A stretch of DNA of 64,000 bases. Source: Lophium mytilinum. Taxonomy: Eukaryota > Ascomycota > Dothideomycetes > Mytilinidiales > Mytilinidiaceae. Positions 1-64,000 of this stretch are shown here, one piece after another (position 1 is the first letter of the stretch; each line of letters starts with the position of its first letter). The translations under genes were made by a program, and so were the position numbers. Location of the stretch: contig MU004200.1 of assembly GCA_010093605.1 (NCBI GenBank), forward strand, positions 192,155-256,154, given 5' to 3'. Under the pieces are notes generated by a model that ran no database searches, was not told the origin of the DNA, and was given only the letters and a program-made list of their open reading frames with translations.

Positions 1-1698
1 TGCAATGCTGTATCCGCAGTATACGAACCCAGCAGTGTAGACGAAATGGTCCAGATCGTCCAACAAGCTGTGAAATCCAATACCCCAGTCCGCGCTTCCG
101 GAAAGGGCCATATGTGGTACGACACCATGTGCACGGACGATCCCAAAACCACCATCATCCGCACCGAGAACGTCAATGACATTTACGACTTTGACCTCGA
201 AGCAGGCTCGGTCATGATAGAAGCTGGCGTTACGTTCTTCCAGCTCGCCGAGTACCTTCACGCTCGCGGAGCGTCGGTTGGCTACGCCCTCGTAAACTGG
301 AATATCACTCTTGCTGGCTCCGTGGCAATGGGGGCACATCGATCTTCCTTGAGGGAAGACTCGATGGTCGCCGCTGGGGCTTTAGAAATTCACATCATTG
401 ATGGGTCTGGGAGTTTGAGGAAGGTGGTTCGAGACGAGACTGATGATGAGTGGCTTGCTGCTTCGACGTCGTTGGGCCTTTTGGGTCCGATTGCGAGAAT
501 GAAGTTCAGGATCTTTCCTGACTTCAAGGTTTATGCTAAGCAGGAAACGTAAGTCTACTTTGTCTGATATAGCAACGCCCTGCTAATGCTACTTTGATTA
601 GTCTAGACGAGGATGAGGTACTCGATGGCGATATCTACGGACTTATTAGTCCTTATGCTACTGCAAACTTCTGGGTGAGTCTCAAACTTCCTTGATGGGT
701 CTCCTGACAGGCACTCATCTGTGTTCCGAAGCTAATGTCGCTCTGTAGTGGTGGCCCTATCTCCGCAAATTCCACTACCGCTACTATGACCCTGTTCCAA
801 CGAACACCTCTGACCAAGAGGGTTTCCAGTCCACCTTCTCCCTCACGCGAACAGAAGCCAACACTGCCCTCTCTCTCCTGAACTCTGGCAAGTACTTTGC
901 GTCCTCCAACCGAGTAAGTGACATCAATCACTCAACCATATCTACTTCGAAAACTAAACCCACCCCCTCCAGGCAATCGAACGCCTTTTCTTCACCCTCT
1001 GGAACCCCCCAAACTTCCACGATAAGATCACCGACAAGGCCATCATGACCTGGCCCGTCTACGGCTGGAACTACGACGTCCTCATCGGCGGCCTCTATCC
1101 CGGTTACGGCACCGAATGGGACTTCGGGCTGCGCGGCTACACGCTCGAGCTCGCATTCCCCGTCACACAAGCCAACGCTGTGCTCAAGCGCGTACGACAA
1201 GCCTTCGACGACGAAGCCGCCAAGGGCATCGTGATGACAAGCACGTACCGCAGCGGCATCAACATCAAGTTCGGCAAAGCGTACTTCGACTTCCTGGGCC
1301 AGGTGACGTATAATACGAGCGATGGGGCGGATTGGAGTAAGGGGGCGATGATGTTTGATTTTCCGAGTTTCAAGCCGAGTGTAGGGGATGGGTTAAGGTT
1401 TAATGAGCCGTTTTGTGAGTTCTCTCTCTTCCCCCCTATAGTGATATTGGGCTTTCTTCGGTTTAGTTCAGAATTAGCTAACCAAAATGCTTTGGGATTA
1501 GATCATGCGTTGGCGAAGACACTCATTGATGAGTTCCCCTGTCGCCCGCATTGGACCAAGAACACGAGAGATGTATTCCGCCTGGGGGTGAAGCATCTGG
1601 ACCCCGGGTATTTGAAGCGATTCAAGGCGGTGAGGGAGAGGTTCGATCCTAAGGGGTTGTTTATGAGTGTTGTCGGGCAGATTATTGGGGTGTCGTGA
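1..1698 (+). CDS. FAD-linked sugar-lactone oxidase (ALO/gulonolactone-oxidase type), 5'-partial
   Basis: The frame is open from base 1, so the gene begins upstream of the window. Exons are 1-548, 602-674, 749-913, 973-1414 and 1502-1698; the last intron is a multiple of three, so reading through it would wrongly add 29 residues. The N-terminal part resembles the FAD_binding_4 fold (V-R-A-S-G-K-G-H then L-A-G-S-V-A-M-G-A-H). The C-terminal part resembles the ALO domain, ending in R-P-H-W-T-K-N, the site where aldono-lactone oxidases carry a conserved H-W-x-K. Family members oxidise sugar lactones such as D-arabinono-1,4-lactone with O2. The substrate here cannot be read from sequence, and the domain order also fits related berberine-bridge-like oxidases less well. 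Splice sites are canonical. The stop is TGA at 1696-1698. Confidence 0.8.
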
Positions 1699-1948
1699 AA
1701 GAAAAGGTTTTGCTGTGCGTCTGTAGCGGTTTGATATGCTCGATATGATGGCCCCTTATCAAGTATTACTGATGTATACATATTCGTAGTGTCTTTAAGC
1801 TGGTCCCTGGTGATGGCATCTTATGCAGTCATCTAAGCGCTGCATGTAGGTCTTGCTGCCACGTTGTGCTACAGTAAATTTAGAATACGCCGAAGCAGCG
1901 TAGACTCAGCTCATAGCAATAGCACTCTTGTACTATCTTGCCAAGCTA

Positions 1949-2160
1949 GGCATGGAAAAAGGTGGCACTGCGCATTTTTGTACTCCTGTCTGCCGCTGTT
2001 TGTGGTCCTTCAATACGTCTTTCAAAGATAAGATTAAGACAGTAGCTCTTAGCTCTGGGTTATATGGAAACTTATTGAGGTACTTCAAACGGTGGCAGAC
2101 ATGCGCATGCACTGCCGCATGAGACAGAAAACTTGCTTGGAGTGCCACCTTTTATATGCC
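1949..2160. mobile_element. MITE copy 1 (212 bp, ~20-bp terminal inverted repeats)
   Basis: The left end GGCATGGAAAAAGGTGGCAC and the inverted right end (GGCATATAAAAGGTGGCAC) form imperfect terminal repeats. The interior is homologous, in reverse orientation, to the element at 62571-62790, and its core also resembles 45802-46253. No coding capacity is visible, so it is a non-autonomous element. A clean target-site duplication is not evident. It lies about 190 bp beyond the stop of the HET gene. Confidence 0.8.
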
Positions 2161-2350
2161 AGCTTACTTGCCAGGCTTCCTTCTAAGCGCAAAGTTGCTC
2201 GACGACGCGATTCCTCGAAGTGCCATCTCCTCTCACATAAAGGGGAACGAAGAAGCCACATTTGTTGACGTGGCCGAGGGTTCAAGGAAGAACGAGACTG
2301 GATTTGAAAAGATCAAACTCTACGATAAACCAGTGCCAACAGATGGCTTG

Positions 2351-4587
2351 CTATACAAGGAAAACATCTTCTGTAAGAATAGGTATTGGATCGAAGCCTT
2401 TTTCTAAAAGCCATAAAGCCTGCTGTCTGCCAGGAGTCTGTGGTGGTTGCCAATCTAGGCTGAGTATATAGCCATCCTTGATAAGCTCTTCAAAGTGATC
2501 TTCGAAGTATGTTAAAGCCTCGGTTTCGCCTCTTTGAAAAGTAAGCCATCGAGGAGATCGACAAGCATTCCGTTCTTTGACTTTTTGCTCGGACCAGAGT
2601 AATGGCCAGAACTCATCAAGGCTGCTGCTCCCTGGATAATTACAGAGCGATGGTCTTCTACCTGGATGCAATCCTTCGCCATACATTAGGCCGTGCACGT
2701 AACAGCATCCAACGAAGCGGTAACAGCCTTCCGTAGGTCGTAAGGCGACAGGGCAATCAAATCCAAGTAGCAGGTGGATCTCATCGCCAACCTGCATGCT
2801 TCTGGGGCCATACCCTATGAATCCTTTGGAGCCGCGGAACATCTGGGCGGTAGAATCTCTTTCGTAGAACTCATCACCGAGAATATCAAGCTGATCTTCG
2901 AATGTATGCACACTTTCTTCTGCTACTTCGTTGGAGGTGACGCTGGTACTCAAATCGAAGAAGGCCGCACGCGCAGCATGGTCTGTGTTGGCCCACTCCT
3001 CGCGCATCATGGTTTGCTTGACGGCTAGACCCATAGGCTGCATAGTGGGCAGATAGACCTCTAGATCACGAGGCGGTTGAAAAAACTCTTCGGGGAAGTT
3101 CTCGTCGTAACAAGTCAAAGCGCTAATGCACTCTTGCCTTATGCTGCTGACCCTCAGTCTCGTTGAATCCAAGATGTTGCCACTAAAGAAAAGGTGGTGA
3201 GGGGATCCCCTTGTAGCTTGTTGAAACCAAGCAGAGGGGGTCCCTTTCGGCCATTCCGTAAACCTCCAGTCGGGTACCCAACTGGGTAGTTTGTTCAGAG
3301 TGGGTGTAGTAATTGCACACCATAGAAACTCAAGAGAGTGGGTGCTTTGTAGGAGGTAGTGGGCGGTCTTCAGATATAGGTCTTCGACTGGTTTTTGATA
3401 GTCAGGGCGAATGAATGCGCTGGCGGATTTAGAGCCTGAGCCTACCACCCCGTGGTTTAAATCATCGGCGAGCCCCAGTAAAGCCACGACTTTATCCCGA
3501 GGGCCGCTACACTTGGAGATCTTCCGGGATGATAGTAGACCCCGGAAAGAGACGCCACCGTGCATCGAACTGAAAGCGACTGACTGCTGGGAGAATACCA
3601 GATATTCAGTCAATTCAAGACCCTGCTGGTTAGGCTGATACAAATCATGGCGACCTCTGACCGATAAGAGTTCGCCCATGACTATCCAGGGGAGGCTGCA
3701 GGGTCCACATATCAGCTCGGCGTCCTGGGCCAACATGAGTTCTTGATATGTCCACGTGCGTTCGAACCAACTTCTGTACGTTATCTTTCTGGTGGCAGCA
3801 GCGCACCATTGTGTTATCCCCCATTCCATACCATCATTGCCAAAGCGATCGAGGTGATGATCCATGTTTTTCTTGGGAATCCGATTTTCAAACTCTTTAC
3901 TCAGCCGAAGCCTATCTTCGTCGTCGGGGATAAGGTAGCCACCTGTTGTCCCGTAGACACGCTTTGCATAGTCAAACCCAAGCGCAGTGTATTCACCTCT
4001 TGACCTAGCCAAATGAGAACTTTACGAGCCCCCTTGAAGATATCTCCCATCATCAGGACATGTGCATTTCGCTCTTCAAGATCAGTTTGATTTATGCAGA
4101 TCTGATCGGCCCACAAAGTTCTTGCCTCTTGACCAGGAACAGGACGAAGTCGCTCGAGTGCATCGTAAAGGTTCGGTCCGATGCTCAGCAGACCGGAATT
4201 CTTGCCGCTCAGCCACAAGCTCCGTGGAGGTTCTTGACAGCCCCAAACATAGGATAAGGCCTCATAGTCCAGCCTTTCGTTGTTCTCAGTCCAATTTGCA
4301 GACATACGGCGTTGATGGACGGTGAGCAGCTCGTTGTCCAAGGACTCATGTTGGGAGGGTTTGCCTTCGGATGTTTCATCTTCGGAGAGTTCATCTTCAC
4401 TTCCACCTCTTTCTGGGGACCAGGCACGAGATCCTATATTATTGCCGTATATTCTTGGAGGCGAAAATTCAGAATTTTTGATAAAACATCGTAAATCTGC
4501 GCCCGGTAATCCTGGAAGGGGGCTCAGAATACGGATTTCATTCTCCTTCAGGGGTTCGTAAGCATAACGAACAGCTTCCCCGCTCAT
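2351..4587 (-). pseudogene. HET-domain protein, frameshifted
   Basis: This is a heterokaryon-incompatibility (HET) family protein. HET proteins act in fungal allorecognition and can trigger cell death when non-self strains fuse. The N-terminal frame (start M-S-G-E-A-V at 4587) carries the HET landmarks Y-E-A-L-S-Y-V-W-G, L-W-A-D-Q-I-C-I-N-Q and V-L-I-W-L-G. The domain continues in the next frame with G-E-Y-T-A-L, then R-S-W-F-E-R-T-W-T-Y-Q-E-L. The frames change at about 3996-4002, where one base appears to be missing. No intron of usable length can join them. Downstream, about 500 residues stay open to the stop at 2351. It could be a true null allele, which is common in HET genes, or a sequencing indel. 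An upstream in-frame ATG at 4620 is less typical of the family. Confidence 0.8.
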
Positions 4588-4620
4588 GACTATACAGTGA
4601 CAGGCCACAAGCCTGGGCAC

Positions 4621-5827
4621 ACTGGTACGCCACTGCTTGGAGTTACCCCATAGGGTTTCGAATACTCAAGGGCGATGTCAAGCTTCAAGCAGTGCAGATC
4701 AGATTGCCTTTTGACTAATTTCCTCTTGACTAATTGCTTGCTCAGCAGTCATGCTATCCCCAACAGTGGTGTTGAGTAGGCAAGTTGGAGCCGAGCCCGT
4801 GTGCCCAAACTTGTGGCCTAGGACTGTATGCTGATATCGAATTGTATACGAGTTCTAAAGGGAATCGCTCTCGCATAAGAGATTCGAACTTAGGCGCCAG
4901 TGCCAAAAGCTTTTTTCCAGGAGTGCAGTCCGTTTTGTTTTGCGAACGTAGGATAGACCTTGAAAGTATCTCGCTTGTGTTCTTCCTGAAGCTTTCAGAG
5001 TCGTCGAATGTATCTTGCGGCCAGACTGAAAGTTTAGCCAGTGAGTAGGCCTCCAGCGTAAGCTCGCACGGTGAACTGGACACAAAAAGACTACTAAAAG
5101 AGCTATCAGATCCTGAGTACTTTAGGTGAGGCTAGGCATCCTGATGCTAGATATGCGCTTGTAAGGAGGGACTGATTTTATGAGTATGTACATTAGATCT
5201 GTTACGTGTGGTGTTCAGACCTTTTTGAAAGATGGACGACAACTATATTTCTTCGATGATGAGTATTGAGGAATCAAGGTTAACATTCGTAGCTGTAGTG
5301 GTTGTCTGCTCATAGATGAAGTAGAGGGGGACTGGTGCAGATATTGTATTGCCTGTTGACCGGTGAAGGTAGACTTAGCCCCCGCCTCCGCCTCCGCCAC
5401 TTCGCTAAACTCGGCTATTTGCTTTCCGGCTACCTTCACTTGTATACAGATCTAGCTGCTGCCCATTATACATAGATTCAAGTTATAGCAGTTGCAACTT
5501 CTTCTGAAGTTGTAGCAGCTAAAGGGCAGTTGCCAAATCGAAAGCTTAGAGTCTCCTATAGTTTTACCGTATAAAAATTAAAGCTTAAGCTTAAGTAGTA
5601 TAGTACTATCTTAGTTCTTCTATATATTACAAGGTCTTGAGTAAAGTCAAATCAGTAATATATGATTTAGAGAAGTTATACAGTAATGATTTAGTCAATT
5701 CATAATTACAGAGGTCTCAAGCTAAGTTAGAGCTAGTAATCTACGTGTTTCGAAGACGAAGGCACGCAGTATATCCCCAGGATAACGATCAGCATTACCT
5801 CTTAGTACACATAAGTAAAAGGCCCCT
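4621..5827. other. Gene-poor interval with AT-rich segment
   Basis: No complete gene is recognised. A minus-strand open stretch of about 110 codons (4754-5083) has protein-like composition but no recognised motif and no ATG start, so it may be a gene remnant. At 5382-5400 there is a short GCCTCC-type repeat. From about 5550 to 5760 the sequence is strongly AT-rich and full of TA dinucleotides, as in repeats decayed by repeat-induced point mutation (RIP); that origin is inference. Confidence 0.5.
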
Positions 5828-5963
5828 TCACCACTCCAACCCCATTCCCCCATCCCTCTCACTCACCCTAACCAGCTCCCCCCTCCTAACTCCCGCCCCA
5901 CCAAAGCCCTCATAGCTCCCCAAGCTTGGCGGCAAATCTTCCACCCTCGTCCCCCACTTACTC

Positions 5964-8426
5964 TCATTCCGCCCGAGCGTCAGCACGAGCTCCTTTCCCC
6001 TCCGTAAAGAACGAGTGATCCACCCAATTCTTGGTATACACCTCTCCATCTAGCATCGCGCTCTGCACAAACACCGCCGCATAACTCGGATCGAAGTTCA
6101 GGTTCCGAATCGTAGCGGTCTTATTAGTGAGTGGGGACGTGACACTGACCGACTCGAAGAATGGCGGCGTAATGAGGTACACGTCCTGCCCGGGGTTCGG
6201 AAACAGCCCCATCATCGCCCATGCCACGAAGGACCCCATAGCGCCGCTGTCGTCGTTGCCGGGGAGGCCGGCTGCGGTGGGGGAGAAGAACGCGGGGATG
6301 TACGAGTGGACGCGGCGGGCGGAGAGGGCGGGGCGGCCAGCATAGTGGTACTGGAAGACGGTGAGGAAGGCAGGTTCGTTGCCGATATAAGTGATGTTCT
6401 GGTTGTGGAGGTAGTCGAGACGGCGAACGAAAGCGGCAGGCCCGCTGAACGTGTAAATAAGAGTGGCTTGGTCGTGGGGGACGAAGAAAGAATACTCCCA
6501 TATACTGCTTTCGAAGGTCTCTCCAGCGGTGTTTTGAAGCGAGCAGATGCTATTGGGATCGAGGTCGGTGTTGCTGCATTTCAGGGGGTCTTGGTAGCCC
6601 CAGGTGCCGTTAAGGTATTTCGGCTGGAAGAAGCCGACGAAGCCAGTGTTGACGCCGTTGGGCTTGAAAGAAGTTTGGTCGGGCTTGAAGAGATTCTTCC
6701 AGTTGGAGCTGCGCGCTTCGTACTTCTCGACGTCGGCAGTTTTGTTGAGGCCGGCGGCGATTTGAGAGATGACGAAGTCGTTATAGCTGTATTCGAGGGT
6801 GCGGGATATAGAGCGGGTCATAGTGCCAAAGCCCTTGTAGTCAAAGTCTTGGACAGGTATGTAACCTAGTGCTTTCCAGCTATCGAGTCCGCCACGACCT
6901 TCATTGGACCAATCGTATGGCTCTACCTCCGCGTCTTTTACGACAGCTGCGTAGCCAGTATCCCAATCGATACTGTCCTTGAGGCCTTTGATGAAAGCAT
7001 CCGCAAGAACCACATCTGCGTTCGAACCGCCCTGGGTGAACCCCTTGCACAGCGACATGCGGCAATCAGGGAGCCACCCGAGGTGGGTGTAGGTGTCGAT
7101 CAATGAACGAATCATTCGAGTGACGCTTTCAGGGTCCAAAATGGTCAGGAATGGAATCTGGGACCGGAAAGAATCCCAAAGACTGCAAAACGATCAGTAA
7201 ACATTCAAGTAAAAGGGCTGGTAGTACAAACCAGTAGAACGAATCGAAATACGGTTCATCACTCTGCCACAGAGGATTCTCGCCAGTGTAGTCTTGCGGA
7301 TTGACCATAGTCCTATAGATCCCGCTATAGAAATTTGTGAGAAGTGAAGCGCTCACACCCGTGGTAGAGACCTTGACGGGGCTTAGTTTGCTCCTCCAAG
7401 CGTCAACTGCACCTTTTTGCGTAGTTTCGAAATCAAACTCGGGGATTTCGGCCTCAGCATGACTACAAGCTCGATCACTACTAACCAAGCTCACACCCAG
7501 TCGAGCAAGAATGGGCTCACTTCCAGAATCGAAACGGATGAAGCCTCCCCCGGGAAGAGGGAAGCCGTTGATACCACGAGAGATCTTCAGGTCTTTGACA
7601 TCCGCACTCGCACGGCTGTTGGCAAAGATACCACTATCCCGAATATTTGCGCCATGAAAGTCAGCGCAGAAGTAGGCCACAAAGTTACCGGATCCAAAGC
7701 TAGGCAAAAATCGAGCACTGCCAGTCATCCTGCCGGAAGGTCCATCGACATGGATGGTGGCATTGTCTTGACGAGAGTTCGCTAAATCCGTCAAATCTAA
7801 GAGTACCAAAGGCGATCCATTGGAGCTGTCGGAGAATTTGAATCGAAATAGCGAGGTATGATGCGCGGCAGTCATGTCAACGGTGACCCCGCTAGACAAC
7901 TGAATGCTGAAGTATCCGGGAGATGCCTTGACGGAATTGTTGACGTAGGAAACCTTTCTCGCGTTCTTGGGGTACGTGCAGCCATTGACATCGTCACCAG
8001 CGCAATTGGCATAGGGAAAGAATGCGAAGTTTCCCAATGATGGACTGCCGCCGGTGCCGCTGTCGTGCATGGAGGAGAAACCAGTGACTTTACCACCTTC
8101 TGACGTGAAACCGCCTTGGTTGCTGTCTGAATCGACATCTGCGACAGCTTTGGCCATTCCTTGACACACTTAGTATACTATATGCGCTCGATGAGTGTTG
8201 GCATTACCGTATGGCATCGTAGCGCCGGCAAATACATTTCCTGTCGTCCAAGTTAGTGAACTAGGAGGAGGGAAGTGAGAGAAATATGCTTGCCTCCATT
8301 GGCGCTTCCGATCAGCTGGTTAACGTACTGCAGTGGGTCGTAGGTTGAATTAGTGACATTCTGAGCACATGCAATAGCAGCAACGAAGACAAAGACGAAC
8401 AAAAAAGATGATCGTAGGGGATCCAT
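5964..8426 (-). CDS. Secreted GH92 alpha-mannosidase; C-terminus displaced by apparent 1-nt insertion
   Basis: Four exons (8294-8426, 8208-8240, 7232-8159, 5964-7182) give 770 aa. The first intron uses a GC donor (GC-AG). The start has a signal peptide (M-D-P-L-R-S-S then a Phe/Val-rich core, cleavage near A-Q-N-V). GH92 enzymes are exo-alpha-1,2-mannosidases that trim N-glycans, usually outside the cell in fungi. Family landmarks are S-D-E-P-Y-F-D-S, F-T-Q-G-G-S-N-A-D-V-V and P-G-N-D-D-S-G-A-M-G-S-F. The annotated frame ends in a low-complexity tail (A-R-A-D-A-R-A-E). The family-like ending (E-L-V-L-T-L-G-R, then E-S-K-W-G-T) lies in the overlapping frame running to 5828, and the switch falls at an A-run near 5994-5996. 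The true end may therefore be 5828. Confidence 0.88.
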
Positions 8427-9660
8427 GTTGTCGGTGCGAAAGAAGAGAACGAGACAGAGCTTAGCGGAAATGATAGAAACTGCTCAGAGGTACAGTGGTG
8501 AATTTGTACCGTAACAGGGTACTGCAGGTACCACAGCATCCGAGCATAGGCGTACGGCTTGCGGGGGATCTATCACCAAGATCTCTAAGAACCCCCTCTC
8601 GCCGTTTTTGAGGTTGCATGCTGAATTCTGGAAAGGAAGGTGGGACTGCCATGATCGCATTTTTACCCATCCTTCTTGCTAGATTACGCTCCCGCCGCTG
8701 GATCCTTCCCACAGTCCCGCAATCAAATTAGATGACCAGGATTTCTCAGGTGAGCATGCCAGGGGTTTAGATACTGCTTGGAATCCATGCGATTGCTGAT
8801 CGTCATGGAAGTACCTGGGTAGGGGGTCACGCCGCAACACTTGCATGGTTGGCTATGCGTCTACCGGCCGGGGCGGATTTTCAGAGGGATGACTTGAGCG
8901 CGCGACGAACGACTCTGGAGGTCAGGAGCACAGCATGGGTTAGTTATGGCCATGTGGTCAACATCAGCATGATAGGACGACTAGAAGAGTCTACGGTGGC
9001 ATGGTGGTTGCAGGTAGGATAGATTAGACGTCGCGACAAGATCGGTTGCTCGGGTGTGGCGCCGCCAAGTGCGACATTCCCCAGTTCGGTGTCCTACTAC
9101 TGTAGCTAAGCAATCCTGCATTAAATCCTAGGGTTATATGGCACACATGCAGTGGGTAGGGTGTCAGCGTAGGTTCAGTATCTATGTGTTTCATTGTTAT
9201 TTTTGAAGCAGGCCACAAGCAAACGGCCGCTATCGAAGCCTGTCGAAACCCGACGCCCTCATCTGCTATCGTACTTTGTACACGTGGTATAATGGAAAGA
9301 AAAACCCGTATAGTCCCTCTAAGCAACCTGGGGTCATATGCAGCGCCAAAACGAAAGACAAAGTGGGCAAATGAAGCCCTGGAGAAAGGTGGGACGGAGA
9401 GTATAGCGTAGAGTAGGAACCGAGGCGACTTCCATGACGCATAGAGATTCAAATAGCATGGCCACGAAGTTCGGTTTCAAGATAAAGATTCAGTGTGCTG
9501 CCAAGTTCCGGGCAGATGTGGTTCGGCTTCTCTTTGAGATGTCCATATTGGATCGCGAGCGGTACCAAGATGGATGATATCTTTAGCGATGTTAGTTAAT
9601 TCTCGACTGCAGTTGTCTGAGCGCAACTCACTTCTCGTTGGCTTCTGATGAGTCAAGCTG
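8427..9660. other. Intergenic, no recognised gene
   Basis: This is upstream of the GH92 gene and downstream of the small-ORF locus. A 142-codon minus-strand open stretch (9024-9452) has no recognisable motif, signal peptide or exon structure, and I do not call it. Confidence 0.5.
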
Positions 9661-9855
9661 TCATTGGCTACCAATGTCGCAAGAGGGAAGGGAGGACCAC
9701 AGCCTAGTTGCGCAAGCTCCGCAAAAGACTTCGATGTTGCTGTTGACGTAGTGGACGGTAGGAATTGACTTGTGGACTTCTGCCAGGTGCTTCAGGATGC
9801 TTGAGGCAGAAGTGCTTTGGCCGTGGCCCTTGTTGTTCTCATTTGGGCCGGCCAT
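9661..9855 (-). CDS. Small hypothetical protein (64 aa), second ORF of a short locus
   Basis: An ATG-started ORF of 64 codons begins M-A-G-P-N-E-N-N-K and carries three cysteines in its C-terminal third (F-C-G-A-C-A, then S-C-D-I). No family is recognised. It lies 16 bp downstream of another short ORF (9872-9976) on the same strand and apparently in the same transcription unit. That unit has a TATAAA-like box near 10110 and a leader of about 130 nt. If translated it would need reinitiation, leaky scanning or splicing. The evidence is composition and context only. Confidence 0.3.
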   Translation of the reverse strand: MAGPNENNKGHGQSTSASSILKHLAEVHKSIPTVHYVNSNIEVFCGACATRLWSSLPSCDIGSQ

Positions 9856-9871
9856 CTCACACTGCGTCGAT

Positions 9872-9976
9872 CTAGTAGTCGGAGAGGGTATAGTACATGG
9901 ATGCGTAGATGATCGATAGGAGGACATGGAGCATGAAAACGAAAAAGTAGTCTCCTTTGAGCTGCACAGCGGCCAT
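9872..9976 (-). CDS. Small ORF with one predicted membrane segment (34 aa), possible uORF
   Basis: The start context is strong (CCAAAATGGCC). The 34 residues hold a hydrophobic run (Y-F-F-V-F-M-L-H-V-L-L-S-I-I-Y) that could span a membrane. Upstream is a pyrimidine- and CAA-rich leader like those of filamentous fungal mRNAs, and a TATAAA-like box on this strand. It is either a micropeptide gene or a regulatory uORF for the ORF at 9661-9855. Confidence 0.3.
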   Translation of the reverse strand: MAAVQLKGDYFFVFMLHVLLSIIYASMYYTLSDY

Positions 9977-11163
9977 TTTGGAATCGTTGAGGAGTCTGAA
10001 GACTGGTTGAAAAGGTTGAAAAGAATTGAAGAACAAGTTTTCGCGGTTCACAGAACTTGATGACCTTGTTAATGAGGATTTAGGCGTTGTTGCAGCCGTT
10101 GTACTTTATAGACTTGCTTCAGTGACACGATGTTCCGAAGATCGGGTCTGCTTGGATTAAAGCACCGATGGTGGGTGTAATTCCGGAAAGAGAACTGCTG
10201 CAGGACAGCGATATTCAGCCACTCACGGGTCATAAAGGCTGTGTCCGTCTGACAGGAACTCGGGCGCTAAGTCCACCTTATGGACTCTGTACGATGACGG
10301 AGCGGTGCAGAGATCTGCGAGGCTTTGGTAAAGCTTGGCAAGACTTGCCATAGGATTGATACAGTCTTGTTCAATATTGATACGTCGAACCGGAGTATGC
10401 CTTAAACAGGGGCTTGGCGTGGGCACAATCTTCCTCATTTAGCTATCAAAGTAGTGAACATATTAACCTCAATGCTATATGCTACGAGAAGAGCTTCAGC
10501 CTTGCGCATACTACCATATCTTGTGTCCGTGGTGCACTACTGGGGCCGAGCAACTCGGTCCTTACCTGCAGCCTGTCGGTATGAATTCAGACGTGATGTC
10601 ATGACCGCGATGATCTCGATGGCTAAACGTAGCAGCTTCCGATAAGCTTCGGAATGTCTTTGTAAGAAGGTAGTCTGTGTGCCTGCACAGTTTCAGATCC
10701 AAAGCAGGCAAGTCGAGTACAGCAATTGCGCTTTCACGCATTGAACGGCCCGTTACTGGTTGAATGCGATCTGATTAGCTAGAGCCTTTATTGGTGGGAT
10801 GTTCACGTCGTTTCACGGAGTCCGGTCGCTCAGATCCTGTGTTTCTGGGCGACCAAGTCCGAGATCGACAACCATGATACGGATTAATGATTGTCCCGAA
10901 TAGCATCGGATTCTTGTTCGTTAGCCATCTTACACGAGCGTATGACATGGGAATCAGTCGTAGCGGGAGCAGTGATGCGCTCGAAGTGTTGATGGTGGGA
11001 AGAACGGCGAGGAGCCTGGGAGATGTCACAAGGATATCAGGGGCTAGCCTTACGCTTGGCTCAGATTGGACTAGTTCAATCATCTCCCCTTCATCGAAAC
11101 TACCACTTTAATATCCTGCTACATAATCTGACGATTCAAGCTGTGTCATAAAATAGTACCCTT
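9977..11163. other. Intergenic, promoter of small-ORF locus then no gene seen
   Basis: The first 150 bp holds the putative leader and TATA-like element of the small-ORF locus (minus strand). The rest up to the GH28 stop has only short open stretches on both strands without motifs. Confidence 0.45.
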
Positions 11164-12586
11164 CTACTCTTCGTCTGACACACACTCGACCCCAATATCT
11201 CCGCTAATATTATTGCAGACAATTACCGGTGGTCCTCCGGCCGGACTCGTGATATCAATGTCCTCCAAATGAATCCCCTCGCACGTCGCACCAGGACTAC
11301 AAGTCAAATCCGCGACTACTCTCCCCTCCAGACCCGAGCTAGTCCCATGGACATTGATAAATCTCACATCCGAGATGTTGACGTTGCTCGGGTACTGCGC
11401 ACACGCCGTTTCGTTGATATTGAAGTAGCACTGATCCAGCACGATGGGATGGTCCGTGTTTTCGACATGGACGTCTTTGTATGTTATGTTGGTGATGTAG
11501 CCGTACCCGACATTCTCTCCGGCCCATGCTTTGAGCCGTGCGCCGTTTTGACCGTTCAGGAGCGTGATGTTCTCGAGCCAAGCGTTGGAAATGAAATCGA
11601 GCACGCCCGGGTACTGGCCAATGGAGCCCATGCTCACTCCATGTGTGCCGTTGCACCAGAGATTCTTGACGAGTATGTTGGTGGTGTTGGGTTTTGGGGA
11701 GAAGCAGTCGTCGCCGACGTTGACTTCAGTATTGGTAACGGTCAACCCGTCGACGTTGAGTGAGTCAAAGCCGTCGGTGTTTGCAGGGCGGGACTACTAG
11801 AGATGAGCAATAACATCGTAGAGAGAGCTAGTTTATCGCTTACCGAAACGTTAGTAGAGACAGCATCAAATCGACAATGATCAAACGTAATATCTTTCGT
11901 TCTTACGAGAAACGTGTTCCAGCAAGGGGAGTTCAAAAACTTAATCCCCTCCACTTCGACATTCGTAGCATTATCTGTGAGGAAGAGGATCGGGCGAAGG
12001 AACGTATTTCCTGGATCGAGAATCTGCTTGCCGGCGAAAGCGTCATACCAAGCCTGTCCGTTCCCATTCAGCGTACCGCTACCGTAGAGCTTGATATTTT
12101 TCCCGCCCCAAACCCAGAAAGTAATGGATTTCTGAAAGGGGTAGTAGAAATAGTCGGATTGCCAATAGGTGATGTTGTTGGTGAACTGTCGAATAGGTAA
12201 GCATCACTCAAGTCGTAGGAAGTATAGTCAATTACCTTGATTTCTCCGTCTAGCTTCACATAGATGTCGTTCAGCCAACTCAAATCCAACTTCTTTCCAA
12301 TCACGTATGTTTTTCCCTTCTCCAGATGGAACAAGCCGCCTTTATTGGCCCTCCGCATTGCCCAGAGGAAGTCATCCGCAACATCGTCGGTGTCATTCTT
12401 GCTTGCTCTGATCGTGACTGCGCGTCTCTGCGACTCGAGACCGTTGCCCCATTTGTCTTTTGCCCATCGCTTGTTTAAGGAGGGACTGGGAGCTTCAACG
12501 ACCGATGCGCCAGCTGGAATAAGCCTCTCGATGGATACTGCCGAAGAGAGGAATGCAAATGCGAAAACAATGATAAGGAGTTTCAT
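11164..12586 (-). CDS. Secreted GH28 exo-polygalacturonase-like pectinase
   Basis: Three exons (12236-12586, 11844-12185, 11164-11793) encode 440 aa. The start chosen is M-K-L-L-I-I at 12586, which gives a classic signal peptide; an ATG six codons upstream would bury it. The GH28 catalytic signatures are N-T-D-G-F-D-S, G-D-D-C-F-S, T-H-G-V-S-M-G-S and R-L-K-A-W in the expected order. The pattern after the Asp pair (P-K-P-N-T-T-N-I and C-N-G-T-H-G) is that of exo-acting polygalacturonases, which release galacturonic acid from pectin ends. Several N-x-S/T sequons fit a secreted glycoprotein. Both introns are 50 bp. This enzyme and the GH92 protein suggest a saprotrophic or plant-associated life, which is inference. 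Confidence 0.88.
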
Positions 12587-13978
12587 CTCGAGAAAGCGAT
12601 GCAAGCAAATTAAGTTGACTTGAGAATTCTCCGCGCTCCTTTCGCTCGCTCAACGTTCACGACTCCTTTTAAGCACTCCAATATCTTGCACGTCGCTCAA
12701 AAGCATGACGAAGCACCCAGCATACCCATATATTTTCCGCACACAAATCTCCAGGCGTCCAGTATCCAACCTGGTAGAAGAGACTAAATTACCTTTGCTA
12801 AGGTGCGAGATCGGCTCCGTTGATATTAAACCAGCAGTTCTATTGGCTAGCACCCGATTCCGGGGTAATTGTTCCTGGGGATGCGGGGAGGAAACGAGGG
12901 ACCGTGAGGGCCAAGCGTTTTGGCCAGTGAAGTGATATTTCCGCCAATGGGAGAAATGTTCCTGGCAGTAACATCGGCTTGTCTAGTATTGCTAGCATTC
13001 ACTGAAATCTCGGACTCCCCATCTTCGAGCTCTCCTGTCACTGCTGCTAACAGATTTTCAGAGTTGTGGTCAGTAACGAGGCGAATCCATGGATATTGTG
13101 AGATGTCTTCAAGGTCATTGGTCCTACCTGGGCAGCTACTGTTAATCTCCCAGAGGTCTGTTGCGTGGTAATCGTTGCACTTTACGCATCTGTACTCCAC
13201 GGTCTTCGATTTGCCAAGTGTTTTCAATTTAGGGGATGAAAAATTAAAGATATCCAAATCGAGAGAAAATGATGAAGACTTTTTATTTTCTTCTGGTGTC
13301 GAAGGCTCGCGGGATATGCACACTTGCAATCAACCCCAGGAGCTACACTCAAGATTTGAATTCGCACTTAGAACTTTATCAGTAGTCATTGAACCAAGAG
13401 CTTCCAAGATTGATTGAGAGGCTTTGGAAGCGTAGCTTGTTGTTGCAATGAAGTAATCGACCGAGCTGCGGCGTCTTCGGTCTGATTGAGGAGCACCCAA
13501 CAACGAGCCGATATTCTGCATGTAGACTGCCCTCAGCTTGGGAAAGTTCAAAAAGTATAAAACAGCATAAGCTGTTGCGAAAGATGCTAGCTGTGGGTTG
13601 TGTTTGCTAAAATTATAGAGGCCCTTTGGTTCATTACTTGATTTTTCGACTCCTATTAAAAAGTAGAGCTACCGGAAATGACGGTCACCTAACCAGCATA
13701 GACAGAGTCTTTCGACACTGCAATGTATTGCTCTAAGTGCACTTTTGAGGACTAGAGCTGAGGACCATGGTATGTGATAGAGGAAGGTGTAAAGTCAGTG
13801 CAGGTGCTACAAAGTAACTCAACTGGTGGAGTGGAGATAAAGGGTATGTCCGAACCGGCTCGTTGCCGAACGAATGGACTTATCCGCGCTAGACGCGTGT
13901 GGAGTAATCATCACTTGTCCAAAGCACGTTCTCTCAACCTTCAACCTTACTTTTCGGAGCACATAATTCAAAGCCACA
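12587..13978. other. Interval with possible gene remnant
   Basis: On the minus strand the frame from about 13592 down to 12847 is open except for one TGA at 13330. It begins after a plausible acceptor (CCCACAG) with a hydrophobic stretch (L-A-S-F-A-T-A-Y-A-V-L-Y-F-L) and later has C-V-K-C and a Ser/Asp-rich part. I could not build a start or a closed exon chain, and no family is recognised. It may be a decayed gene or a gene with introns I could not place. The remainder is the promoter of the WD40 gene at 13979. Confidence 0.3.
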
Positions 13979-16341
13979 ATGAGCGGCTCTCACTCCAGCT
14001 CTACCGGCAACAACTATACGAACGAGCAAGAGGATCCTCGAGTCGCAGTTTACGATCCGCACGCTGCGGATTGGGAGGACTCGGAGGAAGATGACGACAT
14101 GAACTATGTGTATGCCCCGCAAGGTAGCGACGACGAGGATGATGAGGATGATGAGGATGATGGAGACTACCATGGTACGACCCCCGCCCCGGAAGATGTC
14201 ATGGAGTCGTATTATTGGAAATATGTACATTGGTAGCTAATCAGTCTATCACAGATGCGCCCGAGGATCTTAGCGGTGTCGAGATAGAGTTCGAGATAAC
14301 AGAAACGGAGGAGCATGAGGAAGAGGTCGACGATGATGAGGCTGAAGATGAGGACGGGGCACCAGCGGTCGGAGCTGGACTGCCACGGCCAATAACCAGT
14401 ACGAGCTTTATTGAGTAGCCATCAGCTAGCTACTCTGGCTAATAGCGATGCAGTCACACAGGAACAATTAATGCGATTACTGGGCCACGCCGGTCTAAAT
14501 CGACTTCTCGCCAGAGGCCACTCCTCTCGCATTCGCCAGTTTGCGGGGATAGAAGATGAAGATGAAGACAGTGAACCTGATACTGGATATGGAGGGGTAA
14601 ATCCGCGGTCGAGGCGGGGTCGCGGGAGGAAAGCATTTCAGAAGGTTCCGAGCGATGAAGGCAGGGCACTTATGGAGTCAGGGAACTTTGGATCAAATCC
14701 TCGTAGGGAGGACACAATCACACGAAAGAAGAAACTGCAGTACCGGATCATGCGAAGAGAACTGGGCCTTGGAAGCACCGGCCGACAGAGCAACAGCAAC
14801 CATCAGATGAGCCAAGGCTTAATACCATCCTCAAAAGCCGATACAATCATAAATTATAATGCGCGTTGCTACTCTGGCCAGTTTTCTAATGACGGAAACT
14901 TCTTCTTCTCCTGCGCTCAGGACTTCAGGGTGCGGATGTACGACACTTCGAACCCTTATGACTGGAAGTATTACAAAGTGAGAGAAAACAAATTTCCACC
15001 CCAATACATGGACTAACCTAGTTATCTAGACCGTTGTATATCCTTACGGCCAATGGACCATCACTGATGCCTCACTGAGCCCGGACAACCAATTCCTAGC
15101 CTATAGCTCTATCCGAAGCGTAGTGTGTTTAGCTGCGACCGATCCAAATCAGGAATCCGAACCAACACTTCTAGATTTCGCAAATTTGAGCACTCGTCAA
15201 AGAGGTGGATGGAGAGCCCACGGTTTCTTCGGGGTAACTCTCCACACTTCCAGATACTTTCACTTAACGCTGACACGTTGATAGATTTGGTCAATACGAT
15301 TTTCAGGCGATGGCCGAGAAATCGTGGCAGGGACAGGCGATAGTTCTGTCTACGTTTACGACATAGAGCGACAGCAGTCAATCCTCCGCATCCCTGGACA
15401 TTCCGAGGATGTTAACGCTGTATGTTTTGGTGATTCTCAATCACCTCACATATTGTATTCTGGCTCGGACGACACTACGCTCAAAGTATGGGACCGAAGA
15501 AGCATGGGCGACGGACGGGAAGCAGGTGTTTTCCTCGGACACACCGAAGGCTTGACATACGTCGATAGTAAAGGCGATGGAAGATACGTTCTCAGCAACG
15601 CTAAAGACCAGACAGCAAAGCTATGGGACCTCCGGAAGATGCTGAGCAAGGAAAAGGCGGATCAGATTGACCCCGGTGCCTATACCACTAACTTCGAATA
15701 CCGGACCAATGCTTACGATGACAATGACTACCGACCGCATCCACACGACTGCTCATTGGTAACGTTCCGAGGCCACAAAGTGCTGAAGACTCTCATTCGG
15801 TGCCATTTCTCGCCGCCTGGTAGCACAGACTCGCGATACGTCTATTCTGGGAGTTACGACGGCTCAGTATACGTCTGGAACCTCGACGCGACTTTGGCTG
15901 GAAAGGTAGACGTCCTTGCCGCGACTCGAAACTCACGGCCAAGAGATCCCGGTCTTCTCGCAGAAACATATGATTTCATTGGCAGGAATGGAGGAGCGTG
16001 GCAAACCTGCGTCAGAGATGCTAGTTGGCATCCTGATGCTCCAGTCATTGCCGGTAAGTTACTTCATTACGTTGGCTTCTATTTATACTAAACTCCAACC
16101 TCTAGCAACCTCATGGAATGGCTGGGGCACTTCGAATGGCACGTGCACAGTGCATTCCTGGAACGACGGTGTGGACGAAGACGAAGCCGAGCCTAAGATG
16201 GGCAAGAGAGTGAATGCGCAACTAGAGCATGATGACCGCTTCTACGCTGCCCCAACATATAGGAGCACGAGAGCACAACGAACGGTTATTATTAACGACA
16301 ACGACGATGACGACGACGACCCTGACTGGTTCGGCGAGTAG
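13979..16341 (+). CDS. WD40-repeat protein, DCAF11/WDR23-like
   Basis: Introns are clear at 14175-14254, 14978-15029, 15234-15284 and 16054-16105. Another is needed between the frames near 14368-14425; its donor is weak (GTCGGA, 58 bp) or else it would be only 31 bp, so that junction is uncertain. The N-terminal ~150 residues are acidic and disordered. The C-terminal half is a beta-propeller with repeats such as Y-S-G-S-D-D-T-T-L-K-V-W-D, A-K-D-Q-T-A-K-L-W-D and Y-S-G-S-Y-D-G-S-V-Y-V-W-N. The long insert between later blades and the D-P-D-W-F-G-E type tail match the DCAF11/LEC14B group, substrate receptors of CUL4-DDB1 ubiquitin ligases. The group assignment comes from recognised motifs, not a search. 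An acid run of Asp closes the protein. Confidence 0.78.
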
Positions 16342-16777
16342 CTGGTTCAACTCTGTATATGATCGGCTGTCTGCCTTTACGCAACGGCACCTACCGCGGT
16401 CCTCCACCCTCTTTCTGGGTCTGGACACACTCATAGCATTGCAGCGCTAGACTTTATGGGTAGACTTTGTGGAGGGCTGGATTATGCGATATATCACTCG
16501 CCGTAGATGCAATAGTACTCTGACATAGGTTTGCCGAAAAAATCCATGTCAATTGAACTCCCGCTTGCCCAGTGGACCGTTTTTGAAATATGATACAGCG
16601 CCTCCCGCTATGGCCAAAACAACCATATGCCACCCCTTAGCGGCCACTCGCCCAGGCCGAGCAAGCAAGTGTATGTCACAGCCATGCCCTGCCAGTTCAA
16701 GGTTCTGCCAGCCACAGATGACCAGGTATCGAACGTCGTCCACGCCTTCTCCTATCCCCTTAAACTTCGAAACTCCG
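16342..16777. other. Convergent intergenic (WD40 end / SSS1 end)
   Basis: These are the 3' flanks of two convergent genes. Nothing else is seen. Confidence 0.5.
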
Positions 16778-17209
16778 CTATGAACCACCGACCAAGATAT
16801 TGTTTACGGGAATGTGGACTGCGTGCAATTAGATACTGTGATTTAATGGATTCGAACCCGATGTGGCGTACTGAGCTTAACGGCGTATCCGATGACGCCC
16901 ATTACCACGAATCCAACACCGACGGCCTGGGAGATCTTCACTACATGATGTCAGCACGGTGTTGATGCGATTGTGCTGCGAAGTGGTATACGAACAGAAT
17001 TCGCGCTTGTCGGGCTTCGTGCAACGGTTCAAGAATTCTAGGGTGCTGTCAGTTCGGCGACTTCGAGTGTAGAGTACAAGCGGCGCAGGACGTACGCATT
17101 CCGTCTTTCACAAACTATGAGGATGTTAGCATGCAAAAGGCTGCTGGAGGCTTGTGTAGATGCGAACCTCCTGCGGCATATCCGCGAATTCCTTGAGTTG
17201 GTCGGACAT
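16778..17209 (-). CDS. SSS1: Protein translocase subunit Sec61-gamma (SSS1)
   Basis: I assembled this from five small exons: 17168-17209, 17096-17114 (only 19 nt), 16996-17037, 16872-16940 and 16778-16818. They give 213 nt, or 70 aa, the usual family size. All four introns are 53-58 bp with GT-AG ends, and their phases close exactly. The product reads M-S-D-Q-L-K-E-F-A-D, then F-V-K-D-G, then F-L-N-R-C-T-K-P-D-K-R-E-F, the highly conserved Sec61-gamma/SecE signature. One transmembrane helix follows (V-G-V-G-F-V-V-M-G-V-I-G-Y), then H-I-P-V-N-N-I-L-V-G-G at the end. It is a tail-anchored ER protein that clamps the Sec61 channel and is essential in yeast. No single open frame longer than about 25 codons shows it, so simple ORF calling misses it. 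Confidence 0.95.
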
Positions 17210-18225
17210 CTTGGAGTGGTCGGGGATTGATGGATGTGAGAGGGGCTCTGCTGTTTTGTTCGTAGTGGAATATGTCGATGGATCCTAATAGCAGCTTGAG
17301 GTATGCGAGGAAGGAGTCGGAATCGAGGTGGCTGTTCTAGGTGACCCTTTTGGCAAGAGGCCACATTGGAGAGATGAATGGCGGCCCGGATAATCTTCGG
17401 CCCCTTCTCCGCGCCTTGGCGCGTTCCTCTCGCCTCAGCCTGAAGCTCTCCTCTTCCGTCTGGTCAACCTCCTATCCAGCTACTGCTCCCACCAGGTATC
17501 CCATCCATTGTCGCCCTCGCCTCTTTGGAGGTCGCACTAATTATCTAGGACTCGCGACCTACGCAGCCTGCAGAGTTTGGGATGATATAGCTGGACAAAC
17601 GCGCTTAGGACACGGTCTGAGGGAGGGATCCATCGGCGAACACCAGCCTCGCGCTTTTGCCTCACTTTCTGTTGCTTCTCATCATCGCTGGCACTCCTGC
17701 TCTTTCTGCGCTGTAGCTTACAGCTGTTGTACCTGGCCATACGCTTCGCCTTCACTCATACCTGTACGGGGACGGCGGGCAAACCTGTCATGCTCAAGCC
17801 GCTTCATCTTTCCCAAACTTGTCATTTCCATCTTCCGCATCTGCCAGAGGCGATCGGACGTTTGAAGCTCTTCGCATTTACGCGAATTTCCAGGATTTGT
17901 CTTTGCTGCAGCCTTCTTGGGGAAGTGTACGTATCCGCTAGTCTTCCCTTTGCATGTACCATCCCTCGCAGAGCCTCCTGGAAACCCTACTTTGGCGGGT
18001 TGCGATAGGTAGTGCTTGGAGCCGGACTTGCGCGCCTCTTCTCTTCTTCTACTAGCTCGCTGATACTCTTCCCGGCATACAGACATGTACCTTCACTTGT
18101 AGCCTTTGGCCAAATCCAGTATCTACAAGCCAATCGGAAGAGACTGCCCTTATTTGCGCGTGTCTCTCCCTTCCAAACCTCACCTTTCGTACCTACCACA
18201 CACATTTCTGACTGACTCCTTCACA
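17210..18225. promoter_or_regulatory. Divergent ~1-kb promoter region between SSS1 and the CPSF6-like gene
   Basis: Both flanking genes start outward from this interval. It is pyrimidine-rich on the plus strand toward 18225 (CT-rich tracts and CACACA near 18198), typical of fungal leaders. Open stretches on both strands lack motifs, and I call no gene. Confidence 0.45.
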
Positions 18226-19705
18226 ATGGCTGATGACGATAACTTCGACATCGACATCTACGGTGAAGATGATGCGAGCCCAGAGTATGCGCAAGATAAC
18301 ACCCAAAGCGGAGGTGAAGTCAAGGCAGATGCTACTACTGAGATGCAAACAGACTCGCTTGTAGAAGCAGAAGAGCTGGAGCCCTCCACGCAGACCAACG
18401 GACACAACGCGAACCAAACGAACACCTCCGTGAAGCAAGAGAACGGCCAGGCTGATACCGCCAATGGTAGCGCGCAATACCACGATACGCAGCAAATCGC
18501 AAGCACTGGCGGCTCGGCACATAACCAGCTGCAGCCTCCAAAACAAGCTCCGATACAACAAGGAACCAAGCGAAAGGCAGTAAATGACGATCGGCCGGTT
18601 GACCCAGGCGCTTCGTCGGCGCTGCTCATCAGTGACCTACACTGGTGGATCAACGAGGACGATGTCCGCGGATGGGCAAACCAGAGCGCTTGTGAGGACG
18701 AGCTCATGGATGTGACATTCAACGAGCACAAGGTGAATGGCAAAAGCAAGGGGTATGTTCAGTCTCAATTTGCGTGTTGTATGCGACTACTCTAACTAAC
18801 ACTATTGCTTCAATAGTCAGGTCTACGTCGAGATGAAGTCCACGCAAGCTGCCACAGCCCTCAAGCACACGCTCGAATCCTTCGGTAACGGCCAAGAACA
18901 TGTCAAGAAACCCTCGGCAGTCTTCCACTCGGCGCATAACAACCCATACCGGACGCTTCCCAAGGATGTCCCCAACCGCAAGGAAGGCGGCGCGCAGAAC
19001 AATCGATCGACGTCGAGCAACTTCGGTGGCAGCCAAGGCCCATCGGGCGGAATGCAGAACAATAACTACAACCAAGGCGGCAACTTCCGCGGCGGGCGAG
19101 GCAACTTCCAGCACCGCAATCAAGGAAACATGGGCGGCAACATGGGCGGCTTCCAGAACCGCAACTTCTCAAGCCCTGCGGTTGGTGGTATGGGCGTCGG
19201 TGGCTACGGTGCGGCGAACCCCATGGCTGGATTCGGAGGCGGGCCAAACCCAATGGCCGGTATGAACCAATTCAACAACTTCGGCCGCGGCGGTAACATG
19301 ATGGGCGGGATGCGCGGTGGGATGCCTCAGAACCGGGGCGGAAGAGGCGGTATGGGCAACATGATGGGCGGCATGGGTATGGGCGCGATGGGCATGGGTA
19401 TGCCGAACATGGGAATGGGCGCGATGGGCGGTAACATGGGCATGATGGGTGGCATGGGAGGAATGGGTATGCAGTATTATCGTTCGTTATCATCCTCCCC
19501 CGAAAAAGGACGACACGCTTCTGCCGAGCTTGTCAACGGCGGCACAGAGAACACTAAGCTAACGACTTCTACTACAGGTGCTACGGCTGGTTTCGGTGGA
19601 CCGGCTCAACCTCATTTCAACCCGGCATTCTTCCAGGCTCAGCAGGGCGCGGCAGGCGGCGACAGCTGGAACCCGCATGGGGCGAAGCGGCCAAGGCCTG
19701 AGTAG
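18226..19705 (+). CDS. RRM protein similar to CPSF6 / cleavage factor I large subunit
   Basis: Exons 18226-18752, 18817-19466 and 19578-19705 encode 434 aa. The second intron (111 bp) is in frame, so it is easily missed. It has a GTATGC donor, GCTAAC branch site and CTACAG acceptor, and removing it keeps the Gly/Met-rich run continuous. An acidic, Gln-rich N-terminus precedes one RRM (about residues 118-205) with L-L-I-S-D-L-H-W-W and the RNP1-like block G-K-S-K-G-Q-V-Y-V-E-M. The rest is a long G-G-M/G-M-G low-complexity and RGG-like region. The H-W-W RRM variant is that of CPSF6/CPSF7-type proteins, which act in 3'-end processing of mRNA in the nucleus. The orthology is inferred. Confidence 0.8.
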
Positions 19706-20573
19706 GGACCTGCGACCTACCTGCCCACATGCTTGCTTCGTGGCTTTTGCTGATGCTTTGTTTGAAAGGGGAATCTGGCCCACTAGTTTCAGCAATCTCT
19801 TGGAAAGCCCTTTCTCATTCAACCAAGAGCCAAAAAAGATCGAGGACGACGAGCTAAACGCGGCTTTCAAACTACAGCAATCGGAGGCGAAGCTCTTCTC
19901 GGACGACGAGGATGACGAAGCGCCGACGAGGGACAGTTGATTTTCTTCTTTCGATTTCATTTTCGATCACGGCGCTTCGAGGTTTCAAAGGAGCAAAACA
20001 GGCAGCACATACCTGTTGCTGGACGGCGCATAGGTGGGCTGCTGGAGCACAGTGTCTCGGAGTTCTGGTCTAGTTTCTACAGAAAATAACATCCCGTCCG
20101 TTTCTGATGTTGTTCTCCATTGGCATGTTTTCAAAGGACGTTATGTTGTGTGATAATTTTGGCGCCATAGGTGGATGCAGTGCGGTGGGCACTGTACTAT
20201 ATATGGTGTTCAGGTTGGCTAGACGTGCTCGGGAGCTAACTCTAAAATCAGAGTAAGGATGTTTGTGTGCAAGTATCTACTACTTTATAGATGCCCATTC
20301 TAGTTCAAGCACGCTTAGGACTTTAAAGCAGGCTTGTAAGCTAAAATTCCTATCGTGGTGATGTTATAGTAGAGGCTCTACATATCTCCCGTTCTAAGAT
20401 TCGCGCCCTTCTGCCAACTTCTTCCTTTGGATGTTTTCTTAGCTAGGGCAATCCCGTGCCCTCTATTTTTTATCCGCACCTGTATAGGCTGCCTTTCCTC
20501 CTTTTTTAGTAGTGTTTCCTTAGTACAGAAATTATATACTCCTTACTTACTATCTATACATTCTAAGTACAGT
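19706..20573. other. 3' flank, partly AT-rich
   Basis: The first ~300 bp is probably the 3' UTR of the RRM gene. From about 20260 to 20570 the sequence becomes AT-rich with TA-rich words resembling decayed repeats. No gene is seen. Confidence 0.4.
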
Positions 20574-20985
20574 AAAAAACGGTATATCCAAGGAGCAAAA
20601 CACCCCCCTCTCGACAGAGAGGGGGTAGCCACCTCGGAGAGGTTTCTCTAGATCCATCCTGGAGGTCCGGTCCTAATCTTTCAATCCATCGAATCTTCAC
20701 CGGCCTCAGCCTCACGCACCAACTGCATACAGCCTCTTTACCGGCTTCCAAGCCTCTCATGCCGCCTCCGAGCCGGTTCCCGCAGGAATCAGCTTTTAAC
20801 ACCATAAGTCGAGTCGAGAATCGCCGACTGCGGGGGTCGAACGCCAGACCAACTTCTAAACTCAGGTGAGAGTTGTCGACGGTGGGTAAAACCCACCTCG
20901 CGAGGTGGGATGCCTGGAGTCCGGCCGCGGGCTTACACTCGGTGTGGCCGAACTTTACCAACTGAGCTGCTGGGGGAGTTAGTGG
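20574..20985 (-). ncRNA. Candidate Pol III-type structured element (SINE-like)
   Basis: Read on the minus strand, the element opens with a tRNA-like 5' end and A-box (AGCTCAGTTGGTAAAG, 20953-20969). About 115 bp further on is a B-box-like GCGTTCGACCCC (20832-20844), and it ends at a T6 run (20574-20579). It contains several strong hairpins: CCCCCTCTC/GAGAGGGGG with a GACA loop (20604-20625), an 18-bp perfect palindrome (20892-20909) and an overlapping alternative stem GGTGGGT/ACCCACC (20881-20897). The A-to-B spacing is too long for a tRNA. A tRNA-derived SINE or an unclassified Pol III RNA gene is the best reading. Confidence 0.4.
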
Positions 20986-21518
20986 ATGAGGCGCGCGGAT
21001 TCTATTTGAAATATATAGGGTAGGTGAGGAACGACGTCACGGGTTCCAACGTTTTCAAGGTATGTTACTTTTCATTACCGCACCGCACACAGCACTCGGG
21101 ATGTTGCAGTTTCAAATTGCTGGGAAAGACGTCAAAGCTAAGAACGATACGCGACGTGAAGTCTACAGCACTTCCTGCCTTGGTACTTCACTTCGAAATG
21201 CCATCGCGTTTGTCGGACTCCCAAACTGTCTTGAGAAACGTGTTGATTGTCCTTCTCTAGGCCAAACGGCATCTCACTTTCGTACACACAAGGAAGCTCT
21301 TGTAAATGAATCAGCGATTCTGCATGCACCCCTATTCCTTTGTGCATTCTAATGAGCCTATTCATATGGTCATCTATTCACTTTGAGCAGATTCCCTTTA
21401 ACGAGCCTACAACAAAGTCCTATAAAATTTACCCAGCCATAAAAGGAGCCAGCTACATCAGCTTCCTGAGCATCTTCCCCGACCTCATCCTCTCGAACCA
21501 CCCACCACCACCACCACC
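20986..21518. other. Intergenic, promoter of membrane-protein gene
   Basis: No gene is recognised. The last 60 bp before 21519 has C/A-rich leader sequence with a CCACCACCA run next to the start codon. Confidence 0.4.
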
Positions 21519-22694
21519 ATGTCCACCCAACCAAGCCCCCGCTTCTTCACCCCCCTCCCTCGCGTGTACTATCTCTTCCCCCTCATCTCCTGGCTCGCGA
21601 CCGGCGTCATGAACATCATCCCCCTAGCGCGAGACGTCAGCCTCGTGACTCTCCCGCTCCTGTTCTTCGTCGCCGTAATTATAGTCTGTCTCGAACAGCC
21701 CAACGTCATCCGGAGCTGGGATGACCTAGACCACTCCCAAATCCTCCGCTACTCCCTCATCTTCACACTCTGCCGTATGGCCGAAGAAACCGCTGTCGTC
21801 TTTTCGCGAGACGTGCTTCAACCGCCGCGCGGGCTGTTCTTGACGCTCATATTGGCGTATCAGGGGGTATTTGCGGTGCAGAAATGGGATCATTGGATGG
21901 AAGTAAGTCGAATTTACTATTACACAGCAGTCTTTTATCCGCAACCCCTTCCTCGTCAAAGTCAGTGATAGCTCAATACACTCTTCGAAGCTTCGAATGA
22001 GATGAACAACCCATCCCGCTCATGCTAACCCACCCAGACCCCCGAAACCCAAACCCCCGGCCTCTCCGCCCTATGGTCCTACTCCAACCTCCTCCTCCCC
22101 TGGAGCCTCCTCCTCCCACAACTCCCACCACTCCTCCTAAGCTCCCTCCTCCTCTCCAACAACTACATCTACGCGCCCCCCTCGCTATGGTCCCTCACAT
22201 GGCGCTTCCCACTCCTCCACACCCTCCTCCTCCCCCCTTTCTACCTCACCTTCCTCCTCCTCTGCGACAAGTGGGAAGTCGTACGATACGAGTACGTCCC
22301 CCTGCCCCCCCTTTCCACCCCACCGCTAAACCTCCCCAGTGCAACCACACCCCACCCCGACCTCCGACACGCCCTCCGCCACAACATCCTCCCCTACATC
22401 CTCCCCGCCCGCCTCCTGGCACTCATCCCCTGGCCCGTCGATGAGCTCGATACCCCCGCACTCCAGAACCGCAAACCCGCGCCCAGCACCCCACAGCCTC
22501 AGCGCCTTCCTGCCCAAGCCAGCGCGAGGACGCCGAATCGGCCAGCGACGCCGTTCGAAAACACGCCGTTCCTCAACCGCCCGGCGCTGCACGCGCGGTT
22601 AGACATCGCGCCATTGGCGGGGTCGCAGGTTTGGGAGGCGCGAGAGGGGGAGGAGGCGGCGAGGCTGAGGAGGCTGAGGGGGAAGAGGGGGTAG
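21519..22694 (+). CDS. Fungal integral membrane protein of unknown function
   Basis: Exons 21519-21902, 22038-22291 and 22340-22694 encode 330 aa. The first intron is 135 bp. At least six hydrophobic segments are visible: Y-Y-L-F-P-L-I-S-W-L-A near residue 17, L-P-L-L-F-F-V-A-V-I-I-V-C, the T-L-I-L-A-Y-Q-G region before the first intron, two Leu-rich segments (L-L-L-P-W-S-L-L-L-P) and P-F-Y-L-T-F-L-L-L-C. The C-terminal ~110 residues are hydrophilic and Pro/Arg-rich, ending R-L-R-G-K-R-G. I do not recognise a family. Exon phases close and splice sites are canonical, so the gene itself looks real. Confidence 0.7.
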
Positions 22695-23573
22695 GTGTGG
22701 TTCGTGGGCAGATTGGTTGTTAAAGGGGATGATGATGCCGACGCGAAGGCTATAAAGATCTAGTAGTTGATGGGTATTTTGGCGTTTAGGCACGGTCTAT
22801 GCATTTCTAGGACTCTATGCGAAAGGGTGGGGTGTGGTCAGGGACCGCGCAGGGGCAGCTTGGGTGAGAGGGGGGAGGTGTGGACATATTGTGCGTTGTT
22901 TGATTAGATATTGCGGACTTAGTACGAATGATACCCTAGCTATCCTTTCCCGTAGTCTTGAATGTCCACTTTCAATTGTTTGTGCGGGATATCGTGGTTG
23001 ATCTATGTGTCGAAGCCTGCGCCATAAGACTGCAACGCTTCAGGTTGTGACTGGCTATGTTTGATAGGACATATGGCAACTGAACGTATACTCTGATTTT
23101 GATGCATCCGGCGCGATGTGAAGTCCTGTGTTTAAGGACTCTAGGTATTGTTTGGTATGAGTGGAAAGAAACGTACTCAATTCGCAGTTTCTCAGACTTT
23201 GCTTTGCGTCGTTACCGTCGGTACTGTGCTGGAGCACTTCTAGTAGTGGTGATAAGGTGGCAGAAAGTAGAGTGCGCAAAGAACTTAATTAGAGCGGGTG
23301 AGCTTTACATCACGTACCGCCTCCACTCCGTTGACCAAATAATTTCGAGTGATGGCAACAGAAGCACCACATATCTTTGAGCAAAACTAACATCGTTTCA
23401 ACACAGGATAAGGTAAGACACCGCCCCTCGATCCGTACCCCTTGAACCTCCTCTGATAAAGCGAAATATAACAAAGATGTACAGATAAACTCGATAGTAA
23501 AGCATAATATACGATACTTCCCTGGGATATGTGTTCGTAATGACAGTGTAGGGAGACTGATCAAGAGTGACGT
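22695..23573. other. Convergent intergenic, nothing seen
   Basis: This lies between the ends of two convergent genes. Only short open stretches without motifs are present. Confidence 0.45.
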
Positions 23574-25110
23574 TCACTCCTTATACGATCCCTTCACCAC
23601 TCGTCCGCTTCTCGACGTCCGCGTTGGAATTATCACGGGCTCTTTCTGAGGCATAGCGGCTGCCTTGGCCGTAGTTGTAGTCGTCTTCTTTGCCTTCGCT
23701 TTTGTCTTCTTCTTAGGTTTGGTTTCAGGCTTCGGCTTTGATGCCGGTTGCATCTTCATTCCAACATTCGCTGTCTCACCCGCTGGCTGAACATCGATGG
23801 TGCCGCGTTCGGGTTGAGATTCTGAGAGATCGGTAGTGACATCGCCAAAAGGCTCAACTTGGCGCTGCTTCTCGGTGATGGTCGCAGCGTGGTTTACCAA
23901 TGTGAGGCCACTCAGGTCATGGCTGACGCTTCCAGAGCCCTCGACATGAATGTGTTTCTCTTGCACCGCCTCTTGCGTTGAAAGACGTTTGTGCTTAGTC
24001 TCTGTCGCTTTGAGATTCTTCTTGATAGACTCCACTTTGACCTTCTTCGGTACTACAGCGCTACCTGAAGCCTCAGCGCTTTGAGAGGTGTCCTCGAGCT
24101 TCCGTTTCAGTTCGGGTGAGATTCTAGAAGCTGTGTCCGGCGCGGTACCATAGACGCCAGTATCAACAAGGGCACAAGATCCGGTAATGAAGTCTTGATC
24201 CTCCGGGCCCAATCCATCGAAGCCTTCAAGCTCACCGACGGCGAGTACATCTCGTACTTTCCTGTACTCATCTGTAGTGGCACAGCCCCTATCAAACGCA
24301 CCATCAGTTTCGAAACCACCGAGAAACAAGATTCAGACCTACCAATGCTTGTATCTCCATCCCTCATGCCCTTGGAATCGCACTTGAATCCCCAGCCGGA
24401 GCTCCCCCTTCTTGATCTTAATTTTCGCATCCTTGCACTCCTTGTTCTGGCAGGTCGCTCGAGCCTGCGGCGCAACTTCGACCTTGTAAGCCGGCTCCAG
24501 AATGCCCTTGAACGTCTTATCAGTCACACTACCGGCCTCGAACGCGAGCCGGACGTGTTCTTTGGCCTGTTCTGTCAAGGTGTCATACCCCGGGGCATTC
24601 TCCGGTTCGCCCTTGGCGATGTCCTTGATAGTAGCAATCTGCTTACTAGTGACGCAGCGCCTAGACGGTGAGCTTTAGGCTACGTAGAACTTGCGATGCG
24701 CTTACCAATGCTTGAAGGTCCAAAACATATCTCCCGTGTGGTAGAATAGCGTGTAAGTACCAAAGCGGAGTTCGCCAAGCTCAATCTTGTGGCCTCCGCG
24801 TTTGCAAGGCGCGCTTTGGCAGGCTGCTTGGTTGGAGGGTGAGTGTTCTGGTTTTGATGTCAGCAAAAGAGAGCAGTTTTGAGGAGCGATTGAGCTCACC
24901 AACGCGGTGCTTGGGGATGTTGTCGGCGTCATCTTCAAAGCCTGGCGCGATTGCCGGCAGCACTGATAGCGTAGGCTGCGACGGCGGGGGATCGAACGTG
25001 TAGGTGATAGTTGGATGAGCGTTGGGACTGCCACCATGATCGGGATCGAATGGTGAGCCCAATACGTAGGGCAACAAGTCCGTGACGTGAGGAAGGGTTG
25101 AAAGGCTCAT
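23574..25110 (-). CDS. Tandem PARP-type zinc-finger protein without PARP catalytic domain
   Basis: Exons 24900-25110, 24706-24847, 24343-24660 and 23574-24288 encode 461 aa. Two PARP-type fingers are visible, each with a C-x4-C pair, a G-E-L-R-[FL]-G strand, an aromatic region and a closing H-W-x-C. Finger 1 is around residues 80-135 (F-K-H-W-R-C) and finger 2 around 180-230 (Y-K-H-W-G-C). An intron interrupts each finger at the same place, inside the Trp codon of H-W-x-C, which suggests internal duplication. The C-terminal half is Lys/Ser/Thr-rich and disordered, with K-K-K-T-K-A-K-A-K-K and S-R-S-G-R-V-V-K-G, like DNA- or chromatin-binding tails. No ADP-ribosyltransferase domain follows. 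A role in sensing DNA ends or nicks is inferred from the fingers alone. Confidence 0.82.
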
Positions 25111-25867
25111 CTCGAGAGCGCGTGGGTACTAGCAGCTACAAGCGAGTGTTGAGAGCAACGTGAAGGATGCAAAGCAGACAAAAAGTGAACAAGTTGAAGA
25201 AGTTGGGATGATGAAGTGGGGAGATGAAGTGTGATCAAGAAGGGAAGAGGTCAAGATTAGGAAGGTGCGCCTGACCAGGCAGCCTCCTTCACCTGGGCAC
25301 TGCAAACCTCATGCCCAGATAGTTGCTGAACCAATTTACTCGTCTATGAATGTAGATTGAAAAACACAGTAGTATTGGCACATTCGAAGGCTAGTGAAGA
25401 CCATTGAGGCCAACTCATTTGCTATTGGTTGGCACCCGTGACCTCACCTCTAGCATTGAAATCACCTGGAGCGTCCGAGTACCAGGATGAAGGCGTACTT
25501 GCACCTCTATGACACCGCTCCAAGTCCTCCACGACCTAAAGAAAATCCCAAGGCGATTCAAGCCCATCAATCTAGCAAGCCTGCAACCTTACCGGGCTAC
25601 CTCAAGGGGTGGCGATTAGATGTAAAGATCAGACTTTTGAGCTGCTGCTCCAATTTTCTATTAGTACCTTGGGCCACCACAAGCGGTATATCAATATTTT
25701 AAGAATACTTGTGTTCAAGTACTGTGGTATGATCAAACCATCTGATCTCGCCTACTATGCCGTTATTCTACACGTTAGATAGTCTCGTAACTTGGGTATA
25801 TCCTGCGAACGACCGAAGTATTATCCTCATTCATAAACCACCCGATCCTATCAAATACGCTAAAGCC
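25111..25867. other. Intergenic, nothing recognised
   Basis: This contains the promoter of the PARP-finger gene (minus strand) and the 3' flank of the rhodopsin-domain gene. No gene is seen. Confidence 0.45.
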
Positions 25868-27328
25868 TCACCTATGTTGAGCATCCACTGGCGCCAGAAT
25901 CTGCTCCTGACTACTTCCAAAGGCCCTCGGCGTCGCATCATTACTCGGCATCCTGCCGTGCGTCGGCTGGCTCATCCCAATTTTAGCTTGTTGCTTGACC
26001 GCAACAAAAGAGTCCATCTTATACCCATCAATCGGACTCGCCTCGCTACTTCCCCCAGGTTCGCCCTCCCGACTGCCCTTAAAGCTGTTTGAATGCACGC
26101 CCGATTTATCGCGACTATGAAGAGTATACCCTGAACGCTTCGTCACAGCCCTCGCGCGCTCGCGCTGGGCGCCGGAGATGAGAGGCTTGAGGGATGGGAT
26201 GCAGGCGCACATGATGCCGATGTTGACTTCGATGATGGACCAAAGGTTGATCTGGACGGAGTCGTAGAAGGGGTCTTTAGACTCGGTGAAGATGCGGATA
26301 GAGTAAAGGCGAATAATGGACGCAATGGTGCTAAAGATACCCATGCCGAAGATGATGAAGAGGGCGATCTTTTCGCGTTTGGGGCGCTGGATCGTCCAGA
26401 GGGTTTTTAGTGGGAGTGCGAGCATCCAGATGTCAGTTACGATGTTGAATCCGGATGTGCCTGGTGAGGAGTGTCAGGTCTATGTGATCTGGGAGAATGC
26501 GGCCCTTGAGGAATTTACTGTAGAAGAAAGCAGTGGTGTTCAAACATCGCCCGTGGACCAGTCCCGTGAGGTCCCACATCTTGTGAAGCGGGAGGCATTG
26601 CACGAGGCAAACTACGATGCATACAGTTACGAACATGGACAGAAGAGCCATTGTCGCCTTGCATAGAATCTGAAAGATCCTCTCGGCGGCTACAAGATTG
26701 GCGTCAGCATTCTGCAGGATTGTAGGATAGTAGCTAGATCGTACCAATCCGTAAATAAAACAGCAAGATGGACATTTTGACTACGCACATGAAAGAGACC
26801 CTCGTTAGCTCCCATATGCAGTTTCAGGGTCCTTTTGTACCACTTACTACAATATACAAGGCAATAGTAAGTGATCTCAATACCGAGCGTAAGCTACAAT
26901 GCTGGTCAGAGACTTCCCTGGCTCCATTGATGACTCACATACCTTCATAAGATTGATCATCTGATCTAATTCCAAAGTTGCTCCGCTGTAGCCCATTCCG
27001 TTCGGTCGTAAAGCAAGTATTTCCGCCATGTAGGCCAAAATGAGCACCTACTAAAGATTAGGACCGTCATCAACTAGATTGATGGTGCACTTACCAATCC
27101 AGCAACACTCATCCAGTCGTCTGCCCCTACGTTTCTAACGATGAACTGACGCGTGACTATGCGCAACGCAACAAACGTGACTTCGGCGCACAACAGTCAG
27201 CCTCAAGCCGTCGGAGGAGAAAAGAGATACCTACACCCAAAAAAAGTCATCACTACCGTCACGACAGTGACTGTATTTTGACGTGACTGCTCCGTCGCTA
27301 CCGCTGGATCGACATGGGATGGGTCCAT
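25868..27328 (-). CDS. Fungal rhodopsin-domain (PTH11-like) 7-TM protein
   Basis: Seven exons (27235-27328, 27095-27180, 26943-27047, 26851-26893, 26745-26780, 26519-26689, 25868-26460) give 375 aa, and all phases close. Two exons are very small (43 and 36 nt). Family landmarks are A-L-R-I-V-T-R, G-A-D-D-W near the second helix, K-M-S-I-L-L-F-Y-L-R-I, C-L-P-L-H-K-M-W-D-L-T, C-L-N-T-T-A-F-F-Y and F-N-I-V-T-D-I-W-M-L-A-L-P. These mark the fungal rhodopsin/PTH11-like family of plasma-membrane proteins, several of which act as surface receptors in plant pathogens. A soluble Ser-rich cytoplasmic tail of about 100 residues ends the protein. The ligand is unknown. Confidence 0.85.
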
Positions 27329-30009
27329 AATGTTTGATTTAAGCCTAGCGACGAGGAATGGTTTCCGTATGGTTGTTGATGACTGGTAAGATGGTTCCCA
27401 GTCTATAAGATCCGAGATGAGAGTGCGACACCATAAGAAGAGGGTGATCTTGATATAGAATAAGAGGCTCGGGAGGACGGGATGTACCGCGTTCAGACTG
27501 TGGGGAAGCATGTCCAAGTAGACTTACCAGCGTACCGGAACCGAGTGGTGAGCCATACAAGAACTTTCACAAGCAGACGATCCCTGAGCAGACTAGGTCC
27601 GCGCTGCAGGAGGTTAGGGCGATGATGCAACGGGCTCTCGTAACCAGTGGGTGAAACAAGCCACCGAACCTCCCGTAGCGCATCTCGAGTCATTAGCTTT
27701 CACACTCCGTTTTCAGGGCAGTCTAGCGTGAACGCCAAAACTTGGAGGTATAAGAATGGTTGAAGGGCTAGCGAGACAGTTGACGGTGCTCTCCAGGCTA
27801 GCTGGCGATCTTGGCTACTGGAAGCCTGAGACGCTGCAGTGTGGCACATCAACCTTAAGCAGTGCAAATGTGCAGTTGTTGCATATGTTAGTGGGCAAAC
27901 CCCCTGGTAATACACGTGTGCGGTAACTACCCTGGGGTATATGAGAGTCAGTGATCAAATTCCAACGCCTGAAATATAGTATTTGAGGCGTAGACGCACG
28001 CGGCCATGGCGGAAATAGTGGAGAGGTATTCAAGTGTATGATCTGATGGTGGACAAGGGAGGGGATACAGGCTGTTTGAAACTTAGCCGTATTCTGATGT
28101 ATCAAGCATGTACATCTATGGAGACAGCCCTTGCATTAAAATGGGCGGGAACCTAAAAGTTCGGGAAAGTATAGCCAATGGCAGAATTAGGACTGGTAGA
28201 GGGTGTGGTGGTGTTGCGAGTTGAGAGGGAGGCGTGCTTGGCGCCTGTTTGAAGGTTGAGGACAACCCCCTGTGTAGATCGCAGGGACGCCCAAGACTTG
28301 GCTTGGGACATGGATATGCATTTTAGACACGGAGCCTGTGCGACCGCGCCATCACCGCAGCGTCTGTGGGAGCAATTCCTGCTACAAAACTCTGTTGCGC
28401 CTTTGCCCGTGTCTCAACCGAGAGGGGTAAAGATACACCGGTTGCCTATCTCTGTGGTAGAAACGACGTCAGAAAGACACCTAGAGCAGAGGTCCCTTGG
28501 TCGCCATAGATCGCCCCGTTAGACTGATACAAGTCCAGCGCCTGGATGCGTCCGGTGGTCTAACGCGAGACTAACCCACGGAAGTTAGCCGCAAATTTGG
28601 GACGATCTAGTAGAGAAAGTAACGCCCCACGGTACCGTACTTTTAACAGATCCAGCTCAACCTTGGTAGAGAAACTTCCAGGAAAGGGCTTCCTCCGTTC
28701 TGATCCCATCTATACCGCCTGTGACTTGATTTCTGCGCTAGACCACCGGACGCATACAGGCGCGGTATGGTGAATATTGAGGCCGATCTACTCTCCTCGA
28801 CATCGGAATGCAAGCGCCCCTTGATCCCATAGACGTAATGCAAGCTGTTCCTCGGCGCAAGGCATTTTTGGCGAGTACAGTTGGCGTTCTTCGTGCATGA
28901 ATACAAGAAGGTACAGCGGGAAACCTGTTATGGCCGAGATGCGACTGTCCTGGCGCTCTATCGAATAGCCAACCACACGGTAGCTGTCCCTGCAGTCTGT
29001 AGGCCGAGATGGTTCCCCGTCGCCTTGACTCCGGGAGTGTTGCAGGTCTCGAGCCTAAAGTTGTCCTGACCGCTTGATTTCGCCCCAGGATGCATCCACA
29101 TGCGAGCGGAGCCAGCGGGATCAGTAAGGCGAGCGTGCTGCACCCCAGACCACAGGACGCCCGCCGCGACGGGGAGCCCCGGCCCGCTCCCAGCACATCC
29201 ATTTTCCCCGAAGGCTGATTGCGGTGGAACCCTGTTTGGTGATACGGTGGCAAAAGCAAGAGTAGTGTCGACCGTGTGTCTTTATGGTTCATGAGAGCAG
29301 CAAATACTCCGGTGAGCGTTCCTAACGAGTGCAGTCTGCAGTCTTGTCTTTAGAGAAGAGCAGAGACATAGTAGTAGCTGGGTAGTTTTCGAGATGCGAT
29401 TTTCTGATCCGACTGCTTCGTAGTGATCGCGATGCAGAAACCAATTTGATAGCATGTCCCTTGGTACCGCCCTTGGGTTGGAGGTCTACGTGCCCTGCAT
29501 GAAGTCAGCCTACACCCCCAAAGGCCGAGACACTTACCCACAATTATACTTTTCGGAGCAATCGAAACCGTCGCCAGTGTTCCAGGGTAAGCTAGGGGTT
29601 GTTGCTAAAGACGTAGGCACCTCCACACGAATTTGCTTTAACGTTGATCTAGCCGCATACTGAATGGAGCTACTCGCCTTGGTCCACAAACCAGGGTGTG
29701 ATAGATCTAGACCCAAGTAGAATGTCCGTTGATGTGAGGGGCAAGTTTCAAGAGACGACAGTGCCAAGACTATGTCGCCCTCTATCAGCTTTAGGTTTCA
29801 AGCTATGCTGGCAACACGTGCCGTTTTCGTCTTCTTGTTGAAACTCGATGCGATGCTATGTGGAAAAGCTTTGAGGCACTCTGACGAGTCGTAAAATACT
29901 GCCTTTATCAATCCCCTAGGGGTCTTGATATACCGATGTAGGCTTTTGGATCCTCTTCGCCCCTAATTTCTACCTACTTCTAGGGTGTTAGTCACCAGAC
30001 GCTTTAAAT
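27329..30009. other. Gene-poor interval with possible remnants
   Basis: Minus-strand open stretches with some coding character occur at about 27550-27693 (ending R-F-R-Y-A-G before a GTAAGT donor) and at 28788-28976. Neither has a recognisable domain or a complete exon chain. Overlapping frames at 28738-29292 are all GC-rich and motif-free, and I do not call them. I see no terminal repeats. Confidence 0.4.
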
Positions 30010-30328
30010 CAGATCATGAAAAGGAGCTATTTTGGGTAATGTAAGATGTATGAGAGGAGCCAGTCCGTGCAATGTGAAGTCATTTTTGGCATACTATTGT
30101 GTCGCACTTCATATCAGACACTGGGATTTGGGTTATTTTGGGTGATGTGAGATGTATGAAGTGGAGCTAGTCCGTGCGATTTAAAGTCTCTTTTGGCATA
30201 CTATTGTGTCGCAATTCATATCAGACCCCGGGATTTGGGTCATTTTAGGCGATGTGAGATGTATGAAGTGAAGCCAGTCCGCGCGATCTGGAGTCGTTTT
30301 CGGCCTACTATTGCGTCGCACTCTGAAT
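30010..30328. repeat. Tandem repeat, ~106-bp unit, about three copies
   Basis: Three consecutive units share the words GATGTATGA, AGTCCG and GGC(A/C)TACTATTG(T/C)GTCGCA. Equivalent positions fall at 30029, 30135 and 30242, giving periods of 106 and 107 bp. Divergence between units is moderate, with several C-to-T type differences. No coding frame runs through the array. It lies just beyond the 3' end of the VMA22 gene. Confidence 0.85.
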
Positions 30329-30623
30329 AAAGCTCTCAAATATATTCATCAAGATCGTTGCTAGCCTTGGTCGAATGTTGATCTTGTTCAATTCCTCGAT
30401 CCACTAGGAACTCGCCAGCCGCGCGACGAAGGGACAGGCCGTAGACCACGTGCCTCGGCGATGGCACACACATACCGTTTGAAGTGGGCAATGAGCAGAA
30501 GAGAAATTCGGTGTGGAAGTACCATGTGATCTTCCTTCTGACACTGACGCGTATGCACAATGCAATCTCTTTCGGCATCCTGAAATGGACCATTAGCCAA
30601 ATCGCCTCGACCCTCGCCAATAA
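30329..30623. other. 3' flank of VMA22-like gene
   Basis: This is the short interval between the repeat array and the stop codon at 30624. Nothing else is seen. Confidence 0.4.
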
Positions 30624-31364
30624 TTATCCCGCTATCTTCCGTAACCTCTTCCTCGCCCTTCCGATCTCAATCTCCATGTTTCTCAGCTCTTTCGAAAGCG
30701 ACGCTAAACGCGGTATAGGTCCATCAACAGTGGATACAAAGCTAGACTGCGCGGAGCGGAGGGCTGGGGGGACGAGGATGCCAAACCAGCGGATGGGATC
30801 TAGAGAGTTGGCATAGACGTGTTTTTCTTCTATGAATGGGACATCTAGGGTCTTTTCGGGGGGCTCTGATGTTTCGGCTTGGGGTTCGTTCTTCAAGGGC
30901 TGCTCAGGCGTATCTGGCCTTTCGGATTCTTCTTTCGAGGCGTTCTCTTGCAGTTCAACTTTGGACACTGTGAAGCTTGGAACTTCGCCATTCATTTTTA
31001 TAGATCTAGGTTGTTGTTAAAGTAGGGCTGGTATAGGTAGTACAGCAACATACACATGTCTAGACGCCTGCATACGCTCGTCGTAGTAATCCTGGCCGAA
31101 CCGAGTGCGATTGTGGTAGTTTGCCTGTGCTAGAGAGATATAGCCCTAACAAATATCACACTAATTCAGTTTGGGTTCCATCATCTCGTGAGGGTGTATA
31201 GCTACCGAAGACAACTGCGACGACGCCTGCTCGCGCGCTTTCATGTATTGATCTAGAAGCTCCAAATACTGCTCTAGCAGCTCGTCCAGTCGTATAACAA
31301 GCTCCTCCCTATCATCCCCAGGCTTCGACGGTATCTCTGGGGGTGGTGTAAGCAATTCCGCCAT
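30624..31364 (-). CDS. VMA22: V-ATPase assembly factor VMA22/CCDC115-like
   Basis: Exons 31206-31364, 31054-31145 and 30624-31005 encode 210 aa, with phases closing exactly. The N-terminus is a helical, coiled-coil type region (L-D-E-L-L-E-Q-Y-L-E-L-L-D-Q-Y), followed by G-Y-I-S-L-A-Q-A-N-Y in exon 2. An acidic linker leads to the C-terminal signature D-P-I-R-W-F-G-I-L-V-P-P-A-L-R-S-A-Q, which I recognise from the fungal Vma22/CCDC115 family. Family members work in the ER to assemble the Vo sector of the vacuolar proton pump. The gene starts 150 bp from SURF1 on the opposite strand, so the two share a promoter region. Confidence 0.85.
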
Positions 31365-31514
31365 ATCTCATCTGTCGTGTAGTTCTCAAAACAACTTGAA
31401 GGTATTGAAGCTCCCTCCACCTCCGCGGCGTCACCGCACTCGGCAACTTTTCCCAAACGCCGACCTCGACATCCCACCACCACCATCTACCCCCATGAAC
31501 CCCATTAAACCACA
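31365..31514. promoter_or_regulatory. Bidirectional promoter VMA22 / SURF1
   Basis: This 150-bp interval separates two divergent start codons. It is CCACC-rich on the plus strand close to the SURF1 start. No obvious TATA box is seen. Confidence 0.5.
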
Positions 31515-32681
31515 ATGTCCAAGCCGCAGCCCTTCCTACGCGTGCTGGGTCGATTATCGACCTCCAATGGCCCGAGCATAGCACTCTTCACACGCGCATC
31601 CCGCACACCACGCTTCCAATGCCTCCGCCAGCCCCTCCACCGGCGGTTCAAGAGCACGCAGCCGGGCGATAGTCCCGACTTCGAGTCTCTCCTCGACAAG
31701 CCAGTCCGAATAATGAGGAGCGGAAAGCAGCACGGGCCGGGCTTGATAATACTAGGTACATATATTCTTTTCTGGTCTCTTACAACTCAATCCAAATTAA
31801 ATCATATCAATTCAATATATATTCCTCCGGCAACCTCTATCCTCCATACATCACCCAACACCCAACCTCATAACAGCACTAACACCCTCCACAGCCCTCA
31901 TCCCCGTCACCGCCTTCATCCTCGGCACCTGGCAAGTCCAACGCCTCTCTTGGAAAACCACCCTCCTCGCCTCCTTCGAAGACCGCCTCGTACGGCCCCC
32001 GCTCCCGCTTCCCCCCAACATCGACCCCGCCGCTATCCCCTCCTTCGACTACCGCCGCGTCTATGCCACGGGCATCCTACGGCACGACCTAGAAATGCTG
32101 GTCGGGCCGCGGCTACACGATGGCGAGGACGGCTACCTCGTCGTCACGCCTCTAGAACGCACCGACGACTCGGGGGAAAAGGGGCGGATATTAGTGTGCA
32201 GAGGCTGGATACGGAAGGACAAGGCGGAGCAGAAAACGCGGGGGGAGGGCTTGCCGACAGGGGAGGTGACGGTGCAAGGGCTGCTGCGGGAGCCGTGGAA
32301 GAAGAACCTGTTCACGCCGGTGAACACCCCGGCGCGGGGCTTGTGGCATTTCCCGGATGTCGATGAAATGGCGCAGTGGACGGGTAGCCAGGCGGTGTGG
32401 ATTGAGGAGACGATGCGGCCGGATCTGCTGCTGGCGTATGATCGCGAGGCCAAAGGGGTGCCGATTGGCAGGCCGGCGGAGGTGAATGTTAGGAATAACC
32501 ATACGCAGTACATATTCACGTGGTATGTATTGGGATGAATGGTCAATGATTGGTCTTGGGTATATTTGCTAACGGGACTAGGTATGCGTTATCGGCGTTC
32601 ACGACAGTGATGCTCTGGATGGTCGTTAAGAAGCCGCCTTCGAACACAGCGGCGAGGGTGAGGCATAGTACACAGTGGTAA
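31515..32681 (+). CDS. SHY1: SURF1/SHY1 cytochrome c oxidase assembly protein
   Basis: Exons 31515-31755, 31895-32522 and 32582-32681 encode 322 aa. The N-terminus is rich in Arg and Ser, typical of a mitochondrial presequence. Two transmembrane segments frame the protein, as in all SURF1 proteins: one at about 80-98 (I-P-V-T-A-F-I-L-G-T-W-Q-V-Q-R-L) and one near the C-terminus (A-L-S-A-F-T-T-V-M-L-W). Between them are the family blocks Y-R-R-V-Y-A-T-G, G-P-R, R-G-W-I and N-H-T-Q-Y-I-F-T-W-Y. SURF1 helps insert heme a into Cox1 in the mitochondrial inner membrane. The first intron (139 bp) is longer and AT-rich. Confidence 0.93.
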
Positions 32682-32709
32682 CGACGGCCATGTCTATCTT
32701 TATCATCAA

Positions 32710-34583
32710 TCATTCCTCCTGGATCGTTTCCATCCGCGTCCGTCTCGGCCGCTTTACTTTGCCTGGCGGCGCCATCCGGATTTCTTGAAGAAGTTCCCTG
32801 GGTAGCAGCTTCTGGGCCAGCGAGAAAGACGACGTGTTGACATTGATCTGCCGTTGTCTGTTGCGAAGTTCATTAGCGATGCGGTCTGTTGGCTGTATAT
32901 ATATGTACAAAAGTGTAACATACCTCTTCATAAGCATAATGACATCAGAGTCATCAATCGTCTTCCGCTGCGCATGCTGCGCGTAATCCGCCAGGTCCTC
33001 ACCCGCTTGCTCGAAGAACCAGTCTGTAGCCTGCATGATTGCAGTGAGCGTCTCTTTGCTGATCTTCGAGTTGATGCCCTGGGACTTCGCGAAGCCGTTT
33101 GCAAGCTTTTTGACGACGCCGGAGGGGAACTCTGGATACTCGGTGCCGTTTTTGGAGACGCGGAGTTCTCTTCGTCGTCGGCCTGCTTTTTTGGCGGTGG
33201 TAGGATCGGGGCCGGGCAGGATGCTTCGATCTATAGCTGCCTCTTCCTCTCGGTAGGCTTGCAGGTCCGCTGCCACCACCTCTTCGTTTGGGTCCTCGAA
33301 ATCCGGTTCTTCATCTAAGACTATGTCGTCTTCGGCTTCCACAGCGTCATCATCATCGTCCGGGACTGGTGGGACCATATCGTCTTCATCCTCCTCATAC
33401 TCCCCGTCCTCAGTCTGACCAGCATCGTCATCTGGGGCCTCATCACCTAGGGCCTCATCATCCGCAACCACCGGCGAGGCCTCACGAAGAACACGTTGCG
33501 GGACGATAAACCTAAACGTAGGATCATCCGGCTCCTCGTCATCATCCTCTAACCCCTCAAGCTCACTCAGTCGACTTTGCCTACGGTCCATCAGAGCGCG
33601 AAGCTCGACTGTATTGTCATCGAACTCATCTCCAACGTCGTCGTCCCCAAGTAGCAGCTCATCCTCGTCCATCCTCGGCCTTCGATTGATAAATGCGCCA
33701 TCAATCTCGAACTCGCTAGGCTCAGGCCCTAGGTCATTCAACTCACCGAACCCGCTCAAACGCGTTGAGAATCGTCGTCTTGGGTCCTCGCTCAATGCCC
33801 GCCGCCCAAACTCGAGGGATTGCATAGTCGCGTTGTCCACGTCGTCTGGTAAATCCGGGAGCATGGACTGCCGCGGTGGAGCCTCGTGGAAAGAGTCGTC
33901 GTCGTACAGATCACCCAGAGGCATGCTGAGGCGCGGTCGCTCCATATCCGGACCGGCATCGAAATCGTCTAGGGCGGGATTCCGGTTACGAGGCGGTTGG
34001 GTGTCGCCATCGGGGGACAGGACCGTGGGCTTAGTAGATTTCGCGAGGACTGTAATAGTGCAATGATCAGTTGACTGTTTCCTCGAAAATGTCTGTGCTA
34101 TACCCACTTCTGCTCAATGCTCGCAGCGTATCCCGCGGCGTCTCCCTCTGCCCCCGCCCGCTCTTCCGTCTGTTCTGCCCCGGGGTCCGCGCAGCCTCCA
34201 ACCGTTCTCGCAGGGCGCGGATCGCATGAGGTGTTGTAGGGGCGCCGCGACGCGCGGTAATGGGTCGGGTTGCTGGGCCGCCCCGCGGTGTGCGAGCAGC
34301 GCTTCCCGGGGTTCGGATCGCGATGTTTGGGGTTCTGTTGCGTTCGCGGCCTCCAGAGAGAGGACCGGCGCTGGATGGCCGTCGGACGGGAGTTGAGGTT
34401 GGGCGAATGATGCGACCGAGCTGGTGTAGCTATCGAAAAATCAGACATTGCTATGAATTCCTGATGGGGAGAGAAGCTTACAGTAGCAAATGCAGTCTCC
34501 TCGGTCTCCTCATCCGGAACTACTTCATTGGCGGTGGAATTCCGAGGGGTGATTCGCGCCCTTTTTCGCTCGGGTTCAGACAT
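32710..34583 (-). CDS. Kinetochore protein CENP-T (Cnn1 homologue)
   Basis: Exons 34482-34583, 34108-34429, 32924-34049 and 32710-32857 encode 565 aa. The C-terminal ~110 residues form the CENP-T histone fold: F-P-S-G-V-V-K-K-L-A, A-T-D-W-F-F-E-Q-A-G-E-D-L-A-D-Y-A, K-T-I-D-D-S-D-V-I-M-L-M-K-R-Q-R, and L-L-P-R-E-L-L-Q-E-I-R. The N-terminal region is basic, with repeated T-P-R/R-T-P motifs and E-T-P-R-D-T-L-R-A-L-S-R, a segment conserved in CENP-T. A very acidic linker of about 250 residues separates the two. CENP-T links centromeric chromatin (with CENP-W) to the Ndc80 complex. The T-P sites are likely mitotic kinase sites, by analogy with characterised homologues. The stop lies only 28 bp from the convergent SURF1 stop. 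Confidence 0.93.
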
Positions 34584-34763
34584 GCTGGTGGGTTAGTATA
34601 GATGGTGGGGCTGACAATCGTAGTAGAGTACGCGATGTTGACATGGTGTTGAGTTCCACGCGTTGGCGTCGGAAGAAGGTTATCGATAAGGGCAAAGGCT
34701 TGGCATAAATCCTAATTCACGAGTCCACCAAATTTCTGCATCTTTTTGACCAACTCGTACAAC
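34584..34763. promoter_or_regulatory. Bidirectional promoter CENP-T / CMS1
   Basis: 180 bp separate the divergent start codons of the CENP-T and CMS1-like genes. ACGCGTTGGCG at 34658-34668 contains ACGCGT, the core of the MluI cell-cycle box bound by MBF in yeasts. Its activity here is inference. Confidence 0.45.
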
Positions 34764-35803
34764 ATGTCAGGTTCCGACTCAGAAGGCGGTGTTCCGCTCG
34801 TAGAACCCGATATAAATGCAGCCGCAACAGTACCAGTCTCTAAGAAACGGAAACGGGAAGCAGAAGCCGAGGCAGAGGCAAAGAAGAAAAAGAAGGCCAA
34901 GCAGCGAAAGAAGAAGAAGCCGAATAATATCTTGGATGAGGATTTGAATGAGAAGCTGGGTGTCAATGTTGCGTTTGCGCGGATGGATGCGCAGTTGCTG
35001 GCCGATTACATCAATCAGCGGACTGCCCATTACTGGAAGGATATGAGTTCGGTGGAGCTTGAGGATAGGTTTATTCCAGGCGAGTGAGGCAGACGTCAGA
35101 GCACCATAGTATCAGAGAGCTGACCTTGTCAAGCGCGCGCTATTCAGAATACCAACGAGTGGGAGTGGCCGCGGAATCTAGAGCATCTGGCGAAGTTCTT
35201 GAAGAAGAGTTGCGGAAAGCTCAAGCCCGTTTCGACCAGTTCGAAGGGTAGCCCGCATACATTGATCATTGCCGGGTCAGGTATCAGAGCGGCGAATCTA
35301 GCAAGGTACATGCTATCTTATCTCAAACGGTCATCTTTCCATTGCTGATCCCATTACTAGAGCCCTAAAAGACGGCCTTCCCAATGAGGGAGTCAAGGCC
35401 CCTAAAGTTGGAAAGCTGTTTGCAAAGCACATCAAGCTAAAGGATGCCATTGAATTCTGTTCTCGAGAAGGGTACATCTTCATCTCTATATATAAGAGAC
35501 GGCCTCACTGACTTGCATAGAATGGACTTCGGCGTCGGCACTCCACAGCGAATTTCAGAGCTCCTAGAGAGCGGTATGCACCACCTCAATTCTTTCAAGA
35601 CCAAGAGTCTAATCCACGCAGGCGCCCTAAAGTGCTCAAATCTCAAGCACGTTGTAATCGATGCTTCATACATCGATGAGAAGAAGCGCGGTATCCTCGA
35701 CATGAAAGATCTACATAAAGCAGTGCTCGATCTGCTTCTGAGGGGAGAGTTCAAAAGCTCTGAGGGCTCTTGGGACGACCAATTCCGATTGATTCTTTAC
35801 TAG
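34764..35803 (+). CDS. CMS1: CMS1-like ribosome-biogenesis protein
   Basis: Exons 34764-35079, 35134-35305, 35361-35471 and 35521-35803 encode 293 aa. The first intron uses a GC donor (GC-AG); only this choice closes the phase with the downstream exon. The N-terminus is acidic, then strongly basic (K-K-K-K-K-A-K-Q-R-K-K-K-K). The rest carries Cms1-family blocks: W-P-R-N-L-E-H-L, L-I-I-A-G-S-G-I-R-A-A-N-L-A-R, G-V-G-T-P-Q-R-I, and H-V-V-I-D-A-S-Y. These resemble helicase motifs (T-P-x-R-I) in a reduced fold. Cms1 is a nucleolar component of early small-subunit processing particles in yeast. Confidence 0.88.
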
Positions 35804-36462
35804 GCATCGTCTTTCCTTCTATTGCACCTGAACGTTGGTTTCTCATGCGATGGAGTCAGGGGACCGGAGTAAGGATCGGTATTGACCTTTACATTAAAAG
35901 CATCTGTAGCTGTATGCTCGTTGAGTTTCACGCGGACAGGACGGAGGACTCCGATCCTTGAGGCGGTCTGTAATATGAAATGGACTAGGACTTGTGGACG
36001 CCATGACGCAGTCACAAAGTTCAATTCTACTCCAATACTAAGCATGAATGAAAAGGTCCCACGTCTGAAATACTTAAATCTCTGCAAAGCATCCATTTCT
36101 AGTCACTTATCTCAAACCGAATCAGGAAGAAGACTCGAGTCTATTAAAAGCAAGGAGGTGCGTGCGCGAATGACTAAACGACGTCGGCATTGATAACGGG
36201 TCACAAGCTCGTCTGCAACTTCAAACGTCCCACAGATTCGGGCATCTACGTAGCGACGAGCCGGTGGCATAAGCACGGCCGATTTCGCCCGACTTGAAGG
36301 TCTAATTCTTGTATAAGAAGATAAGTTTCGTATCCTTAGGCTCTTATTATTTATTCAGTCTTCTAAGCTAGCTCACTACCCAATCTACTCAACTTCTTCT
36401 GCCTTGCCAATTCCTTCTCTATCTATCCTTCACACATTCTCCTTCTCTTTTACCCAAACTTC
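35804..36462. other. Intergenic, promoter of alpha/beta hydrolase
   Basis: No gene is recognised. A T-rich, CTTCT-rich leader precedes 36463. Confidence 0.45.
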
Positions 36463-37315
36463 ATGTCTCAACCCAAACCGACCCTCGTCTTCGTCCCCGG
36501 CTCCTGGCACGGCCCGTCCGTCTACTCCAAAGTCCTGGCCCTCCTCGCCCCCCACGCCTTTAAAACCGTTGTCATCGACCTCCCCACCACCCAATCCGAC
36601 CGCTCCAAGAACCTCACCGACGACATCGTCGCCGCTAGAACCGCAATTGAAGCCGAAACCACCGCCGGCCGCGACGTCGTCGTCATAGTATGGTCCTACG
36701 GCAGCGTCGTCGGCAGCAGCGCCATCCAAAACCTCACGAGGCCGAAAGGCGAGGCTGGAAAGGGGAAGACAGGCGGCCACGTAATTGGAATGGTGTACAT
36801 TGCCACCGGCTTCAACCAGACCGGCTCGAGCTTTTTGGGCGCGTTTGGGGGCAAGCCGCCCCCGATTTGGAACTTCAACGAGGAGACGGGGTTTGTGGAT
36901 TTGACTGGTACGTACCCTTGGTCCTCAAAGTCTTGCTTCAACTGGGACGCCGAGAAGAGTGCTAACGGTATGGTGGCTACCAGCGGTACCCCCTAGAGAG
37001 CTTTTCTACCACGATATCCCGGACGAAGAAGCGAAGGCCTTGATCGCGGAGCTTCGACCGCAGACGATTGTCTCGCTGACTGAGGCGAGCCCATTGGCGT
37101 ACTCGGGGTGGATGGACGTGCCGATCTACTATCTCGGGACTATTGAAGATAAGGGGCTGCCGGTCGAGGCACAGCGGGTGTTTGTGCAGATGGCGAGGGA
37201 TGCGGGCGCGGAGGTGACGGCCGAGGAGGCGCAGAGCAGCCATACGGTGATGATGAGTCAACCAGAGACGACGGCGGAGTTTATTGTGAAGGCTGTGAAG
37301 GCGTTTGAAGGGTAG
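36463..37315 (+). CDS. Alpha/beta-hydrolase
   Basis: Exons 36463-36907 and 36984-37315 encode 258 aa. The fold markers are L-V-F-V-P-G-S-W-H-G at the N-terminus (oxyanion loop), V-V-I-D-L-P-T-T, and the nucleophile elbow W-S-Y-G-S (family form G-x-S-x-G, here with W in the first position). A C-terminal H (S-S-H-T-V-M-M-S-Q-P) is the likely catalytic His. Such AB_hydrolase proteins are common in fungal accessory pathways and act on esters or amides. No signal peptide is present, so the enzyme is probably cytosolic. The substrate is unknown. Confidence 0.83.
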
Positions 37316-38681
37316 GGAGTCGCCTTGAAGTAGTAAATTCAGGAGAAGAGGGAGGAGCTTTGTATTATGATTTGTATCATTAAGGACTAGGACTCCGCTC
37401 CAGTACAAGACTTAGATGGTCGATTTTGGCGCATGAGGTTTCGTGTCACTTGCGGTGCTGTCCAGTCATTTGCTCCCACGTGATGCCGTCCCTAGAGACA
37501 GTATAAAACTTTCGAAGCGTAGGACTGAGTTCATACCTTATGATCTCGCAAGGAGAGGGTGGAGGATCAAAATACGCTTCAATCTATGGGTGTGGATCAA
37601 ACACCGCATCACTACCAAGCATGGAGTGGGATCAACATATACATCACCGATCCACCATGGCAGTGGGAGTCGAAAAAGAATTTCCCCGCAAGTTATGTTC
37701 TTTGGTACAAATGAAGCTACTGTATCTCACCATGAGAGAGGATCGTGTGTTGGCCGGCGGTATACTGATTCTCCCTCGCTCAGCATCAATCACCTCTGCT
37801 GCTGGTTTTCTCAAAATCCTCGAATTGATAGACGCCATCATGTACACGTAAAGAAGGTCAAGTTTTACAACTATACTAGTAACGTTAGTCATGAATACCC
37901 CTTTCTGTAGAAGTACTAAAAGGTACTCGACATCTTTCACCTGCCGACGATAGTCTCCTTGCGTAGACAACGATAGTCAGCACCATCATACTCCCTGAAC
38001 TTCCCGCACACCCACTGTCCACCCACCTCCATAGGGAGTATGGTTTTGTCCGTTTTTGAACACCTCCCAGCTTCCATCAAAAATGCCCGTCGTGTCTGTT
38101 GATGCCAAATCCAACCGCAACCATGGCACGGATGGTCTTCACTTTTTCTCTCCAAAGAGAGAGAAACCCCCCCACACTGAAGAGCGAAACCCTCTCTCTA
38201 ACACTGGCCTTTTATAAAAGATTCCCAAGCGCCAAGAAGGAGGTCAGGTGCACGTCATGTGCTTCTCCTCTGGAGCATGTGCAGTCTTAGCTATAGATCT
38301 GAATTATCGTAAAAGTACTATAGCTGTAGCAGAATCAACTCGTGAATTGTTCCAGGCCACGCCTTGAACGTTCCTTAATATCTAGAATCGTAATGAGTTA
38401 CTGAAGTCCAATGAACTAAACAAACAAAGTTATGTTCGCATTAAGCCTATCTAGCTACCACTAGCAACTCTCTCACTGCTAGACCACGCTTTTTTGGAAC
38501 CATGCCGAGTAATCTCAAAGCCCGACCCTCAGAGTCTCCTTCGGGTACCCCCACCCCGCAAAGAAGAAAGTCTATTCAATATAAATCGGATCCCGCTTTT
38601 GTCGACCAAGCACCTCATTATCGGATAGCCATCCATCGTCGCAAACCCCTCACCACCACTCGCCAGTCCCACCTTCCCCAA
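37316..38681. other. Intergenic, nothing recognised
   Basis: Open stretches on both strands lack motifs. A purine/pyrimidine mirror-like segment (CTCTCCAAAGAGAGAG near 38150) and an AAACCCCCCC run are present. The last ~180 bp is the 3' flank of the Arb2-domain gene. Confidence 0.4.
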
Positions 38682-41636
38682 TCAAAGAACGTCCAAACCG
38701 GCATCCTTAAGCGCCTGCTCGGAAATCTGCTGGCCAGCAACCTCCGTCGTAGGCCCCTTAACTTTCGTCTGCCAAGCAGTAGTACTAGCACCACCGACAA
38801 GGGCACTACCGCTAGGAGCAGCACCGCCTACACTTCCCGGAGCACCCCCAAGCTCCTGCTCCGCCATCTCGTTCAACTGTTCCTGGGTGTACGCTGTCCC
38901 TCTTCCAGAGTCTTCCGCACGGGGGGCAACTTTCACGATCTCATAATCCGGATTGCGGTAATTCTCAGGGTCTCGGGCAACCTCCTCGAAAAAGTCGAGG
39001 ACGGATTTGAACATGCGCGGGAAGATGCACTCAGGGTGGTCGGCAGGGGTGTCGTCGACGCCAGGGCCACCGGAGAAGGTCAGGCAGATGGGATTGGAAT
39101 AGGAGGAGGAGGCGTCGTTGGGGTCGTTCGTAGGGGTAGGATCGCCTTCGGAAGCGGGCAAATGAAGTACATCTTTGTCAGTGGTTGCAGCAGCGCCTCC
39201 TTCAGTGGACTCGACGTGGGCGAGCTCTTCGTTGGACGTAGCGGGATTTCCTTTGGGAGACGCGGTGGCTGGTTCTTTGCCTTTGCTGGACGAGGACGTT
39301 GGCGCCTTGGGACGTTCGACGAGCTCCTCTCTGTGCTCGCCGGAAGAGATCGTAGGCGGAGAGTCTGAGGCAGGGTTTTCGATAGACGCAGCCTGGCTTG
39401 CTTCGGTGGACGCGGTGGACGTGGTGGCTGGCTCCTTGCCTTTGCTGGACGAGGACGTAAACGCCTTGGGACGTTCGACGAGCTTCTCTTTGCTCTCGTC
39501 GGAGGGAAGCGTGGGCTTGGTGTCTGAGGCGGGTTTGACGTTCTCGTCGCCCGCGGGAAGACCTTCTGTTGCTAGGGTGATCAGTATGATAGCAATGTAA
39601 AAGGCCGCCATCTTCCTCTTGACTTACTAATAGAAGAAGATGTAGACTCTCCGAGCGACTTAAAGGTAGGTTTTACCGTCTTGGTAGAGGAAGGCGATGG
39701 TGAAGGAGAATCAAGGACGCCAAGAGTATGAGGATCGATTGCTGCACGGTTGATCAATATTCTGGGAGCATGATTAGGTGGAGAGGTCTGTCTTGACTTA
39801 CCAGTGGAATGGCTGGCTAATGAGGTCGGTGGCTTGGTCGCCGTTGGTTGGTCTTTCACGTCGTCCGAAGATTCAGTGCGTTTCTTTAGAGACAGTGCGC
39901 CAACCACGACGTCCTTCGTGTGTTCTGCTTTTATATGCATAGAGGAGAGGGCTTTTCGTAGTTTTCCTGGTTCCTTCTCCTCCGGTTCCACCATTACTTC
40001 GAGCCAGTTGATTTTTCTCTTCGCCTGTGTATTAACTGCATGGGGATCAGGGCCCCCGGTGAACTTGGACACCAAAGCTTTGATTGGGCCACTGTCCTTC
40101 CTTGGCTTTGACTCTGGCTTTGCCGTATCGATAGGTTCACCTTCCTCAGTCTGTGCCCAAGCGCCATCGAACTTGGTCGGTTTCGACACCGGTATGTTAG
40201 CCGGCTCGTCGTTCTCCGGCTTGACCCAAGCTCGAGTGCGATGACGAAGGAAATTTGCGAGTGGTGCATGCTCAATCTCATCAGCGGTAGTGCCAGGCTG
40301 GATAAAGGCCATTGCCTTGATTTGAGATGGGAATAGCGGTCTAGAGAAGGCCCCTTTCTCGGGAGACGAGAATGGGAACAGTGTGTCGCCGACGTCTTCT
40401 AGACAAGGTCAGTAAGTTTATACGTGTTAGTATGAAGGTGCCGCTGTAGCACGTGGTTCAATGTGTCTGCAGGGTGGGAAAGAAGAGGGAGTTGGACGGA
40501 GGACGCCGCTGCATGTCTTGCTTCAGTGTGCTATATAGCGAAATTGATGTTGAGTACGGTTTCACGACAAGGAACTTACCTTTACGATTCATAAGCATCA
40601 AAAGATCTTTTGCCCCCGACTCAATTCCAACGACGTATACCTCGGCTTTCGGATGGACGTATTCTCCGCTGTTGATGATGTGTTTGAAGACCCACTCGAT
40701 ATGGGCTTTTGGGGTCTCGTTGCCTCCCACCCTGTTGGCGTCCGCAATAGATCTACTCCCTGAGATACGTGACTTTCGCGGTAAAGCTTCCCACGAAGTC
40801 ATAGTCATCGCCTCGTTCCGCTCGTAGGAGAAATATAGCTGTCCAGTATTCAAGACAATGACGCCAGGTGGGCCTCCTCCATACATGTCGGCTAGTTGTT
40901 GCGAAAGCTCGGCAGCTTTATACGTCGCTTGTGACAACACATCGGCCGAAGGTTGAGAGGAGGTAGCAGGGCGTTTCTTCAAGACGTCAACTTCGTGCGA
41001 CGCCTTAGTCAAAGCGACCTTCAGCTTGTCTAGAACCGGAATATCGGCACCAAGACCGGGACGAGAGTCAATGTCATCGGCCGAATGGTCCTGGTAAGTG
41101 TCCCCAAAAGAACGATGCCTCATTTCCTTGACAAAATTGGCCACCGAGCCTCCATCTATGCCTGCCGAGCGGTGTAACAGCCGGTATGCCAGTATACCCA
41201 GGTCTTGTTTGCTGTCATTGACAACAACGATAACCCGCTTTCGGGTCTTGAGAATATCAAATCGAGTGGCCAGAATGGCAAGATGTGGGATCGATTCGGT
41301 CCGATCGGGAGGGACTTCGCTGAACGTGGGGAGGTAGAAGCGCATGATGCCAAGGGCTTCAAGGCGGAAGTAGACTTCGGCCCGCGTGCATTCTTCATTT
41401 CGTGCTTGTCAGCTTGTGGTTTACAAATAGCCAATTATTGCAAAGAGCTTACGGTGCATAGCTTCGCGGTGTACCTCGTTATGACGAGCGTCATTGGTGA
41501 GGTGGAAGTTGAAATTCAGGTTGGGATCTTTTATAGACTTGATGAAGCCATCCTCAGTGACGAAGTATCCCAGGGCCTCCAGGTTCTCGGGATACACAGG
41601 GTCTGCTCCGGCGCCTCCATGCTGGAGATGAAACAT
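38682..41636 (-). CDS. Arb2-domain protein with long disordered tail
   Basis: Exons 41453-41636, 40580-41404, 39802-40398, 39628-39741 and 38682-39565 encode 867 aa. The Arb2 fold starts at once (P-V-Y-P-E-N-L-E-A-L-G-Y-F) and includes E-V-H-R-E-A-M, V-I-V-L-N-T-G-Q-L, M-T-S-W-E-A-L-P-R-K, V-Y-V-V-G-I-E-S-G-A and F-L-R-H-R-T-R-A-W-V. Arb2 is the domain of the S. pombe siRNA chaperone Arb2 and of Hda1-type deacetylase tails. The C-terminal ~500 residues are Ser/Thr/Pro/Lys-rich, with an imperfect internal duplication (R-P-K-A-[FP]-T-S-S-S-S-K-G-K-E-P-A-T). They end in a conserved-looking block, D-H-P-E-C-I-F-P-R-M-F-K-S-V-L-D-F-F. A nuclear or heterochromatin role is possible but unproven. Confidence 0.85.
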
Positions 41637-42409
41637 TGTCAAGGACGTCGACTTTCAGATCGGGAGGAAAGAGGAGAACGATAGCACTGTAGACGGCAGC
41701 AAGAAGCTACACACGAATTCGGCTGTATGTTGTGATAGAGCGGAGTAGTTGTTGGTTGTAATGTGTTGTGGAGGGGGACGAGAAGAGGAGCAAGAGCCGC
41801 GGTCAGATCGAAGTTGGCGGTGAGGGCGCGACTTCTTCACCTGAGCTGACACTGCTTGCAGTGGGCCAGTGAGGGAAGCAGTCAGGCAAGAGAATGCAGT
41901 TGCTCCTCGTCCGATTTCCTAGAACTTTCTCGAATCGCGACAAACTGTTCGCCGACTAGTAATGTCCCAGCGAGAGTCTTATCAGTTTAGAGGACACTAG
42001 AAACCCCAGGTCTTGTGCAACTAAAGAGCAAACCAGAATACACAGAATAAGGTTTACAGGCCTGATAATTCACCAGGAGTGTTTTGTAATGTTGGTGACC
42101 TAGCGAAGTGAGTGCGGTCTAGGAGTTTAGAGACGGAAGGCGGCAGGAAAAGTGATAGGTCGCACAAGAATCTCGCTGCAAAGTTGGTGGAAGTTTAAGT
42201 ATGAGCGGCAGACGTGAAAAATCGCAACCAGCAAAGCAGGGAGTCACGACAATTGTAAAGGCCCAGTGTTCTTACAGTTTATATTTACAGCTCGAGCAAC
42301 GTACGCCTTGCTATGCCGTGCTTCCCTCCGTAATGTACTGTACATCTCCAAAAATCCAAATGGATTCATAGCACTTAAGCCATAACCTTTCGTGATCACA
42401 CCTCGCCGT
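41637..42409. other. Intergenic, promoter of Arb2-domain gene
   Basis: No gene is seen between the divergent Arb2 start and the MRP2 stop. Confidence 0.45.
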
Positions 42410-42928
42410 CTACCAACTCGCCTTCCTCACACCAGGTATGTTTCCGGAGAGTGCGTTGAGACGGAATTGAAACTGAACGTTCATCTGTTAGCTTTGCTCG
42501 AAGTAAGGACGCCGGTTCCCAATGTATGGCAACAGAGCCAGAAGCGTACCCGTCCCATCCTGAAATCGCTCATGATACCCCTTCCCTTTCCTCCCATTAT
42601 ACACCGATTCTTCACCTGGGTGAACCTCGTGTAGCAGTGCATCTGTGATAGCTGGAGCTGGGCTTGCGCGCAGACTCGTTGAGGGAGAGTTGTGTTATGG
42701 ATGATGTATCGGAGGGCTTGTCTTTATGAAGAGAGCAATTAGCAAGATATAAAACGGCGAATTGAAGGCTCTGCCTCTTGTAGGAGACCAAGACGTGCGA
42801 CATCGTAAGATGGGGGCTTACCGTTCGGGCTCGAATTGCGCAAACACCTTGCGCTTGTTGTGATCTCGGAGATTTCGTACATTGACGAAGCAGCCAATAT
42901 CAAGCCTCTTCGCGCGAAATTGAGACAT
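42410..42928 (-). CDS. MRP2: Mitochondrial small-subunit ribosomal protein uS14m (MRP2)
   Basis: I assembled this from three exons: 42822-42928, 42550-42721 and 42410-42472. They give 342 nt, or 113 aa, close to the family's 115. The introns (100 and 77 bp) have canonical ends and exact phase. The product reads F-R-A-K-R-L-D-I-G-C-F-V-N-V-R, R-D-H-N-K-R, then R-Y-I-I-H-N-T-T-L-P, N-R-C-I-M-G-G-K-G-R-G-I-M-S-D-F-R-M-G-R and F-Q-F-R-L-N-A-L-S-G. The N-R-C...R-F/R-M block is the uS14 core that binds 16S-like rRNA. No zinc-finger cysteine pairs are present, as expected for the mitochondrial form. Simple ORF scanning shows only the first exon, inside a longer false frame. Confidence 0.93.
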
Positions 42929-43365
42929 GATGTGGATTTGCGGAGGGGTCGAGTGGATGAGATGCGAAAGTGGTGAGCTCTTTCGAGGTTGAGGGCTCGC
43001 GGAACTTGCCGGGCCGACTTTGTTCAAAACCCGTGATTCCAACTCTGAACATTTCCATCCCAAACATCGCGAATCAAACCATCGAAATTCCCTATATTTA
43101 CAAGGCTTACAGCTCGCCGGGAGGCTGTTCAAATAGTTTGCCCTAGGCTGAAACAATAATAATTCACCTCTCGGCCGGGGAAACCAACATTACTGTCTAC
43201 GGGTCACAAGCCCAGATCATGACTTACCTGCAATAAATCATTCTACATCATTCCTAGCCCTCAGACTGGAAACAGCCCCCCGAACTTGCAGACCAGACCT
43301 GAGAGTCTCTCAAAGTCTGCCATTCCAACTCCTCATATCACACATCGTCTCAAAAGACCAATAAG
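42929..43365. promoter_or_regulatory. Bidirectional promoter MRP2 / UFL1-like
   Basis: 437 bp separate the two divergent start codons. No other gene is seen. Confidence 0.45.
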
Positions 43366-45746
43366 ATGACTACAATGTTCTCTCCCACTGACGTGCAGGA
43401 CCTACTTTGCCTGTTCCAACCGACAACAGTACTTGGTGGTAGTGATCATGACGGTCGTATCTCTCCAATGTCGCTATTACCGTCTCGGTCTGGCAAGGGC
43501 TTCTTGGTTTTCACCAGGGTTGTACAAGAACTAGAACGGAGGCTCTCGAAAGGTTAGTAAAAGTGCATCCTATATCTCAGTCTACTTGTCATAATATTAT
43601 GCCCCCTCGTTCACCACTCATCCGCGGTGCTTCAATATGGTCTCAAAAGCTGTCAAGTATCATTCCATCTGAGCTCTGGCTCCTAGGAGAAGCTCGCATA
43701 CACAGCTGTCTTAGGTGGCCTAGCCAAGTGATCAGCGGGCTGTAGCGACGGAGAATAGTGTAGACCGAGATTTCGAAACTAAAGAGGCGCCCGTGAGAGC
43801 GGTGAGACTGTATATGAGTTCATGACGAGGCAAAGTCGATGACGCTAAAGCAAAAACTGATCCCTACAGACATCAAACGGATCGACGTCTCTACCATCTC
43901 CCAAGAGCTGGACGTTAGCGAGGCGATAGTGCTACGCACTCTGAAGGAATCGCCCTTCCAAGCTCTATTCTCTCAAGATAAGCGTTACATTCTCCCTGAT
44001 CCCGACGTACGGAGGATGAAACAACAGCTACTCGACTCTACGAGCCGAGGACTCGTACCCAAGTCGGCTTTCTCCTTTGATAACGATCTCTCACCCGAAG
44101 CGACCGACGTATTAGTCACTGAAGCAGGCGGAGCTCTTCTGCAGCTAGAAGACCCTCAATCAGGAAGAGTACACCTGACAGCCGTCACGTATCAGGATTC
44201 CTTGGACAATGAGATCCGCATCGCGCTCCAAGCTAGTCAGAATGCAGCCAAGTATATACATAGACTCATACATGCTATGGCCTTAGTGCTAATATAGTGC
44301 AGATCCACAAGCCTACTTTCCGAGCACTTTGTTGGCGCCCCACCTTTATGGTATACATTCCAGAGAGCAAAGCATGTCTCCGGGCGAGATATAAATCTTC
44401 GAGGGAGAGTCGAGATGACGGAATCTGCCGTGTCCTACCAGCCAGAAACGTATCTCGTTAGTATGCGAGACTATACTCTCGAGCAACTTCGCACGGGCGC
44501 TATATCTCATTGTAATATGGAGCAGTTCGTCGAAACGCTACCTGAGTTATACAGTGATCTCTCCAGCATTCAAGTATACTTTCAGAAAGCTCTAGGCGAC
44601 CGTGGATCTTTCGCTTCCAGATACGCAACCTCCCAGGCATGGCTGGAAGCAAACCGCAAGAGTGAAGTGCAAAGACTGGTTGCAGATGGCTACTCAAATG
44701 TGTCTGTACGTATATGTACTTTTGCTAGTGCCATTTCACCGCTAACGAACGTCTAGTCATCGATAAAAGCGAATTTCCCCGAAGAAGTAGAAGCGGGGAT
44801 ACTACGAACAGAGACGGAGCAAATCGTCTCATCGATTGAAGGCCCATCAACTGCTACTAAGGTGACCGCGGTCAGCCATTACCTATTCCGAGACGACTAC
44901 CTGCAGGAGCTCACCGACTTCATCCTGGACGCCTCTCGGGAGCAAGCTAAGACCCAATGGGCGCGGCTTGAACAAATTCCTGAGCAGGATTGCTCACTGG
45001 TGAGATCGGAGATATTCAAGGAGTTCCCGAAGAACGAGAAGAACCAGGATCTCGTCATCGTACTAGGAGCGGTATTCGAGGAGAACGAAGGGCACGCTAA
45101 AGCAGCGTTCGCAGAGCAGATTGCAGACTTGGAAACGCAGAACGAGACAGAGTTTGCGTTGTTCTGGTCGGACAGGGTCGTTGCCCGCCTTCACGTCTAC
45201 AGGACGGGCGCGGATGCGATCGCGGATCCCAAGCTGAGAGGCCAACTACTGGAACTGCTGCAAACCCATGCGGTCAAAGAGCTAATCCCAGAATCGCTTG
45301 CTCGCGCTCAGACGAAGGGCCTACTCCGGAGTAAAAAGACGAAGAAGAACGCATCAAAGTTCACCACGGCACTGAAATCCGCCTCAGACCTACCCACCAT
45401 CTCCACCTCACTAGACAAGTTCGCGAAGAAACAAGGCATTGAGGCCCCGACACCAGAAGCACTGGCGGAAAAAAAGTCCAGCCAGCTGAAAGAGCTGATC
45501 CGCGGCTTGAAGAAAGATGGAGATGGGCCTCGTCTCTTCCTGACGCTCATGGTGTTGTTGCTAGCCAATCGACAGGCAGGCATCGTGTATGCAACGGGTA
45601 AGTTTGCGCCGAAGCTCATGAAGCTGCTGAAGGAGTCGATTGGCAGCGTGGAATACGAGCAGCTGGAGAAGTGGAAGGATGCGGTTAAGGCGGGCAGTTT
45701 GACAGCTGAAGATAAGGCGCAGATGAGGGCGCTGGCAGCAGAGTAA
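43366..45746 (+). CDS. UFL1-like protein (candidate UFM1 E3 ligase homologue)
   Basis: Exons 43366-43552, 43870-44251, 44303-44705 and 44757-45746 total 1962 nt, or 653 aa; every junction closes in phase. The first intron is 317 bp. By recognised pattern the order matches UFL1. There is an N-terminal helix (V-V-Q-E-L-E-R-R-L), then winged-helix segments (I-D-V-S-T-I-S-Q-E-L-D-V-S-E and G-L-V-P-K-S-A-F-S-F-D-N-D-L). A central helical part has G-R-D-I-N-L-R-G and L-R-T-G-A-I-S, a Lys-rich linker follows (S-K-K-T-K-K-N), and the C-terminal helical domain has L-F-L-T-L-M-V-L-L-L and A-T-G-K-F-A-P-K-L. UFL1 attaches UFM1 to substrates such as ribosomal protein uL24 at the ER, with DDRGK1. I see no alternative family, but the identity rests on alignment by eye. 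Length is shorter than animal UFL1 (about 790 aa). Confidence 0.6.
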
Positions 45747-45801
45747 GGGGGAGTTGAGATTGAGTGTGCGCCGTAGGGCCGGTGGGGAGTGCTTCACGCT
45801 G

Positions 45802-46253
45802 GGCATGAAAAAGGTGGCACACTACCGTAGTTCAACACTGTCTGAGGTGGCCAGAAGAGCCATTAGGCTTGCCAAAGCTAGTATTCTATAAGTAGCAATA
45901 GTATACTAGAGGACCTCTAACAGTGCTAAATAAGTATAGAAGTAGTAGATATACCTTATTAAGTTCTAGACTGCCATTCCGTTCTACTACTTATCTTCTA
46001 CGCTCTCTTATTGCTGTTCTACCTAGTAGGTATAGTAGGTATAGTAGGTATAGTAGGTATAGTAGGTATAGTAGGTATAGTAGGTATAGTAGGTATAGTA
46101 GGTGCTCCCGGTGTGCTGCTACTTAGAATGCCTTAATAAGTTTTTAGATAGCCTAAAGCTAAGAGATTTTATCTTGTTTATACTTTTAAAACTGCATTAA
46201 AGCACCATAAACAGGGGTACACAACGCAGAATAGGTGCCACCTTTTTCATGCC
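45802..46253. mobile_element. MITE copy 2 (452 bp) with internal 9-bp microsatellite
   Basis: The ends are near-perfect inverted repeats: GGCATGAAAAAGGTGGCAC on the left and its complement (GTGCCACCTTTTTCATGCC) on the right. The core near 46130-46210 (CCTTAATAAGTTTTTAGATA and GCATTAAAGCACC) is homologous to copies 1 and 3. It is larger than its relatives because of an AT-rich insert and a microsatellite. No protein-coding capacity is seen. Confidence 0.82.
46024..46101. repeat. Microsatellite (AGTAGGTAT)n, about 8-9 copies
   Basis: A perfect 9-bp period runs through this stretch, inside MITE copy 2. It is low-complexity. Confidence 0.9.
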
Positions 46254-46759
46254 TCGCGTGTGCCTTGAGCTCAAGTCGGTCCCGAGCATTCAGCAGCTCG
46301 GTAATGTACACTGCTCCAGACGGAATATGCGACGTCGGGTGTATTGATGTTGTCCAAACTCATCCGGCGCTAGCGCGCAACCAGAAAAGCTCCATCACGT
46401 GCCAGCCATCCGATGACGATGCGGCTGAAACGATCTTTGCGGGGGGAAACGATGATGATTGCCTGTTCCTTGCAGCGCATCCTTGAAATTTTGCTCGTGA
46501 CAGAGAAGTTCGCAATGACATGCGAACTACGTATTCATCTGTGCCTGACACTGGCTACGTCAGGCAAGCAAACAAGCGCCGAAATGACTTGGCATTCTAT
46601 CTTCTTTGCTCCTTCTTCGATTTCACTCCAATTCTCTCGAACTCTGCACTAAATTCCAGCTTCCTCACTTCCAATTGATCCTCAATTTGAGCTCATACTC
46701 CATCAAAGTGCTCCGTCTCTCCCCGCCAACTCCCCCAAACACACCAATCAACCACAACC
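46254..46759. other. Promoter region of the mitochondrial membrane-protein gene
   Basis: No gene is seen. A CT-rich leader with CCAACTCCC and CACCAATCAACC precedes 46760. Confidence 0.4.
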
Positions 46760-48039
46760 ATGCTCGCCACAAGAACAGCAGCGCGCTCCGCCCGCGCCCT
46801 CTCCCGCCGCACGCCCCAAATCCGCTCAACCACCCAAAAGAAGTTCGAATCCACCGGCATTCCCAATCCCAATCACACCTCCAGCTCCGCCCCTGCCAGC
46901 TCCTCCAGCGGCGCCCTGGTCGGCGGTCTCGCCGGCGGTGCCCTTGTCTTCACTGGCGGGTATGCTTGGTACCACTTTTCTGGCGCCAAGACGCTTGTTT
47001 CAACCTCCAAATCCATCTCCTCGTCCCTCTCTGCCACAAAAAACAAGCTAAAGGAATCGGCCCCGGAACCCAATGAGGCGCTAGAGTGGCTGCGTTCGAC
47101 AACGCAGAGCTATGCGGCGTTCATTCCGGGCGCGAAGGGGTATGTGGATACCGCATTTAATGATCTGGATAGCGTGAGGGCGAAGCATGGGGATGAGGTG
47201 GACAAGATTGTGAAGGAGGCGTATGGGGAGTTGAAGGAGGTCAGCGGGAAGGAGATGACGCTGCAGACGGCAGCCGAGGTATGTTCTCAATGTGCTTTCC
47301 ATTCCTTTTGCACACTGATACTAATCATAAAAAGGCATGGGATATCATCCAAAAACGCATCGCTCAAATCATGGAGCTTGCTGGTGATGCCGCCCAGGAC
47401 ATCTTGAACAACCACCCCGAGATCAAGTCGAAAGTCGGTGGTTCTGTCGATCAGCTAAAGCAGATGGGCGACCAGTATGGCCCAGAAGCCAAGAAGCAGG
47501 TCGATCAGACCTTCGACCAAATCAAGGATATCATGAGCAGCGGTCTCAGCGCCGATACGGCTACTAAGATCAAGAAGGTGGTCGAGGAGAAGATAGAGCT
47601 GGTGAAGAAGATGGGGGATGAGGCGTGGAAGAAGGGTCTCGAGCAAGCAAAGCCTTATCTTGACAAGAACCCGAAAGTCAAGGAGATGATTGAGCAGAAC
47701 AAGGACTCGTTGATGCAAGGCAATATGGGCGAGCTCTGGGAGAAGGTCAAGAACGCGGTGAACTCGGGCAACACTGACGATCTGGAGAAATACGTAAAGA
47801 GCGCGGCTGGTAAGGCCAAGGACAGTGGAATGGGAGGACTCGATAAGTATCTCAACATGGTACCGGGCGCGGAGAAGATCGTGCCGCAGCTCAAGTCGCT
47901 CAGCGAGGTTGCGCAAAAACATGGGAAGGAGGCGGAGGATCTACTGAAGGAGACTGTGGATGAGATCTCGAAGGTCTTATCGAACAAGTCCGAGAAGGCG
48001 CAGGAGATTGCGAAGAAGGCCGAAAAGGAGGCGAAGTGA
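46760..48039 (+). CDS. Putative mitochondrial inner-membrane helical protein
   Basis: Exons 46760-47278 and 47335-48039 encode 407 aa. The first ~35 residues are Arg/Ala/Ser-rich with no acids, a typical presequence. One transmembrane segment follows at about 50-70 (G-A-L-V-G-G-L-A-G-G-A-L-V-F-T-G-G-Y-A-W-Y). The remaining ~330 residues are almost entirely amphipathic helix, rich in Lys, Glu and Ala with heptad-like spacing. They read like an apolipoprotein or Mic60-type coiled coil (for example K-V-V-E-E-K-I-E-L-V-K-K-M). I do not recognise a named family. A matrix- or intermembrane-space-facing structural role is inferred. Confidence 0.75.
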
Positions 48040-48172
48040 GGGACTCAATGATCTCCTGTACATAGACACCTACCTGTAGCATTACCACTTTGGTCAAATC
48101 AAAAGTCGTCTCTCGATAGTCATATACATTTGCTCTTGCCTCTTTTCAAACATATAAATACATTCCCAAACG

Positions 48173-49106
48173 CTACGCCGGCGCACCCATCTCCCTTCTT
48201 TCCTTTTCCGCTTTCTCCGTCTTCCTCCTCTCCCTCTCCCCCCGCCGAATCTCCCTCAAATCCGGCGGTTTCTCAATCCCCAACCTCCCCCTCAACACCC
48301 CCACATCCGTCTCCAACTCCTCCTCCCAATACACATTAATCACATCCCCCGCCAGCCACCCATTCCTGACCGCCCACGGCCCATACACCCCCCAAAACCG
48401 CTCCCACTCCCTCCTCTTCAACGTCAACGCCGCAAACACACTCAACCCCGTCATCGGCAGCCCCGTATTCGCAAACTCAAACGCCTTCAGCGCCACCTCG
48501 CCCTCGCGGAACACGGGCAAGCCCACCAGCGCGTGGTAGAAGTCGTGGCATTCGCGGTAGCGCTGCATCACGTACGCGCACTCCTCGTCGTCGATGTAGC
48601 GCACCGCCGCGCGCGTGTCGGGGGACACGCCCTCGCGGTCCAGCCAGTAGGCGTAGGCGAAGCCGAGGGTGTTGGGCGGCATGGCGCGCAGTTTGGGGAT
48701 GTCGAGGGAGGTGGATGTGATGCGCGGGCGGGCGCGGAGGATGCGGCGGCCGGTCGGGGAGTGCAGCATGCGGTTGCGGAGGGCGGAGATGAAGAAGGGT
48801 TGCGCGGTGGCTTCGCCGAGGGCGGCGATGAGGTCTGTGTTTGTGGGTGAGCTGGTGTAGTAGGATAGGAGGAGAGTTTAGGGACTTACCCCCTCGGCGG
48901 GGGTCGCGGAATGAGAGGAGACCGGACCCAATGGCTAAGGCGGCGCGTTCGATCTTGGTGAGGGGGATGTGGCCGTCATAGTTTGGGGGTGGGCGGTTGA
49001 GAAGGGAGAAGTAGCGGGAGCTGGCTGGGAGAAGGAGGGATCGGGATGTGATGGATGAGGATGAGGCAGCTATTCTGCTCAATGGAGGCCTTAAAGGGAC
49101 GGCCAT
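48173..49106 (-). CDS. COQ4: Ubiquinone biosynthesis protein COQ4, mitochondrial
   Basis: Exons 48890-49106 and 48173-48834 encode 292 aa. The N-terminus is a Ser/Arg-rich mitochondrial presequence. Family blocks are [43 protein letters not shown] and the metal-binding H-D-F-Y-H with a downstream Glu (K-A-F-E). COQ4 organises the CoQ synthome at the matrix face of the inner membrane and acts in C1 decarboxylation/hydroxylation of the quinone ring. The charged C-terminal extension ([14 protein letters not shown]) is longer than usual. It ends 133 bp from the stop of the convergent upstream gene. Confidence 0.95.
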
Positions 49107-49368
49107 TGTGGCGTTGAATTGGATGGATAGGACGAATGCTATGCCTTTGTAGACGAGACGAGAGTTGCGCGACTGTCATTCGATGGAGCTTGGACATAGC
49201 GGGTAGAAATCGATAAACTTCACTGCTTCTGCCTCAGGCACACAGGGCGTAAAAACACCATACATGGGTTCATCCCGAAGATGACTCAATCACATCCAGC
49301 CTTTCTCAAAATCCGTACTTCCAACCTTGTTCCTCCTTCAACTCCATGAATCAAGCTTCAACGCAATC
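49107..49368. promoter_or_regulatory. Bidirectional promoter COQ4 / SET-domain gene
   Basis: 262 bp separate the two divergent starts. No other feature is seen. Confidence 0.45.
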
Positions 49369-50885
49369 ATGGCTGCCGCTCTACCCCCCGGCGAAATCCA
49401 CGACACCTTTGTAAAATGGGCCTCCTCCCAAGGCATTCTCATGGATGGCGTCGCGCCCGCCAGATTTGTAGGACGCGGTATGGGTATAATAGCTGCGCGA
49501 GACCTTAAAGTCTGTATCCCGTTTCTTTCTCAGCCTTCTCCTCCATAAACTGCTCCCAAACTAAATCTTCAAGAAAGGAGAAAGACTCGTCCTCGTGCCT
49601 GCCAAAACTCTGATATCTATCGACTCTGCCGCGGTGCGGAAGCACAAGTTCCCGAGTAATCTTTCCATTCATGCAACACTAGCTGCGTTTTTGGTAAGGG
49701 AGTATGAAGAGAAGCAGTCGGGGCATAGGCTGTGGCAGGAATGTTGGCCGAGCGAGGAAGACTTCAAGAGTATCATGCCCCTGAATTGGGGTGAGGAATT
49801 GCAGAAACTACTTCCTGAGCCCGCAAAAGGTTTGTGCTCTCTTTCGTCGACAAACTTCAACACCATATGTCTCCTCCTCTCTCATCTACAATCGAGTTTC
49901 CTAGCTCTCATCATTCTAAACCTCCACAGAACTCCTCTCCGCGCAAAAAGCCAAACTCGCCAAAGACTGGCGCGCTGCCCAACCCCTCCTCCCCTCCACC
50001 ACGTTCAACTTCTTTACTTATGCGTGGCTCATCGTGAACACGCGTTGCTTCTACTGGGACTACCCGAACGTGCCCGCAGCTCGATTACCCAAAAAGCGGC
50101 AGAGTCTCACGGCAGATGACTGCTATGCCATGTGTCCATTCCTCGACTACTTCAATCACGCGGACCAGGGATGCGAGCCAAAGTACGACACAAAAGGGTA
50201 CACGGTGACTACTAACCGGGACTACAAAGCTGGAGAGGAAATCTACGTCTCGTACGGCGCCCACACGAACGACTTCCTGCTCGTTGAATGTCCGTATTAC
50301 CCATCATTACTCCCATTACTCCCATTACTCCCATTACTCCCATTACTCCCCCCTACCACCCACTAACCCCCTTCTAGACGGTTTCATCCTCTCCACCAAC
50401 GCCGCCGACACCACCACCCTCGACCACCTGCTCATCCCCCAGCTCTCGTCCTCCGCCACCTCAACCCTAAAAGAAGACGGGTTCTACGGGTACGCCATCC
50501 CGATTTCCACTTCTACTCACCCAAACCTATCCCATCCCGTCCTTCCACTTCTCTCTCATACTCACTATAGGACATTAGTAACTACACCCTCTCCCCCACC
50601 GGCCCCTGCCACCGTACCCAAGCCGCCCTCCGCCTACTGCACCTCCCAACACGGCGGTATGTCGCGTTTGTGAGCGGCGCCGACGACGGCGCGGTGGATC
50701 AGGCGGTTATCGACACGCATCTGCGGAAGCTGTTGGAGGAGTATCAGAGGGTTGTTATGCAGGCCGAGGAAGAAGTTGATGCACTAGATGTAGGAGTAGA
50801 GGTAGAGCAGAAAGAGATGCTCGCGCGGCGGTGGAAGCAGGTGGGTGCGATAGTTCAGGGGGCTGGTAGGGGGCACGGAGTATGA
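49369..50885 (+). CDS. SET-domain protein lysine methyltransferase (SETD6/RKM type); last junction out of phase
   Basis: Exons 49369-49509, 49574-49829, 49930-50289, 50378-50489 and about 50571-50885. The SET core includes [21 protein letters not shown] (the N-H motif), and [22 protein letters not shown]. The Rubisco-LSMT-like C-terminal part has [11 protein letters not shown]. Relatives methylate ribosomal proteins and other non-histone targets. The fourth intron cannot be closed with canonical sites: the GT donor at 50490 leaves two bases, while the downstream exon at 50571 needs phase zero. One base is unaccounted for, so there is either an indel or an unusual splice. Confidence 0.82.
50306..50350. 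repeat. Intronic 9-bp tandem repeat (ATTACTCCC)x5
   Basis: Five perfect units make up the middle of the third intron of the SET-domain gene (50290-50377). The variable copy number would change intron length without affecting the protein. Confidence 0.9.
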
Positions 50886-51764
50886 GGGAGGGGGGTCCTG
50901 ATCGAGATGCTGAGGCTTGGTGAGGGAGGAGGGCGCTGCTGAGGACTGGTGATTCTAGACGTGATAGATACGCTCAATGGCATCACTGCCGCTATTCTAA
51001 GAACTCAAGAGCGACTAAGAGCATCATCTAAAGTGCCAAGGAGGTCTAAGTATATCAAAGCCTACTGTAAAGACTACTAAGGTATACAAACCATACCCTT
51101 AGACGGCCGAAGCTCCCCCAAAGCTACTCATCCCTCCCAGGGCTCGGGGTCACAAAAAGTGACCCTCCGATAGGGCGGTGCACGGAGCAACAGAGTCTCA
51201 CGTTTTGTGTCCTCGAGCCTGCCTCCCCCGCCAATTTCTCCAAGTATCGCCAACCCCCCCCCCCCCCCCATCCCAAAGCGGTAATAAACCTCATCACGCA
51301 ATGCTAGGCGCATATAAGCCAACGTCCTTGCAGCACATCCGCCCTTAGTGGACCGCCCCGACCCCACGCTCTAGCGATGCGAGATCCCGCTGGATCCAAG
51401 ATCCGCGGGGGATGGGGCGGGTGCGGGTGCGGATGGTGAGGTCTAAAACGTGGTAATCCAGGTCTTAAGAGTTCTGTCATGCCCTCGAAGAGACGCCACG
51501 GTAACTTTGCATTTAGGCGGCTAGTCATCGCATCAACTCGTTCCGTGAAACTAGTCTGTAGAGTAAAGCATGGTGTGGCGAAGGTAAAGAACGCGAGATG
51601 TTGGAGAGAACTGGGCCAAAAGTTTGTCTATAAAGTCTATCTTTCCAGACCGAAAGTGCAAGAGAACCCATCCGTGCAATTGCTTAGATCTAAAAGAATC
51701 GAAGCCCTCAAGCTAGGGCCACACCACATCTCCCATCATCCACTCCCCCTCAAACCCCATCCGC
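50886..51764. other. Convergent intergenic with poly-C tract
   Basis: No gene is recognised. A run of 16 C (51254-51269) is present, and a short AT-rich part follows 50990. Confidence 0.45.
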
Positions 51765-53857
<2,093 letters not shown>

Positions 53858-54681
53858 TATTCAGGAGACTTTGGGGGATCCGGGTGTAGGGGCGGTGAGA
53901 GGTGAGATTTAGGGAGAAGGTATGTTGTTTCGGGGCCTCAATGGCTTTGTATGAAAACCTCGAGAGAAACAATTCGCGTTCCTAGTCGATAGTGGCTTCA
54001 GGCGTTCGTCGGCGCGCACGTCATCCACTGGATCCTTGTTCGTTTCGAGAAGAACGCGTACAGGAGGCCGTTTGGAGTAGATTAGGGGCTTGTGGAAGGT
54101 AGATACGAAGGTGAAGGGGAATGTCAAGAAAGAGAGGAAGTCCACGAATATTTTATTCCACAGATCGGCGGATGACCGGAGTGGGATGTCATGGCCCAGC
54201 TTACCAAAGGCCCCATGGATTTGCCGTCAAGAAAGAAAAAAAAGTCCGGTCTCTGGTAGGCCCGCAAATGCGCGGCACTGATTGCGTGATCGAGGGCACG
54301 GGATCCGTTTGGGCAGCACGTTGCGGACGCGGATTCCGTCGAGGGGTGACACCCAGCACGAAATCGACGGAGGTCCGATATATGTAAGACGAAGCTCGCG
54401 AGTCCTTCAATCTCACTTTCATTCACCATCTCAGTTTCATGCCTTGATTTATATTTTTTGTTTCATTTACAGGTCTTACTTGACTCTAGCTGCCTGCTTC
54501 GACTTTTTCCTATCCTTCTTTTCCAGGCCCCGTTTTTGGTAGTACTCAGAAAGAGAGATGCCGCTGTCCCCCACCTCCAATGATCATGGAGTCATGCAAA
54601 ACGCTCAAAAGACAAAACGCCAATGCTAAGATGCTTGGACTGACAAAGCAATAGAGAGAACAACCCAATCGAATCACCCCT
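53858..54681. promoter_or_regulatory. MET3 promoter / MET16 3' flank
   Basis: This interval separates two co-directional sulfur genes. No coding frame is recognised. I looked for a palindromic ATGRYRYCAT (CYS3/MetR) site and did not find a clear one. Confidence 0.4.
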
Positions 54682-55646
54682 TCACGCCACAGATATCCCT
54701 TGCAAGCCCAGCGCCAACTCCTCTTCTTGGCGCTTGACCTCCTGCTGCCTCAAGAACTGGGCGTACTTGGACTTGGGATTGTGAATACCGCACTCCGTCT
54801 TGGCGCGACCCTTCCAGCGACCCGCTCGCTCGTCTTCGCCCTCCGCAATAGGCTGGGTAGAGTGCCAGTCGCCGATGCTCTTGTAGCCGCGGTCGAGCAG
54901 TTCGTTGTACGGCACGTTGTTCGCGTGGATGTACTCCTGTACCTGCTTGAAAGACCAGTTGGCGAGGGGGTTGATCTTGATAAGGCCCGCCTCGTCGACT
55001 TCGATGATGTCGAGGTCGCCGCGCTTGCCGCCTTGGCTGCGACGACGGCCGGTCAGGACGGCCTTGACTTGGAGTTCGGAATAGGCGCGTTGAGCGGGCT
55101 CGACCTTCGCGACGTAGTCGTAGAGCTCTTCATTCTTCGTCCAGAGGGTCTGGCCGTGCTTGGAGGCGAACTCATCGGCGGTTTCGACACCCTCGGGCTT
55201 GTAGACGTGGACGGTGAAGCGGGGATAGTTCTTTCGAACGCGTTCGACTAGGGAGAGCGTCTCGTCGAAATGGTGGAGAGTGTCGAGGAAGATAAGATCA
55301 ACATTGGGCTTGATGGGGGTGGTGATTTTGGACAGCATGTCTAGGGCGACCAGACCCGTAAGACCAAAGGCCGTGGTCTGGTACAGACTTGGCAGGGACA
55401 TGATGCACCATTGGAGAATAGCTATAGTAGGTCAGTATATACCCCGCACACGGTGGGGTGAGGCAATGGCAACATGCCTTCAGGCTCGGCCCTCTGCAGC
55501 TGCGAGTTGAGGAACTTAAGATGTTGCTTGCTGAAGGTAACTTCTGGCAACGAATCGTCTTCTGAAGCACCGCTAGCGTACCCCGACTCGACGTTCCTCG
55601 TCTTCACATCCTCCTCGTACGGCTCGTCGTAGACAGCGGACGTCAT
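54682..55646 (-). CDS. MET16: Phosphoadenosine phosphosulfate (PAPS) reductase
   Basis: Exons 55478-55646 and 54682-55421 encode 302 aa. The intron has a GC donor (GC-AG, GCATGT); the phase closes only with this choice. Family marks are S-L-Y-Q-T-T-A-F-G-L-T-G-L-V, F-L-D-T-L-H-H-F-D-E-T, G-R-R-R-S-Q-G, W-S-F-K-Q-V and the catalytic K-T-E-C-G-I-H. The Cys of E-C-G-x-H forms the sulfo-enzyme intermediate that releases sulfite, with thioredoxin as reductant. There are no extra Cys-Cys pairs for an iron-sulfur cluster, so it is a PAPS and not an APS reductase. It lies upstream of MET3 in the same direction, 824 bp apart. Linkage of these two genes is also known in Aspergillus nidulans (sA and sC). 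Confidence 0.95.
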
Positions 55647-57264
55647 GTTGGAGAAGAAGCAACGACAATAGTAGGGGTTGGCGAGGGCACGTGCTCGGAC
55701 AGTAACCAGAAGCGTGCAGGTCTCAGTTCTTTTCTCGTAAGGCTCTGGATAGGGGCTTTTTCGTGGGATGCAGGTGTGTGTGGGCGCGAGGAGGAGAGTG
55801 TAGTGTAAGAAGGAGAGAGCCCTTTACAGTGGGCGTATATATTGACGGCCGCCATCGGGGCTGTTTGAAATCATGAAGGCACCATATTTTCATCGAGCAC
55901 GCAATTTTAGCGTGGTTCAGCCCCAGCTCGCCCGAACAAAGAAATGGTCCGCCTGCAGCCAATCAGGCCGCGTGATTACATCTGACTAAGGCAGCGCGTC
56001 CAAGGAATCTTCTGGTTCCTGAGCATCACTGACGTTTGCGTGCCTTGAGGCGCTGCTGGCTTGCGGGGTGCTCGGGGCTTTGAATGAGCCTCCTCGCTGA
56101 CTCTCCCACGCTCACCAATCCACCTCTTCGATGCTTTTCGACACGATGACGATATCATTTCTTTATTTGCCACCTGTTGTCCTGTCCTCTTGACGTTAGC
56201 TACCCCGTCGGCTACGGCTACGACCTACGCCCGGTACAGTCTGGCGGCTCATGGTGGGTTCGCTGTTCGCAGTATCGTTGGTTAGAAATGGCGTGCTCTC
56301 GCCAAGCTTCCAGGCTCTGCGGGACGTTGCGGAGACTTGGGCTGTAGCCCACCGACTGTAGCTGGCCTGCTCGGATATATGGATTAATTCTGGCGTGATT
56401 GTTCGATCAATGATAGCCGTGATGATTAGCCGGGCGCAGAGTGAGCTGGAATTGGCTGTCGAGATAGATTCAAGGTATAGTGATGTTGGTGATGGGTAAA
56501 GGAAATCTGGAGAACCTTGAAGGTGCCCCGCAACGGGCGACGACAAAGCCATTGTCACAAACACCTGGGTATGCTTCCACAACCATATGTAGTAATATCT
56601 GCGACTGCATATTAACTCACTTGTATTACTCAACAGCATGCTGCCATAAAGCCCCGAGGTCCCTTGTGAAAGTCCACTTCCTCAGAATATGGTGACAGCA
56701 TGACCCGAATACGGCCACTCCTCATGACCATGTATTCACTAGTCTGAACCACACGGAGCCCCCGGAAGCAGAATAGTTGAAAAGCTGAAGCTCTGGAGTG
56801 ATTGGATCTGAGGGCGCCTCCATCATGACGAGATGCTTAGCTTCTACTATGGTCAGGTATAGGATCATACTGTACCTAGAAGGAAACCTCAGCGCCTAAT
56901 ATTCTAAATCAGCTTTCGGCTCGTCGCTTTACAATCTTTCATTTTTAAGGCGCATTTAAGGTTCATAGCTATCGGTGTCTAGGTAATCAAGTCCGCTCGT
57001 TGTAATTCAGGCAATATGAGTTCGAAAGGGACGAAATGAACATAGCGCAGAGCGATCCCCTTTCCCAGCGCTTGGATTATGTGGGCTCTTTCTGAAACAA
57101 AAGTCCTTGGTTCTCTGCAAGTTGTGCTTTTGAGAGTGGAGTTGATAAGCAGCTTGTAATGAGCCGACAGTAGTCGTTGCGGGAGAGTCAGATGCTGGGC
57201 GTTATACCTAGGTAGAGCACTCAATCTATGTATATATGTACAGAGGTACAAGTACATGAGCATT
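55647..57264. other. Intergenic with one uncertain minus-strand frame
   Basis: A 147-codon minus-strand frame (56196-56639) has a hydrophobic patch and an R-S-R-S-R-R end, but no recognised family, no signal peptide at its start and no flanking exon support. A further basic stretch (55976-56173) could be a second exon only through a 30-nt intron, which is implausibly short. I leave it uncalled. The first ~300 bp upstream of 55646 is the MET16 promoter. Confidence 0.4.
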
Positions 57265-58876
57265 TTACAACTCTTCCTTCGCTTTCTCCTCACTCAACTT
57301 TACCTTCAACACTTGCTGATACTCCGACTGCTTGGCTCTCCGTTCCTTACTTCGTTCATAATCCTCGTTCGATTCCTTGAGTTCTAGATCCCAGTCTATT
57401 TCGTAGCCAGACGGATCCACCCAATCGAACGGTATGTTTTCTGTCAACAGCGACCTAAACATGGGCTTCCATTTCTTATTGCCCACAAGTTTGGAGCTTG
57501 CAACATGGCGACCGCGCCCAATTTTCCCATCTGGGAAGACTTCATTCCAAGCGGTGGAAGCACCAGTGCTGGAACTGCTTACTGGAAACCAGGCCATGGG
57601 AGTTGGTGGATGAAGCTTTAGGTAAGACACTTTATGATCCCGGTTCCTGCGCCATTTTTGGTAGACTTTCGTGGCTTCGGTATTCTGCTCGGGAGTCAAA
57701 TTGAGCTTGAAAATCGCATCGTCCTCTTGCAGCTGGCTCAATGCTCCTCCTTCCCCATCGGAAATTTGGCGTCCACGTAGTTTTGGCGGAATGAATGTCG
57801 TGTCGCTTTCATCCAACCAGCGGCCAGGCTTTTCGGGCAATATGGAGAGAGCATCCCAGTACTTATGAAGAGCATTGACCCGCTTGTTAATGTCGAAAGG
57901 CTCGTCGGGAATTGGCTTGCGATTGCAAGCGGACATGATGGGGTTACGGATTTCCGACTCTTCATAAACTCTCCATGAGATATTGGTGCGCGTCTCCAGG
58001 CTGCGCAACAAGTCCGAAAACAGTTGGTAGTCGTCTTCGGGCAGCGTGGTTGGTGTTAGGTCTCGCAGAACATGCCCGATGTAGATGACTAGAACTGAAT
58101 ATCAATTACCAGACCATTGGATTTTATAAAAGTCTTCACTTACGCTCTCGGAGAACCCCGTCCTGGCTGGGAAGCAGATCCCGCCACGGATTGATCCGAC
58201 TCAACTCCTCCGTTGTCGCCTCGGGTGCGTAGTCGGCCACCTCCTGGGCGACCTGTTCAATAATTTCACGGCCGTTCTGGATCCCCATGAGGCATACATA
58301 GCCAAATATAGCCCACGTCAGCCACGTGAAGATCCTGCTGTTGACGAGAGGCGCGAGAAGACTCGGTCGTTGTCCATCGGTGCCCTTTTCCACTCCTGCA
58401 AGTTGCCTTCGCGTCTCTTCGTACTCTCGTTGAGCAACCTCGTACTCCTCCAGCGTGAACCTCTCAAGAAATTTATAGACTAGCCACAGGGCAACATCCA
58501 TGAGCAACCAGAGTATCAGGTAAGATACGGCTGCATCCGTGACATCAGATTTCAACATCCGCGCCAACACACCGTCTTCCAAAGGCACGTTCATTTTCTC
58601 CAACATAAAGCGGTCCCATTTGCTCGCCGTGTACTTGGCGATGTAGGGCTCGATGATATAGAGAACCTGACTCAAGACTAGTAATACGTGGCGCACGTCG
58701 GCCAGTGTCGTGTAGAGAAAGTGATCTTGCAGTCGGCCGACGAGCCCGTCATCTTCCAGCGATTTGCGGATGGTGCGAAAGAATCGGAAGAAGAGCGATC
58801 GCCGCGGAGGTTCCACCAGTGCGGCGGGTTCCATACCAGGTGGCGCTGTATTGACAGATTTGTCGTCGGCACTCAT
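57265..58876 (-). CDS. Membrane protein of unknown function
   Basis: Exons 58144-58876 and 57265-58094 encode 520 aa. The N-terminal half has membrane-like segments: V-L-L-V-L-S-Q-V-L-Y-I-I (residues ~63-80), A-A-V-S-Y-L-I-L-W-L-L-M-D-V-A-L-W-L-V-Y, I-F-T-W-L-T-W-A-I-F-G-Y-V-C-L-M-G and a final L-L-V-I-Y-I-G across the intron. The C-terminal half is soluble, with several W/P motifs (A-W-F-P-V-S-S-S-S-T, P-F-D-W-V-D-P-S-G-Y-E-I-D-W-D) and a highly charged helical end rich in E and K. No family is recognised. The single intron closes in phase, so I regard the model as sound. Confidence 0.7.
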
Positions 58877-59921
58877 GGTCGCTGAGTTGGTGGAGAATCA
58901 ACGCCACAGAATAAACGTCCACGTCTAACGTAGTCACCCCTTTATGCGCTCGATTTGGACGTTTAAAGCACCCCTGCATTCTCTTAGTGCAAACACTAGC
59001 GCTATGCATAAACACACAACCTCTAGGTCTGAGCTTCGAGCCTTACTTAATTCCTACTAGACCTATCGAATTTTAAGATGTTCCAGCGTGAACTGCCGCA
59101 TGCAAATTGCAAAAACGTTTTATGTTACGGCTAATTGGAAAACAGGATAACGCACATGATCATGAAGCCCGATTCTTGGCATGTAGCTTAGGCTACCTAG
59201 GTATAACTAGCGCGACACGGTAAGGGATGTCCTATAAGCGCAGGCGGCCTGAGAAATCAGCTCTCTGACTCTCAGGTAACCATGGAGTAGCATCACGTCG
59301 GAGCTGCCACTAGGAGCATCTATAATGCGAGGACGTGGAGACGCTCTAGTCGGAGACAAAGTGCTACGCTAGGTGACGAATGGCAGGTGGTTGGAGGTTG
59401 AAAAAGAGCGATGAGCGGAATGCCGATCTCGTTTCCTCCTCGTTTCACAACGCATCTCGCCGTGACCTGGCTGACGCCTTCATAGTTTGTTTTGGAGGCC
59501 CGACGTTACGCCATGTGATGTGACAATTGGCTGCTACATGGTAATATAACATCAATATCCGCCTTCAGCATGCATGCACTGATCCCAAGAGCAGATCCCC
59601 CGCTGTGAATTTCCTTTCAAGAGGAACGTCGCCCAGGTGCCCGCTGACCTTGGCATCTACCTTCCTCAGGTACTTTGGCCCCAAGTAAGATCTCTTCTGC
59701 TTAGATTCTACATTCATCCAGCCGATTTCTCGGAACCATGGCCCGCCTAGCCGCTCGGCGGGATCTTGATCTTCCTATTATTCATACCTGCTGCTCACTC
59801 TTCCACTTCTACCTCACAATCTGCTATTCCTATTCGTATTCTCACCTTTCTTCTTTCTGAAGTGTCGAGCAATACTACGAGCCTTCGTTTCGCCCTCCAA
59901 ATCACGCCAAATCAAGCTACA
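58877..59921. other. Divergent intergenic
   Basis: This holds the promoters of the membrane-protein gene (minus) and the lactonase gene (plus). There is a CT-rich leader at about 59760-59870. No gene is seen. Confidence 0.45.
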
Positions 59922-61426
59922 ATGGGCCTAGGCACGCTCGTCATTGCTGCTCTAGCATTAGCTTTCTCCAGGACCAGCGCGTCAACTCTTTACGTCGCCT
60001 CATATGGCGGTACGGTCTCTACCCTCTCCTTGACTGGCAATACTCTCGTCAACATATCTGTCAACACCAATTGCGGATCAGCTTCAAATCATGCCCCAAC
60101 ATGGCTAGAGCTAGACAAAGCGAACAAAGTTCTATACTGTCTTGGTGAAGAAGGCTCGATCAACTCGTTCAAGACGTCTGCGGATGGAATCTTGTCTCTG
60201 ATCGATCAAAAGGCCACTATCAAGGGACCCGTCAGCAGTATCTTCTTCAATAATAACAACGATATTGCACTTGCTCATTAGTGAGTTTGATACCATCCTC
60301 TTTTTTAATTGTCTACGAGGACATACGTCTGTCTTCTGTTGATTGCTGGGAAGCGTTGTCTATGGTAGTCTGGAGAGGTGTTTTGTCCTTCGAAAAGATA
60401 GACGTGTTGTGGAAATGTGTGAGAGCGTGTGCATAGGCTTCTGGTAAGCCGTCGCCTATTAGAAAGACTAATCCGTCGCGTCTCGATACCGTCTACTCTA
60501 AATCTCAACTTATAACTTCCGAGAATAGACACTGACAGCAATAGTGATGGGTCCTCGATCTCCACATGGTCCAAAACCCCCAGCGGCGCCATTGCCCCAA
60601 TCCAAAACATTACCTTCACCCTCGCCACACCTGGCCCTAACCCCGACCGCCAAGCGGCTCCCTACGAGCACGAAGCCATCCTCGACCCAACAGGCCAATT
60701 CCTGCTCTTCCCCGACCTCGGCGCCGACCTCGTCCGCGTCTTCTCCTTCGACCCCTCAACCTCCCTCCTCTCAGCCCAAGACCCTCTAAAGGCCGCACCA
60801 GGCTCAGGCCCACGCCACGCCGTCTTCTGGTCGCCCAAGACGCCGTACACGCAAGGCAAACCCCTCTTCTTCTTCCTAATCGCCGAACTCTCAAACACCA
60901 TCACGAGCTACGCGGTCACATACCCCAAGTCCGGCGGCCTAGTATTCACAGAGGTGCAGACAGTAACCGTATTCGGCGACAAGCCCGTACCTAGCACTGC
61001 CGCAGCCGCTGAAATTGTTGTCTCCGTAGGTCAAGTCAACTACTCTTCAATGAATCAAATCGATTGCATTGCTAACCAGATGCAAAGCCTGACAAGAAGT
61101 TCATCCTCAACTCGAACCGCATGGATTACTCCTTCACGACTGCAAACCCCGATCCCACTAACAGTACTGAGATCGTGTCTGACTCTATTACTGTGTGGAA
61201 ACCGAATGCCAACGGTACTCTGGAGTTTGTGCAGCTTGCGCCGGCTGGTGGAACCGGCCCGCGCCACTTCAGCTTGAACGCGGTTGGTGATATTGTGAGT
61301 GTTGGATTGCAGTTGAGCGAGAACGTGGCCATTATCAAGAGAGACGTGAAGACGGGTAAGTTGGGGGATATCGTTGCGAATCTAGCGGGTGGTGGGCCTA
61401 TTACGAATGTGATCTGGGATCAGTGA
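59922..61426 (+). CDS. Secreted lactonase-family seven-bladed beta-propeller
   Basis: Exons 59922-60280, 60539-61029 and 61080-61426 encode 398 aa. The start M-G-L-G-T-L-V-I-A-A-L-A-L-A gives a signal peptide ending near S-A-S; an upstream in-frame extension is non-ATG and less typical. The Lactonase (6-phosphogluconolactonase/YbhE-like) signs are L-Y-V-A-S-Y-G-G-T-V, N-H-A-P-T-W-L, G-P-R-H-A-V-F, F-I-L-N-S-N-R and G-G-T-G-P-R-H-F-S-L-N. Fungal secreted members include carboxymuconate-lactonizing-like enzymes of unknown substrate. The first intron (258 bp) is five times the local norm. Several N-x-S/T sites are present. Confidence 0.85.
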
Positions 61427-61736
61427 TACTCTTGAAAACAGTGCTGTTCTTGAAAGCCCCCCATGGGTCAAGTCTGCTGGATTTTAGAGAGAATGGTGTG
61501 CGGCTCATTCTTGCAGCTGGCACAACTAGCTACTTCAACTGTATATATCATGACCAATTCTACCATATTTAGAAAGATTCCTGAGTTGGTAGTCGATGTG
61601 AAGATTTTTGCTCTATTGTCGCAATCATTGCTATGCTAATTGCCTGTCAGAAGCCGCCTTCTAATGTATTTACTCGCTCCAAACGCCGTGCCACCTTACC
61701 GTCCATGAACCGGAAGGACGCACACAATCAGGTCCA

Positions 61737-63317
61737 CTAACCCTTCAACCCTCCATCCCACTTCGAATCCTCCACAGCCCACTTGACCGCATCCCACACG
61801 TCACCCACCTCCTTGTTCGGCTTCCACGCCGGCGTCTGACCCTCGACATGCACCCCCGTCCTAACCAAGATACTAGCCCAATCCGTGCCCAGCGGGCTCT
61901 CATACGAGTTCCCGCCCCTGATATCACTCTCCGGATTGTCGCCAACCATATACACCTTCCTCAGTGCACCCGCGTCCTGCCCGCCGAACAAGTCCTTTCG
62001 GTGCGCCACAAGCCTCTTCTCAGCAAACTCGTACGTCTGCCGAAACGGCTTCCCAATCACAGTCTTCTGAAACTCCACCCCGGCTCTCGACCCGCCCGTC
62101 AGCGCCGCCCACACGCCCTCGAAAGCTTCGCGGAACCCGCCCTGGCCCAGTCGCGGGAGGTGGTACTTGGCGGCCCATACGAGGTCTGGGTTCGAGAAGA
62201 AGACCGGGGGCTGACCGTCCTGCTGGTATCCGTGGTTTGGGAGCTTCGGGTCGTTGTTCTTCGGGGAGAGGGTGCCGAAGATGCCGGCGCGGCTGAGGAG
62301 CAGGTCCTTCAGGATTGTGATGTCGAGGCCCCAGTCACGGGGGTCGTTGTAGACGAAGACGGCGTCGATCCGGAGGGACTGTGCGGGGTCGGTGGGGTTG
62401 ATGGATTGGGGAAGTGGGCGCGAGAAGGGGGCGTAGACGGGGAGAAATTGGGAGGAAAAGGGCCAGATTTCGGGATGGGCCGTGAGGATGTCGCCGGGGG
62501 TTACGACGGTTTGGAAGCCGTATCTGGGCTACAGTTAGATTTGCGGTTGGGAATTGAGGCCGTGGCAGGCAGAGCGTGAAGAAAGTGGCGCTCTCATCAA
62601 GCAGTCTATCTCTTTTGCACCTGTCTGCCACTGCTTGAAGTGCTTTAACGAGTTTCCTAATAACCCAAGTCGAAGAGCTTCGGTCTCAATCGGATTCTTG
62701 AAAATGCATTGAAGCACCCCAAGCAGTGCCACACACGCGTACAACACGACCGCAGCTTGTTCAACATAAGAGCGCCACTTTTTCATGCTCCGTGTGAGTG
62801 GGAAGCATACTTTTCTGCCACTCGTCTGCAATTGTCCTGGTCCCCGCCCATAACTAGGACGGTCTTCTCCTTATATTCGTCCATATCGGCGAATGGGGTA
62901 TGGCTCTGCACGAACATGGTGGTATCCAGAAGAACCTCAAGCTTGTTGCTGAGCTCTTCTACCCGTTCGGACTCGTGCTTCCCGCCGCCATTTGTGAGGA
63001 GGATGAAAGGTATACACTGCGATTGGAGATAGGATAGGGTCTTATGTGCGCGAGGAAGAGGATCGGAGCTGCGAACGAGGACGCCATCAATGCTACATAT
63101 CACGTTAGTTGGAGCAGCCTAGCTAGAGAGGACGGCTTGCCCACTCGAACGCGAACGCAAAGTCGGGGACTCGTGGGGAGGTGGATAAGGTCTGGAGAGC
63201 GCGGCGCGAAGAATGGCAAATGCTGCTGCATCGTTGAGGCGGCCGGAGCGACAATGATAGTTGCTTTCGGCCTATTGCAAGCCGAAGCAAGCTGGCAATG
63301 GGTTTTGGTCCTGACAT
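61737..63317 (-). CDS. Mitochondrial HAD-superfamily IIA hydrolase (CECR5/YKR070W-like); MITE inside intron 2
   Basis: Exons 63145-63317, 62811-63092 and 61737-62523 encode 413 aa, and phases close exactly. The first ~45 residues are a Ser/Arg-rich presequence. HAD motif I is F-A-F-D-I-D-G-V, motif II L-L-T-N-G-G-G, then V-V-T-P-G-D-I, motif III I-G-K-P and motif IV G-D-N-P-E-S-D-I-R-G-G. The family (TIGR01456 type) is conserved from yeast to human, with an unclear substrate. Intron 2 is 287 bp because it contains a complete MITE (62571-62790); without it the intron would be about 67 bp, the normal size here. The first in-frame stop after the donor (TGA) is inside the MITE end, so accurate splicing is essential. 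Confidence 0.93.
62571..62790. mobile_element. MITE copy 3 (220 bp) within an intron of the HAD gene
   Basis: The ends are GAGCGTGAAGAAAGTGGCGCT on one side and, inverted, GAGCATGAAAAAGTGGCGCT on the other. The interior (CCACTGCTTGAAGTGCTTTA to GCATTGAAGCACC) is homologous to copy 1 in inverse orientation, at roughly two-thirds identity by eye. It is flanked on both sides by intron sequence that keeps the donor GTATGC and the CTAAC branch site. Flanking CGTGGCAG and CGTGTGAG could be a decayed 8-bp target duplication. Confidence 0.85.
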
Positions 63318-63554
63318 CGACGTTGTGTTGTGGGAGAGCTCTAGACACGAGGGGTGACTTTGGCGGACGAGGGACGGAGGTCGGAGAGTGGGGCTGCCTA
63401 GTTCTATTTATTTTATCATCCATCCACGGCATCTCCAGCTTCTTGTATCTGACATTTAGAAGTTATACGTGCCTTATCTTCCATTTAAAGACAATATAAT
63501 ATCACCAAGTCATCTTTTTTTGCGTCTCCACAATCGTCTTCAGGATATACAAGC
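63318..63554. promoter_or_regulatory. Bidirectional promoter HAD gene / Zn2Cys6 gene
   Basis: 237 bp lie between the divergent starts. No other feature is seen. Confidence 0.4.
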
Positions 63555-64000
63555 ATGACGGATACAAGTCCAGAGAGCTCCAACACCACAGATACGCTAC
63601 CTTCGACAAATGCCTCCATTACTGCTTCTTTGGAGGAGCTTACAGCTCGCCCTGTGATCAAAAGAGCTAGACCACAGTTGAGCTGCATACCATGTCGCCA
63701 AGGCAAGCTCAAATGCAATCGCCTTCACCCCATCTGTGACCAGTGCATCAAGCGGTCCAGGGAGGCATCGTGCTCCTACCTGCCGCCACCCACTCGGCAG
63801 AAGCAGACCCAGAACATGAAAGGGCGAATTAAGAACCTAGAGAGTCTAGTGGTCACTTTGATGAACAGTAAGGATACGCAGGAGGCTGTTCCAGATAGTG
63901 CGAGGGAGCAGAATGATCATTCCACATCTGTGGGCGAGCAGCTTTCTCAGACCTCTCTACCTAGGGACATCAATAGCCCCTCTCAACAAGACACCGATTC
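63555..64000 (+). CDS. Zn(II)2Cys6 transcription factor, 3'-partial
   Basis: The start is ATG at 63555 and the frame is open to the window end. The binuclear cluster has Cys at residues 44, 47, 54, 61, 64 and 73 (C-x2-C-x6-C-x6-C-x2-C-x8-C), with the basic R-Q-G-K-L-K-C-N typical of fungal GAL4-type DNA-binding domains. A linker and short coiled-coil-like stretch (K-G-R-I-K-N-L-E-S-L-V-V-T-L-M) follow, as in dimerising members. The effector (fungal_trans) region would lie beyond the window. The Ser/Thr-rich first 30 residues precede the cluster. Confidence 0.92.
   Translation, partial: MTDTSPESSNTTDTLPSTNASITASLEELTARPVIKRARPQLSCIPCRQGKLKCNRLHPICDQCIKRSREASCSYLPPPTRQKQTQNMKGRIKNLESLVVTLMNSKDTQEAVPDSAREQNDHSTSVGEQLSQTSLPRDINSPSQQDTD

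Follow-up and report, generated by a model that had tools for sequence, protein, structure and literature searches.

Gene structure and coding potential

The window, that is, the whole 64,000-nucleotide stretch of DNA that was analysed, was part of one of the 24 contigs of the 43.18-Mb genome searched. The UFL1-like gene was located on the plus strand (43366–45746). It was composed of four exons, which were joined in phase to encode an apparently intact protein of 653 residues, and all three introns (317, 51, and 51 nt) had GT..AG boundaries. The exons and introns were as follows.

43366..43552, plus strand: exon 1, residues 1–62 and the first base of codon 63; ATG at 43366; own frame the best of six, with a weak score
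43553..43869, plus strand: intron 1, 317 nt, GT..AG; coding score below zero in each of the six frames
43870..44251, plus strand: exon 2, with in-phase join and codon score
44252..44302, plus strand: intron 2, 51 nt, GT..AG
44303..44705, plus strand: exon 3, with in-phase join and codon score
44706..44756, plus strand: intron 3, 51 nt, GT..AG
44757..45746, plus strand: exon 4, residues 325–653 and the stop codon, with in-phase join and codon score

The codon score, which was trained on five other frames from the same genome, was highest for the gene's own frame in each of the four exons. Exon 1 was the weakest, and 15% of random stretches scored as well. Translation may instead start at an in-frame ATG (43839), inside intron 1 and before exon 2, which would drop exon 1 from the protein. 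The original prediction that four exons close in phase to a 653-residue protein was borne out by the in-phase joins, the GT..AG introns, and the codon score.

Several other features were observed in the window. The next gene upstream, on the minus strand, began like mitochondrial uS14; among solved structures, its first 36 residues matched a single chain at E ≤ 0.001, 6yw5_NN (MRP2), from a structure that we take to be of Neurospora crassa. This match and the short introns are in keeping with a filamentous ascomycete. Near the UFL1-like gene, a minus-strand frame (40461–41408) carried an Arb2 domain (E 6.6e-25), and a short tandem array with a GTAGGTATA-type unit, recognized by eye, was located downstream of the gene (46020–46100). 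Two sulfate-assimilation genes lay near each other within 51768–55431, both on the minus strand: one for an ATP-sulfurylase carrying an APS-kinase domain at its C-terminus (51768–53024) and one for a PAPS reductase (54685–55431). A frame with a CENP-T histone fold (32713–34113, minus strand; E 2.1e-41) and frames of glycosyl hydrolase families 92 (5967–7193) and 28 (11167–11793) were also present. Separately from the window, actin-like genes (L005–L018) were found in 14 contigs titled bacterial, and six of the 14 were more than 70% identical to typed yeast actin; these genes are possibly eukaryotic contamination.

Similarity to UFL1

In animals and plants, UFL1 takes part in tagging ribosomes with the small modifier UFM1. 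According to the accessible text of PMC9627666, human UFL1 has a helix at its N-terminus and a winged helix that is only partial and that UFBP1 (DDRGK1) completes; the other parts are five winged helices and a helical region at the C-terminus. Three segments of the fungal protein were compared with this arrangement.

43528..44030, plus strand: N-terminal anchor, residues 55–116, spanning intron 1; aligned to human UFL1 residues 6–70 (N-terminal helix and partial winged helix)
45303..45362, plus strand: Lys/Arg-rich stretch, residues 507–526, differing from the human linker position
45489..45686, plus strand: UFL1_C domain match from the profile search, residues 569–634

The UFL1_C profile (PF25041) matched the whole protein with an E value of 7.1e-4 (19.8 bits) and the C-terminal 213 residues with an E value of 4.5e-5 (23.7 bits), against a curated Pfam cut-off of 24 bits and 153.3 bits for the human UFL1 control. 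UFL1 had been named before any search, and therefore few models were really under test. Across the 43-Mb genome, the profile matched a single locus, the UFL1-like gene, with an E value of 0.0032 at genome scale. The best other Pfam family on the whole protein was UBA_HYPK (E 0.17). No winged-helix or PCI family, the case named beforehand as refuting the assignment, outscored UFL1_C, and no PCI match was obtained.

At the N-terminus, residues 55–116 aligned to human UFL1 residues 6–70 with 27% identity (17/62), and 0, 0, and 1 of 1000 shuffles scored as well under three matrices. Both anchors followed the UFL1 order along the chain. The E3_UFM1_ligase profile (PF09743) gave no match at E ≤ 10 to the whole protein or its pieces (human control, 393.3 bits) and none at E ≤ 0.001 across the whole genome. 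Similarly, the UFL1 middle domain (PF23659) had no match in the protein (human control, 148 bits) and none at E ≤ 10 across the whole genome. Because PF09743 had no match while the pairwise N-terminal alignment was significant, the protein was filed as a putative diverged homologue and not as a UFL1 member by profile. In pairwise hhalign with UFL1, 9 of 200 shuffles scored higher.

The original prediction had claimed a UFL1 match along the whole length. The claim stood at both ends, through the UFL1_C profile, the N-terminal alignment, and the anchor order, and did not stand for motifs along the whole length. Of the Pfam models proposed for checking it, UFL1_C matched below its cut-off, and E3_UFM1_ligase and the middle domain were unmatched. 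The structure prediction proposed for the same purpose gave a pLDDT of only 35.6 at full length and 62.4 for residues 41–126, and fold searches with the latter model gave no informative match. The equivalence to the Lys-rich linker was not supported: the Lys/Arg-rich stretch sat inside the C-terminal part, away from the human linker position.

Residues and segments linked to UFM1

In the portion of PMC10937380 available, residues Ile8, Phe15, and Gln19 of human UFL1 contact UFC1 and their mutation breaks UFC1 binding, the C-terminal domain occupies the tRNA-binding groove of the 60S subunit, and the loop of residues 436–448, containing GGN, reaches the peptidyl-transferase centre (PTC). Residue Leu45 is described as necessary for UFBP1 binding (part of PMC9627666). 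Human Phe15 and Gln19 were aligned to Ile64 and Asp68 under three matrices, Ile8 to Glu57 under only one of the three, and Leu45, at the UFBP1 interface, to the hydrophobic residue Phe92; these equivalences depend on one low-identity pairwise alignment. The GGN of the PTC loop was absent from the fungal protein, in which GG occurred at only two sites (24 and 149), and the human loop appears to have no visible counterpart. The fungal protein was composed of 653 residues, compared with 794 in human UFL1, and the stretch between the anchors was 148 residues shorter (454 versus 602).

Search for the UFM1 pathway in the genome

Genes were searched exon by exon. UFM1 gave no match at E ≤ 10 in a whole-genome profile search, nor did UFC1 or CDK5RAP3 (C53) in whole-genome searches at the same threshold. 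The control Urm1, a ubiquitin-like protein similar in size to UFM1, was found at 8.2e-25 in the same genome.

The ThiF search for E1 enzymes gave 11 matches at seven loci. The best solved-structure matches of six loci were UBA2, UBA3, TCD1, ATG7, UBA4, and AOS1, and the seventh, a 1018-residue frame containing two ThiF domains, was provisionally named UBA1 from its layout. UBA5 was the best match of none of the seven loci, the seventh being named by layout, and UBA5 chains turned up only among the weak hits for the TCD1 locus, at 8e-10 or worse. APPBP1/ULA1, expected beside UBA3, was not among the seven ThiF loci, and the ThiF search therefore misses some E1-like genes.

The DDRGK profile (PF09756) had one sub-threshold match across the genome (E 0.0045). 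This match was the proteasome subunit Rpn6, and it was rejected as a DDRGK1 candidate. The C-terminus of human DDRGK1 had no match in the whole genome; both DDRGK1 searches were run without a eukaryotic positive control. The C78 peptidase search across the genome gave one strong gene (L002, contig C17, 541094–544372) and one weak match (E 1.41). A UBZ-like finger was present in a frame just upstream of the strong gene (E 1.1e-5; 25.4 bits against a cut-off of 25.6), and the two frames probably belong to one gene. A UBZ-type finger with a C78 peptidase is presumably the layout of ZUFSP/ZUP1 and not of UFSP2, so the gene is a candidate ZUFSP/ZUP1-like deubiquitinase. An argument from the tail of RPL26, which ends ...RKSTGREAKLKRTKE in this genome as read by eye, was dropped as too uncertain; we take the human RPL26 tail to be longer.

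The genome search for UFM1, UBA5, UFC1, UFSP2, and DDRGK1 proposed at the outset found no UFM1, UBA5, UFC1, or DDRGK1, and its sole strong C78 gene looked ZUFSP-like. Absence of the UFM1 cascade from the genome is likely but not proven, because the control genomes of the search tool were prokaryotes.

Proposed role and alternative explanations

We lean towards the view that the gene encodes a diverged UFL1 homologue in a filamentous ascomycete lacking the UFM1 cascade, and that the protein would act as a ligase-dead, UFM1-independent scaffold at the 60S subunit or the ER. The fungal chain would be built of stacked winged helices with a helical C-terminal region at its end, and it may still hold the 60S subunit or the ER-bound ribosome, as human UFL1 does. 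The modifier would no longer be passed on, because the aligned UFC1 contacts differ and no UFC1 was detected. Nor would the chain reach the PTC any longer, as nothing corresponding to the human loop is visible in it. In other words, the scaffold part of UFL1 would be retained and the parts serving UFM1 transfer lost; most simply, the scaffold would then bind 60S subunits or ER-bound ribosomes and leave them unmarked.

The original prediction had offered two options, survival of the UFM1 pathway or repurposing of the scaffold once the modifier was lost; the second, widened to include a scaffold simply retained, fits better. A full or reduced pathway, in which the protein is a working E3 scaffold and the search overlooked partners that are small, split by introns, or diverged, is very improbable. 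UFL1 itself is so diverged that PF09743 misses it, and its partners might be missed likewise, the more easily given the short length of UFM1 and UFC1 and the exon-by-exon search; in addition, C17 carries a peptidase of the C78 family. However, Urm1 was found, none of the seven E1 loci best-matched UBA5, no UFM1, UFC1, CDK5RAP3, or DDRGK1 was detected, the C78 gene has the zinc-finger frame of a ZUFSP/ZUP1-like gene upstream, and the aligned UFC1-contact positions are changed. In addition, UFM1 is reported as missing from fungi in the accessible parts of PMC4327156, PMC10183829, and PMC4092871.

The common occurrence of winged helices, the lack of an N-terminal or middle UFL1 profile match, the UFL1_C score below the Pfam cut-off, and the shuffles that beat the hhalign score would also agree with another tandem winged-helix, PCI-like, or helical-repeat family, whose ends resemble UFL1 by convergence or chance. 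This is quite unlikely, since no Pfam family scored better on the whole protein and the resemblance to the two UFL1 ends lies in two separate parts of a single chain and keeps their order. It is somewhat easier to envisage, though still doubtful, that the homologue works in a DDRGK1 (UFBP1) complex kept without UFM1, with DDRGK1 too diverged to detect. The hydrophobic Phe92 aligned to Leu45 at the UFBP1 interface favours such a complex, while the sole PF09756 match to Rpn6 and the unmatched human DDRGK1 C-terminus, neither search having a eukaryotic control, argue against it.

An unlikely variant of the scaffold reading is a stand-alone UFL1, in which UFM1 and DDRGK1 are both gone and the first winged helix might be closed within its own chain, making the protein an ascomycete factor of the 60S subunit or the ER. 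The first winged helix of human UFL1 is only partial, and the rest is supplied by DDRGK1 (PMC9627666, accessible text). In the low-confidence model, helices were placed at about residues 44–65, 70–73, and 78–89, followed by a wing-like stretch, and the model formed no wing strands. The protein was not recognizable as a DDRGK1 fusion: for a likeness of residues 40–78 to the C-terminus of DDRGK1, three matrices gave p = 0.96, 0.88, and 0.56.

Significance and comparison with known systems

If the UFM1-independent scaffold reading is right, a fungus keeping a UFL1 homologue without the modifier would open a UFM1-independent role to study in isolation, perhaps in a genetically tractable relative. 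It would separate the parts of UFL1 tied to UFM1 (the E2-binding helix and PTC loop) from those that are not, and hints that UFL1 can act without the tag. A stand-alone UFL1, if true, would show what UFL1 did before or without UFM1.

UFL1 without UFM1 is already known as a general situation. According to the available part of PMC10183829, components of the pathway persist in certain fungi, UFL1 and DDRGK1 often remain where UFM1 is absent, also in other eukaryotes, and an origin before UFM1 and a role independent of it are proposed for the two; UFMylation-independent functions of UFL1 were likewise raised by structural work (PMC10937380, in part). The new part would be an ascomycete UFL1 copy without detectable DDRGK1 or PTC loop, and PMC10183829, as far as its accessible text goes, may already include an ascomycete. 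No description of an ascomycete UFL1 was noted among the literature matches listed, judged by titles and abstract openings, with subscription journals mostly outside their scope.

Compared with the systems of PMC10183829, in its accessible part, the fungus shares a UFL1 homologue and the failure to find UFM1 and C53/CDK5RAP3, and differs in that DDRGK1 was undetected and that it appears to be an ascomycete. The winged helices of UFL1 could be classed as PCI-like (PMC9627666, in part); unlike the PCI and winged-helix proteins of the proteasome lid, CSN, and eIF3, the fungal protein had no PCI match. The N-terminal and middle Pfam models match human UFL1 (PDB codes 8ohd_A and 8qfc_B) and not the fungal protein, and the aligned UFC1 contacts are changed, whereas the fungal protein resembles the human one in its N-terminal anchor at residues 55–116 and its below-cut-off UFL1_C match at residues 569–634, in the same order.
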